A stretch of DNA of 64,000 bases from an uncultured Verrucomicrobiota bacterium (GTDB lineage Bacteria; Verrucomicrobiota; Verrucomicrobiia; Limisphaerales; UBA9464), in the NCBI GenBank assembly GCA_903907925.1, contig CAIVQB010000052.1:1-64000 (forward strand). The letters run 5' to 3'. Position numbers and translations under genes: made by a program. Under the pieces are notes generated by a model, which worked only from the letters and a program-made list of their open reading frames with translations, was not told where the DNA came from and made no database searches. Below are positions 1 to 64,000 of this stretch, one piece after another. Each line of letters starts with the position of its first letter. Within the stretch, counting starts at the first letter, position 1.

Positions 1-3
1 GCC

Positions 4-78
4 GGCTGGCTTCGTTGATCCTCGGTCACAGCCCAAAAAGGGCTGCTCCCTCGTCGCGCCTCGCCATCCAGCCTTTTC
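4..78 (+). repeat. imperfect palindrome with inner hairpin and T-run
   Basis: The outer arms GGCTGG (4-9) and CCAGCC (68-73) pair. An inner perfect hairpin, CAGCCC-AAAAA-GGGCTG, spans 29-45. The right arm is followed by TTTTCC, so the element could terminate a plus-strand gene that lies off the left edge. The middle of the outer stem is poorly matched. It may be a member of an interspersed repeat family, but no second copy is evident in the window. Confidence 0.45.
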
Positions 79-128
79 CTCGACAACAGGACTCTTCCCA
101 ATTCTCAGACAGGCTCTAAAATGATGAC

Positions 129-818
129 ATGTACTCCGCTCAGGACCTTTTCGATCTGACCCAGTGTGAGCACGTGGCCCTCTTCGACGGATGCCGGTAT
201 GCCTGGGAAATCCTGCCGAAGCTCGCCGGCTACATCCAGACCCACTACCGGCCGGTCCAGGCGCACCGCGCCATCGGGCACGTGGTGATCGGCGAACAGG
301 TCCAGATCGGTGAAGGCACGGTCCTCGAGGACGGTGTGATGATCGTCGGGCCCGCCATCATCGGCCGGAACTGCCAGATCCGCCACGGGGCCTACATCCG
401 GGAGAACGTGATCCTCGGCGACGGCTGCACCGTCGGAAACTCCTGCGAGGTGAAGAACTCGCTCCTGTTCAACAAGGCGCAGGTACCCCACTTCAACTAC
501 GTCGGCGACTGCATCCTCGGCCACAAGGCCCACCTCGGTGCCGGCGCCGCACTGTCCAATCTCAAACTGGACGGATCCAATGTGTGGGTGGAAGGCGACG
601 CCGGGGTTCCCATCGACACCGGCCTGCGTAAATTCGGCGCGATTCTCGGCGATCACACCGACATCGGATGCAACGCCGTTCTGAATCCAGGATCGGTGAT
701 CGGCCGCAATTCCATCGTGTATCCCACGCTGTCGTGGCGCGGTTTTTTGCCGCCGAACATGATCGCCAAGCACAAGATTCGTCCGGAAGTCGTCATTCGC
801 CGCCCGCGCGAAACCTGA
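129..818 (+). CDS. GlmU-like left-handed beta-helix (hexapeptide repeat) protein
   Basis: The protein has 229 residues and is built of hexapeptide repeats (V/I-G-x-x-x-x) from about residue 50 to 200, the left-handed parallel beta-helix fold of bacterial acyltransferases. The stretch HFNYVGDCILG followed by LGAGAALSN resembles the acetyltransferase half of GlmU (YLGD...IGAGT). The N-terminal pyrophosphorylase domain of GlmU is absent; only about 50 residues precede the helix. A sugar or amino-sugar acetyl/acyltransferase, or a partner of a separate nucleotidyltransferase, is likely, but the substrate cannot be read from sequence. The start at 129 is the first in-frame ATG; an ATG at 121 lies in another frame. 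Confidence 0.8.
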   Translation: MYSAQDLFDLTQCEHVALFDGCRYAWEILPKLAGYIQTHYRPVQAHRAIGHVVIGEQVQIGEGTVLEDGVMIVGPAIIGRNCQIRHGAYIRENVILGDGCTVGNSCEVKNSLLFNKAQVPHFNYVGDCILGHKAHLGAGAALSNLKLDGSNVWVEGDAGVPIDTGLRKFGAILGDHTDIGCNAVLNPGSVIGRNSIVYPTLSWRGFLPPNMIAKHKIRPEVVIRRPRET

Positions 819-846
819 GGGCCCGGGCCATTCTCTGCCGGGCCAC

Positions 847-1572
847 CTATTTGATCCCGGCGAGTCGATCGCGCCAGATCTTGTACAGCTCGGCGGTCGC
901 CTGGACGTCGCGCAGACAATATTCAGCGATCTTCCGGTATTCGCCGGCGGCCAGCATGTCCGGAACATCGAGTCCGGAAACGCCAAAGGACTTCGGCGAA
1001 GGAATCCCGAAGGCCTTGCAGTAGAAATCGAGATTGAACTTGCGGGCCGCCCCCTCGCGTCCGCTGACGTTGTAAAAGGTCAGTTGCTCCGCCAGATCGC
1101 AGTGCGGCTCGACCTGGTATCGGTAACCGAGCCAGTCCTTCCGCGTGATCGGGACGTCGAGCAGCGCCGATCGAAGGTAGAGAAAAGGAACGTCGAATCC
1201 GCGGCCGTTGAAGGTGACGATGGAGTCGTAGCGGTGCGCGACATCCCAGAATGCGGTCAGCATCTCGCCCTCGTCGGGTTGCGGGGCGAATTCCACCGGA
1301 CCGCCGCCCGCTTCACCGGGTTCCTCCTCGAAATCGTCCGACTGGAACAGGACCTGGCCGCGGCCGGTGTCGGCGTTGACCATTGCGATGCAGACCACCT
1401 GCGCGGTGAGCGGCCACAGACTGAACATCTGGCTGATCTCGGCCCGGCGTTTGGCGCGGTCGTCCGGATCCGGAAGGCGTTCCGCGTCGCGAAAGAGATA
1501 CTCCTGCTGCGCCTCATCGAAGTGTCCGAGGTCCAGTGCAGAGGTTTCGATGTCGAACACCAGTCGGGCCAT
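847..1572 (-). CDS. DEDDy-type 3'-5' exonuclease (RNase H-like)
   Basis: This looks like a predicted 3'-5' exonuclease of the ribonuclease H-like fold, of the type often annotated as predicted PolB-like exonuclease. Exo I is VFDIET (Asp7, Glu9 from the chosen start), Exo II is TFNGRGFDVPFL and Exo III is YCLRDVQAT, where Tyr and Asp give the DEDDy signature. It would hydrolyse DNA or RNA 3' ends with two metal ions. The ATG at 1572 places the first motif at residue 5, as is usual; an in-frame start at 1608 would add 12 residues without family character. It is convergent with the preceding beta-helix gene, leaving 28 bases between them. Confidence 0.8.
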   Translation of the reverse strand: MARLVFDIETSALDLGHFDEAQQEYLFRDAERLPDPDDRAKRRAEISQMFSLWPLTAQVVCIAMVNADTGRGQVLFQSDDFEEEPGEAGGGPVEFAPQPDEGEMLTAFWDVAHRYDSIVTFNGRGFDVPFLYLRSALLDVPITRKDWLGYRYQVEPHCDLAEQLTFYNVSGREGAARKFNLDFYCKAFGIPSPKSFGVSGLDVPDMLAAGEYRKIAEYCLRDVQATAELYKIWRDRLAGIK

Positions 1573-1720
1573 GGGATGGAGCGTAACGACCGCGGGGACG
1601 GCGTCCATGCCGGAGTCGCATCACGGATGCGCAGTGACCCACCGATGCAATGAAGCCCAACACACGGCACTGCGACGCGACGCGCCCTGACGCGCCGAAG
1701 GTGTCCGGAATAAACCAGGG

Positions 1721-1757
1721 GGCGGAAGCCGCCCGCTCACTGCGGGCCGCTTCCGCC
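1721..1757 (-). terminator. strong hairpin after the small basic protein gene
   Basis: GGCGGAAGC (1721-1729) pairs perfectly with GCTTCCGCC (1749-1757), and GCCCGC (1731-1736) pairs with GCGGGC (1742-1747), around a TCACT loop with one C-C mismatch. On the minus strand it lies about 25 bases past the stop of the 30-residue protein. The following sequence (CCCCTGGTTTATT) is only weakly T-rich, so it may be a terminator or an mRNA 3' stabilising hairpin. Confidence 0.6.
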
Positions 1758-1782
1758 CCAAGGGTTCCTGCACTAAGGGCGA

Positions 1783-1875
1783 CTACTTCTTCTTCGTCGC
1801 TTTCTTAGCGGGGGCTTTCTTAGCCGGAGCTGGTTTAGCTGCGGCTTTCTTTGCGGGGGCTTTCTTGGCTGCCAT
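1783..1875 (-). CDS. 30-residue Lys/Ala/Pro-rich basic protein (histone H1-tail-like)
   Basis: A tiny reading frame encodes 30 residues made only of Met, Ala, Lys, Pro and one Thr. AKKAPAKKA-type blocks are repeated and the chain ends in three lysines. The composition resembles the tails of histone H1 and of bacterial H1-like nucleoproteins (Hc1/Hc2, AlgP). Non-specific nucleic-acid binding is therefore a reasonable guess but unproven. Support for a real gene comes from a near-perfect Shine-Dalgarno GGGAGGTGA six bases before the ATG and a strong hairpin just after the stop. The gene stands alone, divergent from mutS. Confidence 0.7.
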   Translation of the reverse strand: MAAKKAPAKKAAAKPAPAKKAPAKKATKKK

Positions 1876-1890
1876 GGAGCGTCACCTCCC
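1876..1890 (-). promoter_or_regulatory. strong Shine-Dalgarno for the basic peptide
   Basis: Read on the minus strand, GGGAGGTGACGCTCC immediately precedes the ATG at 1875. The core GGAGGTGA is an almost full anti-SD match with six bases of spacing, unusually good for this window, where most genes lack a clear SD. It is the main reason to believe the short reading frame. Confidence 0.7.
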
Positions 1891-2097
1891 TTCGAGGTCG
1901 GTATGAACTACCGGAAAAGTGTTCGTTGCGAAATGCGGGGAGCACTTGAAGTTCGCTGAATTTGTAACGGGACTGCCACAGCGGTGCGAGAGATTTTGCA
2001 TTTCGATGCGATTATTTTTGTTCCCGCCTCCATCGCGGAGACCTTCTCCACACCTTGCGGCGAACATCGGTCTCCGTATGCTGCAGCGCACGCGATG

Positions 2098-4779
2098 TCC
2101 GGAAACGAAGCTCAACTCACGCCAATGATGGCGCAGTATCGCCGCATCAAGAGCGGGCTCCCGAAGGATGCGCTGCTGCTGTTTCGTCTCGGTGATTTCT
2201 ACGAGATGTTCTTCGAGGATGCGCAGATCGGTTCGCAGCTCCTCAACCTTTCGCTCACGCAGCGCAATGGTGTTCCGATGTGCGGCCTGCCGCATCACGC
2301 GGCGAACGGCTACATCAGCCGGCTGTTGAAACACGGACGCAAGGTCGCCATCTGCGATCAGGCGGAGGAGGCAACTCCCGGCAAGCTGGTGCAACGCGAG
2401 GTCACCGCCATTCTCTCTCCCGGCACGCACTTCGACGAACGACTGCTGGTCGCTGAACGCAACAACTTCCTCGCCGCGGCCTTTCGTCACGGCGATCGCA
2501 CCGGACTCGCGGTCATCGATCTCACCACCGGAGATTTCCGCGTCACTGAAGCCGCCGATTCACGCGCTCTCTCCGCGGAATTGGAACGGCTGCGGCCGGC
2601 GGAACTGGTTCTGCCCGCGGAAGACCGGACCTTGCGCGAACAATGCGCCGGTTCATCGGCGCAGATCACCGGCTACGATGACTGGACGTTCCTTCCTGAA
2701 ACAGCGGTCTTCACGCTGCGCGAACAGTTCAAGGTGGCCTCGCTCGACGGATTTGGCCTGCGGGATCGCACCGCCGCCATCGGTGCCGCCGGTGCCGTCG
2801 TCCATTATCTCATCCATCATCTCCGGCGCGATCTCCGTCATCTCGTCCGGCTCGGATTCTACCAGACCACCGATCATCTCATTCTCGACACAGTCTCGCT
2901 GCGCAATCTGGAGATCCTGGAACCGCTGCATCGCGACGCCGCCCGGAACACCACCCTGTTTAGCGCTCTGAACCGCACCCAGACGCCGATGGGTGCGCGC
3001 CGGCTCCGCGACTGGCTCACCCAGCCGCTCGCCGCCGTCGAATCCATCCACCGCCGTCAGGAGGCCGTCGCCGCGTGGCGGGCTCACCCAGCCCTCCTGG
3101 AAGCGTTTCGCACGCGGCTTCCAGAGATTCGGGATCTGGAGCGGACCCTCGGTCGCTTGAGCCTGGGTTCCGGCAATGGCCGCGACCTCGTGGCCCTGCG
3201 CGCCGCTCTCGAACAGATTCCAGGACTGCGCGGCATTCTCTTTCAACTCGCCGGAAGTCCGCCGCTCGCGGGACAAACCCCGCTGGAATCCATCGATCCC
3301 GCAACGCCAAACGATTCCCCAACGGTCCGGCTCCTCGATGAACTCACCGGTGAATTGATCGAACTGCCGGATCTGGTCGAGCTCCTGGCGCGCGCCGTCG
3401 CCGATGAACCACCGCTGGCGGTCAAGGAAGGCGGCATCATTCGCGATGGATACAATGCCGACCTGGACGAACTCCGCGCCGCCGCGCGCGGTGGCAAGGA
3501 TTGGGTCGTGCGTCTTCAACAGGACGAAAGCGCCCGCACCGGAATCCCTTCGCTGAAAGTCGGATTCAATTCCGTGTTCGGCTACTACATTGAGGTCACC
3601 AAGGCGAATCTCGCCAAGGTCCCACCCGAATATATCCGCAAGCAAACGATCGCCAACGGGGAACGGTTCATCACCCAGGATCTAAAGGCGATGGAATCCA
3701 AAATCCTCGGTGCCGAGGAACGCGCGACCCGCTTGGAATACGATCTCTTCCTCAAGATTCGCGAGGAGGTCCTCGGCCGGTTGCGGGACATTCAACAGAC
3801 CGCTTCGGCGCTCGGCCGCCTCGATGTTCTTGCCAGTTTTGCTGAGATCGCGCGGCTTCACGAATGGACACAACCGGAGGTCGCGGATGCCGGCATCCTA
3901 TCCATTCGCGACGGTCGCCATCCGGTCCTCGATCTGATCCCGGCCGAAGAACGGTTTGTTCCCAACGACACCGATCTGGATCCGGAACAACAGCAGATCG
4001 CCTTGATCACCGGTCCCAACATGGCCGGAAAAAGCACCTTCATCCGACAGGTGGCGCTGCTCGCTCTGCTGGGCCACACGGGATGCCCGGTGCCGGCCGC
4101 CCGCGCCCGCATTGACCTCGTCGACCGCATCTTCACCCGCATCGGAGCCAGCGACGATCTGGCGCGAGGCCAGAGCACCTTCATGGTCGAGATGAGCGAG
4201 ACGGCGAACATCCTCAACAACGCCAGTCGCAAGAGTCTCGTCATCCTCGATGAGATCGGACGCGGAACGAGCACCTTCGACGGGCTCAGCCTCGCGTGGA
4301 GCATCGTGGAACATCTTCACCAGCAGGTCGGCGCGAAGACATTGTTCGCCACGCACTATCACGAGTTGACCGAACTCGGGATTGATCCGGTGGGCACGGC
4401 AACCGAGAGTTCAACCACGGCCCTGCCCGGGGCCGCGTCAGAAGCGTCTCCAACTCCCGGGCCACGCCTTCGCCGTGTCCGCAACTACCACGTCGCCGTT
4501 CGTGAATGGAACGATCAGCTTATTTTTCTGCGGAAGGTGCAGCCGGGACCGACGGATAAGAGTCACGGCATTCAGGTGGCCCGGCTCGCCGGCGTGCCAC
4601 AGCCAGTGATCGATCGAGCCAAGGAAATCCTCCGGGTGCTGGAGGAGGCGGATCTCAACGTCCACCAACTCGCCGGCAGCCCGGCACCCGCCTCCAGTCG
4701 CCGCGGCGTCCGCCATGGGGCGCGACGTGAACGTCTCCAGGAACTTCCGCCGCCGCCCGAGCTCGATCTCTTTTCCTGA
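2098..4779 (+). CDS. mutS: DNA mismatch repair protein MutS
   Basis: This is the mismatch-recognition ATPase of methyl-independent and MutL-dependent repair. From the chosen start (893 aa) the mismatch-binding Phe-Tyr-Glu is at residues 35-37 (GDFYEMFFED). The Walker A GPNMAGKST is near residue 640, the Walker B/signature LVILDEIGRGTSTFDG follows, and the helix-turn LFATHYHELTEL comes next. About 25 extra Pro/Ser/Thr-rich residues separate that motif from the conserved NYHVAVREW. The frame is open from a GTG at 1984, but the family N-terminus (LTPMMAQYRR) fits the ATG at 2098; neither has a convincing SD. The gene is divergent from the small basic protein, so a promoter is expected in 1891-2097. 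Confidence 0.96.
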   Translation, partial: SGNEAQLTPMMAQYRRIKSGLPKDALLLFRLGDFYEMFFEDAQIGSQLLNLSLTQRNGVPMCGLPHHAANGYISRLLKHGRKVAICDQAEEATPGKLVQREVTAILSPGTHFDERLLVAERNNFLAAAFRHGDRTGLAVIDLTTGDFRVTEAADSRALSAELERLRPAELVLPAEDRTLREQCAGSSAQITGYDDWTFLPETAVFTLREQFKVASLDGFGLRDRTAAIGAAGAVVHYLIHHLRRDLRHLVRLGFYQTTDHLILDTVSLRNLEILEPLHRDAARNTTLFSALNRTQTPMGARRLRDWLTQPLAAVESIHRRQEAVAAWRAHPALLEAFRTRLPEIRDLERTLGRLSLGSGNGRDLVALRAALEQIPGLRGILFQLAGSPPLAGQTPLESIDPATPNDSPTVRLLDELTGELIELPDLVELLARAVADEPPLAVKEGGIIRDGYNADLDELRAAARGGKDWVVRLQQDESARTGIPSLKVGFNSVFGYYIEVTKANLAKVPPEYIRKQTIANGERFITQDLKAMESKILGAEERATRLEYDLFLKIREEVLGRLRDIQQTASALGRLDVLASFAEIARLHEWTQPEVADAGILSIRDGRHPVLDLIPAEERFVPNDTDLDPEQQQIALITGPNMAGKSTFIRQVALLALLGHTGCPVPAARARIDLVDRIFTRIGASDDLARGQSTFMVEMSETANILNNASRKSLVILDEIGRGTSTFDGLSLAWSIVEHLHQQVGAKTLFATHYHELTELGIDPVGTATESSTTALPGAASEASPTPGPRLRRVRNYHVAVREWNDQLIFLRKVQPGPTDKSHGIQVARLAGVPQPVIDRAKEILRVLEEADLNVHQLAGSPAPASSRRGVRHGARRERLQELPPPPELDLFS

Positions 4780-4834
4780 GAACCCGTTCCGAACGGCATT
4801 CCCTGCCGCACTTCGCCCGTCTACGGTGTTCGCC

Positions 4835-5746
4835 ATGTCGAATCCCATCACCCTGCGCGACGGCGACAGTGCAATCGCGGTGGTTCACCCCGATCTCGGT
4901 GGCTGGCTCGTCCGCTATGCGCGTACCGTCCCCGACAAGGGCTGGGTCGAAGTGTTGCAGGATGATCCGGCGGTCGTCGCCCGTTATCCCGATCGCATGT
5001 GGGCGGGCAGTCCCATTCTCTTTCCCCACGTCAGCTACAACGTGTCCGGCGGAAAGGAGGGCCAGTACGAGTTGAACGGCCAGACCTTTGCCTCACCGCA
5101 ACACGGATTTGCCCGACGGGTTCCATGGCGGGTCACTGATCAAGGGGCTTCGTTTGTCACCCAGGAGGTCACCGATTCCGAACTGACCCGACCCAGCTAT
5201 CCGTTCGCCTTCCGTCATCAGGTCACCTACCGGTTGTCCGGCGGCCGGTTGGAATGGGATCAGGTGATCGAAAATCGGGACACCGTTCCGCTGCCATTCA
5301 GCACGGGATTCCATCCGTATTTCAGAATGCCCACGACAGCGGTCGGCGAACGCAACCATTGCTATCTCCGCCTGCCTCGCGCCACCCGCTTCAACCCCAT
5401 CGGCAAGGCGGAAAGCTTTTTCGAGGAACCCATGCCGGCCCAGGAACTCAACGCCGGCGTCGATGTTAGCGGAACGGTGTTTCTTGGAGACCTCACAACG
5501 CGAGAGATCGCGTTGGTGGATCCGAAGGGCGGCGTTGAAGCGGTGTTGAATTTCGAAACCCATCCCGCCTATCGCTTCGTGGCCCTGTGGGCGCGCAGTC
5601 CGGAGGACCCGTTCTATTGCATCGAACCGTGGACGGCGCTCCCGAATTCGTTCGGCCGGGGGGATGGCGAGGTGGTGATCCTCGCGCCGGGCGAACGGTT
5701 CCAGGCCGGGTTCTGGATGGATGCGCGTCCGATCCAGCCGGACTGA
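4835..5746 (+). CDS. aldose 1-epimerase (galactose mutarotase) family protein
   Basis: This 303-residue protein has the aldose epimerase fold, which interconverts alpha and beta anomers of hexoses or related sugars. Family landmarks are SPILFPHVSYN, the catalytic-region PQHGFARRVPW and the FHPYFRMP histidine. The ATG at 4835 starts just before the typical first strand; a longer frame from 4715 would overlap the end of mutS. It is closer to the broad mutarotase-like/LacX group than to classical GalM, so the sugar is not assigned. It lies 55 bases after mutS on the same strand. Confidence 0.85.
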   Translation: MSNPITLRDGDSAIAVVHPDLGGWLVRYARTVPDKGWVEVLQDDPAVVARYPDRMWAGSPILFPHVSYNVSGGKEGQYELNGQTFASPQHGFARRVPWRVTDQGASFVTQEVTDSELTRPSYPFAFRHQVTYRLSGGRLEWDQVIENRDTVPLPFSTGFHPYFRMPTTAVGERNHCYLRLPRATRFNPIGKAESFFEEPMPAQELNAGVDVSGTVFLGDLTTREIALVDPKGGVEAVLNFETHPAYRFVALWARSPEDPFYCIEPWTALPNSFGRGDGEVVILAPGERFQAGFWMDARPIQPD

Positions 5747-5775
5747 ACCGGACGTACTTGGATCAGCGATGGAAC

Positions 5776-5801
5776 GACACGGATTCCACTGATTTCACGG
5801 A
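5776..5801. repeat. degenerate copy of the ACACGGATTTCAC palindrome family
   Basis: The sequence GACACGGATT followed by a variant of the CACGGATTTCACGGA arm matches one arm of the palindromes at 13238-13332 and 23136-23230, with two mismatches. The opposite arm is missing. It lies between the epimerase and LOG genes. Confidence 0.45.
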
Positions 5802-5889
5802 AGGGGATTGGAGCATCAACAAACCGGTAGACGCGGGAGCGACTGACGGATCCGTTGCCACCGCCGACCCGGAGGCTACCGTCCATCGC

Positions 5890-6924
5890 ATGGAGAACGT
5901 CAAACGTCCGGCCCCAGTCGACCCGGAACTGCGCCGGCGCATCGAGGACCTGATCCGCTACAAAGGCGGTGGCTACAACGAGGGCATCGTCGCCGACGTG
6001 GTCGAGACGGCGTTGAAGATGCTGACCGACGTCCGGTCGCGCGGGGATGCGCGCGTGATGCAGACCACCCTGAGGGAACTGCGTTATCAATACCGCCTGT
6101 TCACTGCTTATTCGGGACGGCGGCGCGTCTGCATCTTTGGATCGGCGCGCACCCACGCCGAGGAACCGGAATACATTCTCGCCCGGGAGTTCGCACAGCA
6201 GATTGTCGAGGCGGGGTTCATGGTCATCACCGGAGCCGGACCGGGCATCATGCAGGCGGGCAACGAAGGCGCCGGTCCCGAGCAAAGCTTCGGCTGCAAC
6301 ATCCGATTGCCCTGGGAACAGGCCGCCAACCCGGTGCTGGAGCAGGACAAGAAGCTGATCACCTTCAAATACTTCTTCACCCGCAAATTCACCTTCATCC
6401 GGCAGAGCGACGCCGTGGTGCTGTTTCCGGGCGGATTCGGAACCCTGGATGAGGGATTCGAGGCGCTGACACTGATGCAGACCGGCAAGAGCCGGCTGAT
6501 GCCGCTGGTGCTGATCGATAGGCCCGGCGGCACCTATTGGAAATCGTTCCAACACTACGTCGAAGCCCACCTCCTCCGCAGCGGATTGGTTTCAGAGGAC
6601 GACCTGCATCTCTATCAGGTTACGACCGACCCGGCCGAAGCCGTCCGTTGGATCCGCCGGTTTTATCGGAATTTTCATTCGGTCCGATTCGTCCGGGATC
6701 TTCTGGTGATCCGCCTTCAGCACCCGCCCGCTGAATCTGCAGTCCAGGGCTTGAACGAGGATTTCAAAGACATCATTTCGGGAGAACCGTTCCGGGTGAT
6801 TTCCGCCACACCGGAGGAACGCGAGGATAACGACAACGTCGATCTCGGACGGGTGGCCTTCGGCTTCAATCGCCGCAACTACGGCCGGTTGCGTCAGTTG
6901 ATCGACGTATTGAACGGATTCTAA
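5890..6924 (+). CDS. LOG family protein (TIGR00730-like, cytokinin riboside phosphoribohydrolase fold)
   Basis: The 344-residue protein contains the Rossmann-like LOG/lysine-decarboxylase-like domain, with VCIFGSAR, TGAGPGIMQAGNEGA and the hallmark PGGFGTLDE. Proteins with this motif cleave nucleoside 5'-monophosphates at the N-glycosidic bond, or bind nucleotides. It is longer than simple LOG proteins, with about 80 extra N-terminal and about 90 extra C-terminal residues, like the longer bacterial subgroup. The ATG at 5890 is the last good start before the conserved region. Upstream frame sequence from 5587 overlaps the epimerase gene and looks non-coding. Confidence 0.85.
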   Translation: MENVKRPAPVDPELRRRIEDLIRYKGGGYNEGIVADVVETALKMLTDVRSRGDARVMQTTLRELRYQYRLFTAYSGRRRVCIFGSARTHAEEPEYILAREFAQQIVEAGFMVITGAGPGIMQAGNEGAGPEQSFGCNIRLPWEQAANPVLEQDKKLITFKYFFTRKFTFIRQSDAVVLFPGGFGTLDEGFEALTLMQTGKSRLMPLVLIDRPGGTYWKSFQHYVEAHLLRSGLVSEDDLHLYQVTTDPAEAVRWIRRFYRNFHSVRFVRDLLVIRLQHPPAESAVQGLNEDFKDIISGEPFRVISATPEEREDNDNVDLGRVAFGFNRRNYGRLRQLIDVLNGF

Positions 6925-6969
6925 CCCGGCCGCGATTCGACTTTACCGATCCCGGCGGCGGCCAGCGAA

Positions 6970-9585
6970 TCAGCGCAAGTGAGCGGCAGCCATGCCCGGT
7001 TTGCCACTCGTGAGGCGGATCAGATCGATCAGGATCCGCTCGGCTTCCTTGAGGTGCGGATCGGTGTGGATATCCGTGGCAATCCCGGTGTCCTCGGGAT
7101 CTTCCTCGTCCGCATCGTCCGACACCCGTGGCTGGGAACCGGTTGCGGCGGATTCCAAACGATTCGTATTCGAAGCACCGCCAGCACCGGCGGGACCCAC
7201 CCCTTTGACGCCCTTGAGCGGACGATCCTCGGACTTGACCACCATTGCCGCCACATCGTTGGTCATCGCGGCGGGCAATCCCGGTTTGTCGGCCAATTTG
7301 AGCGTGATCTCCCAAGTCTTGGGTTTCACCTCGTGCCGGTCAGCGAGCTCTTTCTTCCGGGCGGCCACCCGCGCCTTATCGGCCGCCTTCTCAGCTCGTC
7401 GACGGTCTTCGTTCAACGAAACGGATTTGTCCGCCAGAAGCTTGCGGAAACGGGCGATATCTTCAGTCACGTAGGCAAAGTCGCGATCGGTGGCGATGCG
7501 ATCAGCGGAACGCTTGGTCAGTTCCGGAAGCCAGGGCTGCACCCGGTTCAGCTTGTCAAACTTCGCCCCGGGAATCGTGTCCCAGGTCAGGGCGTTATCG
7601 AGCGAACCCTCGCCGACTTCGGCGTAATCGTTGATGCTGGGCAGCGTGAGATCGGGGGTGACACCCTTCAGTTGGGTGCTGCCGCCGCTGGCACGATAGA
7701 ATTTGCGGATGGTCACCTTCAGCGCGCCGGCGTTTTCGACGCCCCGCAGGTACGGGGAAAGTTCCTGAACGGTCTGGACCGTGCCCTTGCCGTGAGTGGT
7801 GGCGTCGCCCACGACGACCGCCCGGCCATAATCCTGCAGGGCGGCGGCAACGATCTCGCTCGCGCTGGCACTGAAGCGGCTCGTCAGCACCAGCAACGGG
7901 CCATCGTAGGCGACCGAATCATCGGTATCCTCATCCACCTCCACCGTGCCATCGTAGTTCCGAATCTGCACCACCGGACCGGACTTGATGAACAGTCCGG
8001 CCAGATTGATGGCCTCGGGCAGTGATCCACCCCCATTGCGTCGCAAATCGAGAATGATGCCCTCCGCTCCCTCGGCGGTGAGCTTCTTGAGCAGCTTCGC
8101 CACGTCACCGGTCGTCGTCTTGCCCGAGCCCCGGACGCCCGCCACCGGGAAGTTCGCGTAGAAGCTCGGAAGATCGATGATGCCGACCCGGCTCGACTTG
8201 CCATCGGCGTTGGTGAATTCGACCAGCTTGGATTTCGCCTCCTGATCTTCGAGTTTAATCTCGTCGCGGATGATCGAAACCACCTTGCGCACCGAGGAAT
8301 CGGCCCCGGAAGGAATGGTCAGCAACCGGACTTCGGTGCCCTTCGCGCCGCGGATCTGCTCCACCACCTTGGTGAGCTTCTCGTCGATCACGTCCACGAA
8401 CTCGCCCGGGCCCTGCGCCACGGCGACCACCTTGTCGCCCACCTTGATCTGCTTCGATTTTTCGGCGGGAGTTCCCGGCCGGATTTCGCGAATGACGGTG
8501 TAGCCGTCCTCGGACTGCAACGTCGCCCCGATTCCGAACAGTCGCAGGTTCATCTGCATGGCGAACTGGTCGAGATCGCGCTTGCCGAGGTAATCGGTAT
8601 GCGGGTCGTAGGCGTGCCCCATGGCGTCGAGCCACAACTGGAGCACTTCGTCGGCCTCGAATTGTTTCAGGTTGCGAAGAGTGCGTTGATAGCGCCGGGT
8701 CAGCTTTCGGACGATCTCCTCGTGAATATCGGCGTCCAGGCGCCGGCTCACGGCATCGACCGCGGCCACCACCGCCTTGTCCTTGCCACGGGAGACGGCG
8801 GCCTCGTACTGCTGACGCGCAAAGGCGGTGAGATCCGCCGATTTCTCGGGGCTGAACTTGTTGGTCAGGCCGGCGGTCAGGTGGTCGTAGGTTCCGTTCC
8901 GCAGGGCGGTTGTGAATTGGGCGAGCGTCGCGCTGCGATCGCCTTCGTTCAGCTTCTCCGCGAGATATTCGAAGGACAGGCGGTCGTTCCACAGCTTGCG
9001 GGCCGCGGCCAGATCCTTCGGGCGCGGGGCATCTTTGCGATTCACCAGATAACTGTCGTCCGAAGTGAAGGAGAACGTTCCGTTCTTCAGATGGTCCATG
9101 GCCAGCACGTAGGACTCGTCGTAACGCTTCACGAAGCGGTTGAAGAGTTCGTAGGCCGCGCTGGTGTCGCCCTGCCGGAGGGTGATGTCATCGAGGTTGG
9201 TTCGAACCTGGGAGAATTCCGCCAGATCCGACTGGAGGAGATACAGCTTCTGGGGATCGAGGCTGTCGAGGTAGCGGTCGAACATCTTCCGCCCCATTTC
9301 CGAATCAAACTTCTTCCGCGTGTAGTGACTGCCGCCCAGAAACCGGGCGACCATCTTGGCGATCCGGGCATCGTCGGATCCCGGTTCCAGGGTCAGGACG
9401 TTGGTATACTTCGCAGCGATCGCGAACGGATCGGCGGGCCTGGCGGGAATCGCCTGCGCCACGGGTTTGGAGGAAACCCCTGGTAGATCAGCCGCGACTA
9501 GACCCGACGGCTTAGATGGAACGGGTTCGGCGGCCAAACCGATCCAAACGGCCAGGAGAAAGAGCGGCAGGACCTGGAGCTTCAT
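6970..9585 (-). CDS. prc: carboxy-terminal processing protease Prc/Tsp (S41A)
   Basis: This is an 871-residue periplasmic serine protease that trims or degrades proteins from the C-terminus. An N-terminal signal peptide (MKLQVLPLFLLAVWIGLAAE) precedes a long helical region. A PDZ domain around residues 340-420 and the S41 catalytic core follow. The nucleophile lies in FSASASEI (about residue 572) and the general-base lysine in THGKGTVQ, followed by a Prc-type C-terminal helical domain with Lys/Arg-rich segments. Length and domain order match E. coli Tsp with about 190 extra residues. It is transcribed toward the LOG gene, and the two genes converge with 45 bases between. Confidence 0.93.
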   Translation of the reverse strand: MKLQVLPLFLLAVWIGLAAEPVPSKPSGLVAADLPGVSSKPVAQAIPARPADPFAIAAKYTNVLTLEPGSDDARIAKMVARFLGGSHYTRKKFDSEMGRKMFDRYLDSLDPQKLYLLQSDLAEFSQVRTNLDDITLRQGDTSAAYELFNRFVKRYDESYVLAMDHLKNGTFSFTSDDSYLVNRKDAPRPKDLAAARKLWNDRLSFEYLAEKLNEGDRSATLAQFTTALRNGTYDHLTAGLTNKFSPEKSADLTAFARQQYEAAVSRGKDKAVVAAVDAVSRRLDADIHEEIVRKLTRRYQRTLRNLKQFEADEVLQLWLDAMGHAYDPHTDYLGKRDLDQFAMQMNLRLFGIGATLQSEDGYTVIREIRPGTPAEKSKQIKVGDKVVAVAQGPGEFVDVIDEKLTKVVEQIRGAKGTEVRLLTIPSGADSSVRKVVSIIRDEIKLEDQEAKSKLVEFTNADGKSSRVGIIDLPSFYANFPVAGVRGSGKTTTGDVAKLLKKLTAEGAEGIILDLRRNGGGSLPEAINLAGLFIKSGPVVQIRNYDGTVEVDEDTDDSVAYDGPLLVLTSRFSASASEIVAAALQDYGRAVVVGDATTHGKGTVQTVQELSPYLRGVENAGALKVTIRKFYRASGGSTQLKGVTPDLTLPSINDYAEVGEGSLDNALTWDTIPGAKFDKLNRVQPWLPELTKRSADRIATDRDFAYVTEDIARFRKLLADKSVSLNEDRRRAEKAADKARVAARKKELADRHEVKPKTWEITLKLADKPGLPAAMTNDVAAMVVKSEDRPLKGVKGVGPAGAGGASNTNRLESAATGSQPRVSDDADEEDPEDTGIATDIHTDPHLKEAERILIDLIRLTSGKPGMAAAHLR

Positions 9586-9636
9586 GCGCGGCGAATATGC
9601 ATCGTGCTGGGTCAGACGCCAGCGGGGACTTCGTGT

Positions 9637-10977
9637 TCAAGATTGCGGAGCCGCCGCTGCCGGTGCCGGAACCGGATCGCTTCCTGCCGCACTTCCAGGC
9701 CGCCGCTTCCACACGTAGCGGAACATCAACACCCGGAGCGCCGCGGTCAGCGGAATGGCCAGGATCCCACCCAAAACACCGCCCAACAGGGTGGTTCCCA
9801 CCATCAGGGCGACGATGATGGTCATCGGATGGAGCCCCACCCGGTTGCCGATGATCTTCGGCTGAAAGACCAGCGCTTCCAGAAGCTGCACGGTAGCAAA
9901 CACGCACAAAACCAGGAGCGGATGAAGCCAGTCGCCGAACTGCACGATGGAGATGATCAGGGCGGTGCCGCAGGTGGTGATCGCTCCCAGGAAGGGAATC
10001 ATCGTCAAAATCGTCCCCATCACTCCGATCAACAACGCGTAGGGAATACCGATCACCAGGAATCCGAGGCCATACAACACACCGTCACACATCGCGACGA
10101 GAACCTGGCCGCGGAAGAACACGATGAGGCAGTCGTTGATGTTGCTCAGAACGAACACCAACTCGTCCTTGAAACGGGAATTCGCCACCGGAAGGTAATC
10201 GGTCCACTGCCGTTCTATGCCCCGCTTCTCCAGCAGGAAATAAAAGGTGTACACCGGGATCAACGCCAGACCGGCCAGCACTCCAAACCAGGAGGCCACC
10301 CGGCTCACCTGACCAAACAACCAGTCACCGACTTCCCGCAGGACGGCCGACATCCAGCCGCCACCGGATCCCGCCGACCCCGAGGAGAGCGCCTTTTTCA
10401 AAAGGGAGGAGACTCGACCTGAAGACGGCTCGGAGGCAGTGGCACCCGATGGCATCCTGTCACCCGCGGCGGCGGAACCTTCAGTGCCGCGGATCTCCAC
10501 CGCGACCCGGGGCGCGTTGGTTTCGCCGAGATAGCCAGAGATCCGGTCGCGGATCGACAGAGGCACCCATCGCGCCAGCGGTGCCGGCGGGTGATTGATC
10601 CAATTCTCGACCCGTTGCTGGGTTCGTTCGATGTAGGTCGGAACCTTGATCACCAGGTCGCGGCCTTCCGCAACAGCGCGGGGGATGATGTTGCCGAGTA
10701 CAACGATCACCGCCATCAGCGCCATCGCAAAAACACAGCCAATGGCCCGAACCCGTGGCAATCGCCGGTCCACCAGCCAATCCACCAGCGGATCAAGGAG
10801 GTATGCCAGCACGCCTGCAAGGGCCAGCGGCCACAGCACCGGCGAGAGAAGACGCAGGGCCAGGCCGAAGCCCCACAGCACCACGCCAATGATCGCCAGC
10901 GTCAGCGCCACCGCCAGCGTCGTCACCGCGAACCAGATGACCCCGGCCTGTTTTTCGGTGGGTCCGCGGAAGTCCAT
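9637..10977 (-). CDS. AI-2E family transporter (YdiK/PerM/TqsA superfamily)
   Basis: A 446-residue polytopic inner-membrane protein with about eight hydrophobic segments and the family pattern in the C-terminal half (GIPYALLIGVMGTILTMIPF, then IIGNRVGLHPMTIIVALMVG). A soluble loop rich in Gly/Ser at about residues 150-200 is longer than usual. Relatives export autoinducer-2 or act as Na+(Li+)/H+ antiporters, so the substrate is open. Its ATG follows the proC stop after one base (TAAGATG), showing translational coupling with proC upstream. Confidence 0.88.
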   Translation of the reverse strand: MDFRGPTEKQAGVIWFAVTTLAVALTLAIIGVVLWGFGLALRLLSPVLWPLALAGVLAYLLDPLVDWLVDRRLPRVRAIGCVFAMALMAVIVVLGNIIPRAVAEGRDLVIKVPTYIERTQQRVENWINHPPAPLARWVPLSIRDRISGYLGETNAPRVAVEIRGTEGSAAAGDRMPSGATASEPSSGRVSSLLKKALSSGSAGSGGGWMSAVLREVGDWLFGQVSRVASWFGVLAGLALIPVYTFYFLLEKRGIERQWTDYLPVANSRFKDELVFVLSNINDCLIVFFRGQVLVAMCDGVLYGLGFLVIGIPYALLIGVMGTILTMIPFLGAITTCGTALIISIVQFGDWLHPLLVLCVFATVQLLEALVFQPKIIGNRVGLHPMTIIVALMVGTTLLGGVLGGILAIPLTAALRVLMFRYVWKRRPGSAAGSDPVPAPAAAAPQS

Positions 10978-10978
10978 C

Positions 10979-11791
10979 TTAGGATTGCCCCAGTTTTTTG
11001 GATTTCTCGGCCGATGCCCGCACCGCTGCGATCAGTCCGGCCCGAATCCCCGCCTTCTCCAATTCATGCACCGCCTCGATCGTGGTGCCGCCCGGACTGC
11101 AGACCGCATCCTTCAACGCGGCCGGATGTTCCCCGGTTTCCAACACCATGCGCGCCGCACCGAGCAGGGTCTGCGCCGCCAATTGCTGGGCAATCGCCCG
11201 CGGCAAACCAGCCGCCACACCGCCGTCAGCTAGGGCTTCAATCATGATGAATCCATAGGCCGGACCGCTGCCGCTCAATCCGGTGACCGCATCCAACAGC
11301 TTTTCCTTCACCTCGAAGGCGATGCCTACGCTGCACAAAAGCTGCCGGGTCAGGGCGGTGTCCGCTGCAGTCGCCAGGCTCCCGGGCGAATAGGCGCTCG
11401 CACTCGCACCCACCAACGCCGGAGTGTTCGGCATCACCCGGATAAAACGTTGTCCCGGCGCCGCGGTCTCCAACCGGGCCAGCGAAACGCCGGCCGCGAT
11501 GGAAATGATCAGGTGACGGGCCGGATCCAGTGCGGATCCCAATTGCTGCAGCAACTCACCCACCTGATCGGGCTTCACCGCCAGCACCAGAACGTCGGCC
11601 GCCGCCACCGTCGCCGCGTTCGAAGCGCTCACCGTTCCGCCGGTTTCCGCGGCAAAGGCGTCGATGGCTCCCTTCGCCACATCGCTGGCAAACAGTTGAG
11701 ACGGTTTCACCAAGCCCGCCCGCAAGAATCCCTTGGCCAGCGCGGTGGCCATCTTCCCGGCACCCAGAAAGCCGATGGTTGTTCCAGACAT
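10979..11791 (-). CDS. proC: pyrroline-5-carboxylate reductase
   Basis: Catalyses the NAD(P)H-dependent last step of proline synthesis, from 1-pyrroline-5-carboxylate to L-proline. The 270-residue protein begins with the Rossmann motif GFLGAGKMA and has the VMPNTPALVG stretch. The ProC signature region runs LSGSGPAYGFIMIEALADGG, followed by SPGGTTIEA. The ATG at 11791 places the Rossmann strand at residue 5; an in-frame start at 11848 would add 19 non-family residues. It is the first gene of a coupled pair with the AI-2E-type transporter. Confidence 0.95.
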   Translation of the reverse strand: MSGTTIGFLGAGKMATALAKGFLRAGLVKPSQLFASDVAKGAIDAFAAETGGTVSASNAATVAAADVLVLAVKPDQVGELLQQLGSALDPARHLIISIAAGVSLARLETAAPGQRFIRVMPNTPALVGASASAYSPGSLATAADTALTRQLLCSVGIAFEVKEKLLDAVTGLSGSGPAYGFIMIEALADGGVAAGLPRAIAQQLAAQTLLGAARMVLETGEHPAALKDAVCSPGGTTIEAVHELEKAGIRAGLIAAVRASAEKSKKLGQS

Positions 11792-11944
11792 CCACGGCGT
11801 TGTATCAGCGCCCCACCCCGCCGGCGACCGGGATTTTCGAACAGTCATTCAGGTTCAGGTTCTCCCCCATTTTTCATTTTCCCTTTTTCATTTTGTCTTC
11901 CACCCCCTTTGCCCTTTCCCGCGAATCGCCTACCGTCCGAACTC

Positions 11945-13222
11945 ATGTCGTCGTCCTCGCTCGTCGCCGCCTCTGATCTGGGTCCGGTTTCCAACGGCCC
12001 GGGAAATGACCCGACTCCGACCCCTTCGACGACATCCACCCCAAAGTCCCGCGGACGTGGATCACGCCGGCATGCCGTTCCCGTCGAAGTGCCCCGGACC
12101 GAAGACATCGAGTCGTCAACGACCGGCTCCAACGCCGGCTTTCATTTCCATCTCAAGCCGCGCGAGGTGAAGGCGGATCTCGACCGCTTTGTCATCCAGC
12201 AGGACGAGGCCAAGAAGGTCCTGAGCGTCGCGTTGTGCGATCATTTCCAACACGTCCGCATGACCCGCGAGGGTTTGAAGGCACCGTTTTACACCAAGCA
12301 AAACGTCCTGCTGCTCGGGCCCACCGGTGTCGGAAAAACCCATCTGATCCGTTCGGCCGCGGAATTGATCGGCGTGCCGTTCGTGAAGGCCGACGCCACC
12401 AAATTCAGCGAAACGGGTTATGTCGGCGGCGACGTTGAAGACCTCGTCCGCGATCTCATCCGCCGCACCGGAGGCGATGTCGCCACCGCCGAACACGGCA
12501 TCATTTACCTCGACGAGATCGACAAAATCGCCGGGCGCGACTCCGGCGGACGCGACGTCAGCGGCAAGGGCGTGCAGACCAATCTGCTGAAATTGATGGA
12601 GGACGCCGACGTGGCGGTGGTGTCGCCGAATGACATCATGGGCCAGGTCCAGGCGGTGATGCCGCGCCCCGGCCAGCCGCCGCGCACTCCGGGCGAGACC
12701 ATCAATACCCGCCACATCCTGTTCATTGTCAGCGGTGCCTTCGCGGGGTTGCCTGGAATCATTCGGCGACGGTTGACGACTGCCGCGGGCGTAATTCCAC
12801 CCGACACCGATGAATCGCTGATGGACCAGGCAATGACCGCCGATTTCATCTCGTTTGGATTCGAACCGGAATTCATCGGACGCCTTCCGGTCCGGGTGGC
12901 CTGCCGGCCCCTCGCCGAAAAGGATCTCTTCGACGTCATGCGCCGCAGCGAGAGCAGTCTGCTCCGTCAATACGAACGGGCCTTCGGTGCCTATGGGATC
13001 ACCGTGAAATGGCGGGCCGACGGACTCCGCCGCATCGCGCATCTCGCCGCCGCCGAGGGCACCGGCGCACGCGGCTTGATGACCGTCTGCGAACGGGTCC
13101 TGCGCGATTTCAAATTCGAACTCCCCTCCACTTCGGTCGATGAATTCGCTGTCACCCGCGAACTGGTGGAAGATCCCAAGGCCACCCTCGCCGTGTTGCT
13201 CAAGAAGACCGGTCGCCGTTGA
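11945..13222 (+). CDS. ClpX-like AAA+ ATPase lacking zinc finger and IGF loop
   Basis: The 425-residue protein aligns along its AAA+ core with ClpX: Walker A GPTGVGKT, pore loop GYVGGDVED, Walker B IIYLDEIDKI, DVSGKGVQTNLLKLMED, EFIGRLPV, and sensor 2 GTGARGL. Three ClpX hallmarks are missing. The N-terminal Cys4 zinc-binding domain is replaced by about 65 Ser/Thr/Pro-rich residues. The RKH substrate loop is replaced by a Pro-rich segment. The ClpP-docking IGF tripeptide is gone; the region reads AAGVIPPDTDES. It is probably an unfoldase or remodeller that does not partner ClpP. No clpP is adjacent. The start at 11945 is the last ATG before the core. Confidence 0.88.
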   Translation: MSSSSLVAASDLGPVSNGPGNDPTPTPSTTSTPKSRGRGSRRHAVPVEVPRTEDIESSTTGSNAGFHFHLKPREVKADLDRFVIQQDEAKKVLSVALCDHFQHVRMTREGLKAPFYTKQNVLLLGPTGVGKTHLIRSAAELIGVPFVKADATKFSETGYVGGDVEDLVRDLIRRTGGDVATAEHGIIYLDEIDKIAGRDSGGRDVSGKGVQTNLLKLMEDADVAVVSPNDIMGQVQAVMPRPGQPPRTPGETINTRHILFIVSGAFAGLPGIIRRRLTTAAGVIPPDTDESLMDQAMTADFISFGFEPEFIGRLPVRVACRPLAEKDLFDVMRRSESSLLRQYERAFGAYGITVKWRADGLRRIAHLAAAEGTGARGLMTVCERVLRDFKFELPSTSVDEFAVTRELVEDPKATLAVLLKKTGRR

Positions 13223-13237
13223 GATGCTGAAGAGAGG

Positions 13238-13332
13238 GACACGGATTTCACGGATTTTCACGGATTGAGGAGGAGGGGCTCGCGGGCCGGTGGTTGCCTT
13301 CTTCATTCGTGAAAATCCGTGAAATCCGTGTC
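13238..13332. repeat. perfect 25-bp inverted repeat (ACACGGATTTCAC family)
   Basis: Arms at 13238-13262 and 13308-13332 are perfect reverse complements over 25 bases, separated by a 45-base G-rich spacer. Outside them AGAGA and TCTCT extend the symmetry. Each arm itself repeats the unit ACGGATTTTCAC. It lies between the ClpX-like gene and cysS, and a related element is at 23136-23230. It could form a long hairpin in the transcript. Confidence 0.85.
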
Positions 13333-13374
13333 GATTCTCTAACCCTCGCCGCCTAGTTTCACGCCGCATCCGTC

Positions 13375-14967
13375 ATGCCATTGCAGCTCTACAACACACT
13401 CACCCGCAGCGTCGTTCCGTTTGAACCGTTGTTTCCCGAGAACCGGGACCCGGCCGGCAAACAAACCGTGGGCATGTATTGCTGCGGACCGACGGTCTAC
13501 GACTACGGTCACATCGGGAATTTCCGCACCTTCGTCTTCGCCGATCTCGTCCGCCGTTACCTCGAATTCCGCGGCTACGCCGTTCGCCACGTGATGAACA
13601 TCACCGACGTGGAGGATAAGATCATCCGGAAGGTCAGTGATCGGAATTCGGCGATTGCGCACAACCCTGCCAGCACGACGACCTTTCCTCTTGGCGACGA
13701 GGTGGTCACCTTACTGCCAGGACAATTCCTTTCGTTGGAGCGTTTCACCTCGGTCTTCTCCAACGCGTTCATGCGGGATCTCGATCTCCTCGCCTGCCAG
13801 CGTCCGCACGATCTTCCCAAGGCCACCGACTACATCCCGCAGATCGTCGCGTTGATCGAGAAGCTGGTCGCGCGGGGGATGGCCTATAAAACTCCCGACG
13901 GTTCGGTCTATTTCAGCATCGAGAAGTATCGCGGATGCGGCTGCAAATACGGCCAGTTGGTGAATCTGAACTTCGATGCCATGCGCGTGGGTGAGCGCGT
14001 GGCCAGCGACGAATACGACAAGGAATCGGTCGCCGACTTCGCACTGTGGAAGGCGCGGGTTCCCGAAGATGGCGATGTGTTCTGGGAAACCCAGTTGGGC
14101 GAGGGACGTCCCGGATGGCACATCGAGTGCAGTGCGATGAGCATGGCGCTGCTCGGGCCGAGTTTTGATCTTCATCTCGGCGGCGAAGATCTCGCCTTCC
14201 CGCATCACGAGGATGAAATTGCCCAAAGCGAGGGTGCCGGCGTGCAGAACTCCGGTCAGCCGTTCGTGAAGCACTGGATGCACGGCTCGCATCTGCTCGT
14301 CGAGGGCAAGAAGATGAGCAAATCGCTCGGGAATTATTTCACCGTCCGCGACCTCACCACCAAGGGCTATACCGGCCGCGAGATTCGTTTCCTGCTGCTG
14401 AGCGCGCACTACCGCGAGACGTTCAACTTCACCCTCGCCGGACTCGACGGTGCCCGCACTGCGCTAGCGCGATTGGATGAGTGCATTGGGAAACTTCAGG
14501 AAATAGCCAAAGGCCGACACACCATTGAAGATTCAGTTGTGATGGAATCATTCACGTCGGCGATGGACGACGATCTCAACGTCGCACGGGCGTGGGCAGT
14601 AATCTTCGATTGGGTTCGGTCGCTCAATCGTTCAATCGCATCGAACACATTAACAGTCGGTGATGCAGAAGTTGCGTTGGCAACCTGGCATCGAATTCGA
14701 GCGGTTTTTGAAATACCTGCAGGGCAAACTGACCTCGCCGCCATTGCAGGCGGCACTCGATGTATTCCCGACACGAATCCTCCGATTCCTGTTCTCAACG
14801 GTTCCAACGAACCGATTCCCGAAGAGGTCTACCAACTCGTGTTCCAACGATATGCCGCCAAGAAGGCGAAGGATTTCGCCCGGGCCGATGCCATTCGTGG
14901 CGAGCTGAAGACCCTCGGCTGGATCGTTGAAGACACTGCCAAAGGCCCGAAACTGAAACGGCTCTAA
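13375..14967 (+). CDS. cysS: cysteinyl-tRNA synthetase
   Basis: A class I aminoacyl-tRNA synthetase that charges tRNA-Cys. It shows the HIGH-type motif YDYGHIGNFRT after the zinc cysteine (YCCGPTVYD), zinc-site segments PGWHIECSAMS and GGEDLAFPHHEDE, and KMSKS in GKKMSKSLGN. At 530 residues it exceeds the usual roughly 460. About 30 extra residues are inserted after NITDVEDKIIRKV, before the conserved FMRDLD. The codons for the C-terminal helical domain (about 14480-14790) are visibly AT-richer than the rest. The ATG at 13375 directly precedes the family N-terminus. Confidence 0.95.
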   Translation: MPLQLYNTLTRSVVPFEPLFPENRDPAGKQTVGMYCCGPTVYDYGHIGNFRTFVFADLVRRYLEFRGYAVRHVMNITDVEDKIIRKVSDRNSAIAHNPASTTTFPLGDEVVTLLPGQFLSLERFTSVFSNAFMRDLDLLACQRPHDLPKATDYIPQIVALIEKLVARGMAYKTPDGSVYFSIEKYRGCGCKYGQLVNLNFDAMRVGERVASDEYDKESVADFALWKARVPEDGDVFWETQLGEGRPGWHIECSAMSMALLGPSFDLHLGGEDLAFPHHEDEIAQSEGAGVQNSGQPFVKHWMHGSHLLVEGKKMSKSLGNYFTVRDLTTKGYTGREIRFLLLSAHYRETFNFTLAGLDGARTALARLDECIGKLQEIAKGRHTIEDSVVMESFTSAMDDDLNVARAWAVIFDWVRSLNRSIASNTLTVGDAEVALATWHRIRAVFEIPAGQTDLAAIAGGTRCIPDTNPPIPVLNGSNEPIPEEVYQLVFQRYAAKKAKDFARADAIRGELKTLGWIVEDTAKGPKLKRL

Positions 14968-15006
14968 CACCGGTTTCGCTGACCCGCCCACTTCCCGCGC
15001 GTTCGG

Positions 15007-15819
15007 ATGATCACCCTGCACCCGATCACCCATCTGAACGATCCGCGCCTGGCCGCCTATCGCAACATGCGGTCCCAAGTCGGTCACCTCGGTGACGGCG
15101 TGTTCGTGACCGAAGGACCCAAGGTCGTCGAACGTCTGCTGGATTCCTCGCTCGACATCGTGTCCGTCCTCTTGCCGCCGGAATGGCTGGCCGAGTTTCA
15201 ACCGCGCATTGAAGCCCGTGGTGTTCCGCTCGACCTCTTCGTCGCTCCGCTGACCACGCTCGATCAACTCACCGGCTACAATCTCTATCAGGGCGTCCTG
15301 GCGCTGGCACGGGTTCCGCCCCCGATTTCATTGGAGGATCTGGACAAGCTGGAGCGTCCACGGCTGTTGCTGGCGCTCGACGGAGTGGGCAATGCGGAGA
15401 ATACCGGGACGATCATCCGGACCGCAACCGCTCTCGGCGTCCAGGCGTTGGTGACCGGTGAAACGGCCTCACATCCCTACATGCGCCGCTCGGTTCGCAG
15501 TTCCATGGGAGCCGTGTTCCGGATGCCTTACCTGTGTTCGGAGAACCTCGTGGAAACCCTGACCGGGTTGCAAACTCTCGGGTTCCGCTGCGTGGCAGCG
15601 CATCCACATGTGGACGGGCGTACGCTCTGGGACAGCGATTTCACCAGCGACACCTGCATCGTTCTCGGGGCAGAGGGAAATGGCATTCGACCGGAAGTCC
15701 TCGCGGCCAGTTCCCAAGCCGTGGCGCTACCGATGGTCAATGACGTGGACTCCCTCAACGTCGCCAGCGCCGCCGCAGTGTTCCTGGCGGAAGTCCGGCG
15801 ACAACGGTCGACGCGATAA
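15007..15819 (+). CDS. SpoU/TrmH family RNA 2'-O-methyltransferase
   Basis: A SPOUT-class methyltransferase that methylates ribose 2'-OH in rRNA or tRNA using SAM. The 270-residue protein has an N-terminal substrate-binding domain of about 100 residues. The knot motifs follow: motif 1 GNAENTGTIIRTA (Asn where most have Asp-Pro), motif 2 IVLGAEGNGI and motif 3 SLNVASAAAVFLAE. Overall layout matches the RlmB-like rRNA methyltransferases. The ATG at 15007 lies 39 bases after cysS, so it could be co-transcribed with it. Confidence 0.9.
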   Translation: MITLHPITHLNDPRLAAYRNMRSQVGHLGDGVFVTEGPKVVERLLDSSLDIVSVLLPPEWLAEFQPRIEARGVPLDLFVAPLTTLDQLTGYNLYQGVLALARVPPPISLEDLDKLERPRLLLALDGVGNAENTGTIIRTATALGVQALVTGETASHPYMRRSVRSSMGAVFRMPYLCSENLVETLTGLQTLGFRCVAAHPHVDGRTLWDSDFTSDTCIVLGAEGNGIRPEVLAASSQAVALPMVNDVDSLNVASAAAVFLAEVRRQRSTR

Positions 15820-15837
15820 AAGTCGCATCAGCGTCAT

Positions 15838-15979
15838 GGAGTGCGCCGGCAAAGCGAAGCGTCGACGGCGCTTTGCCGGACGGGCGTGACCTGAAGCCGG
15901 GCTTCGTGAATGGATCCTCGGCTTGCGAACCGGAGTCCCGCTCCACAGCGGCGTGGCGCTTCGCTTCCCGCCGCACTCC
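15838..15979. repeat. 142-bp element with imperfect terminal inverted repeats (copy 1)
   Basis: The left end GGAGTGCGCCGGCAAAGCGA and the right end, whose reverse complement starts GGAGTGCGGCGGGAAGCGAA, form imperfect inverted termini. The right end is nearly identical to that of the element at 23544-23702, and the left ends also match. It contains no plausible gene, although it is open in several frames. It sits between the SpoU gene and the convergent CocE-type gene. Confidence 0.7.
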
Positions 15980-16074
15980 AGAACCTGGCGGAGTCCACAA
16001 CTGGATCTCCCGTGCAATGTTGGGGGATTCTCCTCGTCAGCCGTGGAACGCGTGGTCCATCCCATCGCCACCGT

Positions 16075-18033
16075 TCACCGGACCGGGAGGACCTGGACAT
16101 TGATCCTCGATCCCTGGGGCCCGCCGATGAACACGCGGTGGGTGGCCTTCTTGAAGTCGGCGACGGTGGCAGTGGCGATGTTAACGTAGGTCTGCGGATT
16201 GCGGTCGACCAGCGGGAACCAGGTGCTCTGGACCTGGACCATCAGGCGATGTCCGCGGCGGAAGGTGTGAAAAATGTCCGGGATATCAAACACCACCGAG
16301 GTCTTCTTGCCGGGCTCGAACGGTTCTGGTTTCTCGAAGCTGTTGCGGAACCGGCCGCGGATGACATCGCCACGCACCAACTGCTGATAGCCACCCATCC
16401 GGATCGAAGCCGGATTCGGCACTGGGTCCGGATAATCATCAGAATACACGTCCACCACCTTGACGATCCAGTCGGCATCGGTGCCCGACGTCGCAACTTC
16501 CAACGCCGCCTTCAACGGTCCAGCTAGGGTGACGTCCTCCTCCAGCACCGGAGTCTGATACACCAACACGTCGGTCCGCGTGGCGGCGAAGCGTTGGTCG
16601 TGGAGCGGATAGGATCGCGGATAACCCGTCTGCAATTCCTCGGTGTAGGGAACCGGTTTGTTCGGGTCACTGACGAACTCATCGACCGTTTCACCGCCGT
16701 TGGCCGGCTGAAAGGCGAGGCCGCCCGCGGGCTGTAGAAACAGCGTCTTCGCCACCGATTCCTTCGGCGGCCAGGCATCAAACCGTCGCCAGCGATTCGC
16801 GCCGGTTTCGAAAACGGTCGCATTGGCCAACACCGGATTTGTGTCGCCCTTGAGATACTTGCGGAAGAACGGCAGTTCCAATTTTTCACGGAAATACTCG
16901 CCGGTTTTTTCCCGAAACGAAACCGCACCCAGATGATCCCCCGCACTGCCGCCCCACGCGCCGTGCGACCACGGTCCCATGACCAGCAGGTTGGTGGCTT
17001 CGGGGTTCAGCTTGCCCACCCACTGATGGGTTTGCAGCGGTCCAAACAAATCTTCGGCATCGAACCATCCGCCGACCGTCATTACCGCGCACTTCACGTT
17101 TTTCAAGTGCGGCCGGATGTTGCGCGCCTGCCACCAGGCATCGTAGTTCGGGTGCCCGAGCATTTCGTTCCAGATCGGGGCCCCACCCTTGAGATGAATC
17201 TGATCCGCATTCGCAAGCGGTCCCATCCGCATGAAGAACTCGTAGCTGTCCTCGGTGCCGTAGAAAAAGTTCTTCATCTCCTGGTGCAACGGGTCGGTAA
17301 TCTTCTGATCCATCCAGTAGAAAAAGCCGAAGTTCTGGGTGAGAAAAAGGGCTCCGTTGTGGTGGATGTCATCCCCCATGAACCAGTCTGATATCGGTGC
17401 CTGTGGCGATGCGGCCTTCAACGCAGGATGGCTGTCGATCATCCCCATCGCCGTGTAAAAGCCGGGATAAGAAATCCCGAACATGCCCACCTTTCCATTG
17501 TTGCCCGGCACGTTCTTCACCAGCCAGTCGATGGTGTCCCAGGTGTCCGAGCTCTCATCGGTATCCGCCGGTCCCTGTTTGTTGGGGCGGAACGGGCGGA
17601 CATGGACATATTCCCCCTCGGAACCAAACCGGCCGCGAACGTCTTGGGTGACGAGGATGAAGCGGTCTTTGGCGAGCGATTCGAACGAGCCTCCCGGCTT
17701 TTGAAAATTATCGGATCCGTACGGCTTCAACGCATACGGCGTGCGGGTGAGGACGATCGGGTAGTTGGTGGAATCGTCCTTGGGCACGTAGACCCGGGTC
17801 AGGAGGCGGATCCCGTCGCGCATGGGAATCCGGTGCTCGAACTTCACGTAATTCTCGGCGAGCCACGCGACGGTGTCGGTGGCCGGCTTGTCCTCGGAAC
17901 GCAACTGCTCGGAGCCGTCGACGTAGGACGGGCGGGCTTGAAGTCGCGTCGAAGTCAGAGCGGCCCAACCGGCAACTCCGGCCAGAAGGAATTGAACGCT
18001 GCGCGAAATGAATCCGGTCCGGGTCCAGCTCAT
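16075..18033 (-). CDS. exported CocE/NonD family serine hydrolase (X-Pro dipeptidyl-peptidase-like)
   Basis: The 652-residue protein carries an N-terminal signal peptide (hydrophobic LLAGVAGWAAL) and then an alpha/beta hydrolase domain of the S15/CocE family. The nucleophile sits in GMFGISYPGFY (G-x-S-Y-x-G), after the oxyanion-region motif VLTRTPYAL. The C-terminal roughly 200 residues form the jelly-roll X-Pro-DPP C domain (TLAGPLKAALEVATSGTDADW). Homologues cleave esters, amides, beta-lactam acyl groups or X-Pro peptides; the substrate here is unknown. Secretion suggests nutrient scavenging. Confidence 0.88.
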   Translation of the reverse strand: MSWTRTGFISRSVQFLLAGVAGWAALTSTRLQARPSYVDGSEQLRSEDKPATDTVAWLAENYVKFEHRIPMRDGIRLLTRVYVPKDDSTNYPIVLTRTPYALKPYGSDNFQKPGGSFESLAKDRFILVTQDVRGRFGSEGEYVHVRPFRPNKQGPADTDESSDTWDTIDWLVKNVPGNNGKVGMFGISYPGFYTAMGMIDSHPALKAASPQAPISDWFMGDDIHHNGALFLTQNFGFFYWMDQKITDPLHQEMKNFFYGTEDSYEFFMRMGPLANADQIHLKGGAPIWNEMLGHPNYDAWWQARNIRPHLKNVKCAVMTVGGWFDAEDLFGPLQTHQWVGKLNPEATNLLVMGPWSHGAWGGSAGDHLGAVSFREKTGEYFREKLELPFFRKYLKGDTNPVLANATVFETGANRWRRFDAWPPKESVAKTLFLQPAGGLAFQPANGGETVDEFVSDPNKPVPYTEELQTGYPRSYPLHDQRFAATRTDVLVYQTPVLEEDVTLAGPLKAALEVATSGTDADWIVKVVDVYSDDYPDPVPNPASIRMGGYQQLVRGDVIRGRFRNSFEKPEPFEPGKKTSVVFDIPDIFHTFRRGHRLMVQVQSTWFPLVDRNPQTYVNIATATVADFKKATHRVFIGGPQGSRINVQVLPVR

Positions 18034-18316
18034 GGCGACGAGAATGACCGCCGGAACGCCGGCGTCCAGTCTGAGGGACGGGAGACGGTGAAAAGTCAGT
18101 GAGTTGAAGGGATGAAGAGTGAAGAGGAGAAAAGAGGCTCAGGATCGGTGCCATCCTCGTATTGGACTACTCCGATCGTGGCTCGCGGCTCTCGATTTGA
18201 GACGCACTGGCCGGCAATATGCCGGCGCTCCCAAGGCCGCCCGTTTTTCCGTCTTCAGGTTTTCCCGTTTTCCACGTTCCCACTCTTCGCGCCTTCGCGT
18301 CTTCGTTGTTCCCTCA
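18034..18316. other. intergenic region with a GCCGGC hairpin
   Basis: No gene is supported. A perfect small hairpin GCCGGC-AATAT-GCCGGC lies at 18210-18226. The stretch near 18287-18312 (CTTCGCGCCTTCGCGTCTTC) closely matches 23723-23756, suggesting shared repeat debris. The rest is pyrimidine-rich and featureless. Confidence 0.4.
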
Positions 18317-18727
18317 TTACATCCCCAGTTTCAAAACCCGCTCAAATTGTTCCCGTGTCACCGGCGTCACGCTGAGACGGGAGTTTCGGATCAAGGCCAT
18401 TTCGGCAGTCGCGGGGTCTTTCTTGATCACCTCCAGCGTCACGGGACGGGCCAGCGGTTTCACTGGTTCCAGTTCGACGCAGCTCCAATCGCCTTCGGTG
18501 GCGGTGGGATCGGCGTAGGCCTCGCGGGAAACCTTGGCGATGCCGACCAACTGTTTCTCGGAGACGCTGTGGTAAAACAACACCGCATCGCCGCGTCGCA
18601 TGGCGCGGAGGTTGTTGCGGGCTTGGAAATTGCGGACGCCAGTCCAGACCGTGGATCCATCCGATTGCAATTGCCGGAAGGAATAGGCCTCGGGTTCGGA
18701 CTTCACCAACCACCATTGCTTTGCCAT
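18317..18727 (-). CDS. EVE domain protein (thymocyte nuclear protein 1-like)
   Basis: The 136-residue protein consists of one EVE domain, a PUA-like fold that recognises modified bases in DNA or RNA. Landmarks are WWLVKSEPEAYSF at the very start, VWTGVRNFQARNNLR, the GDAVLFYHS loop and a C-terminal segment typical of the family. The ATG at 18727 places WWLVKSEP at residue 5; an upstream in-frame start at 18802 would overlap the next gene's control region without adding family sequence. The gene stands alone, on the same strand as the GH/GT fusion upstream. Confidence 0.9.
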   Translation of the reverse strand: MAKQWWLVKSEPEAYSFRQLQSDGSTVWTGVRNFQARNNLRAMRRGDAVLFYHSVSEKQLVGIAKVSREAYADPTATEGDWSCVELEPVKPLARPVTLEVIKKDPATAEMALIRNSRLSVTPVTREQFERVLKLGM

Positions 18728-18812
18728 GAGCGGAAGAGTGGCGTGGGATCCGCCAAAGGCAAGGGCACGATTTGGTCTCCAGTCGGGTCGGCCGGACTCC
18801 AACGCCGCCCGG

Positions 18813-21500
18813 TCAACGCCGATTGCCGCCTTCGAGTTTCACCATCCCAAACTCCTTGGCGCAGCCGTCGAGGAAGGTGGCGAACACCCGTTGCAGATCG
18901 CGGCGTGAGGCATTCAAACGCCAGGCCAGCAGCGGCAGGATCAGCAACACCGACCAGGCCTTCCACGACCATTCCTTGGGCACGAAGCCGATGACCACCA
19001 GGGACAGCCCCGCGGCCGACCAAAACATCGCGCGCGCAAAGAAACTCCACGCCCCCTGCAGTCTGCAGCGCAGCACCTCCCGGCCGCCCGGATGAAACTC
19101 CGAGGCGGTGATCAATTGGAGACGTGCCCAGCGGGACCCGTAAACTTCAACGTCAAATCGCGACCAGCCGGAATCCGGTTTGTTGGGCCAGCCGCGTTGA
19201 TCCAGGCGTTCGAGAACGCGGGAAAGAAACAGCAACCGATCAACACCCGCCTCGCTCCAATAGGCGACGGAACCAAGGTACACCGCACGGCCGGCCAGAC
19301 TCATCGATTCCAGATTCTCGCGATCGCTGAGGCGGGTCTGCTGGCCGCGCAAATGGCCGCGATGACGCGCCCCACCCCGCACCAGCGGCTGAAGCAAAAA
19401 TAGCAATGCCACCAAGGGCCGGGACCAGATACGGGACCGGGTCCGCGCTAGATCGGCCTGCCAGGCGGCGATGACACACATCGCAATCGAGAACGCCAGG
19501 CTGGCGAATCCGAACGCCGTCAAGTGAGGCACCACCGAACCGAGCGCGAGCAGCGGGAGAGTGACCAGGACGTAGTATTCGAGGCTGGTCACCACCATCA
19601 GCAGGAGGTTCGGTGAGCCGGAATAAATGCTCTGGAAAAAGGCGCTGCCGAACAGGCCGTGGTAGATGACCGGAGCGCGAGTTTCGACGCCGATTTTTGC
19701 CGGGGAATAAATGCGTCCCTGCCATCGCGAACCGCCGAAGTTATTGAAGTTTTCCGGATGCCGCCGTTCCAGCATTGCCTCCGCTTCGCCGTATCCCGCC
19801 TGTTGCTTGAGATAGGCGGCGAGCGTGTTGCGCCGGTAATGCCACACGAATCCACCGGGACTGAAACCAATCCGATAGCCCCGCTGCTGCAGGCGCCAGC
19901 AAACATCAACGTCGTCGCCGGCCTTGCGGTAGACGGGGTCGAATCCGCCGATTTCCAGCAACGCCCATTTGTAGAAGGCCATGTTGCAGCCCGGAATGTG
20001 CTCCGCCAAACGATCGGTGAGCATCACATGGGCGGGCCCACCCGGAGACACCATGACGGCGGCGGCCGCGGGGGAATCGTCCGGCGGCAAAAGATTGTGA
20101 CCGCCGATTCCGGCGAATCGCGAATTCAGAAGATCGCCGACCAGATAATGCAGCCAGTCTTCATCGGCCCGGCAATCGCTGTCGGTGAAGGCGATGATGT
20201 CGCCAGTGGCCGCGTAGATCCCGGTGTTGCGCGCGGCGGACAGGCCCTCGTTGCGCTCGTGGCGGATGTTCCGAACCCCGGGGAACAGAGCAACAATCTG
20301 CGGCGTCGTGTCGGTCGATCCATCATCCACGAGGATCACCTCGAAATTCGGATAATTGAGCAGCTCGAGAGATTGCAGGCAGGCCTTCAGCGTGGCGCCG
20401 CCGTTGTAGCTGGCGACCACCACCGAAACCCGCGGCGTCTGGGACAGCACGAACCGAGGGGCGATGGCGTACTGTTTTTGGACCGCCTCAAACGCCGGCC
20501 GCGGTTCGCGGGAAACGGTGGTGAGGCCGAACTTCCAGTCGGGCACCTGCCGGTTGTCCTTGAACCATTCGTCGGTGAACGAGAAGACCACCGTACCGGC
20601 GCATCCGGCGCGGAAGGCGGTTTCGATCTTCCAGCCAAGAATCTCCGCCTGACGCTCGTCGCCTTCCCGCAGCGCATCGATCCCAAACTCACCGAGCATC
20701 ACCGGCTTGGTGTCCGCGAGCATTTGCAACCGGGAGAGATAATTCTCAAACGCCCGCTGCTGGTGCAGGTAGACATTCCAACAGAAAAAATCGACCGCGT
20801 GGGGATGAAGAAACTCCGTCGGCGGAAAATTGCCAAACGTGCAGAGACATTCCGGATCCTCGCGACGGGCCACCGCGACGAGCTCGTCGATGAAGTCGCA
20901 GACGGCGGCGCCACCGCTCCAGCGGACGATGTCGGCGGGAATCTCGTTCACCACCGAAAGTGCAAACACGGCCGGATGCGCAGCACACGCCTTGGCCGCC
21001 GCTCGGACGGCTTCGATGGCCTCGGTTCGTGAACGATCACTCTCGAGAAAGCAGAGGTGTTTGTTCCACGGAACATCGACCAGCACCTTCAGGCCATGCT
21101 CACCGGCGAGGTCCAGGAACCAGCGCGGCGGAACGTGATAGATGCGGAGCAGATTGGCACTGAGCAGGGTGATCTGGGCGAAATCACGGGCCGTGGCGTC
21201 CGGCTCGGGGAACGGCTCCCCGCGACTGTTGGGAGCAAAGGGTCCATAGACGACACCCTTGGGGAAGAACTTCCGGGCGCCGATCCGGAAGAACTTGCCA
21301 TCGACCGTGACCCGCTGCCGGGCCGTGACTGAGGGTTCACTCACAGCAGGCGACGCCGAGGCCGTCGGCCGGACGAACGGCCCACGGGCAGTGGGCAGTG
21401 CGCGCTGGACCGAGGGGAGCCCGACCGGCCGGACACCACCCGTGCGGCCAGGCAAAGCCCGGAACACGGGACGGCGGAGGGCAATCGCATCGGCGGTCAT
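18813..21500 (-). CDS. membrane glycosyltransferase family 2 fused to an N-terminal glycoside-hydrolase-like TIM barrel
   Basis: The 895-residue protein has two catalytic modules. Residues about 65-350 resemble a GH-A clan (GH2/GH5-like) barrel, with a candidate acid/base Glu in SVVNEIPAD and nucleophile Glu in LGEFGIDA. Residues about 365-610 are a GT-A family 2 domain: VSVVVASYNG, VDDGSTD, DSD metal motif and GDDVDVCWR. Hydrophobic segments at about 640-720 and 820-860 anchor it in the membrane. It probably polymerises or transfers sugars onto an exopolysaccharide while the barrel trims or binds glycan. The start at 21500 is the first ATG, and the first 45 residues are low in family signal. 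Confidence 0.82.
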   Translation of the reverse strand: MTADAIALRRPVFRALPGRTGGVRPVGLPSVQRALPTARGPFVRPTASASPAVSEPSVTARQRVTVDGKFFRIGARKFFPKGVVYGPFAPNSRGEPFPEPDATARDFAQITLLSANLLRIYHVPPRWFLDLAGEHGLKVLVDVPWNKHLCFLESDRSRTEAIEAVRAAAKACAAHPAVFALSVVNEIPADIVRWSGGAAVCDFIDELVAVARREDPECLCTFGNFPPTEFLHPHAVDFFCWNVYLHQQRAFENYLSRLQMLADTKPVMLGEFGIDALREGDERQAEILGWKIETAFRAGCAGTVVFSFTDEWFKDNRQVPDWKFGLTTVSREPRPAFEAVQKQYAIAPRFVLSQTPRVSVVVASYNGGATLKACLQSLELLNYPNFEVILVDDGSTDTTPQIVALFPGVRNIRHERNEGLSAARNTGIYAATGDIIAFTDSDCRADEDWLHYLVGDLLNSRFAGIGGHNLLPPDDSPAAAAVMVSPGGPAHVMLTDRLAEHIPGCNMAFYKWALLEIGGFDPVYRKAGDDVDVCWRLQQRGYRIGFSPGGFVWHYRRNTLAAYLKQQAGYGEAEAMLERRHPENFNNFGGSRWQGRIYSPAKIGVETRAPVIYHGLFGSAFFQSIYSGSPNLLLMVVTSLEYYVLVTLPLLALGSVVPHLTAFGFASLAFSIAMCVIAAWQADLARTRSRIWSRPLVALLFLLQPLVRGGARHRGHLRGQQTRLSDRENLESMSLAGRAVYLGSVAYWSEAGVDRLLFLSRVLERLDQRGWPNKPDSGWSRFDVEVYGSRWARLQLITASEFHPGGREVLRCRLQGAWSFFARAMFWSAAGLSLVVIGFVPKEWSWKAWSVLLILPLLAWRLNASRRDLQRVFATFLDGCAKEFGMVKLEGGNRR

Positions 21501-21667
21501 GGTGCAGGAGGAAACCGTCGTCGCGCAAGGGGCGCCGGATCCAACGTCCGCAGTCGGACGGCGACAGCTCCGGCAATCTTCATTCGTTCATCGCTTGGTG
21601 GACAAAAGCCCGCCGGACCGGAATCCAGCGGGCTGTGAGGCCATCGTGGTCGTTCTCGGGGTTTCCC

Positions 21668-22021
21668 TTACCAGCGCCGGACGAACGGGCCGCGAGCATG
21701 GTACCCGTACTCATGATGCCACGGCGAACCGTACACCACCGGCCGGCCGCAATACGCGGGAGCGGCGACATACACCACCGGTGCCGGAGTCGCGTAAACA
21801 ACGGTCGGAGGCGTGGCATAGATCACGGTCGGGGCTGGAACGGCGGAATAAACCACCGGCGGCGCGTAGTGCGGACGGAATGCGTCGGCCAGAACCCCGG
21901 CCACCGCGACGCCCGTCAGCACCTTGCCGGCGGTCGCCCATTCACGATCTCCGGCCTGCGCGGGAATCATCGCCGCGGAACCCAGAGCCACCAACGCCAC
22001 GGTCAAAACTGCAGTTTTCAT
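21668..22021 (-). CDS. exported Val/Tyr/Pro-repeat protein
   Basis: The 117-residue protein begins with a signal peptide ending at AQA (MKTAVLTVALVALGSAAMIPAQA). A short Gly/Ala-rich segment follows, then near-repeats of the type PPVVYSAVPAP, PTVIYATPP, TVVYATPAP and PVVYVAAP, and a His/Arg/Trp-rich tail. It is an envelope protein of the YXXP/VVY repeat type seen in several bacterial phyla. No enzymatic motif is visible. The ATG at 22021 is chosen because the signal peptide begins there; the frame is open 93 bases further upstream. Confidence 0.72.
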   Translation of the reverse strand: MKTAVLTVALVALGSAAMIPAQAGDREWATAGKVLTGVAVAGVLADAFRPHYAPPVVYSAVPAPTVIYATPPTVVYATPAPVVYVAAPAYCGRPVVYGSPWHHEYGYHARGPFVRRW

Positions 22022-22162
22022 AGTCAGATTTGAGTTATCGGGGTCGTCTTTGTTGTCCACTGCGACCCACGGCCATTCGGACGATAGACAGTATTGTTTA
22101 TTCACTGCATGCAAATACCTGATGCACAGGCACCGGGGTCGAGGCTTTGCAGTTCAGGGTCC

Positions 22163-23122
22163 GTGAGCGATCGTCCTTCCGTGAGTCCCCCGTCTGGTCC
22201 GCCCGAACCTGCCGACGCACGCCGCACCCGGCGTCGGATTCCCCGGTCGTTCCGCGAACTCACCCCCAGCAATCATTTCAGTCCGCGTTCTTTCTTCCGC
22301 GAAATGGTCTGGAAGGCGTTCTTCACCGAACGCAGCGGCTCAACCAAGGTTCCCGCATTCCCGGTGCTCCGCGGATCCGAGGTGGCCCTGACCTGGATCG
22401 GTCACGCCTCGTTTCTGGTCCAGTTCGAAGACCTCAACGCCATCATCGATCCGAACTTCGCCAACTGGTTGTTCCTGCTCAAACGGCTCAAGCGTCCCGG
22501 ACTCAAGGCGAGTGATCTTCCGCCCATCGATCTGGTGCTCCTCACCCACGCGCACTTCGACCACTTTCACAAACCGAGCTTGCGACGCCTGCCTTCGCCG
22601 AAGATCGCGGTGATGCCATGGGGTTGCGGCTCGCTTGCCAAGCGGGTCGGATTCGAACGCATCGTCGAATTGAAGTGGTGGGAGAGCTTCGGGCACGGGG
22701 ATTGGAAGGTAACCCTCGTTCCTGGCAAACACTGGGGCGCGCGCACGCTGCGGGACGCCCACCGTGGTTGGGGCGGATTCGTGATCGAACATCGCGGACG
22801 CCGCATTTATCACGCCGGTGATTCCGCGTATTTCGACGGCTTCACCGAGATCGGTGCCCGGATGAAACCGGAAATCTCACTACTGCCCATCGGCGCCTAT
22901 TACCCGGATTCGTTTCGTCACGTCCACATGGGACCCGACGAGGCGGTGCGGGCCTTTCGCGATCTCAAGTCCGACTGGCTGGTCCCGATGCACTACGGAA
23001 CCTTCAAGCTCAGCTTCGAGGAAATGGACGAACCGGAACGCTGGCTGCGCGAACTCGCCGCCACCGAACGCCTCACCAAACATCTTCGCGTGCTTGAAGA
23101 AGGCGTGCCGGAGAAGTTCTAG
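22163..23122 (+). CDS. metallo-beta-lactamase fold hydrolase (UlaG/NAPE-PLD-like)
   Basis: The protein contains the MBL signature HAHFDH (LLTHAHFDHFHKPS), an early WIGHASFLVQF strand, and further metal-ligand regions GKHWGART, YHAGDSAYF and PMHYGTF. This pattern is that of the L-ascorbate-6-phosphate lactonase (UlaG)/N-acyl-phosphatidylethanolamine phospholipase D group. The substrate is unknown. The start is uncertain: the frame is open from 22094, and GTG at 22163 is a reasonable choice that leaves about 50 residues before the conserved MVWKAFF. Confidence 0.82.
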   Translation: MSDRPSVSPPSGPPEPADARRTRRRIPRSFRELTPSNHFSPRSFFREMVWKAFFTERSGSTKVPAFPVLRGSEVALTWIGHASFLVQFEDLNAIIDPNFANWLFLLKRLKRPGLKASDLPPIDLVLLTHAHFDHFHKPSLRRLPSPKIAVMPWGCGSLAKRVGFERIVELKWWESFGHGDWKVTLVPGKHWGARTLRDAHRGWGGFVIEHRGRRIYHAGDSAYFDGFTEIGARMKPEISLLPIGAYYPDSFRHVHMGPDEAVRAFRDLKSDWLVPMHYGTFKLSFEEMDEPERWLRELAATERLTKHLRVLEEGVPEKF

Positions 23123-23135
23123 TCGCTGGAAGGTT

Positions 23136-23230
23136 GGACACGGATTTCACGAATTGACACGAATTGGGGAGAACAAAGATGACCGAATCAACTCTTCAGG
23201 AATCCGTGCAAATTGGTGAAATCCGTGTCC
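23136..23230. repeat. imperfect 30-bp inverted repeat (ACACGGATTTCAC family)
   Basis: Arms 23136-23165 and 23201-23230 are reverse complements with four mismatches, and both outer ends read GGACACGGATTTCAC. The 35-base spacer carries no gene. The outer 14 bases match the palindrome at 13238-13332, so the two are one family. It lies between the MBL gene and the fmdB-like gene. Confidence 0.8.
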
Positions 23231-23299
23231 ACCTTCCCGAGCCTGATCAACTGCCTTGAAGCGATTGCCTCGGGACACGGTCCGGCTATTCTCGACGGC

Positions 23300-23536
23300 A
23301 TGCCGATTTACGAATTCCACTGCGACGCCTGCGACAAGGACAGCGAAGTCCTGGTGCGTTCGAGCGACTGGAAGGGAACACCCTGCCCGAAGTGCGGTTC
23401 CACGCGATTGAACAAGAAGTTCTCCACCTTCGCCGCCAGCATCGCCGGTGGTGGTGCAGCGGACAACGCCGGTTCCTGCAGCGGCGTCCCCTCCTCCTGT
23501 GGCATGTGTGGCACCGGCAAGCCCCACTCGCATTGA
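23300..23536 (+). CDS. FmdB family zinc ribbon protein
   Basis: The 78-residue protein starts MPIYEFHCDACD and has the FmdB-type Cys4 ribbon C-x2-C (CDAC) and C-x2-C (CPKC), separated by about 22 residues. The tail is Gly/Ala/Ser-rich, with three extra Cys (CSG, CGMC) and a terminal HSH that could bind more metal. The family was first noticed as a regulator near formamidase, but its general role is unknown. The ATG at 23300 is fixed by the invariant MPIYEF start. Confidence 0.88.
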   Translation: MPIYEFHCDACDKDSEVLVRSSDWKGTPCPKCGSTRLNKKFSTFAASIAGGGAADNAGSCSGVPSSCGMCGTGKPHSH

Positions 23537-23543
23537 GCGGACC

Positions 23544-23702
23544 CTATGCGCCGGCAGAGCGGAGCGTCGACGGCGCTGTCGTGCCCGGGGCTGAAACAAC
23601 ACCGCCGGTGCACCGCAGGTTTCCGCGAGGTGTAATTCCCCAGCGCGTCCTTGTCGGCACCGGTTCCATAGCGGCGTGGCGCTACGCTTCCCGCCGCACT
23701 CC
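23544..23702. repeat. 159-bp element with imperfect terminal inverted repeats (copy 2)
   Basis: The left end TGCGCCGGCAGAGCGGAGCG and right end GCGGCGTGGCGCTACGCTTC followed by CCGCCGCACTCC match the two ends of the element at 15838-15979, whereas the centres differ. The remaining intergenic sequence to 23772 carries a CGCGCCTTCGCGCCTTCG run also seen near 18290. Confidence 0.7.
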
Positions 23703-23772
23703 ACAACCGATTCAAAATTTCTCCGCGCCTTCGCGCCTTCGCGCCTTCGTTGTTCTCCCGATCGGATGAGCC

Positions 23773-24480
23773 TTACGGCAACTCCTGCAAGCGCACGTTG
23801 CGCCAGCGGACTTCGAGGCCGGCGAGGTTGGTTTTCACGGCGTGGACTTGCAGGCCGATGAGACCGGACGGGGTCATCGAATCGTGGAAATCGGTCGCGG
23901 CAACACCGTTGAGCCAGCTGCGAATGGAATCGCCGCGGCACTCGATGCGCAGACGATTCCATTGCGCCGCCTTGAAGGCCAGCCGGGCGGGTTGATTGGT
24001 CTCCAACGTCTGGAGCCAGCCGCGTCGCGCTTCGTCGTACAGACCGCCGGTCCAGGCCCGCGGACTCGGATCGATCTCGATTTGATACCCGTGCACCCGG
24101 TTGGGCGGAAACTTGTACAGCTTCCCGTTAATGTTGGTGACGGTCTGTGTGTCGAACACCTCGCTGCGCACCTGCACGCCGGAGTTGAGGTTCAACATCG
24201 GCTTGAACTCCATCTCCAGGATGAAGTTGGTGTAGCTGCGTTCGGTGCAGAGAAAGGTGTTCGCCGTTCCCGGCGCCGGTGAACCCACGATCTCGGCACC
24301 ATCCATTCGATAGTTCGCATTGCCGCCCTTGCGGACCCAGCCGGACAAGTCGCGTCCATTGAACAGCGGTTTCCAGCCGCCGCCCAAAAACCCTCCACTG
24401 GCACAACCGGAGATGAACACCACGACGACGGCGGCCAGGGTCACGAGTACCTGCGGACGAATTGCTGAGGAACGTTTCAT
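23773..24480 (-). CDS. DUF1080 (3-keto-disaccharide hydrolase fold) lipoprotein
   Basis: The 235-residue protein has a lipoprotein signal with lipobox ISGC (Cys at about residue 26) and is therefore membrane anchored. The rest is one concanavalin-like DUF1080 domain: WKPLFNGRDLSGWVRKGG, DGAEIVGSP, NFILEMEFKP, NSGVQVRSE, GYQIEIDPS, WNRLRIECRGDSIRSWLNG. Members include 3-keto-glycoside hydrolases and many uncharacterised sugar-active proteins in Verrucomicrobiota, Planctomycetota and Bacteroidota. It follows ffh on the same strand after about 27 bases in transcription order. Confidence 0.88.
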   Translation of the reverse strand: MKRSSAIRPQVLVTLAAVVVVFISGCASGGFLGGGWKPLFNGRDLSGWVRKGGNANYRMDGAEIVGSPAPGTANTFLCTERSYTNFILEMEFKPMLNLNSGVQVRSEVFDTQTVTNINGKLYKFPPNRVHGYQIEIDPSPRAWTGGLYDEARRGWLQTLETNQPARLAFKAAQWNRLRIECRGDSIRSWLNGVAATDFHDSMTPSGLIGLQVHAVKTNLAGLEVRWRNVRLQELP

Positions 24481-24507
24481 GGGTGCAACGGGGAACGGGG
24501 TGACGAC

Positions 24508-25863
24508 TCAGCGACCGAAATTCATCCCCGGCATTCCGGGGAGCTTTCCGCCGAACTTGCCGAGGAGCTTCTGCATCTTGCCCAGCTTTTTCATCATGCC
24601 CTGCATCTCATCGAAGCGGCGCAGGACATTGTTGACCTCCGCCACATTGACGCCGGAGCCCTTGGCGATGCGTTGACGGCGCTTGGCGTTGAGCAGTTGC
24701 GGGGTGGCGCGTTCCTTCGGGGTCATGGCGCAGAGGATGCCCTCCATCCGGCGGAATTCGCGTTCGCTCTTCGACATGTCCACGCCCTTGATCATGTCGC
24801 CGCCGCCCGGCAGCAGGCCGACCAGATTCTCCAGCGGACCCATCTTCTTCATCTCGCGCAACTGCATGAGGAAATCGTCGAGGGTGAACAACCCCCGGCG
24901 CATCTTCTCCTCCATCTCCATCGCCTTCTGCTGGTCGATGGCTTCGGCGGCTTTTTCCACCAGGGTGACGACGTCGCCCATGCCGAGGATGCGCTGGGCC
25001 ATCCGTTCGGGGTGGAACGGTTCGAAGTCCTCGAGCTTTTCACCGACGCCCATGAACTTGATCGGCTTGCCGACCACGCTTCGGAACGACAACGCCGCAC
25101 CACCGCGGGCATCGCCGTCGAGCTTGGTGAGGATCGCGCCGGTGACACCGAGGGCCTTGTCGAAATGGGTGGCCACATTGACCGCCTCCTGTCCGGTGGC
25201 GGCGTCGAGCACCAGCAGGATTTCCTGGGGCCGGATCAGGTCGCGCAGACGGACCAGTTCCTGGACCAGAGGTTCATCAATCTGCAACCGGCCGGCGGTG
25301 TCGAAGATGATCGTCGTCTTCTGGTGCGCGGCGGCGTAGTCGATGGCTTCGCGGGCGATCTTGAGGACATCCGTTTCGCCCAGTTTCTTGAAGACCGGGA
25401 TGTCAAGCTGCGCGCCGAGGGTGGCCAATTGTTCCATGGCCGCCGGCCGGTAGACATCCCCGGCGACGAGCAACACGTGGCGACCCTGTTTCTGGAGCAG
25501 GCGGGCCAGCTTACCCGAGCTGGTGGTCTTGCCCGAACCGTGGAGGCCGACCATGAGGATGCACGACGGGCTGGCGTTGAGCTGGAGGGCGGCATTCTCC
25601 GAACCGAGCAGGCCGACCAGTTCATCGTGGATGATTTTGATCATCTGCTGGCCCGGCTGGACCGATTGGATGACCTGATCGCCGAGGGCCTGAGCCTTGA
25701 CCCGTTCAATGAAATCGCGGGCCACACCGAACTGGACATCGGCGTCCAGCAAGGCGAGGCGGACGTCGCGCAAGGCATCACTCACGTTCGACTCGGAGAT
25801 TTTTCCGAGCCCGCGGAGATTGCGGAAGACGTTCTGGAGCTTGCCGCTCAGGGAATCGAACAT
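24508..25863 (-). CDS. ffh: signal recognition particle protein Ffh
   Basis: This is the SRP54 GTPase that binds 4.5S RNA and signal sequences for co-translational membrane targeting. The 451-residue protein has the N domain, then G1 GLHGSGKTT, G3 DTAGRLQID and G4 TKLDGDARGG. A Met-rich M domain ends in a Gly/Met/Lys-rich tail (PGMPGMNFGR). Length and order match E. coli Ffh. The ATG at 25863 opens with MFDSLSGKLQNVF, a normal Ffh start. No SRP RNA gene is recognised in the window. Confidence 0.97.
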   Translation of the reverse strand: MFDSLSGKLQNVFRNLRGLGKISESNVSDALRDVRLALLDADVQFGVARDFIERVKAQALGDQVIQSVQPGQQMIKIIHDELVGLLGSENAALQLNASPSCILMVGLHGSGKTTSSGKLARLLQKQGRHVLLVAGDVYRPAAMEQLATLGAQLDIPVFKKLGETDVLKIAREAIDYAAAHQKTTIIFDTAGRLQIDEPLVQELVRLRDLIRPQEILLVLDAATGQEAVNVATHFDKALGVTGAILTKLDGDARGGAALSFRSVVGKPIKFMGVGEKLEDFEPFHPERMAQRILGMGDVVTLVEKAAEAIDQQKAMEMEEKMRRGLFTLDDFLMQLREMKKMGPLENLVGLLPGGGDMIKGVDMSKSEREFRRMEGILCAMTPKERATPQLLNAKRRQRIAKGSGVNVAEVNNVLRRFDEMQGMMKKLGKMQKLLGKFGGKLPGMPGMNFGR

Positions 25864-25892
25864 GGGGGCGAGAATAGACAGGTTTGGCGGCG

Positions 25893-25936
25893 ACAGAAAA
25901 AAGAAAACGGGCGCATCCGGTGAGGGACGCGCCCGT
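25893..25936 (-). terminator. intrinsic terminator of rpsA
   Basis: ACGGGCGC (25907-25914) pairs with GCGCCCGT (25929-25936). On the minus strand the stem is followed by TTTTCTTTTTTCTG, a good U-tract. It lies 35 bases past the rpsA stop and separates rpsA from ffh. Confidence 0.88.
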
Positions 25937-25971
25937 GTGAAAGGCAGGGCGGCCGGGGCCGCGGGTGCGGT

Positions 25972-27651
25972 TTACTGCTTGCTGAACTTCTCCTCGGCGG
26001 CGGCGAACGCGTGTTCGAGCGCGACGAGATCCTCGCCCGGCTTGAGCGAATCGAGGACGGCCTGTTCGGCCTTGAGCTGTTCGGTCGAGTAGTTGGCCGC
26101 CTTGATGGACAGACCGATCCGGCGGTCGGCGCGGTCGATCTTGATCACGCGCGCGTTCACGTCGTCACCGACCTTGAGCACGTTCTTGATCTTGTCGACG
26201 CGTTCCTCGCTGACCTGCGAGATGTGGACCAGGCCGTCGATGTCGTGGGGCAGTCCGACGAAGGCGCCGAAGCTCGCGAGCTTGGTGACCTTGCCGGCCA
26301 CGAGGTCGCCGACCTTGAAGAACTGATCGATCTGATCCCAGGGATCGACCGAGAGCTGCTTCATGCCGACGCTGATGCGCTGGTTGGCCTTGTCGACCTC
26401 GAGCACGACCGCCTCGACGACGTCGCCCTTCTTCACGACTTCGCTGGGGTGATTGATCTTGCGGGTCCAGCTCATGTCGGACACGTGGATCATGCCATCG
26501 AGGCCTTCCTCGAGTTCGATGAACGCGCCGTAGCTGGTCAGGTTGCGGATGGCACCCTTGACCTTGGTCCCCGGGGGATACTTCTCATGGGCGACATCCC
26601 ACGGGTTGGTCTCGAGCTGGCGGATGCCGAGGGAGATCTTCTGCTCCTCGCGGTTGATGCCGAGCACGACCGCCTCGAGTTCCTGGCCGACCTTGAGGAC
26701 GTCCGAGGGTTTGGCGATGCGCTTGGTCCAACTGAGTTCCGTGACGTGGACGAGGCCTTCGACACCGGGTTCCACTTCGACGAAGGCGCCGTAGGGAACG
26801 AGGTTGACGACCTTGCCCTTGACCTTGGTGCCGAGGGGGTACTTGGCCTCGATGCTGTCCCAGGGATTCGCTTCCTTCTGCTTGAGGCCGAGGGAGACGC
26901 GTTCCTTTTCGCGGTTGATGTCGAGGACGACGACGTCGATTTCCTGGCCCACGCGGAGCATTTCACTGGGATGGCTGAGCCGGCCCCAGGACATGTCGGT
27001 GATGTGGAGGAGGCCGTCGAGGCCGTTGAGGTCGATGAAAGCACCGAAGTCGGTGAGGTTCTTGACCGTGCCCTTGCGGACGTCGCCCGGGACCATCTCG
27101 GACAGGAGCGAGGCCCGGCGCGCGTTGCGCTCGGCTTCGACGAGTTCGCGGCGGCTGAGAACGACGTTCTGGCGGTCGGGGTTCAGTTTGACGACCTTGA
27201 ATTCGTAGGCGTTGCCCACGTAGGCGCCGAGGTTCTTCGGCGGGGTGATGTCCACCTGGCTCGACGGGCAGAAGGCCTCGACGCCGATGTTGACCACCAG
27301 GCCGCCCTTGACGACGCCCTTCACCTTGCCGGTGACGGTGCCGCCCTCATTGCAAATGGTCTGGATGCGGTCCCAGTTCTGTTGGAATTCGGCCTTTTCC
27401 TTGGACAGATGGACATTGCCATCCTTGTCCTCGGCGCGCTCGATCAGGACGTCGATGAGATCGCCCACCTTGACGGTGGTGAAATCGACGAACTCCGAGG
27501 CGGAAACGACGCCTTCGGATTTTCCGCCGATGTCCACGAGGGCTTCTTTCGGACGGAGTTCAATGATGGTTCCCTTGACGATTTGGCCGGTTTGAAGCGA
27601 ACGGTCGTACTGCTTCAGGAGCTCGGCGAAGGACTGCGTGGTCGCTGCCAT
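25972..27651 (-). CDS. rpsA: 30S ribosomal protein S1
   Basis: S1 binds mRNA leaders and helps load them on the 30S subunit. The 559-residue chain has six S1 (OB-fold) repeats. The first is a degenerate S1 motif (VDIGGKSEGVVSASEF) and the later ones carry clear DFGAFIDLNGLDGLLHI, YGAFVEVEPGVEGLVHV, YGAFIELEEGLDGMIHV and FGAFVGLPHDIDGLVHI segments, spaced about 87 residues apart. Length matches E. coli S1 (557). The ATG at 27651 is the first start. The dominance of S1 may fit the scarcity of strong SD sequences in this window. Confidence 0.97.
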   Translation of the reverse strand: MAATTQSFAELLKQYDRSLQTGQIVKGTIIELRPKEALVDIGGKSEGVVSASEFVDFTTVKVGDLIDVLIERAEDKDGNVHLSKEKAEFQQNWDRIQTICNEGGTVTGKVKGVVKGGLVVNIGVEAFCPSSQVDITPPKNLGAYVGNAYEFKVVKLNPDRQNVVLSRRELVEAERNARRASLLSEMVPGDVRKGTVKNLTDFGAFIDLNGLDGLLHITDMSWGRLSHPSEMLRVGQEIDVVVLDINREKERVSLGLKQKEANPWDSIEAKYPLGTKVKGKVVNLVPYGAFVEVEPGVEGLVHVTELSWTKRIAKPSDVLKVGQELEAVVLGINREEQKISLGIRQLETNPWDVAHEKYPPGTKVKGAIRNLTSYGAFIELEEGLDGMIHVSDMSWTRKINHPSEVVKKGDVVEAVVLEVDKANQRISVGMKQLSVDPWDQIDQFFKVGDLVAGKVTKLASFGAFVGLPHDIDGLVHISQVSEERVDKIKNVLKVGDDVNARVIKIDRADRRIGLSIKAANYSTEQLKAEQAVLDSLKPGEDLVALEHAFAAAEEKFSKQ

Positions 27652-28217
27652 AATCTACAAACGATATACCTACGGACGGACGGACTCGGAGAAACGGGAG
27701 GCTTTTGCGGGACGTGTAGAAAGCGCGGCCCGCGCGAAGACTCCGGTGCCCAACTTCACCGCGTTGCGGGTTGGCAACGGAGGTTAAAGGTCAGGTTGTG
27801 CGTTTAACGGTCTTTTCTCAGCCTCAAGCGGTGACGCACACGCGGCACCAGGCGGGGCGGACCGTAGGGAGCTGGCAGGCGGCGACAAGGCTTTTTTCAG
27901 GGCCTTTGCAGTCCTGTGGCTGGCGGCTCCGCTCCCGGCGTTGGGTGAAACCGGGTCGGATTTCACTCCAACCCGTTCCCGCTCAGTCTGGCTTTGTGGA
28001 AAAACCGGACTCCTCCCACCCCGGAGTTACCCCAAATTTTCCAAAAGATTAGCCTTGCTCATTCGATCAAACCAGTCAGCTTGCGGCGCCCTGCAAGATA
28101 GCGAGCGAAAGTCCAGGCGTGGTAAATCTTCAGTTGAACGTGTTTCAGTGATGATTTGAAACCCGATGGTCGGGAACAGTCTGAGAAATCACTGCGAGTC
28201 GAGCTAGGAAATCATCA
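27652..28217. promoter_or_regulatory. 566-base divergent control region of rpsA and the RRM gene, with two leader hairpins
   Basis: No gene is supported here. Just before the RRM gene are two adjacent hairpins: GTTTCA/TGAAAC (28142-28147 with 28157-28162) and CCCGA-TGG-TCGGG (28162-28174). GTTAAA/TTTAAC (27784-27809) is a further weak dyad. The SD TAGGAAA lies seven bases before the ATG at 28218. The long leader resembles those of cold-inducible RNA-binding protein genes, but no -10/-35 pair is clear enough to call. Confidence 0.4.
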
Positions 28218-28556
28218 ATGAACACGAAACTGTACGTGGGGAACCTCTCGTTCAACACCACCGAAAACGACCTCCAGGACGCTTTTGCCGCTCACGGCGA
28301 AGTCTCCGAGGTCAACCTCATGGTCGACCGTATGACGGGCCGCTCCCGCGGCTTTGCCTTCGTCACCATGGCCACTCCTGACGGAGCCAAGGCCGCCATC
28401 GACAACATGCACGGCAAGCAGCTCGACGGCCGTCCCCTGACGGTCAATGAAGCGCGTCCGAAGGAAGAGCGGCCCGGCGGCGGGTTCGGCGGTGGCGGCG
28501 GCGGCGGCGGAAGCCGTGGTCCCCGTCGCGAGGGCGGATTCCGTCCCCGTTACTAA
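28218..28556 (+). CDS. RRM-domain RNA-binding protein with Gly-rich tail
   Basis: The 112-residue protein has a single RNA recognition motif: RNP-2 KLYVGNLSF at residues 4-12 and RNP-1 [10 protein letters not shown] at about residues 43-52, with the conserved aromatic residues. A Gly/Arg-rich tail ([21 protein letters not shown]) follows. This is the Rbp/GRP-like family known from cyanobacteria and other bacteria, thought to bind single-stranded RNA and often cold-induced. The gene is monocistronic between its leader and an intrinsic terminator. Confidence 0.93.
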
Positions 28557-28591
28557 TCAGCTGCCTGACCTAGGCTCTCAATAGGTTTTTC

Positions 28592-28631
28592 AACGGCGCG
28601 GGGCCGGTTCACTCCACCCCGCGCCGTTTTT
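28592..28631 (+). terminator. intrinsic terminator of the RRM gene
   Basis: AACGGCGCGGGG (28592-28603) pairs perfectly with CCCCGCGCCGTT (28617-28628) around a 13-base loop, followed by TTT to give a T5 run. It lies 36 bases after the stop codon. Confidence 0.93.
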
Positions 28632-28716
28632 CGATCTCAACCTCGGAATTCGGAATGCCTCCAGCCCCTCACCGGACTCCCAACCCTTAGACCGCTCCGG
28701 CTGGTTACGACTGATC

Positions 28717-28929
28717 ATGGAAGAACACATTTCACTCGAAGGTAAGATCCTCACGGTGCTTGCCGGAACGATGTTTCGCGTCGAACTCGACAACAAACAC
28801 ATCGTCCTGGCCCACATTTCCGGAAAGATGCGTAAACGCTTCATCCGGTTGACGCCAGGGGATCGCGTGCGGCTCGAAATGTCGCCCTACGACCTGAACA
28901 AGGCCCGCATCACCTATCGTCTCGGCTGA
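28717..28929 (+). CDS. infA: translation initiation factor IF-1
   Basis: The 70-residue OB-fold protein blocks the ribosomal A site during initiation. [39 protein letters not shown] and [24 protein letters not shown] are close to E. coli IF-1. It stands alone between two intrinsic terminators rather than in the usual ribosomal-protein operon. Confidence 0.96.
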
Positions 28930-29001
28930 TCGGGTGTCGGTTGACCGGACGTCGGCTGAACCGCCGGATCCCGGACTTCCACTTCTTCCTGTCCCACTTT
29001 C

Positions 29002-29030
29002 CGGCGCCGCCCACACGCGGCGCCGTTTTT
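29002..29030 (+). terminator. intrinsic terminator of infA
   Basis: CGGCGCCGC (29002-29010) pairs perfectly with GCGGCGCCG (29017-29025) around CCACAC and is followed by TTTTT (29026-29030). It lies about 70 bases after the infA stop. Confidence 0.93.
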
Positions 29031-29079
29031 CGTTCCCAGTCGGTTCATAGCCCGACCCTTCTCCAAGAAGTCCGTCCGC

Positions 29080-30162
29080 CTACTTCCAAGCCGTCCGCAG
29101 CACTCTCAGGAAGTTGCCGTGAGCGAACCCGGTGACGTCCTCTTCGCTGTAGCCCCTCGCCCGCAGCATCGCCGGCAGGCGTTGAAGCTCGGCGATCGTG
29201 GTCAGGTCCTGTGGCGTCTGCTCCAAACCGAATCCACCGTCGAGATCCGACCCGATCCCCACGTGACGGGCATTGCCGGCCAACTGGCAGATGTGATCGA
29301 TGTGATCGAGGATGCGTTCCAGAACCAATCCGGTGTTGGCCGGGGTTGACGTTCCCCGTTTCCAATCGGGAACCATCATCCAACCGTCGAACACCGCCCC
29401 CAACACTCCGTCGCGACGGATCACTTCGCGGATCTGGTCGTCGGTCCACTGGCGGGTGTCGGGGACTAGGGAGCGGCAGTTCTGATGACTGCCCCACACC
29501 GGTCCGTCCCAAATCTTCATCGCATCCCAAAACGCATCGTCGCAGAGATGAGTGGCGTCCAGAATCATTCCGAGGCGTCGCATCTCGGCCAGCAATTCAC
29601 GGCCGCGGGCGTTCAATCCCCCGCTGGAATGGGTTCCGTTGGCGTAAATTCCGGGCCCGTAGTGCGCGGGTCCGATTGCCCGCAATCCATAGCCGTAGGC
29701 CCGTTCCAAATGCCCCATCGTGGCCAGCGAATCAGCGCCCTCCAGCGATAGAATGTAACCCACCGGTCCCGTGGTGACGGTTGAGCCGGACGGGGCTGGA
29801 TTCCATTTCGCAAGATGCGCTTCCAGGCCGGCCCGATCCCGAATCTGCACCAATTCTCCGGCGGCTTCCATTTCGCGGTACCAGGCCAGTTGCGCCTGGG
29901 TCATCGACCAGGCTTGCGCGGGGGATCGCCAGCCGGAGATCGGGCTCCAGGCGTTGTGTTCCACCCGGGCGATCTGCGTCGCCACGCAGAGCCCGACACC
30001 ACCCCGCCGCATTTCGGGCAGACAGACCGTGCCGTTGCCACGATCGGGACGGTCCTTCACCCGGGCATCGGACTCGCGGATGGTCGCCAGCGGACGGGTC
30101 AGGTCACGGTTCCACTCGACGGCGTTCATCGCCAGGTCGAGATGAGCATCAAAGATAAACAT
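29080..30162 (-). CDS. membrane dipeptidase (M19, renal dipeptidase family)
   Basis: A zinc dipeptidase of the amidohydrolase superfamily, 360 residues. It shows the first metal pair in FDAHLDLAMN (H-x-D), the bridging Glu in LSLEGADSL, His in LDATHLCDDAFW and SHQNCRSL, and GIGSDLDGGFG near the end. M19 enzymes hydrolyse dipeptides including those with a C-terminal D-residue. There is no signal peptide (MFIFDAHLDL), so it is cytoplasmic. It is the last gene of a minus-strand run with the D-amino-acid lyase-like gene, 27 bases after it. Confidence 0.9.
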   Translation of the reverse strand: MFIFDAHLDLAMNAVEWNRDLTRPLATIRESDARVKDRPDRGNGTVCLPEMRRGGVGLCVATQIARVEHNAWSPISGWRSPAQAWSMTQAQLAWYREMEAAGELVQIRDRAGLEAHLAKWNPAPSGSTVTTGPVGYILSLEGADSLATMGHLERAYGYGLRAIGPAHYGPGIYANGTHSSGGLNARGRELLAEMRRLGMILDATHLCDDAFWDAMKIWDGPVWGSHQNCRSLVPDTRQWTDDQIREVIRRDGVLGAVFDGWMMVPDWKRGTSTPANTGLVLERILDHIDHICQLAGNARHVGIGSDLDGGFGLEQTPQDLTTIAELQRLPAMLRARGYSEEDVTGFAHGNFLRVLRTAWK

Positions 30163-30189
30163 GAAATCCGGGTCCGCTGGTTAACGGGT

Positions 30190-31299
30190 TCAAACGTGGA
30201 TTCGCCGCGCGCGGGCGGTGACGGTCCAGCAGCCCGAGGCCTGTCCCTCCCGCACCACCCAAACTTCCTGGTGCAGCGCGACCGTTGGACAGACATGCCA
30301 CGGCAGGGCGTAAATGCAGTCGCCGATGGAAATCCCGGAGGCATCGGGAAGTTCCACGACCAGGTGCTCTTCATTATGCGCCACCGGAATTGCACCCGGC
30401 AGATTGAGAAACACCACCCGCGGCTGCGGCATTTCGGACGCGACGGCCTTGTGCCCCAAATCGAGACACACGCGATTCGCCGTCGGCTTGCTCACCACCC
30501 GGCACAACAACACCGCCGCCGGCTCAAAGTGGAGATCCGGCAGTTTCTTCGCATAGCCGGCATCCCACAAAACGCAGGTGCCCGGACTCAACTCCACGCC
30601 GTGCCGCAGGGCGTGGATCGGGAAAGTCGGGGTACCACCGGCGACCATCGTCGGAACCGAAAAGCCAAGCCCCTCCAGTCGGGCGCGCAACTGTTCCACC
30701 GGTGCAAAGGATTCATTGCAGGCCGCCGCCCGGACCGCCGGATCGGGGTCGTGCAGGTGACCGTCATAGGCATGCAGGCCGGCTGGAATCAGGCCCGGTA
30801 ATACCGAAATCCGTTGATACAGAGCCACCGCAGCATCCCCCGGCGACACGCCGGTCCGGTGCTGACCCACGTCGAGATCGACGAAGGCCGCGATGCGAAC
30901 CGACGCCCGGATGGCGGCGTCCGACAGAGCCGTCGCCGAAGCGTCATTGTCCACCACCGCGCCCAGTCGCGAACCCGGATGAAGAGCGGCCAGATCGGCA
31001 AGGCGACCGACATTCGGCCCCACCGGTTGACAGGCGAGGAGGATGTCTTTGGCACCGGCCAGCGCCGCCATCTCGGCCTCGGCGATGGTCGCGCACTTGA
31101 CCCGGGTGATTCCCAATTCGACCTGGCGCCGGACCAGTTCAGGCAGCTTGTGGGTCTTGATATGCGGGCGGAGCCGGGCGGGATCGCCGGCAATGCGGAT
31201 CATTTCCGCGAGATTCCGCTCGATGCGTTCGGGATAAACCAGCAGGGCGGGAGACGGAATCTCCGCGCTGTTCTCCACCTGGAACCACGGCTGTTCCAT
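30190..31299 (-). CDS. metal- and PLP-dependent D-serine dehydratase/D-threonine aldolase-like enzyme
   Basis: A fold type III (alanine racemase-like barrel) PLP enzyme of 369 residues. The PLP lysine lies in LRPHIKTHKLPE, and a C-terminal metal site HxC is in LPWHVCPTVAL. In eukaryotic-type D-serine dehydratase the zinc is bound by His-x-Cys, whereas D-threonine aldolases carry His-x-Asp. The site therefore leans to D-serine dehydratase, giving pyruvate and ammonia through an enamine. The ATG at 31299 follows the ridA-like stop by two bases (TGACCATG). Confidence 0.85.
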   Translation of the reverse strand: MEQPWFQVENSAEIPSPALLVYPERIERNLAEMIRIAGDPARLRPHIKTHKLPELVRRQVELGITRVKCATIAEAEMAALAGAKDILLACQPVGPNVGRLADLAALHPGSRLGAVVDNDASATALSDAAIRASVRIAAFVDLDVGQHRTGVSPGDAAVALYQRISVLPGLIPAGLHAYDGHLHDPDPAVRAAACNESFAPVEQLRARLEGLGFSVPTMVAGGTPTFPIHALRHGVELSPGTCVLWDAGYAKKLPDLHFEPAAVLLCRVVSKPTANRVCLDLGHKAVASEMPQPRVVFLNLPGAIPVAHNEEHLVVELPDASGISIGDCIYALPWHVCPTVALHQEVWVVREGQASGCWTVTARARRIHV

Positions 31300-31301
31300 G
31301 G

Positions 31302-31763
31302 TCAGACCAGTTCGAAGATGACTTCGATTTCGACGGCGATGTTGCCCGGCAACGGTCCCATTCCAACGGCACTGCGCGCGCCGACGCCGTGATCCATTCC
31401 CCAGATTTCGGCGAACAACTCGCTGCACCCGTTGATCACCTTGGGATGATCGTAGAAATCAGCAGCGGTGTTCACCATGCCGAGGATTTTGACCACCCGG
31501 TTCACCCGGTCGAGGGAACCGAGGTGTTCCTTGAGCGTGGCGAGAATGGCGAGACCGACCTGCCGGGCGGCCAGCTTCCCCTCCTCCAGCGTTAGATCTT
31601 TTCCCACGACACCAACAATCAGCGTGCCGTCGGTGCGGACCGGACCGTGCCCGGAGACGTAGGCATGCTGACCGCTGACAACCAGCGGCTTGTAAACCGC
31701 CACCGGTTTGGGGGCGCGGGGAAGTTCGAGATGAAGATCGCGGAGACGGGCTTCGGCACTCAT
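31302..31763 (-). CDS. RidA/YjgF/YER057c/UK114 family enamine deaminase
   Basis: The 153-residue protein has the RidA trimer fold, with segments VVSGQHAYVSGHGP, ARQVGLAILATLKEHLGSLDRVNRVVKILGMV and a C-terminal ARSAVGMGPLPGNIAVEIEV. RidA hydrolyses reactive 2-aminoacrylate/enamine intermediates released by PLP dehydratases. The C-terminal half, with GARSAVGMGPLP instead of R-S/V-x-V-x-v-x-x-LP, is closest to the longer YjgF subfamily. Its ATG overlaps the methyltransferase stop (ATGA), and its own stop is two bases before the D-serine dehydratase-like gene, so the three are co-translated. Confidence 0.9.
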   Translation of the reverse strand: MSAEARLRDLHLELPRAPKPVAVYKPLVVSGQHAYVSGHGPVRTDGTLIVGVVGKDLTLEEGKLAARQVGLAILATLKEHLGSLDRVNRVVKILGMVNTAADFYDHPKVINGCSELFAEIWGMDHGVGARSAVGMGPLPGNIAVEIEVIFELV

Positions 31764-32785
31764 GGACAGGTTGTGACCGGCACCTTCGTACCATCTTCGT
31801 CGGGATCGAGTCGAGCCGCGAGGGGGTCGACTACCGGTTTTCCGCGCAATTCGGCCACCACCCGCACCACGTCGCCGCCGTCGCGAACCTGGATCGACGC
31901 CTTCAAGAAGGCCATCAATCCGCGGGTCGCAACCCACCACCCCTTCCGCCGGGCGATCCGTTTCCAAGCCGTCACGGCGTGATGCCGGGTGGTCGTCACC
32001 GGAGAGCGAATGGGAACGAACCCATGCCGGGTCAGAATCCGCACTAGAGTCCGCGGATCGAAATACCACAAATGGAACGGATGCGAGAGATGGTCCCAAT
32101 TGCGGCCGTCGAGCTTCAATCTCACGGCACTGCCATTCGGAACGGCGATGTGGATTCGCCCGCCGGGTTTGAGCAGACGGGCGAGTTCCGTCAGTTCAAC
32201 GTTGGGATCCGGCAGATGTTCGAGGCTGTGCGACAGGATCGCGACATCAAACGACGATGTCGGCAACCGCAGGTCCACGAGGTTGCCGACCCGGATGTCC
32301 ACGCCATATTCCGCGCCCTTCCGCGCCGCCTCGACACTCAAGTCCGATCCCATCACCTGGCAACCGCGGGATTTTAGGTAGATGAGGATGTCACCGTAGC
32401 CCGATCCGACCTCGATCACCCGCAGTCCGGTCCGGCCGTTGAGCGGCACATTGATGTCGAACGCCCAATTCGCGATCGCGGACCCCAGCGGCGAAATCCA
32501 GCGCCGCCAACCCTTCCACCCCGCGGGCCGCGACCGGCAGTCGCGAAGGAAATCCCAAATCCGTTGCGAACGTTCGCTGCGCTTCCGTCCGATGAAGGCG
32601 TTGTAGCCCGAAGCCTCGGCGTAGTAGCGACTCAGGGCTTCCGGACCCGGGCGCGGTCGGAGCCGGCGCAGGCCGCAACGGCCGCACCGCCACACCGAAG
32701 CCACACCGAAGCCACACCGATGGGCGTTTCCGGATGGGGGACGTCCAGAATCGACGCTCCATCCCGCCCTCCACACACCGCGCAA
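31760..32785 (-). CDS. class I SAM-dependent methyltransferase; N-terminal zinc ribbon thrown out of frame
   Basis: The core shows VIEVGSGYGDIL (motif I), DLSVEAARKG, DVAILSHSLEHLPDP and LLKPGGRIHIAVPNG, as in methyltransferase type 11/12 families with an N-terminal Cys4 ribbon. In the continuous frame the second Cys pair (WRCGRCGLRRLRPRPGPEAL) is present. The first pair (SCAVCGGRDG) lies upstream in another frame. Deleting one of the three 11-base repeats at 32689-32720 joins the two into a normal protein starting near 32811. As written the product would start at an internal site (ATG 32785 is the maximum) and lack a complete ribbon. The 3' end overlaps the RidA gene by 4 bases. Confidence 0.82.
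   Translation of the reverse strand: MRGVWRAGWSVDSGRPPSGNAHRCGFGVASVWRCGRCGLRRLRPRPGPEALSRYYAEASGYNAFIGRKRSERSQRIWDFLRDCRSRPAGWKGWRRWISPLGSAIANWAFDINVPLNGRTGLRVIEVGSGYGDILIYLKSRGCQVMGSDLSVEAARKGAEYGVDIRVGNLVDLRLPTSSFDVAILSHSLEHLPDPNVELTELARLLKPGGRIHIAVPNGSAVRLKLDGRNWDHLSHPFHLWYFDPRTLVRILTRHGFVPIRSPVTTTRHHAVTAWKRIARRKGWWVATRGLMAFLKASIQVRDGGDVVRVVAELRGKPVVDPLAARLDPDEDGTKVPVTTCP
32689..32720. repeat. 11-bp tandem repeat (2.9 copies) inside the methyltransferase gene
   Basis: GCCACACCGAA occurs at 32689-32699 and 32700-32710, then GCCACACCGA at 32711-32720. Because 11 is not a multiple of three, each gain or loss of a unit shifts the frame. Loss of exactly one unit restores a complete Cys4 ribbon joined to the methyltransferase domain. 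Confidence 0.95.
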
Positions 32786-32811
32786 CTGGTATCAACCCAC
32801 TCATTGGACAC
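32689..32811 (-). pseudogene. out-of-frame N-terminal zinc-ribbon part of the methyltransferase
   Basis: From a GTG at 32811 (or ATG at 32889) this frame encodes SNEWVDTSCAVCGGRDG, the first half of a Cys4 ribbon, then DVPHPETPIGVASVW. After the repeat it runs into a meaningless Ala/Arg-rich sequence. It belongs to the methyltransferase at 31760-32785, as shown by the clean rejoining when one 11-base unit is removed. Confidence 0.75.
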
Positions 32812-32954
32812 GAGCGATTCTTTCGCGGTCGGACCGGTGGAAATCAAAGGGATTCGCCCGAGAACTGTTTTGTCCCCACCGACGCACACTGTGACGCAAG
32901 CCGGAGCGCGGGTGGATTGCGGCCCGCACCAGGTTCACGGTACGATTTTGCACG

Positions 32955-33845
32955 ATGACCACCCCGCGTTCCACCCGGGCCGCCACGCCTCTTCGTGTTG
33001 CGGCGGTTCAAATGCGGTTTGCGCCTAGTATCGACAAGAATCTGGGCCAGATCAGCCGGGCCGTTCGCACCGCGGTCCGACGCGGTGCCGATGCCATCCT
33101 TTTTCCCGAATGCGCCACCACCGGGTACGGATGCGACTTCCGTCAGTTGGATCGCACCGCGTTACTCGGTGCCCTCAACGAGATCGGTCGGTTGGCTCGG
33201 GAACACCACGTCAATCTCCTCGTCGGCACGCCGCTCTTCCGTGGCAACGCTCTGCTGAACTGTCTCCTCGTGTTCGATCGTTCCGGCCGGGCCATTTATC
33301 GCTATGCCAAATGTCACCTCACCGCTCAGGACCGGAAGGTGTTCACCCCGGGCAATGCCCTCGCGTTGTTCGAAATCGATGGCATTCCAGCCACGGCATT
33401 GATTTGTCATGAACGCCGGTTCCCCGAGTTGGTCCGGCTTCCCGTCATGGCCGGTGCGCGCCTCATTTTCCATCCGAACGCCGGGATGGATTCGCTCGCC
33501 GTCTCCCGCACGAAACGCGGCGGTCGGGACGGAATCGCGGTTCGGGCTTTTGAAAACGCCGTCCCCTATGTGTTCGCTAATTCGGTCGGCCCCCAGGGCG
33601 GCGGCCGCTGGTCGGCCGGTGATTCCAAGATCGTCGATGCCACAGGCAAAGTCCTGAAACTCGCGAACAACTCCGAACCGGCAGTTCTCGTTGCCGACCT
33701 GAATCCCGACGACGCCACGGCTCACTACGCGATCGAGGCGATGACTTCACCCCGTTTTCTGGCGCCGGCCTGGCGCCAATTGGTCCGCAAGGTCCGGATC
33801 CAGGCGCGCCAGGGCATTCCCACATCGCCGTCGTTTGCCCGCTGA
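32955..33845 (+). CDS. carbon-nitrogen hydrolase (nitrilase superfamily)
   Basis: The 296-residue protein has the nitrilase-superfamily Glu-Lys-Cys triad: Glu52 in ILFPECATTGYG, Lys in RYAKCHLTAQD and Cys in ALICHERRFPEL. It probably hydrolyses an amide, N-carbamoyl or omega-amide substrate; the family assignment is firm and the substrate unknown. The N-terminal 12 residues before LRVAAVQMRF are poorly conserved. It is divergent from the methyltransferase operon, with 65-140 bases between. Confidence 0.9.
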   Translation: MTTPRSTRAATPLRVAAVQMRFAPSIDKNLGQISRAVRTAVRRGADAILFPECATTGYGCDFRQLDRTALLGALNEIGRLAREHHVNLLVGTPLFRGNALLNCLLVFDRSGRAIYRYAKCHLTAQDRKVFTPGNALALFEIDGIPATALICHERRFPELVRLPVMAGARLIFHPNAGMDSLAVSRTKRGGRDGIAVRAFENAVPYVFANSVGPQGGGRWSAGDSKIVDATGKVLKLANNSEPAVLVADLNPDDATAHYAIEAMTSPRFLAPAWRQLVRKVRIQARQGIPTSPSFAR

Positions 33846-33868
33846 TCGCCGCGTGGTAGCGTCATCCC

Positions 33869-35404
33869 ATGGCGTACGAATCGTTCCAGGACTGGATCTC
33901 CGCGCTGGATCGGGCCGGCGAGCTGAAGCGGATCAGCGGACCGGTGGCGACCGAGCTGGAGATCACTGAACTCGCCGACCGCGAAATGAAGTCGCCCGGC
34001 GGCGGGAAGGCGCTGCTCATCGAACAGCCGACCGTCAACGGCCAGCCCTCCCCATTCCCCGTCGCCATCAACACCCTCGGTTCCGCGAAACGCATGGCGA
34101 TGAGCCTCGGTGTCGAATCGGTCGATGAAGCCGCCGCCGAGCTCGGGTCGCTGATGAAGGCCAAGCCGCCGACTTCGTTTCGCGACGCGATCAAATTGCT
34201 CGGTCAGGCGGCCGAGTTGCGTCACGCCCGTCCGCGCCGGGTGAAGGACGGACCCTGCAAGGAACAGATCCATCGTTTCGACAGCCCGGCGACTCGCACC
34301 GCGCCCTGGCCCGCCGCGCCGGATTGGACACGCCCCGAGACTTTCCCTGCCAATTCGCAAACCTTGCTGAACCTGCCCATTCTCAAATGTTGGCCGTTGG
34401 ACGGCGGGCGTTTCATCACCCTCCCCTGCGTCGTCACCCAGGATCCCGATTCCGGCGAACGCAATGTCGGCATGTATCGGGTACAGATCTACGACGACCG
34501 CACCACCGGCATGCACTGGCAGTTGCAGAAGGTGGCCGCACGCCATGGCCGGCGTTATTACGAAACCGGCACCCGCATGCCGGTGGCCATCGTTCTGGGC
34601 GGTGATCCGATCTTTCCCTTCGCCGCCACCGCTCCCCTGCCCGACGGCATCGATGAATTCCTGCTCGCCGGTTATCTCCGCAAGAAATCGATCGAACTGG
34701 TGAAGTGCGAGACCCACGACCTCGAGGTGCCGGCCAACGCCGACTTCGTTATCGAGGGCTTCATCGACCCGGCCGAACCCCTCCGCGATGAAGGCCCCTT
34801 CGGCGATCACACCGGCTACTACACCCTGCCCGAGCCGTATCCCGTCCTGCACATCACGGCGATCACCCATCGAACGAAGGCGATCTATCCGGCCACGGTG
34901 GTGGGACTCCCGCCAATGGAGGATTTCTACATCGGTGCCGCCTCGGTGAAACTGTTCCTGCCGATGTTCAAGATGAACTTCCCCGAGATCATCGACATCG
35001 CGCTCCCGGCCGAGGGCGTCTTTCACAACCTGGTCTTTGTCAGCATCAAGAAGACCTATCCGATGCAGGCCTACAAGATCATGCACGGCCTGTGGGGCAT
35101 GGGGCAGATGATGTTCACCAAGTACATCGTGGTGGTGGACGACGACGTGGACGTCCACAACACCAGCGACGTCCTGTTCCGTCTCTGCGCCAACACCGAT
35201 CCCGGCCGCGACACCCTCCTCACCCGCGGCCCGGCGGACGTGCTCGATCACGCCACCAGCGAAATCGCCATCGGCGGAAAACTGGGCATCGACGCGACGA
35301 AGAAACTGGCCGGCGAAGGCTTCAAACGCGCCTGGCCACCGTTGATCAAAATGGACCCCGCGGTGAAGGCGAAGGTGGAGGCTTTGCTTCAGCGGAGCCG
35401 TTGA
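33869..35404 (+). CDS. UbiD family prenylated-FMN-dependent decarboxylase
   Basis: The 511-residue UbiD-fold enzyme starts with the standard FQDWISALDRAGELKRIS and contains ELADREMKSPGGGKALLIEQP and GMHWQLQKVAARHGRRY. DEGPFGDHTGYYTLPEPYPV carries the catalytic Glu/Asp region, and YIVVVDDDVDVHN is also present. UbiD enzymes decarboxylate 4-hydroxybenzoate-type or other alpha,beta-unsaturated acids using prFMN made by UbiX. No ubiX is in the window. It lies 23 bases after the nitrilase-type gene, so co-transcription is possible. Confidence 0.92.
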   Translation: MAYESFQDWISALDRAGELKRISGPVATELEITELADREMKSPGGGKALLIEQPTVNGQPSPFPVAINTLGSAKRMAMSLGVESVDEAAAELGSLMKAKPPTSFRDAIKLLGQAAELRHARPRRVKDGPCKEQIHRFDSPATRTAPWPAAPDWTRPETFPANSQTLLNLPILKCWPLDGGRFITLPCVVTQDPDSGERNVGMYRVQIYDDRTTGMHWQLQKVAARHGRRYYETGTRMPVAIVLGGDPIFPFAATAPLPDGIDEFLLAGYLRKKSIELVKCETHDLEVPANADFVIEGFIDPAEPLRDEGPFGDHTGYYTLPEPYPVLHITAITHRTKAIYPATVVGLPPMEDFYIGAASVKLFLPMFKMNFPEIIDIALPAEGVFHNLVFVSIKKTYPMQAYKIMHGLWGMGQMMFTKYIVVVDDDVDVHNTSDVLFRLCANTDPGRDTLLTRGPADVLDHATSEIAIGGKLGIDATKKLAGEGFKRAWPPLIKMDPAVKAKVEALLQRSR

Positions 35405-35410
35405 CTATCG

Positions 35411-35680
35411 ATGGCGACCCGTCGTAATGGCCCGATGAGTGCGACATTGATGCTGGACCCCAACCTCGCCGAGAAGGCCAGGAACGCCGCAGCGCGGTCG
35501 GGCAAGTCGTTCAATGAGGTAATCCATGCAGCGCTTCGGGCTGGATTGGACCAGATTCTTGCGGCCCCAGTGGCGAAGCCGTACCGAACGATACCAAGGC
35601 TGATGGGTCTGCGGCAGGAATTCAGCTATGACAATATCTCTGACCTGATCGCCACAGCCGAACGGGAAGACTATCCGTGA
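35411..35680 (+). CDS. VapB-like antitoxin (ribbon-helix-helix type)
   Basis: The 89-residue protein (possibly starting at internal Met9, MSATLMLDPN) has an N-terminal ribbon-helix-helix pattern: ATLMLDPNLAEKARNAAARSG, then KSFNEVIHAALRAGL. A C-terminal tail (YRTIPRLMGLRQEFSYDNISDL) resembles the toxin-binding arm of DUF2191-type VapB proteins. It would bind its own operator and neutralise a PIN-domain VapC. Its stop overlaps the start of a 19-codon remnant that begins like a VapC. It lies only 6 bases after ubiD but is AT-richer, suggesting insertion by transfer. Confidence 0.8.
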   Translation: MATRRNGPMSATLMLDPNLAEKARNAAARSGKSFNEVIHAALRAGLDQILAAPVAKPYRTIPRLMGLRQEFSYDNISDLIATAEREDYP

Positions 35681-35736
35681 AGTTGCCCGATTCTTTAAGG
35701 ACTCTAGACTTGTCGGGCCAAATCCGGTCGCGTTAA
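35677..35736 (+). pseudogene. truncated VapC toxin start
   Basis: GTG at 35677 overlaps the antitoxin stop (GTGA), the usual arrangement in vapBC operons. It encodes VKLPD, a common VapC opening (V/M-K-L-P-D), but then departs from the PIN-domain pattern and stops after 19 codons. The remaining about 110 residues of a PIN domain are absent, so the toxin appears lost. Confidence 0.5.
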
Positions 35737-35758
35737 GCGCTGCGCGAGGGAACCACCG

Positions 35759-36379
35759 ATGCCACGGCTATTGAAATCGGCGATCATTCTCGGAGCAACA
35801 CCGCTGCTCATAGGTACGCTGATTTACTGCACGTGGCGGCTCGAACGCTGGGACTGGTTGGAGGACGCTGGAGGCATCACCCTTGCCCTTGGTTTCGCTG
35901 CCTTCGTTGCGGGGACGATCGCGCTTATCGGTCACCTTTGGCTTGAGTCTCGAGGCAGGCGCACGACAAGGGGCCCACTTTGGCTTTGGGGCACTCTTGT
36001 TGGCTGCTTGTTGCTTGCCAATTTTCCGGCGGCGCTTTTCTTCGGTTTGTCGGCCCTAAGAATCAAGAACCCCTGCACCATTCGAGTTTTCAACGACAGC
36101 GACCAAACGATTGATAGTCTGGCCGTAAGCGGGCCGGGCGTTCGCATCGATCTTGGACCAGTTGGCCCGGGCAGACATGTGGAGCAGCATCTTTATCCGA
36201 AGAGCAAAGGATCCCTTGAACTTTCGGCGCGACAGCAGGGAGTGCAGGTCGACGGTCGAGTGGACAGCTACGTCACCCCTGGCCTAGGTTCGGACATCAG
36301 CATCAGAATCAAACCGAGCGGGCTATTTGAGGTTGAGGCGCAACGCAACATCGACCGGCCCGGTCATGAAACCCGCTGA
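35759..36379 (+). CDS. hypothetical membrane protein
   Basis: The 206-residue protein has three hydrophobic segments: about residues 5-25, 40-62 and 75-97. A soluble C-terminal domain with IRVFNDSDQTIDSLAVSGPGV, probably a small beta sandwich, follows. I do not recognise the family. Its base composition is lower in GC than the neighbouring core genes, like the adjacent antitoxin, so it may belong to the same acquired patch. Confidence 0.6.
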   Translation: MPRLLKSAIILGATPLLIGTLIYCTWRLERWDWLEDAGGITLALGFAAFVAGTIALIGHLWLESRGRRTTRGPLWLWGTLVGCLLLANFPAALFFGLSALRIKNPCTIRVFNDSDQTIDSLAVSGPGVRIDLGPVGPGRHVEQHLYPKSKGSLELSARQQGVQVDGRVDSYVTPGLGSDISIRIKPSGLFEVEAQRNIDRPGHETR

Positions 36380-36728
36380 AGTCCTGTCTGCGACCGATGC
36401 CGACTTCTCGCGCTTTCGCGGGTTGAAGTGGAAAAATCCGATCGAGACGTGAGCCGCCGCGTTGGAGACTGGGTTCCCAAGGATCGCGGTTGCAGTGGGT
36501 TGGCGAAGGCCATCGTTTCGATTTCGGAATTGATGTGGACGAAATCGCCCCGACTCCTAGTCTCCCCGCCGCTTGGGAGCCCACTCTCCCCGGCGTTGAC
36601 TAACCCAACAACCCGTGGCGGACCCGGTCCATGCCACACCGACACGACGTTTCGTCCCATTTTAAGAGCTTTTGACACCAACGGCCCACCCTGTGGCGCG
36701 GCGTGACACATTTTCCCCAGAACATTCC
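36380..36728. other. 349-base intergenic region
   Basis: The only open frames (for example 36428-36706 plus) have no family features and atypical composition. I see no hairpin, tRNA or convincing promoter. The end of the region should hold the start signals of the ParA-like gene at 36729. Confidence 0.4.
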
Positions 36729-37424
36729 ATGTCCAAAATCCATCTCATCGGCGGCGAAAAAGGCGGCGTCGGCAAATCTGTCGTCGCCCGCGTGGTCGCC
36801 CAATACCTGATCGATCACGAACTCCCCTTCGTGGGCTTCGACACCGACCGTTCCCACGGATCGTTGATGCGCTTCTATTCCGGTTACGCGTCGCCGGTGG
36901 TCGTGGACCGCTACGAAAGCCTCGACGCCATCGTGGAAACCGCGATTGAGAATCCCGACAAGCGCATCCTCGTTGATCTCGCCGCCCAGACCCATGACCC
37001 CATCGCGAAGTGGATGGATGAATCCGGCGTGCTGGAGATGGCGGACGAGTTGGGGATTTCGTTGTGCTACTGGCACGTGATGGATTCCGGCCGCGACTCG
37101 GTGGACCTCCTGAAAAAGCTGTTGGATCGGTTCGGCTCACGATTGAGCTACGTGCTGGTCTTGAATCAGCTCCGCGGCGAGCAGTTCGACATCTTCAACG
37201 CCTCCGGTGAGCGCGAACGCGCCCTGACACTGAACGCGAACATCATCTCGCTGAAGCGCCTGCACGAGGGTGTGATCACCAAGATCGATGCCGAAAGCAC
37301 CAGTTTCTGGGCCGCCAAGAACCGGAGCGAAACTGATGCGAAAGGTCTCGGCTTCCTCGAACGGCAGCGCGTCAAACTCTGGCTGCGCAACGCCTACGAC
37401 CAGATCGAAACCGTCGGGATCTGA
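36729..37424 (+). CDS. ParA/MinD-like P-loop ATPase
   Basis: The 231-residue protein opens with the deviant Walker A KGGVGKS (LIGGEKGGVGKSVVARVVAQYL) with its signature Lys. FVGFDTDRSHG (A' region) and ILVDLAAQTHDPI (Walker B) follow. The pattern resembles small ParA relatives carried on plasmids and mobilisable elements (MobD/StbB/TraL-like) rather than chromosomal Soj, and no ParB gene is near. A role in partitioning or DNA transfer is possible but unproven. The ATG at 36729 is fixed by the N-terminal strand. Confidence 0.8.
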   Translation: MSKIHLIGGEKGGVGKSVVARVVAQYLIDHELPFVGFDTDRSHGSLMRFYSGYASPVVVDRYESLDAIVETAIENPDKRILVDLAAQTHDPIAKWMDESGVLEMADELGISLCYWHVMDSGRDSVDLLKKLLDRFGSRLSYVLVLNQLRGEQFDIFNASGERERALTLNANIISLKRLHEGVITKIDAESTSFWAAKNRSETDAKGLGFLERQRVKLWLRNAYDQIETVGI

Positions 37425-37447
37425 ACCGGGAATTGGGAGCGAATCCT

Positions 37448-37531
37448 AATTTGGAAAGCAGGAAAGCAGGATGGGGAACGGCGCTGGAGCCACCGGTGTT
37501 CTTCTTCTCCTGCTTTCATGCTTTCCAGATT
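37448..37531. repeat. 24-bp inverted repeat with internal GGAAAGCA duplications
   Basis: Arms 37448-37471 and 37508-37531 are reverse complements with two mismatches. The left arm reads AATTTGGAAAGCAGGAAAGC and continues AGGA, and the 36-base spacer is GC-rich. The element lies between the ParA-like gene and yggS, and overlaps only the unlikely upstream extension of yggS. Confidence 0.75.
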
Positions 37532-37590
37532 CCATCTTCTGCTCACCGAGCGCTGCTGACAGATCGCGGCGTTCAACGCATGCTCCGAGA

Positions 37591-38322
37591 GTGTCGCTTG
37601 TCGATTCCCTTGCCGAACGTCTGAACGCCGTCCAGGAGCGCATTCAGGCCGCTTGCGCGCGATCTGGACGCCGTCCGGAAGACGTGACGTTGCTCGCTGT
37701 TTCCAAAAATCATCCCGCCGAAACGGTGGCGGCGGCGGTCGAACTCGGGTTGACCGTGTTCGGCGAAAGCAAGGTCCAGGAGGCCCGTGCCAAAATCCCA
37801 CTCTGCCCCGCCCGCGCCCGGTGGCATCTAATCGGCCACCTTCAATCGAACAAGGCCCGCGATGCCGTCGCCTTGTTTGAAACAATTGAGTCCATCGACA
37901 GTCTTTCACTGGCGCAGGAGATTGATCGGCATGCGGCCAAGCAGGCGCGGAATCCCAAGGTGTATCTGGAGGTCAACGTGGCCGGTGAATCGTCCAAGTT
38001 CGGCTGGAATCCGGATCGATTGCAGGCCGAACTCGCCGAGGTCAATCGATTGCCGCGTCTGGAAATCCACGGACTGATGACCATTGCGCCCTACTCCACC
38101 GACCCCGAAAAGGCGCGTCCCGTCTTTCGTCGCCTGAGGGAACTCCGCGATCGCTGCTCCGAAATTCTCGGTGCACCGTTGCCGGTGCTCAGCATGGGCA
38201 TGAGCGGTGATCTCGAAGTGGCGATCGAGGAGGGATCCACGATTGTGCGGGTCGGCACCGCCCTGTTCGGTCCACGACCCCGCCTCACCCGACCTGCGTC
38301 TTCCGATTCGGACCCCGAATAA
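37591..38322 (+). CDS. yggS: YggS family PLP-binding protein (PLP homeostasis)
   Basis: The fold type III PLP protein keeps free pyridoxal 5'-phosphate and amino-acid pools in balance. The PLP lysine is in LLAVSKNHP, followed by FGESKVQEA, HLIGHLQSNKAR, SMGMSGDLEVAIEEGST and VRVGTALFG, all typical. The best start is GTG at 37591 (VSLVDSLAERL), giving 243 residues. The frame extends to an ATG at 37471, but that would place a palindromic repeat inside the gene. Confidence 0.9.
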   Translation: MSLVDSLAERLNAVQERIQAACARSGRRPEDVTLLAVSKNHPAETVAAAVELGLTVFGESKVQEARAKIPLCPARARWHLIGHLQSNKARDAVALFETIESIDSLSLAQEIDRHAAKQARNPKVYLEVNVAGESSKFGWNPDRLQAELAEVNRLPRLEIHGLMTIAPYSTDPEKARPVFRRLRELRDRCSEILGAPLPVLSMGMSGDLEVAIEEGSTIVRVGTALFGPRPRLTRPASSDSDPE

Positions 38323-38331
38323 TTCCATCCG

Positions 38332-38790
38332 GTGAACACGAACGCCGAACAACAGATCCTCACCTACGTTCTGGCCGGCGACGGTCTGGCCACGTCGGGT
38401 CAACCCACTGAAGAACAGATTCGCGACATCGCCGCCGCCGGTTATCGGACGATCATCAACCTCGCGATGCCCACCTCGCCCGGCGCCCTCGCGGACGAGC
38501 GAAAGTCCGTCGAAGCCGCCGGCATGGAATACATCGGCATCCAGGTGGATTTCAGTGCGCCGACCGCCGATCACTACGACCGTTTTGAGGCGGAACTTCG
38601 CCAGCGGGCGGGCACCCCGGTTTGGGTTCATTGCGCACTGAACTATCGCGTTTCAGCGTTCATCGCCGCGTATCGGGTCCGAGCGCTTGGATGGGATCCC
38701 GACGCGGCGCAGGCGGCGGTACGGCAAATTTGGGAACCGGACCCCATCTGGGCGGACTGGCTCGCGCAGCAGATTCGCAGACCGCGGTGA
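38332..38790 (+). CDS. protein tyrosine phosphatase-like (DSP/BLH-type) protein
   Basis: The 152-residue protein has the fold of the small cysteine phosphatases: GDGLATSGQPTEEQIRDIAAAGYRTIINL and the P-loop VHCALNYRVSAF. The loop is Cys-x4-Arg, shorter than the canonical Cys-x5-Arg, as in the beta-lactamase-hydrolase-like phosphatase group. It starts with GTG 9 bases after yggS and is probably co-transcribed with it. Confidence 0.8.
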   Translation: MNTNAEQQILTYVLAGDGLATSGQPTEEQIRDIAAAGYRTIINLAMPTSPGALADERKSVEAAGMEYIGIQVDFSAPTADHYDRFEAELRQRAGTPVWVHCALNYRVSAFIAAYRVRALGWDPDAAQAAVRQIWEPDPIWADWLAQQIRRPR

Positions 38791-38800
38791 ATCAGCGAAT

Positions 38801-40339
38801 TCAGCGGGTCCAGGCCAGCCATCGCGCCATCAGCGATTTCACCGTCGGGGTCAATCGGGTCCGGTTGTAGAGATCCCCGCACTGCCGGATCGCCTCGGCC
38901 AGCGTCGGATAGGGATGAATGACATTCGCCAATCGACCGAGCCCGATCCCACCCGACATCGCCACGGAAAGTTCGCTGATCAACTCGCCCGCGTGTGAAC
39001 CCACCACGGTCGCTCCAACGATCCGATCCGAACCCGTCGCCACCAGAATTCGCACGAACCCCTCCTCCACACCATCCGTCCGGGCGCGATCCACGTCCTT
39101 GAAATCGCGCTGGAACGCGGTCACCGCGATACCGCGCTCGCCTGCTTCCTGCCGGGTCAGTCCGACGGAAGCGATTTCCGGATCGGTGTAGGTCGATCGG
39201 GGGATGTTGAGTTGGCTGGCTTTTTTTCGCCCAAGGAAGAGGGCGTTTTGAACCACGATCCGGGCGGCGAAATCCGCGGCGTGCGTGAATTGATGACGGA
39301 GACAGACATCGCCCGCGGCGAAGATCCGAGGATTGGTGGTCTGCAGTCGGTCATTCACATGGACGCCGCGCAGCTCATCGAAGGCCACACCCGCTGCCTC
39401 GAGACCGAGGCCGGCTACATTCGGACGCCGGCCGGTCGCGACCAGGAGGGTGTCGAAACCCTCCCGAGATCCCGCGGACGACGACGCACCCGATTCGCTG
39501 CGAAATCCAATGTGGATCAATCCATCCGTCTGTCGCACGGCCGATTCCACGCGCACGCCGCGGAGGAACTCGACGCCATCCCGTTCCAACGCGACACGGA
39601 CGACTGCCGCCGCATCGGCATCCTCCTTCTCCAGGATCGACGGTTTGGAATGGAACACGGTAACCGCCGTTCCAAGTCGGGCAAAAGCCTGAGCCAGTTC
39701 GCATCCGATGGGTCCGCCGCCGAGAATCGCAAGTCGGCGAGGCTGCTCGGTCAGTGACCAGACCGATTCGTGGGTGAGGAAGCCGGTCGCTGCTAATCCG
39801 CGGACGTCCGGGATCACCGCACGGGCGCCGGTGGCGATGACCGCCCTTCGAAACCGAAGTTTCTGTCCATTCACTTCGAGAGTGTCGCCCGAACAGAACC
39901 GTCCCTCTCCGAGGAACACGTCCACGCCGAGATCGCGAAACCGTCGCGCCGAATCGTGGGGACTGATTCCGGCCCGCAAAGCCCGGACCCGTGCCATCAC
40001 CGCGGCGAAATCCACGGTCGCCTCCTCGGGGATCCGAATTCCGAACCGAGCCGCCGCGCGCATCTCAGCCGCGGCGCGCGCCGACCGGATGAAAGTTTTG
40101 GACGGCACACAGCCGGTGTTTAGACAATCGCCTCCCATCCAGTGCCGCTCCACCAAGGCCACCCGCGCACCGAGTCCCGCGGCCGCCGCGGCGGACACCA
40201 GTCCGGCCGTACCCGCACCCACGACGACCAGATTGTATCGGGAAGCGGGGACAGGATTCACCCAGTTCGCCGGGCGGACCTGTTCCATCCAAGCCGCGTT
40301 CGACCGGTCATCCGCCGGAGAGATCGGAGCTGGATTCAT
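38801..40339 (-). CDS. FAD-dependent pyridine nucleotide-disulfide oxidoreductase (MerA/Lpd-like)
   Basis: The 512-residue protein has the FAD-binding NLVVVGAGTAGLVSAA, the redox-active disulfide in GGDCLNTGCVPSK and the NAD-binding LAILGGGPIGCELAQAF. FAAGDVCLRHQFTHAA and a C-terminal HPYPTLAEA active-site segment follow. There is no N-terminal metal-binding domain and no C-terminal Cys pair, so it is not a true mercuric reductase. Its start overlaps the stop of the VTT-family gene (ATGA), making it the third gene of an operon. Confidence 0.88.
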   Translation of the reverse strand: MNPAPISPADDRSNAAWMEQVRPANWVNPVPASRYNLVVVGAGTAGLVSAAAAAGLGARVALVERHWMGGDCLNTGCVPSKTFIRSARAAAEMRAAARFGIRIPEEATVDFAAVMARVRALRAGISPHDSARRFRDLGVDVFLGEGRFCSGDTLEVNGQKLRFRRAVIATGARAVIPDVRGLAATGFLTHESVWSLTEQPRRLAILGGGPIGCELAQAFARLGTAVTVFHSKPSILEKEDADAAAVVRVALERDGVEFLRGVRVESAVRQTDGLIHIGFRSESGASSSAGSREGFDTLLVATGRRPNVAGLGLEAAGVAFDELRGVHVNDRLQTTNPRIFAAGDVCLRHQFTHAADFAARIVVQNALFLGRKKASQLNIPRSTYTDPEIASVGLTRQEAGERGIAVTAFQRDFKDVDRARTDGVEEGFVRILVATGSDRIVGATVVGSHAGELISELSVAMSGGIGLGRLANVIHPYPTLAEAIRQCGDLYNRTRLTPTVKSLMARWLAWTR

Positions 40340-41106
40340 GATGGGGCAGTCGGATTTTCGAGGCGAGATTCGAGTGCGACCCGCGCGACCCGGGTTACGC
40401 GAACACTCACCCAAACCGTGGCGAGCAGGCCCGCGCCGAGGAACACCCATTCGACCGGTTGACGATCGCGATGGCCGCCCGCCAGTTGAGCCACGTCACC
40501 GGCCGCGGCACCGAGCCAGACGAACAACAACGTCCCGGGCATCATACCAATCCAGGAGGCCACCACATAATCCCGCAAACGAACGCGGGTGAGTCCGAGC
40601 GCGTAGTTCAGCAGGTTGAAGGGAAAGACCGGCGACAATCGGAGGAGTCCCACCATCCTCCAGCCTTCGCGCCCCACGGCGGCATCGATCGCTGCAAACC
40701 GCGGATTCGCCGACGCCCGTCGGGCCACCCAGTCCCGTGCCATGAACCGCCCGACCAAAAAGCTCGCGGTCGCACCCAGCGTGGAGGAAACCGAAGCGAG
40801 AGCGAAACCCACCGGGATGCCAAACACCGCACCCGCACCGAGCGTGAGCAGCGATCCGGGAAGCAGGAATACGCAGGCCACGATGTAGACACTGACAAAG
40901 GCGACCATTCCCCATCCACCCATCGCGCGAAGATCCGCGAGCAGGGTCGGGATTCGTTCCACCAGATGAAAATACCGTCCGGCGACAGCGGTGCCGATCA
41001 GAAGCAGGAGAATCAGTCCCATCCGTATTGGGGCGTGGCTCCCGGGTGAGATCGCAGGCTCATTGGCCACCGGACCGGGCGTCGAATCGGAGCCGGTGGA
41101 GCGCAT
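40336..41106 (-). CDS. TVP38/TMEM64 (VTT/DedA-like) membrane protein
   Basis: The 256-residue protein has about six hydrophobic segments and the VTT-family central motif FLLPGSLLTLGAGAVFGIPVGFALASVSSTLGAT, followed by FLVGRFMARDWV and LRLSPVFPFNLLNYALGLT. VTT proteins are linked to lipid scrambling and transport. Its ATG overlaps the DUF547 stop by one base (TGATG) and its stop overlaps the reductase start. Confidence 0.88.
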   Translation of the reverse strand: MRSTGSDSTPGPVANEPAISPGSHAPIRMGLILLLLIGTAVAGRYFHLVERIPTLLADLRAMGGWGMVAFVSVYIVACVFLLPGSLLTLGAGAVFGIPVGFALASVSSTLGATASFLVGRFMARDWVARRASANPRFAAIDAAVGREGWRMVGLLRLSPVFPFNLLNYALGLTRVRLRDYVVASWIGMMPGTLLFVWLGAAAGDVAQLAGGHRDRQPVEWVFLGAGLLATVWVSVRVTRVARVALESRLENPTAPS

Positions 41107-41885
41107 CAGGGTTTGCCGGATTTCGGCTCCAACCGGTTCAGCAACCAGTCGTAGGCCGTATATCGCACGCGATAGGTTCCGCCGCGAAGTGCATCACCCG
41201 CGTTCTTCGGGAGATACCGCGAAAGAAACTCCGCCAGCCGCGCTGGTTCGGTCGGAAAATCAGTCCGGTACCAGTCAAAGATCGGCGACAACTCGACCGT
41301 AAGAGGAGTGGTCTTCACATCGACCCGGTTCTTGTCCGCCTGCGACAGAAAGCGTTTCCCCTGATCCTCCAATTGCTCGTCCAGCCGGTCACCGACGAAC
41401 GGTTCACCGCGCAACGGAGGACAACTTCGTGCCGCGCAAACGAGTGCGAAATGGATCCGCGGTTCCTTGTAGCGGGGACGAAGTATTCCATGCTCCAGAT
41501 GATTCAGCGAAACATCGTGGCCGAACAACCGGACGCACTGGATGTCCCACGGAGACCCAAACCAGCCGCCGATTCTGCGGATGGATCCGACAGGATAGTG
41601 GTCCACGATGAGCTTCAGCGTGGCGGCATTGTAGAGATTGATGAGAAACGCCATCTGCGCCGGGCGGTCCCAGCCGTTGAATTCCGGTTCGCCCACCGCT
41701 CCGAGTTCGGTGAGATATGTTGTCAATTCCACCGGAGCCGCCTTGAGCGCGGCGTAGTCGACGGATCCATTCACCACGTGCGCCGCGAGGACTCGTCCGT
41801 AGCGGGAATGGTCGGCGTCGAACGCAACCATCCGGAAGGTCGGCAGTCCGAGGAGGATCAAAAGCCAGCAGAACGACAACTTCAT
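41106..41885 (-). CDS. DUF547 exported protein
   Basis: The 259-residue protein has an N-terminal signal (LSFCWLLILLGLPTFRMVAF) and a DUF547 domain: VDYAALKAAP, AQMAFLINLYNAATLKLIVDHYP, HFALVCAARSCPPLR and LSPIFDWYRTDF. The function of DUF547 is unknown; the conserved His, Cys and Asn residues resemble a papain/transglutaminase-like core. The ATG at 41885 is the start of the signal peptide; the frame is open to 42023. First gene of the DUF547-VTT-reductase operon. Confidence 0.87.
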   Translation of the reverse strand: MKLSFCWLLILLGLPTFRMVAFDADHSRYGRVLAAHVVNGSVDYAALKAAPVELTTYLTELGAVGEPEFNGWDRPAQMAFLINLYNAATLKLIVDHYPVGSIRRIGGWFGSPWDIQCVRLFGHDVSLNHLEHGILRPRYKEPRIHFALVCAARSCPPLRGEPFVGDRLDEQLEDQGKRFLSQADKNRVDVKTTPLTVELSPIFDWYRTDFPTEPARLAEFLSRYLPKNAGDALRGGTYRVRYTAYDWLLNRLEPKSGKP

Positions 41886-41985
41886 CAACGTTGGCGCAAC
41901 GTGCTCCGCCTCGCTCGATTCGGCAAGTGACGAAGGCGGAGCCGATGGGTTTCCGTGATCTCCGGCCCACCGGAAGAGTTTTTCT

Positions 41986-42561
41986 TCAGACCCCGCGTGT
42001 GTGGTGGCGAATGTCGACGGCATCCATTCCGGCAGAGCGAATGGACTGCATGCCGAGGTCGGTGTCCTCGTAGGCGCGGCACCGTGCGGGATCGACCCCG
42101 AGGCGTCGGGCGGCTTCGAGAAAGATGTCCGGGGCCGGCTTCTGGTTCACCACATACTCATTGGTCACGACGGCGCCAAACCAATCGAGGATTCCCAGAT
42201 GGTTGAGCACCCGGGTGATGGCTTTGCGCGATCCGCCGCTGGCCACCGCCATCGGCAGTTGGCCCCGGTGTTCCCGTGCGATGGCGACCACTTCCTGCAC
42301 CGGTCCGATCTCGTCGAACCGTCGGAAATAGGCCTCTTCCTTTTCGAGTGCGAATGCCAGCGGATCAATGTCGGTACGCCCCTGCTCGGTGGCCAGCAAC
42401 CGGACGATGTCGCGGGTCGGAACGCCGCCCAGCGAATAGAAGCGATCCTCGGGGAATTCGATCCGATGCCGGGCAGTCACCTCCTGCCAGGCCTTCCAGT
42501 GGACGGGCATGGTGTCGGCGAGCGTTCCATCACAGTCGAAAATCAGGGCGGCGAAGTTCAT
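41986..42561 (-). CDS. HAD-superfamily phosphatase/phosphoglucomutase-like
   Basis: The 191-residue protein belongs to HAD subfamily IA, close to beta-phosphoglucomutase and sugar phosphatases. Motif I is DCDGTLADT (nucleophile Asp and acid/base Asp), motif II lies in MAVASGGSRKA, motif III Lys is in NQKPAPDIF and motif IV is YEDTDLGMQS. It likely acts on a small sugar phosphate. The ATG at 42561 directly precedes motif I; an upstream ATG at 42609 would overlap prfA. Confidence 0.9.
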   Translation of the reverse strand: MNFAALIFDCDGTLADTMPVHWKAWQEVTARHRIEFPEDRFYSLGGVPTRDIVRLLATEQGRTDIDPLAFALEKEEAYFRRFDEIGPVQEVVAIAREHRGQLPMAVASGGSRKAITRVLNHLGILDWFGAVVTNEYVVNQKPAPDIFLEAARRLGVDPARCRAYEDTDLGMQSIRSAGMDAVDIRHHTRGV

Positions 42562-42605
42562 GGAAAGGAAGGGCGGCAGGTGCGGGGCAAGATCCGGAAC
42601 CGATT

Positions 42606-43685
42606 TCAAACCTGGATGGCGGCGAGGCGGCGCTGCATGGCATCGGCCATCAGCGGTTCGACCACCGGATCCAGATCACCGTCGATCACCGCCGCCAGAT
42701 TGTAGAGCGTGAGGTCGATGCGGTGATCGGTCAGCCGGTTTTGGGGGAAATTGTAGGTGCGACTTTTCTCACTGCGTTCACCGGTGCCGACCTGGGATTT
42801 ACGTTCCGCCGCGTACTTGGCGTGTTCTTCGGCGACCTTCGCGTCCAGGATGCGCGAACGCAGGACCATCATCGCCTTGGCCTTGTTCTTCTGCTGGGAA
42901 CGTTCGTCCTGACAGCGCACCTCGGTGCCGGTCGGCTTGTGGACAATACGAACCGCCGAGTCGGTGGTGTTGACCCCCTGGCCTCCATGGCCACCCGCGC
43001 GACACACGTTGATTTCGAGATCCTCGGGCCGGATCACCACGTCGACCTCCTGAGCCTCGGGCAGCACCGCCACGGTGACTGTGCTGGTGTGGATGCGGCC
43101 CTGCGCCTCGGTGGCAGGCACCCGCTGCACGCGGTGAACGCCAGACTCGTACTTGAGCCACTTGTAGACATCCTCGCCGGTCACGCTGACGACGGCTTCC
43201 TTGAATCCACCGAGATCGGACGAACTGGCGTCCAGCACCTCAAACTTCCAGCCCTTGGTCTCGGCGTAGCGCTGGTACATGCGGAGCAGATCGGCGGCGA
43301 ACAGGGCACTTTCGGCCCCACCGGCGGCGGCGCGGATTTCGAGGATCGAATTGCGCGAGTCGGTCGGGCTGGGAGGAATGATGCCCAGTTTGAGGCGAGT
43401 GGACAGGCGGGCTTCGTCGCGTTCCAGGCGCCCGATTTCGTCGGCGGCCATCACCGCCATCTCGGATCCCGCCGGCTCGGCCGCGAGCATCCCGCGGTTT
43501 TCCGTCAACTCCTGCAACGTCCGCTCATGGGCGTCACCGGCGGCCACCAGGTCACGCAACCGCGCGTGTTCGCGGGTGAGCTCCTGTCCGCGCTGCGGAT
43601 TGGCGAAGGCGTCGGGCCCGCTGAGCTGCGCCTCCACCTCGCAAAAGCGGTCGCGAAACCTCCGGATGAAGGGCTTCAGATCCAT
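42606..43685 (-). CDS. prfA: peptide chain release factor 1
   Basis: RF1 reads UAA and UAG and triggers peptide release. The 359-residue protein has RVQRVPATEAQGRIHTS (Pro-x-Thr region of RF1) and the catalytic GGQ in AGGHGGQGVNTTDSAV, followed by DERSQQKNKAKAM. The residue after GGQ is Gly rather than the usual His. The N-terminal domain and length match RF1, so it is not RF2 or ArfB. The ATG at 43685 begins MDLKPFIRRF; the frame is open slightly upstream. Confidence 0.95.
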   Translation of the reverse strand: MDLKPFIRRFRDRFCEVEAQLSGPDAFANPQRGQELTREHARLRDLVAAGDAHERTLQELTENRGMLAAEPAGSEMAVMAADEIGRLERDEARLSTRLKLGIIPPSPTDSRNSILEIRAAAGGAESALFAADLLRMYQRYAETKGWKFEVLDASSSDLGGFKEAVVSVTGEDVYKWLKYESGVHRVQRVPATEAQGRIHTSTVTVAVLPEAQEVDVVIRPEDLEINVCRAGGHGGQGVNTTDSAVRIVHKPTGTEVRCQDERSQQKNKAKAMMVLRSRILDAKVAEEHAKYAAERKSQVGTGERSEKSRTYNFPQNRLTDHRIDLTLYNLAAVIDGDLDPVVEPLMADAMQRRLAAIQV

Positions 43686-43740
43686 GGCTGGCGGACGGCG
43701 ATCAAAGACGGAACCCGCCCCGCGACGCGGGGCCTGCGGC

Positions 43741-43787
43741 AAAGAAAAAACCGCCCGACAACCGGAACACCGGTCGACGGGCGGCTT
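43741..43787 (-). terminator. intrinsic terminator of rpmE
   Basis: CCGCCCG (43751-43757) pairs with CGGGCGG (43778-43784), and inside it ACCGG (43761-43765) pairs with CCGGT (43770-43774). On the minus strand the stem is followed by TTTTTTCTTT. It lies just past the L31 stop and separates rpmE from prfA. Confidence 0.93.
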
Positions 43788-43799
43788 TCAAAGCAGGGG

Positions 43800-44099
43800 C
43801 TACTTCTTCTTTTTCTTGGCGGACGCCTCGGCCTTGGCGGCCTGCGCGGCCTGGGTCTTCGCAAGGCGCTGCTGGAACTTGTCCACGCGGCCGGCGGTAT
43901 CGACGAATTTCTGCTGTCCGGTGTAGAACGGATGGGTGAACGCGCTGATGCCCATCAGGAGCAACGGGTATTCCTGGCCGTCCTCCCAAACCGCATTCAG
44001 GTTGGTGTGGGCGCAGGACCGGGTGACAAAGGACTGGCCGGAAGCCGAGTCACGAAAGATCACGGGCCGGTAGTTTTTCGGATGAGTGTCTGCCTTCAT
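43800..44099 (-). CDS. rpmE2: 50S ribosomal protein L31 type B
   Basis: The 99-residue protein matches L31 ([54 protein letters not shown]). It lacks the CxxC pair of the zinc form and is therefore the zinc-independent type B. A Lys/Ala-rich tail ([13 protein letters not shown]) extends it beyond E. coli YkgM. The ATG at 44099 is fixed by the family start. Confidence 0.95.
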
Positions 44100-44248
44100 A
44101 AAATGGAGCGCGGACGCTAGCATTGGCGGATCGGGTGACAAGTGGTATTTTCCAGCATCTGGCGGGAAGCGTGTACGGACGGCGACTGAAATACATTTGC
44201 AGCGGGAACCGTCCGCGCTTATGAAGCCCCTCCCTTCGGGAACACTGC

Positions 44249-44941
44249 GTGCTCGAACACTTCAAGATCATTGGCGGCGACGGCCGGGAATATGGTCCCG
44301 TGACGTTGGAAGAGCTGCGCCAGTGGTGCACCGACGGCCGGGTCGGGCCCGGTACCCAGGTCTGGCAGCCGGACGAGTCCCGCTGGCGGCCGGCCGCGAC
44401 CGTCGACCAGCTCAAGTGGGATCTCCCCACCCCGCCGGCGGTCCATGTCCCCCAGGCGGTCGCACCCGCCGCCGTGCGTTCGGCCGGATTCTGGATCCGT
44501 CTGGCCGCCTATCTGATCGATTTTCTCATCCTCGGCATGATGGTGAGCCTGGTGACCCTTCCGTGGGGGGACTCGTTGGATCAGATCCAAAAGGCGGCCT
44601 TTGCGGAACTGAAGAGCGCCACCCCCAATCTTTCGGTGGTCGGACGGTTCTGGATCGTCCTGATCGCCATCAGCGTCCCCTCGAATTTCCTCTATTTCGT
44701 CGGCTTCAACGGGGCCTGGGGCGCAACCCCCGGGAAACTGGCGATGGGCCTGAGGGTTCTAACCCTCGACGGTGCCCCGTTGGGCTATCGACGGGCATTC
44801 CTCCGGCATTGCGCGGAATGGATCACCCGGCTGACCTTCGGCATCGGATTCCTGATGGTCGCCCTTTCGCCGGACAAGCGATCACTGCACGGCCTCATCG
44901 CACGGACACGAGTGGTATGGATCCGACCGTTTGCCGGCTGA
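44249..44941 (+). CDS. GYF_2-RDD domain membrane protein
   Basis: The 230-residue protein combines an N-terminal GYF_2-like domain ([25 protein letters not shown], about residues 14-50) with a C-terminal RDD domain. The RDD domain starts [14 protein letters not shown] (R-x-x-A-x-x-I-D) and contains [14 protein letters not shown], with three or four membrane segments. Such proteins are widespread but uncharacterised; some RDD proteins are Na+/H+ antiporters. It starts with GTG at 44249, and no other in-frame start leaves the GYF region whole. Confidence 0.85.
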
Positions 44942-44967
44942 GAGCGCCTTGGAGAGAGAGCCCCCGC

Positions 44968-45390
44968 TTAATCCTCGGTATCGCGTGAATCGGCTGAATC
45001 ACCGGGTTCTTCCGCCAGAGCCTGCCCGGTATCGATGGCAATGGCCGTTCGCAGTCGTTCGCGGAATTCGTAGCGGTGTTTCGGGGTGATCACCAGCCGC
45101 CGAAACAAGCCCGAGCGTCGGTGAACCACCAGAAGCCGGTGCGAGCCATCGAACGCGTTGCGCCAGTTTTCGGTGCTCCACCAGTTGAGGTCGCGTCGCG
45201 GTTTGCTGACCCGTTCGATGTCCGACAGGTTGATTTTCCTCAGCGTCAACCGGCCCAACCGCACCCGGAGTGCCGTGCGGCCGACGTGATACTGCATGCG
45301 GAGCTTGGCCAGCACCCAGAGCCCGAGGAAACCCACGACTCCCCCGGCGATCAGGCCGGCGTCGTGCGGATTCCAAGAGAGAGAAGACAT
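44968..45390 (-). CDS. small membrane protein with PH-like domain
   Basis: The 140-residue protein has one N-terminal hydrophobic segment (AGLIAGGVVGFLGLWVLAKL), then a basic beta-rich region: RTALRVRLGRLTLRKINLSDIERV and HRLLVVHRRSGLFRRLVITPKHRYEF. This is reminiscent of bacterial PH (bPH2-like) domains. The C-terminus is acidic (EEPGDSADSRDTED). Function unknown. The frame is open to 45516, but ATG 45390 gives a clean start. It converges with the RDD gene. Confidence 0.65.
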   Translation of the reverse strand: MSSLSWNPHDAGLIAGGVVGFLGLWVLAKLRMQYHVGRTALRVRLGRLTLRKINLSDIERVSKPRRDLNWWSTENWRNAFDGSHRLLVVHRRSGLFRRLVITPKHRYEFRERLRTAIAIDTGQALAEEPGDSADSRDTED

Positions 45391-45415
45391 GGTTCTGGGA
45401 ACGCCATCCGGACCG

Positions 45416-45796
45416 TCAACGATGCGGCGCCAGCCACAGAACAAGGATCGGCACCAGAAGGCCCAGGGTGAGCGACAGTCCCACCTGCCAGGTCGAACGA
45501 CTGAAGCGAAAGGCAAGAATCAGACCGAGCAGAGTCGTGAGAATGAGTGCGACCGACATGCCCACCACCAGGGCCTGAAACACCTTCGGCGAGGCTTTTT
45601 GTCGCAACGCGCCGGTTTCCGGAAAGATTTGGTCGGTGTGCACAACCCGCAGTTTTTGCACCAGCGTCTCCGCCTCGCTCGGTGATTTCAGGCGGTCGCG
45701 ATTGACGGTTTGAAACCAACCGGTGCCGATGAAAAACAGGAGCATCGGCGTGAAAAAGACACCCAAGTGGAGGTGCAGCAGGCGAAGACGCTTCAT
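45416..45796 (-). CDS. two-TM membrane protein, PepSY-associated-like
   Basis: The 126-residue protein starts RLLHLHLGVFFTPMLLFFIGTGWFQTV (basic-His start plus TM1), has a soluble middle of about 45 residues and ends with two further hydrophobic segments. The start looks like the PepSY-TM/iron-reductase family (R-x-x-H-x-x-x-G), but no PepSY repeat is seen. Function unknown. It lies between the PH-like gene and the LysM gene on the same strand, with spacings of about 26 and 50 bases, and these three may form an operon. Confidence 0.7.
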   Translation of the reverse strand: MKRLRLLHLHLGVFFTPMLLFFIGTGWFQTVNRDRLKSPSEAETLVQKLRVVHTDQIFPETGALRQKASPKVFQALVVGMSVALILTTLLGLILAFRFSRSTWQVGLSLTLGLLVPILVLWLAPHR

Positions 45797-45847
45797 GGTC
45801 GGAGGCGGCGGCAGCGATCGGGGTGAAGCGGCGGAGGGTCGATTGCC

Positions 45848-46510
45848 CTACTTCACCGCGGGAATGCGCAACTTCATGCCGACGTAAATGCGGCGCGGAT
45901 CCTTGAGCTTGGGATTCGCCTTGAGGACGTGGGCCTGGCGCACCTTGAGGCCTTTGTCCTTGTTGTAGGCCGAAATGATCGCACTCAGGGTCTCGCCCTC
46001 CGCGACCACGTGCTCGAAATACTCCGCAGGAAGTTCGGGGCCGTCGTCATCGGGCTTGGCCTGCGCATCCGGTGGGGCCTTGTGGGTGGTGGACGAATCC
46101 GTGTGGCCGCGGGGTGGTTTCGGATCCTCGACCGGCGGAACGACCACCGGGCGGCTCGCCAACCGGGCGATCTCCTCGAGTTTGTCGTGCACCAATTTCC
46201 CATCCCCGACCCGCTTCCGGTCCACTTCCTGGATCTGTTCGACGATCTTCTTCAACTCGTCGCGCGATACGTTGTCCTTCCCGGCCAGTGCGATTTCGCC
46301 CTTGAGCCGGCCGTTTTCGGTCCGCAATTGGACGATCGCCTCGCGGAGCTCCTGCATCTGCCGGAGCAACGAATCACGGCTCTCGGTGAGCGCCACCACG
46401 TCGGATTCGAGACGCTTGAACGATTCGGCATCCACCTCGGCCCGCGCGCACGGGGTCGCGAGCGTGAGCAGTAGGGAGAGGAAAACCGACGCGGAAAAAT
46501 AACGAGTCAC
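45848..46510 (-). CDS. exported coiled-coil LysM-domain protein
   Basis: The 220-residue protein has a signal peptide (LLLTLATPCARA) and a coiled-coil segment of about 100 residues (SLLRQMQELREAIVQLRTEN). A Pro/Asp-rich linker follows, then a C-terminal LysM domain (HVVAEGETLSAIISAYNKDKGLK, then PRRIYVGMKLRIP). LysM binds peptidoglycan, so this is likely a periplasmic cell-wall-associated protein. No catalytic domain is attached. Confidence 0.85.
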   Translation of the reverse strand: MTRYFSASVFLSLLLTLATPCARAEVDAESFKRLESDVVALTESRDSLLRQMQELREAIVQLRTENGRLKGEIALAGKDNVSRDELKKIVEQIQEVDRKRVGDGKLVHDKLEEIARLASRPVVVPPVEDPKPPRGHTDSSTTHKAPPDAQAKPDDDGPELPAEYFEHVVAEGETLSAIISAYNKDKGLKVRQAHVLKANPKLKDPRRIYVGMKLRIPAVK

Positions 46511-47072
46511 GTGCCTAGGCTAGGAACCGCACCCCCGGCAGGCAAGAACCGGGTGCATCGAACAGCCACTCCGGGAAAGTCGGGGAGTTGGAGGTGTAGA
46601 CCGGAGGAATGGCTGTTTTTGGAAAGCCATGGGTGGAAAAATTGGACACTCTGACGCGCGATGCGAGCGGAGAAGGAAAACCGTGCGGCTAGCCTGAGAA
46701 CTAGCCGGAAACCGACGCAAGCCGAATACACAACCGCAGAACATCCTGCGCGGCCGTGCAGGATGTTCCGCTCTAGGGGACAGGCACCCCGATACTACGT
46801 GATCATCCCGCTGCCTCTGGCAACAGCTCTGGATCTCCAAGGAAGCGAGGAGGTCCAATGGCAAATCATAGACTGCGTATACTTCCGCCTCAAACGCCTT
46901 AAACGCCTTAGCCCAAGCCCAGCCTCCCAAAAGTAGCCCACCGCCTTTTTCGGCATAACCGAATGTTCAAATTCGACCCCATTGCCTTCAGGAGGGGTCG
47001 GGAACCACGGCCGCGATTTGTTTGGTTGAAGGACGGCGGCGATTGCCGATATTAGGGAAGACAATAAATCGG
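46511..47072. other. 562-base intergenic region with hairpins and repeat debris
   Basis: Contains GCTAG...CTAGC (46687-46706), a perfect 11-bp hairpin GAACATCCTGC/GCAGGATGTTC (46739-46749 with 46758-46768), then GGGGACAGGCACCCC, a motif common near REP-type elements. A nine-base tandem repeat (CGCCTTAAA) lies at 46886-46910. Frames on both strands are short and featureless. It is probably the scar of an old insertion at the edge of the accessory stretch. Confidence 0.5.
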
Positions 47073-47390
47073 ATGAAGCCGACGTACGAAGGAAACCGCA
47101 AGCACAAGGAACCCTGGCAGCCGGGGCGAAAGGGATCGCTGTGCCCGCGTGACATCACCGTCGACCGCGCGAAGGAGTTGCTCCAAAGCAGCATCCTTGA
47201 TCAAAATAAACGCTACGGAGCGGATGGTGGACGCGCCTTCTGTGCACAGGAGCACAACGCGACCAAGGGGCGATGGCACGGGTATCCGGTCGGGTGGAAA
47301 GAAGTGTCCGTGGCGGTGCGTCAGCAACTGATTGAACGTGGTGAATTGACGCGGCAAGATGTGAAGCGTTTCTGGGAGGGCAGCCAGTGA
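47073..47390 (+). CDS. small conserved-looking protein, partner of an ImmA/IrrE-type peptidase
   Basis: The 105-residue, charged, soluble protein has no family I can name. It is Lys/Arg- and Trp-rich and carries short landmarks KEPWQPGRKGSLCPRDI, GRAFCAQEHN and KGRWHGYPVGWKEV, which look constrained (two Cys, several Trp and His). Its stop overlaps the GTG of the large peptidase gene (GTGA), so the two are made together. It may be the antidote, adaptor or substrate of that protein. Lower GC than neighbouring core genes. Confidence 0.65.
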   Translation: MKPTYEGNRKHKEPWQPGRKGSLCPRDITVDRAKELLQSSILDQNKRYGADGGRAFCAQEHNATKGRWHGYPVGWKEVSVAVRQQLIERGELTRQDVKRFWEGSQ

Positions 47391-49003
47391 GCGGCAAGTT
47401 GCACCAACGTCCGGCCATCGAAGCCGGCGATCCGGCGAGGTTTTCTTTACGGATCGAATTTGTCCCAAATCTGGATCCGGGATTTGCCGCCCCAGAAGAG
47501 GATTTGTCGTGGGGCAAGTTCCAAATGTGGGCAAACGGTTTGAATCTGTGCGAGCACTTGGATCGCGGCGAAGTGCGCCGGAGCGTCGAGTGGTACTTGC
47601 TGCCGATGCTGGAGTGGTTGGCGGAGCGTTGGGACTTTCTACTCCACGAGCAGCGCCCCCCCGTAACCAATGCGGGCGTGACAGGGTGGGAGTCGTTGCG
47701 ACAGACCGACAATCCAGAGCGGTTTGATCTTGAGACGGGATGGGACGTGGAAGGGGATGGAGCGAATCGAGCGTGGCGAGAGCGACATGGTTTGACGGCC
47801 TGCCGGGCGGGTGGACTGTTTCCCGATGTCGTGTTGCGCCGTTGGCGTCACGACGTGGAAATCTCCTGGGGCGAATCCGGACTCGCCGGAGCACCGGCGG
47901 GATTTCGTTTTCTTCACGGCACCGGGGCGCTGCGAGTCGAACCGACATCCCTGGCCCAGACGCTTTATGAAGTGCTGAAGAAGACGGTCGCGGCTCTGGC
48001 CGAGGAAGACGCATCTTCGGAACGATTGGCGGTCCTCACCCAGCGCGTGGCCGACATTGAGAGCGCGGGACGGCAAGGAAACCGGACAGCGATCCTCGCG
48101 GGGCTGGGGCCACGGGTAGAAGAATGGGCGGCGCGTTGGGAGAAGTTGCGGACGAAGCTCCAGCATAGGTTTTCAGACAAGTCCGATGCGTTGAAGGCCT
48201 GGCTGGAGCCGGCCGGTGGTTCATTATGCGTAAGTGGCAGTTGTGAGGCGGCCGTAATGTTCGGCTCGGCCTCGCCCACCTTGACGGAAGACGATGTGTT
48301 CACTGTCGCGACCCACCTGGTGAGCGCCTCGCAAAGCAAGCCTGCAGCGAAATGGAACGCGCTCACGGTGGACCCTCAACCGTTGGCCAGGAACGAATCC
48401 CCTTGGAGATCAGGCTATCGTCTCGCGGAAGAATGGGCGCAAGCATCGGGGTTGAAACAGCAAACAAGCGGTGCAGTCAAGGTGGAGGAACATTTGCACC
48501 ATCTCGGGTTGTTGGTGACGAACATCTCACTGGACGACGAGGCTACTGCGGGTCTGGCTGTCTATCCGACGCATGGCGCTCCACACATTTTGATCAACAA
48601 GCGGAATCCCAAATGTAAGTTCCCATCGGGCCGCCATTTCGCCATGGCCCACGAACTCTGCCATCTGATTCATGATCGGGTTCACGGCCAGAGCCTCGCC
48701 GTCATTTCTGGCCCGTGGGCACCGAAGGAACTCGAACAAAGGGCCAACGCCTTCGCCGCCGCGCTATTGATGCCCCGTTCCGCACTGAAGCAGGCGATCA
48801 ATGGAAGCGGTGAGAATTTGGATTACGGTACTTTGCTTGCTCTGGCCAAACGACTCGACGTGAGTACCAACGCGCTGGCACATCACATGGAGAACACCTG
48901 TTTGATTAGTGAAGAAACGCGGGACAATTTGCTCGCGCAAATGTGGAACGGGTTTGCGTCCACCGGAAGAAGACCTGCCAGCAAGCGCAAAGCAGGAAAG
49001 TGA
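47387..49003 (+). CDS. large protein with C-terminal ImmA/IrrE-like metallopeptidase
   Basis: The 538-residue protein has a C-terminal zinc peptidase domain: HFAMAHELCHLIHD (HEXXH, with the second His of HELCH) at about residue 420, then LEQRANAFAAALLMPRSAL with the third ligand Glu. This is the COG2856/ImmA-IrrE pattern. The N-terminal about 370 residues are unrecognised. They contain LSWGKFQMWANGLNLCEH, RSVEWYLLPMLEWLAERWDFLL and EISWGESGLAGAPAG. ImmA/IrrE peptidases cleave transcriptional repressors or antitoxins, in phage induction, DNA damage response or defence. It starts with GTG overlapping the small upstream gene. Confidence 0.8.
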   Translation: MSGKLHQRPAIEAGDPARFSLRIEFVPNLDPGFAAPEEDLSWGKFQMWANGLNLCEHLDRGEVRRSVEWYLLPMLEWLAERWDFLLHEQRPPVTNAGVTGWESLRQTDNPERFDLETGWDVEGDGANRAWRERHGLTACRAGGLFPDVVLRRWRHDVEISWGESGLAGAPAGFRFLHGTGALRVEPTSLAQTLYEVLKKTVAALAEEDASSERLAVLTQRVADIESAGRQGNRTAILAGLGPRVEEWAARWEKLRTKLQHRFSDKSDALKAWLEPAGGSLCVSGSCEAAVMFGSASPTLTEDDVFTVATHLVSASQSKPAAKWNALTVDPQPLARNESPWRSGYRLAEEWAQASGLKQQTSGAVKVEEHLHHLGLLVTNISLDDEATAGLAVYPTHGAPHILINKRNPKCKFPSGRHFAMAHELCHLIHDRVHGQSLAVISGPWAPKELEQRANAFAAALLMPRSALKQAINGSGENLDYGTLLALAKRLDVSTNALAHHMENTCLISEETRDNLLAQMWNGFASTGRRPASKRKAGK

Positions 49004-49370
49004 AGCTACACCATCATCGTGGAAGGCAATGGGTCGTATTCAAACATTTGACATTGAGTCGATTTCGCGGCGAAAGCGTCCGAAGAGCTGAGAACATCTG
49101 AGAAGTATTGGAGCCGCTCGGGGGAACTGTACCAGACCGCAATATCGTCCGTAAGCAACGGGATCGTGTCTCGCTAACCATTCGACATTTGAAGCGTGGA
49201 GTCGCGGCGGCAGTTTATGGCAACGGCGTGAAGGGTTCTGGACAACCCGTTGGGGCCGGCCATTCGCCGAACGCTTTGGGATCTTTTCCCAAGCACGTGG
49301 AGTTCCGATCTTTGATGTACCGAAACAGGCTTGCGCCGACCGAATTCCGGCTCCAACGGACCCGCAGGAA
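49004..49370. other. 367-base region without a supported gene
   Basis: One frame (49108-49491 plus) is open but has no family features and runs antisense into the next gene. No clear terminator follows the peptidase gene. I see nothing else of note. Confidence 0.4.
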
Positions 49371-49853
49371 TCACGCCGCCAACGGCAGACGCGGATCAGT
49401 CGCCATTGCCAGCCGCCGATCCACTTCGTACTGGATCCGGGTCAAACCCATGCCGCCCCCCCCGGTTTCCGTTGCGGCGAGGCTGTTGTAGAGGACGGTG
49501 GCGACCAGTTCGCCGTGCAATTCCAGAAACGCGCGAATCGTGGTGGCGTCGGGAAACCGGTTGGCGCACAAGTAACGCAGGTCGGGCTGGAATCCGAGGC
49601 GCCCTTCCAAAACATCGGGATCGACGATGCCCCGCGCCAGCGCGTAGGCCACCGTGGTGAGCAACGCCGGGAATCCGAACATCGGATCCTCGGGTGAAGC
49701 CTTGAAATACAACGCCGGCGGAGTCACCGATTGAACCGCTTCCAGCGTTTGCCGCATCAGACGGACCGCCCCGAGGGCTTCCGCAAAATCGATGAGCGCA
49801 TCGGCGGAATCGGGGCCGGTCATCCCCACGGGCCGGAAAGAATCGCCATTCAT
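49371..49853 (-). CDS. transposase N-terminal-domain-like small protein
   Basis: The 160-residue protein contains GIVDPDVLEGRLGFQPDLRYL, then CANRFPDATTIRAFLELHG, reminiscent of the N-terminal DUF772/IS5-IS1182-type transposase domain (R-Y-L-C/A...P-D...T-I-x-x-F). No DDE catalytic domain follows, and the sequence ends near the window of the metH gene. It could be a remnant or a domesticated helical protein. Start uncertain: ATG at 49853 is used, with a further ATG at 49904. Confidence 0.45.
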   Translation of the reverse strand: MNGDSFRPVGMTGPDSADALIDFAEALGAVRLMRQTLEAVQSVTPPALYFKASPEDPMFGFPALLTTVAYALARGIVDPDVLEGRLGFQPDLRYLCANRFPDATTIRAFLELHGELVATVLYNSLAATETGGGGMGLTRIQYEVDRRLAMATDPRLPLAA

Positions 49854-49904
49854 GGGAACAGTAAAGGCGGGACGGGTTACAGTCCCATGACGCCGCCGTG
49901 ACAA

Positions 49905-50012
49905 TTCAGGACCAACAAATCGCCCATCTTCAATTTAGCTATCAACAAATCCGGATGAGTTGATTTGTTCCTTGTTTCCATGTGAAGAAAGGGTATTTTC
50001 GCGGGGTATTTT
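49905..50012 (+). promoter_or_regulatory. metH leader with dyad
   Basis: ATCAAC (49941-49946) and GTTGAT (49959-49964) form a small stem, and AACAAAT/ATTTGTT offers an alternative pairing nearby. I find no recognisable SAM, SAH or cobalamin riboswitch core, such as a B12 box. A short G-run (GCGGGG) precedes the ATG at 50013. Confidence 0.3.
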
Positions 50013-53000
50013 ATGAGTTCTTCCCACGGTCAACGTTACACGCGAGGCGAAGGTCTGATCGCGCTCCTGGAACAGCGCATCGTCATCATCGACGGTGCCA
50101 TGGGCACGGTCATCCAGCGGTACAAGCTCGGTGAAGCCCAGTTCCGCGGTGACCGGTTCAAGGACTGGGCCGGCAAGGATCTCAAGGGCAACAACGAACT
50201 CCTCCAGATCACCCAGCCGGCCATCATCGAGGAAATTCATCGCCATTATCTCGAGGCCGGCGCGGACATCATCGAGACCAACACCTTCTCGGCGACCACC
50301 ATCGGCCAGCACGACTTCTTCTTCCGTCATGCCGATGGACGCAAGGATCAGGCCTTCTTCGATCAGGTGATCGCGGATCCCTTCCTGCGCTCGCTCGCGC
50401 GGGACCTCAACCTGTCGTCAGCCCGCATCGCCCGGAAGGCGGTCGACGACTTCACCGCGAAAACCGGCCAGCCCAAGTTTGTCGCCGGTGCCATCGGGCC
50501 GATGTCGGTCACCGCCTCAATCTCCCCCGAGGTCAATGACGCCGGATTCCGTTCGGTGAACTTCGCCCAACTGGTCACTGCGTATACCGAGCAGGTCGAA
50601 GCCCTGATCGAAGGCGGCGTCGACGTTCTCCTGGTTGAAACCATTTTCGACACGTTGAACGCCAAGGCGGCACTCTTCGCGATCCAGGAGGTTTCGCACC
50701 GGCTCGGAGTCCGACTGCCGTTGATGATTTCCGGCACCATCACCGATCTTTCCGGCCGGACGTTGACCGGCCAGACGGTCGAAGCCTTCTGGAATTCCGT
50801 CCGTCACGCCGAGCCGATCACCATCGGCTTCAATTGCGCGCTCGGTCCCAAGGAAATGCGCGCCCATGTGGAGGAGTTGCATCGCATCGCCAACACCCGC
50901 ATCTGCGTTTATCCCAACGCTGGCCTGCCCGAGCCGCTCTCGCCCACCGGCTTCCCCGAAACACCGGAAACGCTGGCACCGCAAATCCGTCCCTGGGCCG
51001 AGAACGGCTGGCTCAACGTGGTCGGCGGCTGTTGCGGCACCACACCGCCTCACATCCAGGCCATCGCGGAAGCCGTCCACGGCCTCGCCCCACGCCAGGT
51101 GCCGAACATCCCTCCCACGCTGCGCCTCAGCGGCATGGAGGCCTTTGTCCAGACGGAGTCCACCAACTTCATCAACATCGGCGAACGCACCAACGTCACC
51201 GGCTCGCCCCGCTTCGCCAAACTCATTCTCGCCGGCAACTACGACGAAGCCCTGGCCGTCGCCAAACAGCAGGTCGAAGCCGGAGCGCAGATCATCGACA
51301 TCAACATGGACGAGGGGATGCTCGATGGCGCCGCGGCCATGACTCGTTTCCTCAATTTGATCGCCGCGGAACCCGACATTGCCCGGGTGCCGATCATGAT
51401 CGATTCCTCGAAGTGGTCGGTGATCGAGGCCGGCCTGCGCTGCGTGCAGGGCAAGGGCATCGTCAATTCAATCTCACTCAAGGAGGGTGAAGAGAAATTC
51501 CTCGAGCAGGCTCGGCTCGTCCGCCGCTACGGCGCGGCCGTCGTCGTGATGGCCTTCGATGAAAGCGGTCAGGCGGACACGCTGGAACGCAAGACCGCGA
51601 TCTGCCAGCGCAGCTATGATCTTCTCGTTCAGAAGGTCGGCTTCCCGCCGGAGGACATCATCTTCGATCCCAACATTCTCACCGTCGCCACCGGCATCGA
51701 GGAGCACAACAATTACGCGGTCAACTTCATCGAGGCGACCCGCTGGATCAAATCCCACCTGCCCCACGCGCGTGTCAGCGGCGGTGTGTCCAACATCAGT
51801 TTCAGTTTCCGCGGCAACAATCACGTCCGCGAGGCGATGCACAGCGCCTTCCTGTTCCACGCGATTCGCGCCGGATTGGACATGGGCATCGTCAACGCCG
51901 GCATGCTCGAAGTGTACGAAGAGATTCCCAAAGACCTGCTCGAACTGGTCGAGGACGTCCTGCTCAACCGCCGGCCAGACGCGACGGAACGCCTGGTCGC
52001 ACACGGCGAGGAACTGAAGAAGAAGACCACCGGTGGCGCCGCCGAGGCCAAGGCCGACGAAGCCTGGCGCAGCGGCACGGTCGAGGAACGCCTCAAGCAC
52101 GCGCTGATCAAGGGCATCGACGCCCACGTCACCGAGGACACCGAGGAAGCCCGCGTTAAATATGCGCGGCCACTCCTGGTGATCGAGGGACCGTTGATGG
52201 ACGGCATGAATGTCGTCGGTGACCTGTTCGGCGCCGGGAAAATGTTTCTCCCCCAGGTCGTCAAATCGGCACGGGTGATGAAGAAGGCCGTCGCCTATTT
52301 GACCCCCTACATGGAGGCCGAAAAAGCCGCCGCACGCGCCGCCGGACATGCCGTCCAGGCGCAGGGCCGGGTGCTCATGGCCACGGTGAAGGGCGACGTT
52401 CACGATATTGGCAAGAACATCGTTGGCGTGGTTCTGGGCTGTAACAATTACGAAGTCATTGATCTCGGCGTGATGGTTTCCTGCGACAAGATCCTGGCCG
52501 CGGCGCGCGAACACAACGTCGACATCATCGGGCTCAGCGGCTTGATCACTCCATCCCTCGACGAGATGCAGCACGTGGCCCGCGAGATGGAACGAACCGG
52601 CATGAAACAACCGCTGTTGATCGGCGGCGCCACCACCAGTCGTGCCCATACCGCGGTCAAGATTTCACCCGGCTACAGTGAGCCGGTGGTCCACGTCCTC
52701 GACGCTTCGCGCGCCGTGCCGGTGGTCAGCAGTTTGATCTCCCGGGAACTTAAGCCGGCCTTTGTCCAACAACTCCGCGACGACTACGAAAAAGCCCGGG
52801 CCACTCACGCCGGTCAGGTGCAGAAGCTGAAGACCTTCAAACAAGCGCGGGCGAATTCGGCCAAGCTCAAGTTCGATGCACTGCCACAGCCCGAATTCAC
52901 CGGCGCGCGAGTGCTGGAGGATTTCCCCCTCGAAACCCTGCGCGGATTCATCGACTGGTCCCCCTTCTTTCACACCTGGGAATTGCGTGGTCGCTACCCG

Positions 53001-53804
53001 TCGATCCTGAAGCACGAGAAGTACGGCGTGGAGGCGACGAAACTGTTCACGGCGGCCAATGAACTGCTCGACGAGATCATCGCCAAAAAACTCATCCGAG
53101 CCCGCGCAGTCTACGGATTCTTCCCCGCCAACCGCGTCGGCGAGGACGTGGAAGTTTACACGGATGCGACCCGGAAGCAGGTGCTCACCCGGTTCCATTT
53201 CCTGCGCCAGCAGATGGAGAAGGGCGACAACAGCCCCAACTTGAGCCTGGCTGATTTTGTGGCGCCCACACCGGCCCCTGATTTCATCGGCGGATTTGCC
53301 GTCACCACCGGCATCGGCCTCGATGAACTGGTGAAGCACTACAAGGCCCAGAACGACGACTACAACGCGATCATGGCCGAGTCTTTGGCCGATCGTCTGG
53401 CCGAGGCCTTTGCCGAATGCCTGCATCAGCGGGCCCGCGAGGAATGGGGCTTTGGCAGGAGCGAGAACCTGACTTCGGAACAGTTGATCAACGAGGAATA
53501 CCGCGGCATTCGTCCCGCCGCCGGCTATCCCGCCTGCCCGGATCACACCGAGAAGGGCACGCTCTGGCAGTTGTTGGACGTGGAAAAGAAGACCGGCATC
53601 CGCCTGACCGAGAGCTTCGCCATGTGGCCCGGCAGCAGTGTCAGCGGCCTGTATTTCTCACATCCGGATTCCAAATACTTCGCGGTCGGTAAACTAGATG
53701 CCGATCAGGTCGCGGATCTCGCGCAGCGCAAGGGCAAGACCCTGGCGGAAATGGAACGCTGGCTCGGACCGTGGTTGAACTACGATCCCAAGCCAGCGTC
53801 CTGA
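50013..53804 (+). CDS. metH: cobalamin-dependent methionine synthase
   Basis: Transfers a methyl group from methyl-tetrahydrofolate to homocysteine through cobalamin. The 1263-residue protein contains all modules: the homocysteine domain ([13 protein letters not shown], zinc Cys340-Cys341 in [11 protein letters not shown]), the folate domain ([26 protein letters not shown]) and a cap. The B12 domain has [10 protein letters not shown] (lower-axial His797) and [11 protein letters not shown]. The activation domain includes [12 protein letters not shown]. Length and order match MetH of 1200-1260 residues. The single long frame shows no interruption. Confidence 0.98.
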
Positions 53805-53827
53805 TCTTTCCACCGCCTGCCACCGGA

Positions 53828-55660
53828 TTATTGTCCGGCCTTCGGTGCTGCGGGAATGGTCTTCAACAGGTAGGCGCGACGTTGATCGGCGAAGGATTTG
53901 AGGCCGATCGTTCCGCCACCGCCGGGACCGAACCCGTTGCCCGGAATGTCCTCCAGCAACCCCTTCTGGAACGACGCATAGGATTCCAGCTTGCGGGTGT
54001 CGGCCTTAACGTCGGCATCGATCATCGTGTGCAGGCGGGTCGCCACCGGGCCGAGCTTGTTCCAATCGAGCCAGGTGTCGGCGATTTCACGTTCAAGGGC
54101 CAGGTAACGGGCCCGGAGCCTGGGCACGGCGAGCAACTTTGAGATCAACGGTTTCCCGGAATCCGCCGCGGCAAACAACGGATCCAACTCAACCCCGTTG
54201 ATGCTGTTGCCCCCGCCGGCCATGCCGCCCCGACCGCCGCCACCCGGACCACCCGGACCACCAGGACCACCAGGACCACCCGGTCCAAAGGGAGGCCGCT
54301 GTCCATCGGGTCCGCCCGGTTGACCGCCCTGCCCCGGCCCCCCATCAGGACCCGGAGGACCACCGGGTCCACCGCCAAAGCGTTGGCCTCCGCGTCCACC
54401 GGAACCACCCGGTCCGCCGCCAAATCCGGGACCGCCGGGCTTGCTGAAGTTCTCATTGGTATCGTGAGGGAGAATATGGAACCGGCCCGTCTCATCCTCG
54501 TAGATGTTGTAATCGCTGGTGCGGATCCAATACCCGTCGTTGTTGATCAGCGTGTTTTCCAACGCGAGAAACTTCAGGGCGCCGTCGACATCCAGGATCG
54601 GTTCGAGCGCCGCCTCCAGACGATCAGCCGGCGTTTCATTCAGAATCTTGCACAACCGCGCGAGATCGGCCCACGCCTTGGGTTCATCCTGGCTCTTGAT
54701 CTCATAGATCTTCTTGTACGCCGCCGCGTCTTCACCGAGGTAGGCGAGACTGCCGCGCCCTCCCGGACTGCCCGGAACCTTCCAACGCGCGCCCTTGGTG
54801 GTGCCGAACCATTCACGGACGAATTCCTTGTCGAATTGTTGGTCGTTGATGTAGACGCCCCAGCTCTCGCCATTGATCACCACCCGGACCAGACAGGTCT
54901 TGGGTGCCGGGATGTAGTTTCGGGCGACGACCGAATAGAGCACCGGACGCAAAAAGGTGGGATCCTCGTGTGAATTGAGCAGATTGAGGGTCTTGAATCC
55001 GCCGATGGTCTGATCCTTGTTGACCGCCGCGATCGCCAGGTTGAGCGAGCGTTTGTGAGTGGCGGGCACCATCATGTACGACGACATCCCGCGGAAATGA
55101 ACGCCGACATTCGTGTACACCTTGCCGTCGACCGTCAGCTTGGCCGGCAAATCCACGTCGGTCTTGTGAAACGCCTCGAGTTCTTTTTCCCAATCGCCGT
55201 TTTCAAACTCCAGGAACAGCGTCCGAACGGTGTCCAAATCGTAGAACGACTTGCCGACAATCGGGGTGACAGAATCCACCGAGACCGACGGTCCACGGGA
55301 CACCGGCTCCATCTCACCCCCCATCGGGCCGCCGCGTCCGCGGAATCCCCCGCCACCGCCGGGACGCGAGTTTTGCGCTTCCAACGCCGCCTTCCGCTCG
55401 GTCGCGTTCAACCATCCGTTGGTGTCGGTATCGAATTGTTTGAGCAGCTTGGTCTTCTGCTGCACGCCAAAGCCCGGGCCTCCGCGTCGACCTCCGCCGG
55501 GACCGCCTCCCGGTCCACCGCCAGGCCCGAATCCAGGCGGGCCGCCAAAGCCACCGCCCTGTGGAGGTTGATTGTCGGGGGGGGGATTTTGGGCCAGGGC
55601 GGACAGGGTGGTTGCCAGGCCGAGGATCGCAACAAAGCGACAGGTTGAGGACAGGTTCAT
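53828..55660 (-). CDS. exported CotH-kinase-like protein with collagen-like Gly/Pro inserts
   Basis: The 610-residue protein has a signal peptide (ILGLATTLSALAQ). A Gly/Pro-rich stretch follows, with an EF-hand-like loop (DTDTNGWLNATE) and a second Gly-rich run. The CotH kinase core then shows GVHFRGMSS, KRSLNLAIAAV, NLLNSHEDPTFLRP, GVYINDQQFDKEF, LENTLINNDGYWIRTSDYNIY and ILPHDTNENF (metal/catalytic region). A long GGPGGPGG-type insert interrupts the C-terminal third, before TWLDWNKLGPVATRL. CotH proteins phosphorylate spore coat proteins in Bacillus; here an extracellular or envelope kinase is implied. It overlaps no neighbour and sits 23 bases from metH's end on the opposite strand. Confidence 0.87.
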   Translation of the reverse strand: MNLSSTCRFVAILGLATTLSALAQNPPPDNQPPQGGGFGGPPGFGPGGGPGGGPGGGRRGGPGFGVQQKTKLLKQFDTDTNGWLNATERKAALEAQNSRPGGGGGFRGRGGPMGGEMEPVSRGPSVSVDSVTPIVGKSFYDLDTVRTLFLEFENGDWEKELEAFHKTDVDLPAKLTVDGKVYTNVGVHFRGMSSYMMVPATHKRSLNLAIAAVNKDQTIGGFKTLNLLNSHEDPTFLRPVLYSVVARNYIPAPKTCLVRVVINGESWGVYINDQQFDKEFVREWFGTTKGARWKVPGSPGGRGSLAYLGEDAAAYKKIYEIKSQDEPKAWADLARLCKILNETPADRLEAALEPILDVDGALKFLALENTLINNDGYWIRTSDYNIYEDETGRFHILPHDTNENFSKPGGPGFGGGPGGSGGRGGQRFGGGPGGPPGPDGGPGQGGQPGGPDGQRPPFGPGGPGGPGGPGGPGGGGRGGMAGGGNSINGVELDPLFAAADSGKPLISKLLAVPRLRARYLALEREIADTWLDWNKLGPVATRLHTMIDADVKADTRKLESYASFQKGLLEDIPGNGFGPGGGGTIGLKSFADQRRAYLLKTIPAAPKAGQ

Positions 55661-55766
55661 GGGATGGGAAAGGTCAGGGTGGTGTGTGTGAAAGACGACC
55701 GGTCGGATTCAGAAATGGTTTCAGCAATGTAACAGGAGTGCGTGAAGAGAAGTTCGCGTCGAGGCA

Positions 55767-56846
55767 TCAAGGTCCTCCCGGCGGACCGCCAGGACCCCCT
55801 CCAGTTCCGCCCGCAGATCCCGGCGTACCGGTATCGGCGCCAGGCACCCGGAACGAGACGAGATAGAAGCCCCGCACGGCCTGTCGGGTGACATACAAAT
55901 CGATCAATCCATCGGTGGTAGCGGTAAAAATCGTTCGATCGACCGCTGCCGACGGAGCCATCGCGAACGGCAGTGCCGACCCGCCCAATTCGGCAAGGGT
56001 GGGGTTCCCATAGATCTCGTAGCTGTATCCGGTGTAGGCAGGAACAGTGACACGGAATCCGTCATTCCCTCCGGGTCCCGATGCCACCGGCACTCCGGCC
56101 ACCACCAGACTTCCGCCGCCGGGATAGGTCGGCTCGGTGAAGGTGCGGCCGGCCACATAGTCCCAGGCGGTCTCCTGCTCACCGGTGGTGGTCCCGGCAA
56201 CCGCAGTGTAGGTGGGCAGCATGGAAGCCCGCTGGGCGGCGTCGGACACACCGCTGAAGACCGAGTCGTTCGCATTCTGTATCGCCCAGACCTTTCCGGT
56301 GAGATCCATGGCCGTTTCGTTCCACCCCGTTTGCGTCGTGGTCCGCACCTTTTCACCCGGCAGAGTGACTCCCCAGTGGTAGTGGCGGGTGCGTCCGTTG
56401 TAGAGGCCGGCCTTGACCGTGCGAAACCGGAACCGGCCGTCGCTGCCGGTTAGAAACTGTCCGAATCCCGCGAAGTCCGGATCACAGGCCGGGTTCCGGG
56501 TCGCAGAAGTCGAGTACAGATAATCCCCCTCACGATCCGCGTGCCAGAGCTCCACCAATGCGCCCCGCACCGGATTTCCCGAGGCATCCAGGATTCGACC
56601 AGTCACGTGGGTGACGATTCCCGCGGCCGTGGTCAGATGATCCCTCAACTGCACCAGATCGTTGTCCTTGTCCAAGGGGATGTTCTTCGCCAACGGATAG
56701 TAGGGCCCTTGCGTGACCGTGGGAGAAAGAGTCAGAGCCTCTGCCAGGAATCCCGGCAGGGTGAATCCAGCGGAGGCAGTGGCCATGCTCTTGAAAAAGC
56801 GGCGGCGATCCACCGGGACGTGAAATCGGAAGTCGGGGGTCTTCAT
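55767..56846 (-). CDS. Tat-exported intradiol dioxygenase-like protein
   Basis: The 359-residue protein starts with a twin-arginine-type sequence (PVDRRRFFKSMATASAG) and contains the protocatechuate/catechol-dioxygenase-like fold: TQGPYYPLAKN, ELWHADREGDYLYS and GLYNGRTRHYHWGVTLPG. The last supplies the Tyr-His-x-His ligand pattern. A beta-rich C-terminal half and a Gly/Pro-rich tail (GGTGGGPGGPPGGP) follow. It probably binds ferric iron and could cleave aromatic rings outside the cytoplasm. The Gly/Pro tail recalls the adjacent CotH-like protein, and the two are on the same strand about 110 bases apart. Confidence 0.83.
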   Translation of the reverse strand: MKTPDFRFHVPVDRRRFFKSMATASAGFTLPGFLAEALTLSPTVTQGPYYPLAKNIPLDKDNDLVQLRDHLTTAAGIVTHVTGRILDASGNPVRGALVELWHADREGDYLYSTSATRNPACDPDFAGFGQFLTGSDGRFRFRTVKAGLYNGRTRHYHWGVTLPGEKVRTTTQTGWNETAMDLTGKVWAIQNANDSVFSGVSDAAQRASMLPTYTAVAGTTTGEQETAWDYVAGRTFTEPTYPGGGSLVVAGVPVASGPGGNDGFRVTVPAYTGYSYEIYGNPTLAELGGSALPFAMAPSAAVDRTIFTATTDGLIDLYVTRQAVRGFYLVSFRVPGADTGTPGSAGGTGGGPGGPPGGP

Positions 56847-57230
56847 GGAAGGTGAAAATTCGGATCAATACGGTTTCGAGGCCGGGTGCCGGTCCTCAAC
56901 GGGGGAGACCGCCGGTATGTTAAGCATCCGTTCGCATTCCCTCCTTTTTTGTAAGGGAACGGTAAAAGTGTTCGTGGACCAACGTCCGTGATTTTTAGAC
57001 GGAATGAACTGAATGAACCGGATGGGATCGATTCAGTGGAACCCCGGGCGAGTCCTGCAAATGCCAGTTGTGCTATCGCCAGACCGGAATTGCGACAAAG
57101 CGAAATGACCGACGCGCAGGGTCGCCACTTCCTGAGGAGCCAATCCAATCCAGCCCATTCGGTTCATTCCGTCCATCCCGTCTCCGTCAGTGAATCCCCC
57201 ACTCGGTCGCCTCCGCTGAAACGTTCTCAC
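56847..57230. other. intergenic region holding a flanking repeat
   Basis: Apart from the repeat at 56996-57200 no gene is supported. It separates the dioxygenase-like gene from the NRPS-like gene; both are on the minus strand. Confidence 0.5.
56996..57200. repeat. about 205-bp palindromic-ended element (copy 1) flanking the SET/NRPS pair
   Basis: The left end is TAGACGGAATGAACTGAATG. The right end reads ATTCGGTTCATTCCGTCCAT, whose complement repeats GACGGAATGAACCGAAT, so the element has terminal inverted repeats of about 18 bases. The same left and right ends, and parts of the middle (CTATCGCC..CCGGAATT..GCGAC), occur in the copy at 62080-62269. It lies just downstream of the NRPS-like stop (minus strand). 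Confidence 0.7.
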
Positions 57231-60200
57231 TCAATTCGCCATGCGAGTCGGACAACCGACGTAGACCTGGCCGGCCAGGAGGCGTTCCCGTTTCATCACC
57301 ACCGAATGCGGTTCCACCCGGGTGGCCACCCCGATCTCCGACCCGTAGAGCAACACCGCATTGTGGCCGATCGTCGCGTGAGCGCCGATCGAGACGCGAT
57401 CGATCTTCAGCACGCGATCCTCGAAGGTGTGGGCCTGAAACAGGCCATCGACCGTCGCGCCATCGCCGATCTGCAACATATCGGGATCCGGAATGTCCTG
57501 GGCGAAACCGGGTCCCAACACCACGCCGCGGCCGACCGACACACCCAGCAACCGGAGAAACCAGGCCTGGAGAAGCGTGCCATCGGTCGCACCAATCACA
57601 TCGCGGGCGAGCAGGCTCCAGGCGAGACAAACGAAATCCCAGCGACTGGCCCAGCACGACCACAGCGGATGCACGCCCGGACGCACCCGGCCGAGCAACA
57701 GCCACTTCAATGCGATCACAAACAGGCACGGTGCCAGCAGGGCCGCAGCGGTGGCCGCTGGAAGTTCGCACAATAGAAACTCCGCTGAAAGACGCCCGCC
57801 ACCCGAGACGGCCAGAAGACCGCACCACAGCGGAAACACGGCAGCGGGAACAATCGGGATCAGGAAGCGAAGCGCCTCCCAGAAGACCCGGTTGCCGCGT
57901 CGAATCCACGAGGGATGATGGGTGAGATGGGACTCCGCCTCGACAACCTCGCGCCGCGGCAGTTCAAAGGCGGGATGACCGAACCACGCACTTCCCGCAC
58001 GACAGACGGCCGCGTCTCCAATGGTAAGAACCCCGAGCAGAACACCCGCGGGCAACTCCTGCCCGGCGGGGATCACCACGCCATTGCCGAGGAATGTCCG
58101 CTCCGAAAGACGGATCGGGGCCAATGTCACCACGCCGCGGAGAATCCGTGGACCGCCCAGATACAATCCGTCCGCCAAAAAACTGCCCGACCCGATTTCC
58201 ACCAATTCAGGAACCACATCGATGATGGTGCTGATTTCGCAATCCGATCCCACCTTCATGCCCGCCCAGCGCAGCCACCACGGCCAGAACAGCGTCCCGT
58301 ACAACCAGTTTCCGGCCGATTGAACCAGACCGGTTTTCAACCAGACGCGAATGTATCCCCATCCATAGCGGCTGATCACGCCGGTTTGGATCCGACCCAA
58401 GGCCCGGCACAATCCCGCTTCCAACAGCAGGCTGATCGGCACCGGCGCGACGACACTGAACGCGGCCAACACCACTCCGAACAGCGTCACCGTGGGGGCT
58501 TCGATCCAGTTGGACGCCGCTTCGGTGTCCACACCCGCGACCTGCGCCAGTCCCAGCGCCACCAACTCCAAGGGCAACACCAACACCACGCCCACCAGAA
58601 ATCGCGCCACGATCAGCACCACGCCATGAGCCATTGGAGACATTGCGCGGTCCCCCGGTGGCAGCGGAACCGAATCGGGCGCACGACCCGCTGGCCGTGC
58701 CGGAATGCCATCCCAGCGTTCGCCGGCGGGGATCCGTCCACCGCGTCCCAGCGAGGACAGCGCCGTCAGGAATCCGTTGGCACCCACCCGGGTGCCGCCA
58801 CCCAGGCCCGACCGGATGTCGAGCGTGCAGCCGGATTCCAACACCACCGGTGCCATCACCAGATAACGCTGTTCCAACTCCACCAGACGCAGCGAGGCTT
58901 CCTGTCTGAGGGTTACGTCGTCGCCGATCTCCAGCAAATCCCAACCGCCCCGAAACACATCGGCCCCGCGGTGAATATGAACCCGTTGTCCGATCCGCGC
59001 TCCCAGGCAACGAAGGGTGACGTTCAAGAACTCGGTTCCCTCGATGAAGGTCCACGGAATCAACCGGGCCGCCTGATGCACCCACCAATGTCGGAGATAA
59101 AACGAACCCCAGACCGGTTCTCGTCCGGGTCGATAGGCACCAATCAAGAGGCGTTTCAAAACAACGGTTGCCGTCACCGTTGCGAGAGTGAACGCAATCA
59201 ACCCAAAAAATATCCCCACCGGAAACAGCAAAATCAACGCCACCCAGCCAAGGGAATGGGCCAGCCAGGGCATTCCTTGGAACACGGCGAAGTACGCCAG
59301 CGGTGCCCCGACGATTCCGATCGCCGCCAGCGAAACCGCCTGAAGGAGCGTGACCCAGAATCGCCGCGCCGCGGTGATCGAATCCACCGGCACCATTTGC
59401 GAGAGTGGTGTCGCCGGTCGTTTGGAGGCACCGGCGATCGCCCGCCAGGCGAGTTCGCGCACGGTTCGCCCTTCGTACAGGTCCCGAACTGTGACCGAGC
59501 ACGTGGTGGGATCGTCCCGCAGCCGCGACACCACCAGCGCCGCAGATAGGGAATCGCCGCCCAGATCGGAGAAAAAATCCTGCTCAACAGAAACCGCACC
59601 CGGCCGGTCCAGCACCCGCGCGAAGGCTTCGGCGATCCGCGTTTCAACCGGATCACGCGGAGCCACCGCAGGCTTCAGTTCCAGTTGATCCATCGCATCA
59701 GCCACGTCGCTTTCCGCAAGCGCCCGCCGGTTGATCTTCCCCGCCAGGTTCCGTGGCAATTCGGCGATGAAGGAGAAACGCGCGGGAACCATGTAAGCAG
59801 GCAGGACCAGCGACAACGCGCCACGAAGCACCGCCGTCGACGGTGGCGCATCGATCCGCGCCGGAACCACGAAAGCGGTCAGCACCTGGCGCGCCCCCTC
59901 CCCGGCGACGCAGCAGGCCGCCGCCTGAACACCGGGGCACTCGGACAGACGAGCCTCCACGGCCTCCAACTCGATCCGATAGCCGCGGATCTTCACCTGC
60001 GAATCGATCCGCCCATGACAGAACAACAGTCCGTCCGTACTGCGTGACACCAGATCACCGGTTCGATAGATCCGGCCCAACCGCGGGTGAATCGGGAACT
60101 TCTCCGCGGTTAGTTCCGGACGGTTGCGATAGCCGCGGGCAAGACCGATTCCACCCAGACACAATTCACCGAGGGTTCCTTCGGGCACTTCATCCATCGA

Positions 60201-61286
60201 CTCATCCAGAATCCATGCGACAAGCCCGGGAACCGGCACGCCGATGTTCACCGGCTGTCCGGAGAGGATCGGACCACGAACCGCGGTGACCGTGCATTCC
60301 GTCGGTCCGTATCCATTCACCAAGCGGCGACCACGGCTCCAGCGATCCGCCACATCGGACGGCAGGGCCTCCCCGCCCACATAAAGCAGTTTCAACTCCG
60401 GAAGCGCCTCCCAGGGGCGTTCGCATCCGGTGGTTCGCAACAGGGTCGGCGGCGGACACAGCACCGTGATCCGTTCCTGCTGCAACCAGGGAATCAGATC
60501 GGGTCCCAGGCGGGCCGCGTCATCGTCCATCACAACGGCGGTCGCCCCGGCGGCCCAGGCAAGCCAGAGCTCTTCCACCGACGAGTCATAGGCAGCGGAC
60601 GAGCCCTGCGCCACGCGATCGCCCGGGACCAGGCTGAACTCGGTTTGATCCGCCAGCACCAGATTCACGACCGAGCCATGGCTGATCATCACTCCCTTGG
60701 GGCGGCCGGTGGTGCCGGAGGTGTAGATCAAATAGGCGAGTGCATCGGGAGAGGGTTTGGATTCGAAATTGGAATCGGAGACGGAACAACCAGTGTGTTC
60801 GGGATTCGTTCCTTCGAGAACCGTTCCAGTGTCGACGCACCGCACGTTCGCCCAGCCGGCCTGTTCCGCGCGGCGAACTCCGTCCGCATCGGTCAGCAAC
60901 ACCCGGGCACCCGCGTCCCCAAGAATCTCCGCCACCTGGCCATCGGGGAATGCGGCGTCCAGACAGGCATACGCCGCCCCGGCCTTCAGCACGCCCAATT
61001 GCGCCACGTGCAGGAGAATCGAGTGACGCGGAATCAGCAACGCCACGACCGCGTCGGGAACCACCGAGGGTCGAAGATACTCGGCCAATCGATCCGACAA
61101 CCGATCCAAGTCCGCGTAACTGGCAACCCTCCGTTCTTCCCGATCCCGGCCCGGCGGAATGTCCACCGCGGGTTCCTCGGGCCGGCGGCGGGCGGAACGC
61201 CGGAAGACTTCATGCAACAGGCGCGGAGCACCGTCTTCCGCGGACCGTCCAGTCCCACGGCCGCGGTCATCCGCCGTCTGGTTCAT
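57231..61286 (-). CDS. NRPS-like protein: adenylation - carrier - multi-pass terminal domain (TIGR02353-like)
   Basis: The 1351-residue protein begins with an adenylation domain (about residues 30-545). Its motifs are A3 LIYTSGTTGRPKGVMISHG, A4 AYDSSVEELWLAW, A5 NGYGPTECT, A7 YRTGDLVSR and A10 NLAGKINRRAL. The carrier domain has the phosphopantetheine Ser579 in DLGGDSLSAAL. From about 660 to 1351 is a terminal domain with several membrane segments alternating with hexapeptide repeats (DIRSGLGGGTRVGANG; GDGATVDGLF; GAHATIGHNAVLLYG). This resembles the Pls/epsilon-poly-lysine-synthetase-type terminal region. No condensation or thioesterase domain. Its start overlaps the SET gene stop (ATGA). 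Confidence 0.88.
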   Translation of the reverse strand: MNQTADDRGRGTGRSAEDGAPRLLHEVFRRSARRRPEEPAVDIPPGRDREERRVASYADLDRLSDRLAEYLRPSVVPDAVVALLIPRHSILLHVAQLGVLKAGAAYACLDAAFPDGQVAEILGDAGARVLLTDADGVRRAEQAGWANVRCVDTGTVLEGTNPEHTGCSVSDSNFESKPSPDALAYLIYTSGTTGRPKGVMISHGSVVNLVLADQTEFSLVPGDRVAQGSSAAYDSSVEELWLAWAAGATAVVMDDDAARLGPDLIPWLQQERITVLCPPPTLLRTTGCERPWEALPELKLLYVGGEALPSDVADRWSRGRRLVNGYGPTECTVTAVRGPILSGQPVNIGVPVPGLVAWILDESMDEVPEGTLGELCLGGIGLARGYRNRPELTAEKFPIHPRLGRIYRTGDLVSRSTDGLLFCHGRIDSQVKIRGYRIELEAVEARLSECPGVQAAACCVAGEGARQVLTAFVVPARIDAPPSTAVLRGALSLVLPAYMVPARFSFIAELPRNLAGKINRRALAESDVADAMDQLELKPAVAPRDPVETRIAEAFARVLDRPGAVSVEQDFFSDLGGDSLSAALVVSRLRDDPTTCSVTVRDLYEGRTVRELAWRAIAGASKRPATPLSQMVPVDSITAARRFWVTLLQAVSLAAIGIVGAPLAYFAVFQGMPWLAHSLGWVALILLFPVGIFFGLIAFTLATVTATVVLKRLLIGAYRPGREPVWGSFYLRHWWVHQAARLIPWTFIEGTEFLNVTLRCLGARIGQRVHIHRGADVFRGGWDLLEIGDDVTLRQEASLRLVELEQRYLVMAPVVLESGCTLDIRSGLGGGTRVGANGFLTALSSLGRGGRIPAGERWDGIPARPAGRAPDSVPLPPGDRAMSPMAHGVVLIVARFLVGVVLVLPLELVALGLAQVAGVDTEAASNWIEAPTVTLFGVVLAAFSVVAPVPISLLLEAGLCRALGRIQTGVISRYGWGYIRVWLKTGLVQSAGNWLYGTLFWPWWLRWAGMKVGSDCEISTIIDVVPELVEIGSGSFLADGLYLGGPRILRGVVTLAPIRLSERTFLGNGVVIPAGQELPAGVLLGVLTIGDAAVCRAGSAWFGHPAFELPRREVVEAESHLTHHPSWIRRGNRVFWEALRFLIPIVPAAVFPLWCGLLAVSGGGRLSAEFLLCELPAATAAALLAPCLFVIALKWLLLGRVRPGVHPLWSCWASRWDFVCLAWSLLARDVIGATDGTLLQAWFLRLLGVSVGRGVVLGPGFAQDIPDPDMLQIGDGATVDGLFQAHTFEDRVLKIDRVSIGAHATIGHNAVLLYGSEIGVATRVEPHSVVMKRERLLAGQVYVGCPTRMAN

Positions 61287-61825
61287 GCCGGCGCCGCGGA
61301 CCGGTCGATGCGTTCAATCTTGCGAAGAAGATACGGCGCCAACAAGCGGCGCAGGCGATCCCGGTGCGACGGATCCAGATGAACGAATCCACCCACCCAG
61401 CCGCGGCAGGCGGACGTACCACAGCGGCAGGAGAACGGCTCGGCCATTTCGAACTCGGTGGTGTCGTAATCGAAGGTGATCTCGTCGCCGGGAAGAATGG
61501 GGCGCAGCGCCCGAACTTCGCGGCCGACGATCCGGACACTCGGCTCGCAGCTGTGATTCATGAAGCGCCACGGATGCCAGAGGATGATCTCGGCCTCGGA
61601 GGCGCCGTTCGTGAGATCCACATGGCCCGCCTCGTCCACCTGAACTGAAAAACGGGACGGCACCTCTACCAGCGCCCCCTCAATTCGAAAGACGAGTTCT
61701 CCGGTTCGGATCGGTACGGCTGCCAGGACTGAGAATTCACCGACGATCTGGGCGACTCCGACACGACCTCCCTGTGCGAGCTGGATCGATGGCGTTGGTT
61801 CAATGGAATTCAACATGACGGGCAT
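61283..61825 (-). CDS. SET-domain protein, coupled to the NRPS-like gene
   Basis: The C-terminal part has a SET signature: RFMNHSCEPSVRIVGREVRAL, GDEITFDYDTTE and post-SET CRCGTSACRGWVGGF, with Asn-His-Ser-Cys and the SAM/Tyr regions. SET enzymes transfer methyl groups from SAM to lysine side chains. The start is uncertain. ATG 61825 follows AGGA four bases upstream; the frame is open as far as GTG 61921. Its stop overlaps the NRPS-like start by four bases (ATGA), so the proteins are made together and may act in one pathway. Confidence 0.83.
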   Translation of the reverse strand: MPVMLNSIEPTPSIQLAQGGRVGVAQIVGEFSVLAAVPIRTGELVFRIEGALVEVPSRFSVQVDEAGHVDLTNGASEAEIILWHPWRFMNHSCEPSVRIVGREVRALRPILPGDEITFDYDTTEFEMAEPFSCRCGTSACRGWVGGFVHLDPSHRDRLRRLLAPYLLRKIERIDRSAAPA

Positions 61826-61921
61826 GGGTTCCTGCATCTGTTCACGTCGCGATGGCATCACGACATTCCAAAACCCTTTTCGAAACCCGCGCCCGCGGCA
61901 TTCAATCTCAACGCGCACCAC

Positions 61922-62278
61922 ACCACTTCCCGGCCCGGCACTGGAGAATCACTTCAAGGGTTTCGCGAAGCTTATTCAAATCCATCGGGTGAAAGGCCAG
62001 AACTATCCGTCAAAACCGAACATTGATCTCATCCACATTGAAACCGATTCCCGATTGCAGAACGGCAGGAATCGAACTTTAGACCGAATGAACTGAATGA
62101 ACAGAATCCCATTCCTCCAATGGAATCTAGCGGGAGTCCCTCGAATGAATGTCATCCTATCGCCGGCCTGGAATTCGGGAATGCGACACGGACATCATTA
62201 ATTCTCACCGGTTCCGAGGCACCGATCCCGTTCGGTTCATTCCGTCCATTCTGTCTCCATCAGTGAGTCCACGTCTCA
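61922..62278. other. intergenic region holding the second flanking repeat
   Basis: Apart from the repeat at 62080-62269 no gene is supported. It should contain the promoter of the SET/NRPS operon, but I cannot place it. The short frames here have no family features. Confidence 0.45.
62080..62269. repeat. about 190-bp palindromic-ended element (copy 2)
   Basis: The left end is TAGACCGAATGAACTGAATG and the right end CGTTCGGTTCATTCCGTCCA followed by TTCTGTCTCC; both match copy 1 at 56996-57200 in the same orientation. The pair forms direct repeats on either side of the SET/NRPS operon, about 4.9 kb apart. Confidence 0.7.
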
Positions 62279-64000
62279 CTACGGCTCCTTTTGAATCATT
62301 TCGGCCAGGGTTGCAGTCACCGGATGCGCCACAGATTCCCTTGCCGCTGCGGCGTAGCGCGGATCGGTGAGTGTTCTGAGGAAGGCCACCAACGCCCGTT
62401 GATCGTCAGCCGACAATTGAAGTCCGCCCTCGGGATGTCGTGCCAGGTTCGGATCCAGGGTCGGACTCGCGTGAACGCCGCTGCTGTAGTGGGCCACCGC
62501 CTGTTCCAGCGTTTGGAACCGGCCGTCGTGCATGTACGGACCGGTGACGGCAACGTTCCGAAGCGACGGGGTCTTGAACTTGAGGCGATCCGACGCGCGG
62601 CCGGTGACCGCTGCGCGTCCCGCGTCGTCGGAACCCGTGACTCCATCGAGACCGTTGTTGTGGAATTGGAAGTCGGTGAACAGCGCCCCGCCGTGGCAAT
62701 GGAAGCAGTCGGCACCGAACTGCCCGCGCCGCGGATCCCGTTCGGTGTTGAATAGTTCGAATCCCCGTTGTTCCTCCGCGGTGAACTGCGCGGTTCCGTT
62801 CATCACCGCGTCGAATCGCGACCCATACGACACCTGGGTCAGTAAAAACTGCTCCAATGCCCGCGCCATCCGGTCGGCGGTAATTCCCCCCGGCCCGAAA
62901 GCCCGCTCAAACGCCTCCGAATAACCTGACGCCGCCAGGTTCTCCACGACCGCGGGGAGTGCCGCATTCATCTCTTCGGGATTCTGAATGGGCCGCAACA
63001 CTTGTTCGCGGAGAGAGGATGCCCGGCCGTCCCAAAAGAACTCCGAACTCCAAGCCAGATTCACCAACGCCATCGCATTGCGGGTTCCGTTCCGACCTTC
63101 AGCACCCACGCTGACCGGTCGGCCGGAGTCCGCAAAACCCGAGTCGCTCTGATGACATCCGGCACACGATTGACGGTTGTTTCCCGAAAGACGGGGTTCG
63201 TCGAACAAACGTCGCCCCAGGGCCACGCCTTCCTCAGTGAGCGGATTGTCCCGAGGCAACTTCGGTTGCGGAAAGAGTCCCGACATCCGGAACCGAAACG
63301 GCGCGGCCGTGGCCGCCACCTCCACCGTCAGTTTCTTGGAACCGGGCTTTCCAGAAACCTGCGCCACCGGTGCTCGCTCGGGCGACCGATCCCGTGTGAT
63401 GGCCTCAACGATCGCTCTACCAAGTTGTTGAGCGACGACATCGCCAGCCCGCGAATGCGTCGAGGCGGTTTCTTCCGAAAGAGTGATCCCCGAAGATTCC
63501 GCCCAGCATCGATCCAACGCGAACCGCAATCGCACTGCCGCATCCGCACGGAAATCGAACTCGCCGCCCAAACGGACATTCATCTGCATCGCATCCGTTG
63601 CCAAGTGATGTGAAAACCCCCGTCGCCGTCCATCAGGCCCGGTCCATGCCCCTTCCAACGCCATAAACACATAACCTCCCTGCCAGTTCCAATGCAGTCC
63701 GTTCACCAGTGGATGCAGCGGATCACCGGGTGCCACGGAAGCCGGATTGAGGTGATTCAACTCCGTTGGCAGACCGATCCGAAATCGCAATCCGGTGTAC
63801 ATCCCGGTCGGCACCGACTTCAGTTCGAATGCGGTCCGACCCGAGGTCGCACTCACAAAGGCCGTTTGACGTCCAAGCGAGTGTTCAACGCCACCGGAGT
63901 CGATCAGAACAAAGTCCGAGAGCAGGTACTCCAGGCGGCTGACGGACACGCGCTGGGTCGGGGAAAGGCTCCATTCGGCGGCGGACCCGTCCCAGGAACG
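62279..64000 (-). CDS. MbnP-like domain fused to diheme MbnH/MauG-type peroxidase, partial at right edge
   Basis: The frame continues to the window edge (through RSWDGSAAEWSLSPTQRVSVSR), so the N-terminus is missing; an internal GTG at 63949 is not the start. The visible N-terminal about 250 residues match MbnP: SRLEYLLSDFVL, YTGLRFRIGLP and VNGLHWNWQGGYVFMALEG with conserved Trp. The C-terminal half is a cytochrome c peroxidase-like domain with two heme sites, CAGCH and CFHCH, and FKTPSLRNVAVTGPYMHDGRF. In methanotrophs MbnH oxidises a Trp of MbnP to kynurenine for copper binding. Here both occur in one chain. Confidence 0.87.
   Translation of the reverse strand, partial: RSWDGSAAEWSLSPTQRVSVSRLEYLLSDFVLIDSGGVEHSLGRQTAFVSATSGRTAFELKSVPTGMYTGLRFRIGLPTELNHLNPASVAPGDPLHPLVNGLHWNWQGGYVFMALEGAWTGPDGRRRGFSHHLATDAMQMNVRLGGEFDFRADAAVRLRFALDRCWAESSGITLSEETASTHSRAGDVVAQQLGRAIVEAITRDRSPERAPVAQVSGKPGSKKLTVEVAATAAPFRFRMSGLFPQPKLPRDNPLTEEGVALGRRLFDEPRLSGNNRQSCAGCHQSDSGFADSGRPVSVGAEGRNGTRNAMALVNLAWSSEFFWDGRASSLREQVLRPIQNPEEMNAALPAVVENLAASGYSEAFERAFGPGGITADRMARALEQFLLTQVSYGSRFDAVMNGTAQFTAEEQRGFELFNTERDPRRGQFGADCFHCHGGALFTDFQFHNNGLDGVTGSDDAGRAAVTGRASDRLKFKTPSLRNVAVTGPYMHDGRFQTLEQAVAHYSSGVHASPTLDPNLARHPEGGLQLSADDQRALVAFLRTLTDPRYAAAARESVAHPVTATLAEMIQKEP

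Follow-up and report, generated by a model that had tools for sequence, protein, structure and literature searches.

Recurrent pairing of a BurB-related SET-domain gene with a distinct clade of Pls/PosA-type synthetases

The products of Pls/PosA-type synthetases are ε-poly-L-lysine, δ-poly-L-ornithine, and poly-Dap/Dab. The enzymes, of about 1350 amino acids, consist of an adenylation (A) domain, a carrier (T) domain, and a terminal domain in that order, with Asp235 and Glu239 in the A domain, six transmembrane (TM) segments in three pairs, three β-helices, and no C or TE domain (PMC10522769). The A domain of the Bdellovibrionales CHPA synthetase OFZ39577.1 (Bdello_A) was assayed and showed a modest preference for L-Arg, leaving four diamino acids unused, and a larger analogue was suggested as its true substrate (PMC10522769). 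Among SET-domain proteins, BurB transfers a methyl group to the sulfur of free methionine and feeds a dedicated sulfonium-acid A domain (PMC12542666, PMC7496086). In a literature search that mostly did not extend to subscription journals, BurB and its Streptomyces counterpart made up the only type of SET-domain natural-product enzyme found, and no paper on a SET gene paired with a Pls-type synthetase gene was found. Here we describe such a pair in the window, a stretch of 64,000 nucleotides from an uncultured Verrucomicrobiota bacterium, and compare it with these systems.

The gene pair and the architecture of its synthetase

The features of the locus are collected in Table 1. The TGA of the SET gene occupies positions 61283-61285 and the ATG of the synthetase gene positions 61286-61284, both on the reverse strand, and the four bases ATGA are common to the stop of the one and the start of the other. 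The translational overlap claimed in a sequence-only reading of this DNA is therefore present. The start of the SET gene is uncertain, with ATG options at 61816, 61825, and 61837, and a GTG option at 61921 at the farthest end of the open frame. By eye, the gene 5' of the pair (62279-63949, reverse strand) resembles a cytochrome-c-peroxidase/MbnH-like gene, which is absent from the other loci, and a reverse-strand gene at 53828-55660 encodes a CotH-kinase-like protein with long Gly/Pro-rich stretches.

Table 1. Features of the SET-synthetase locus, in window coordinates
Feature	Position	Strand	Basis
SET-domain methyltransferase gene, BurB-related subfamily (shortest likely form)	61283..61816	-	Pfam SET, 48-member subfamily, model
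SET domain core, P0002 residues 64-152, NHSC and F-D-Y motifs	61466..61732	-	PF00856, subfamily conservation
Post-SET cysteine cluster C-R-C-G...C, P0002 residues 165-172	61406..61429	-	47-48/48 subfamily members
ATGA overlap, SET stop/synthetase start	61283..61286	-	Sequence; recurs in other paired loci
Pls/PosA-type A-T-terminal-domain synthetase P0001, 1351 aa	57231..61286	-	ORF, Pfam, TIGR02353
Adenylation domain, residues 28-517, code DSECYGGVTK	59736..61205	-	Pfam and code alignment
Specificity loop AYDSSVEELW; code positions 235, 236, 239 = D, S, E	60564..60593	-	Alignment
Carrier (T) domain, GGDSL phosphopantetheine motif	59448..59639	-	PF00550, 44 bits; sequence
Membrane terminal domain, three repeats of TM-helix pair and left-handed β-helix	57249..59360	-	TIGR02353, hydropathy, AlphaFold, weak Foldseek

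Pfam assigned residues 28-386 of the synthetase to AMP-binding, 443-517 to AMP-binding_C, and 550-613 to PP-binding, with a weak hexapeptide match at residues 1298-1330. No C or TE domain was found by Pfam in its 1351 residues, which bears out the architecture first read from the letters. Residues 661-1346 matched the terminal domain of TIGR02353 ('Pls/PosA family NRPS') with 382 bits (E 4e-114). Hydropathy analysis revealed six hydrophobic segments that form three pairs (643-711, 882-963, and 1138-1201), and in the AlphaFold model of the terminal region (pLDDT 86) a helix pair plus a β-helix is repeated three times. These segments and this model agree with the layout modelled for the terminal region of PosA (PMC10522769). 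The TIGR02353 match, the TM pairs, and the β-helices uphold the kinship with ε-poly-lysine synthetase that the sequence-only reading had proposed. Foldseek returned weak matches of the terminal-domain model to hexapeptide acyltransferases, and the search by sequence for solved relatives of this domain gave only gamma-carbonic-anhydrase hexapeptide matches (E 0.02).

The NCBI cut-off for TIGR02353 is 423 bits, and three members of the clade to which the synthetase belongs did not reach it (382, 379, and 356 bits). The SET-linked synthetase is predicted to work like a Pls enzyme, yet it falls outside the curated TIGR02353 equivalog. Because the cut-off misses the tested members (356-382 versus 423 bits), the clade stayed hidden in public annotation, and a copy on a Streptomyces plasmid consequently bears no annotation beyond 'amino acid adenylation domain-containing protein'.

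Recurrence of the pair and co-occurrence of the separate genes

Among verrucomicrobial relatives, SET proteins of the subfamily (E < 1e-40) were found in 9 of 58 genomes, and the same nine carry a synthetase more than 50% identical to that of the window. The SET gene lies directly before the synthetase gene in all nine of the relatives having either gene. A wider scan, in which the SET alignment was compared with named genomes, one per species, yielded 46 loci of the SET subfamily, several of them from the same verrucomicrobial genomes under public names. At 30 of these 46 loci the synthetase gene directly follows the SET gene on the same strand, and an exact 4-base overlap, ATGA or GTGA, is present in 14 of the 30. 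The paired loci span Verrucomicrobiota, Planctomycetota, Armatimonadota, Actinomycetota (Lentzea, Kutzneria, Amycolatopsis, Kibdelosporangium, Actinocrispum, Planosporangium, a Pseudonocardia MAG, and Streptomyces nanshensis), and one gammaproteobacterial MAG, which may be misbinned, its SET grouping with those of Verrucomicrobiota in the tree. The divergence of the SET proteins is correlated with that of the synthetases (Mantel r 0.76, 0/2000 permutations). The sequence-only reading had looked to recurrence across genera for support, and the pair recurs across phyla as well. By comparison, no SET of this subfamily was present within 1.5 kb at any of the 29 ordinary Streptomyces Pls loci.

No third gene common to the loci was found in their neighbourhoods. 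The neighbouring regulators vary by lineage, being of the PucR type in Lentzea and Streptomyces, of the MocR type in Kutzneria, histidine-kinase-like in Planctomycetota, and KdpDE-like pairs in Gemmatimonadota. Several MAGs titled 'Akkermansia muciniphila' (L074, L075, L079, and L118) cluster with other Verrucomicrobiota; three of them match genomes of the window's own family, and their names look wrong.

In Streptomyces, Gemmatimonadota, and Acidobacteriota the two genes are often both present but at a distance from each other. Where the SET gene is unpaired, 7 of 16 such genomes carry a synthetase of more than 50% identity elsewhere. In S. melanogenes the genes lie on one contig about 14 kb apart, and on Streptomyces plasmids their distance is about 10-14 kb. 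This SET (50% identity) was found in four of 72,556 plasmids, close relatives rather than four independent cases, and the same four are the only plasmids with a synthetase of more than 50% identity. A SET of the Indioceanicola plasmid was rejected as a further case, since the protein is of another SET kind and its gene has no synthetase gene as a neighbour. Downstream of the Streptomyces synthetase gene, between it and the SET gene, are several paralogous genes of ~455 amino acids, whose products have the look of an N-terminal helix-turn-helix and no Pfam match. They were seen on the Streptomyces plasmids (L126, 16128-22148, and L127) and in S. melanogenes (L199-L200).

Among 200 Gemmatimonadota genomes, both genes were present in 5, the synthetase only in 1, the SET only in 9, and neither in 185. 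The SET thus occurs in 5 of 6 genomes with the synthetase and in 9 of the 194 remaining ones (Fisher p 4.6e-6, uncorrected for phylogeny). That 9 of the 14 SET-bearing genomes have no synthetase points either to a use of the SET by itself in these bacteria or to synthetase genes that escaped detection because the MAGs are incomplete. The MAGs G639 and G788 carry the synthetase without this SET; their divergent SETs were considered as the missing partner and rejected, since these belong to the generic SETs. The linkage of SET with synthetase is thus a matter of direct observation, and the two are almost certainly linked in function; the chemistry discussed below is what we infer.

The adenylation code and the kinship of the SET protein

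The ten code residues were taken from one alignment by GrsA positions. In the loop AYDSSVEELW, positions 235, 236, and 239 are D, S, and E, so that the Asp235 and Glu239 equivalents are retained, as had been noticed by hand. The code DSECYGGVTK was found in all 44 complete synthetases of the clade, and one truncated synthetase agrees with it at the readable positions. In the same alignment, control enzymes gave DAESIGTVVK in 16 Streptomyces (Lys type), DFE... in 13 Streptomyces Pls (Dap/Dab type), and DMEHNGTVSK at one control locus (L161), identical to PosA (Orn). DSECYGGVTK differs from the Lys code at 5 of 10 positions and from the Orn code at 5 of 10, whereas its ten residues are identical to those of Bdello_A, which rejects diamino acids. 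The Lys/Orn-like code suggested by the sequence-only reading therefore did not hold, and a Lys, Orn, Dab, or Dap code for the clade was rejected by the alignment with the control enzymes.

Identity is 43-98% within the clade and 28-42% to other Pls enzymes. The SET-linked synthetases thus differ from Pls/PosA enzymes in being a separate clade with its own code, a SET partner, and TIGR02353 scores below the cut-off. The clade is discrete, and the association with the SET is therefore ancient and maintained, with a single origin and not many. The change of the code is tied to the SET partner, which argues that the substrate of the A domain is itself unusual; very probably it is a non-standard one.

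The SET protein of the window matched PF00856 with 39 bits (residues 64-152). The SET fold, the H-x-C motif, the catalytic Tyr, and the post-SET cysteines are all present. Across the 48 SETs of the subfamily, Q94, H100, H123, C125, F150, Y152, T155, E156, P162, F163, C165, and C167 (P0002 numbering) are invariant, and W118 is nearly so. From SET domains generally, we take the post-SET cysteine cluster and the NHSC cysteine to be a probable zinc site. In lysine methyltransferases, Phe at the place that Phe150 occupies here, the Phe/Tyr switch, favours di- and trimethylation.

Among solved structures, BurB gave the best profile match (59 against 46 bits). The SET model (pLDDT 94) has BurB as its best PDB match, with Z 13.7 and an rmsd of 3.4 over 126 residues, compared with Z 11.6 for ASH1L. 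The residues Q94, H100, T155, E156, and F163 are common to the subfamily and BurB and are absent from the generic SETs of related genomes. The likeness thus extends over the fold, the Q, H, and [ST]TE motifs, and the post-SET cysteines. The placement of BurB in the SET tree, a long branch from a fragment only, was left aside. In that tree the SET partner is separated from the ordinary SET proteins of its genome, and its being one of them was rejected. The genome of the window also has two tandem generic SET genes (L001 and L002; G000:C90, 54982-55815), unrelated to the subfamily.

The two SET proteins are about 26% identical. In the sequence alignment, Trp118 is at the position of BurB Ser88 and Phe150 at that of Met122; of the two BurB residues reported to lie between methionine and SAM, Tyr124 is kept and Ser88 gives way to a near-invariant Trp. 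With Ser88 replaced by Trp and Met122 by Phe, the substrate need not be methionine. The general statement of the sequence-only reading that SET enzymes methylate Lys was too narrow, the nearest characterised SET being an S-methyltransferase of free methionine. By analogy with BurB, the SET enzyme of the pair probably acts on a free amino acid as well.

The systems also differ in what follows. BurB serves an NRPS-PKS via DMSP, with BurI, BurD, and BurE, and acts upstream of an onium-specific A domain (PMC12542666, PMC7496086). The DMSP-activating A domain of BurA resembles that proposed here in being dedicated to a SET-derived onium compound (PMC7496086). It is without Asp235, its substrate having no α-amine, whereas the SET-linked synthetase keeps Asp235, and an α-amino acid is therefore expected as the substrate.

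Proposed pathway and alternative readings

We propose that the pair is a biosynthetic unit, built on a Pls/PosA-type synthetase clade not recognised before, in which the SET enzyme supplies a methylated onium amino acid; we regard the chances of this reading as even. The predicted substrate, step order, and product are as follows. The BurB-like SET enzyme would use SAM on a free amino acid and give a methylated amino acid that is bulky or carries a permanent charge, with S-methylmethionine or N-ε-methylated lysine as the leading candidates. The A domain would pick this onium amino acid, Asp235 holding the α-amine and Glu239 the cation, and Gly322 and Tyr299, which replace the Thr and the Ile/Asn of Lys/Orn enzymes, would make room, with Tyr299 as a possible cation-π partner. 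After loading on the T domain, the units would be joined to each other or to an acceptor by the membrane domain with its three β-helices. The loci share no further gene, so that a single methylation step should separate the precursor from a common amino acid or metabolite. A published precedent for a SET enzyme that provides an onium compound for a dedicated A domain is BurB, whose partner A domain is specific for sulfonium compounds.

S-methylmethionine and trimethyllysine are unable to form side-chain isopeptides, and the linkage must therefore differ from that of the Pls products: the bond may be through the α-amine, there may be another acceptor, or the substrate may be monomethyl-lysine. 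Tentatively, six or more phyla may use the two-gene system to make polymers or conjugates whose building blocks are methylated amino acids with a permanent charge, namely poly-S-methylmethionine or poly-di-/trimethyllysine joined through the α-amine, a product that we consider possible and not likely.

The assay of the identical code suggests another reading, rather unlikely in our judgement, in which the substrate of the A domain is arginine or one of its analogues, and methylation by the SET enzyme comes afterwards, as a tailoring of the product or the carrier-bound residue. L-Arg was the best substrate in the sole assay of this code, but with an activity termed modest, and the true substrate was suspected to be a larger analogue (PMC10522769). 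The coupling of the two genes is consistent with tailoring, and so is the proximity of argJ to the synthetase in some Gemmatimonadota, though the latter is confined to that group and may be fortuitous; BurB, which among characterised proteins is nearest to the SET, has a free amino acid as its substrate. It is distinctly improbable that the SET enzyme makes no substrate and instead methylates protein lysine, in the synthetase itself or a regulator, as a means of control. The NHSC motif, the catalytic Tyr, the Phe switch, and the post-SET cysteines are as in histone-lysine methyltransferases, and the SET stands alone in several Gemmatimonadota; however, profile, fold, and diagnostic residues all place the SET nearer to BurB than to any histone enzyme, and regulation leaves the strictly linked change of the code unexplained.

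Very unlikely, too, is the methylated poly-lysine envisaged in the sequence-only reading, with ordinary Lys or Orn activated and lysine methylated by the SET enzyme before or after polymerisation. The Pls-type terminal domain would suit it, as would Asp235 and Glu239, which every cationic polyamino-acid synthetase has, but the code departs by half of its residues from both the Lys and the Orn enzymes and matches in full the code of an enzyme that rejects diamino acids (PMC10522769). That the genes are chance neighbours without functional relation is ruled out by the distribution of the pair: chance has only G639, G788, and the Gemmatimonadota with the SET alone in its favour, and against it stand the coupled order kept across phyla, the co-occurrence in trans, and the 29 ordinary Pls loci without this SET.

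Next to the one type found in the literature search, the SET partner is a second, widespread type of SET-domain natural-product enzyme. If the proposed onium pathway holds, the unit would give a new class of cationic polyamino acids or onium conjugates. The SET partner narrows the substrate of the synthetase to a short candidate list. The pair occurs in culturable Lentzea, Kutzneria, Amycolatopsis, and Streptomyces.

In three Gemmatimonadota loci (L190, L191, and L194) the synthetase gene is divergent from genes for a KdpD/KdpE-like two-component pair and for K+ or amino-acid permeases, and the argJ gene is near the synthetase gene in four (L190, L192, L193, and L194). A link of the Gemmatimonadota synthetase with osmotic stress or arginine is possible.
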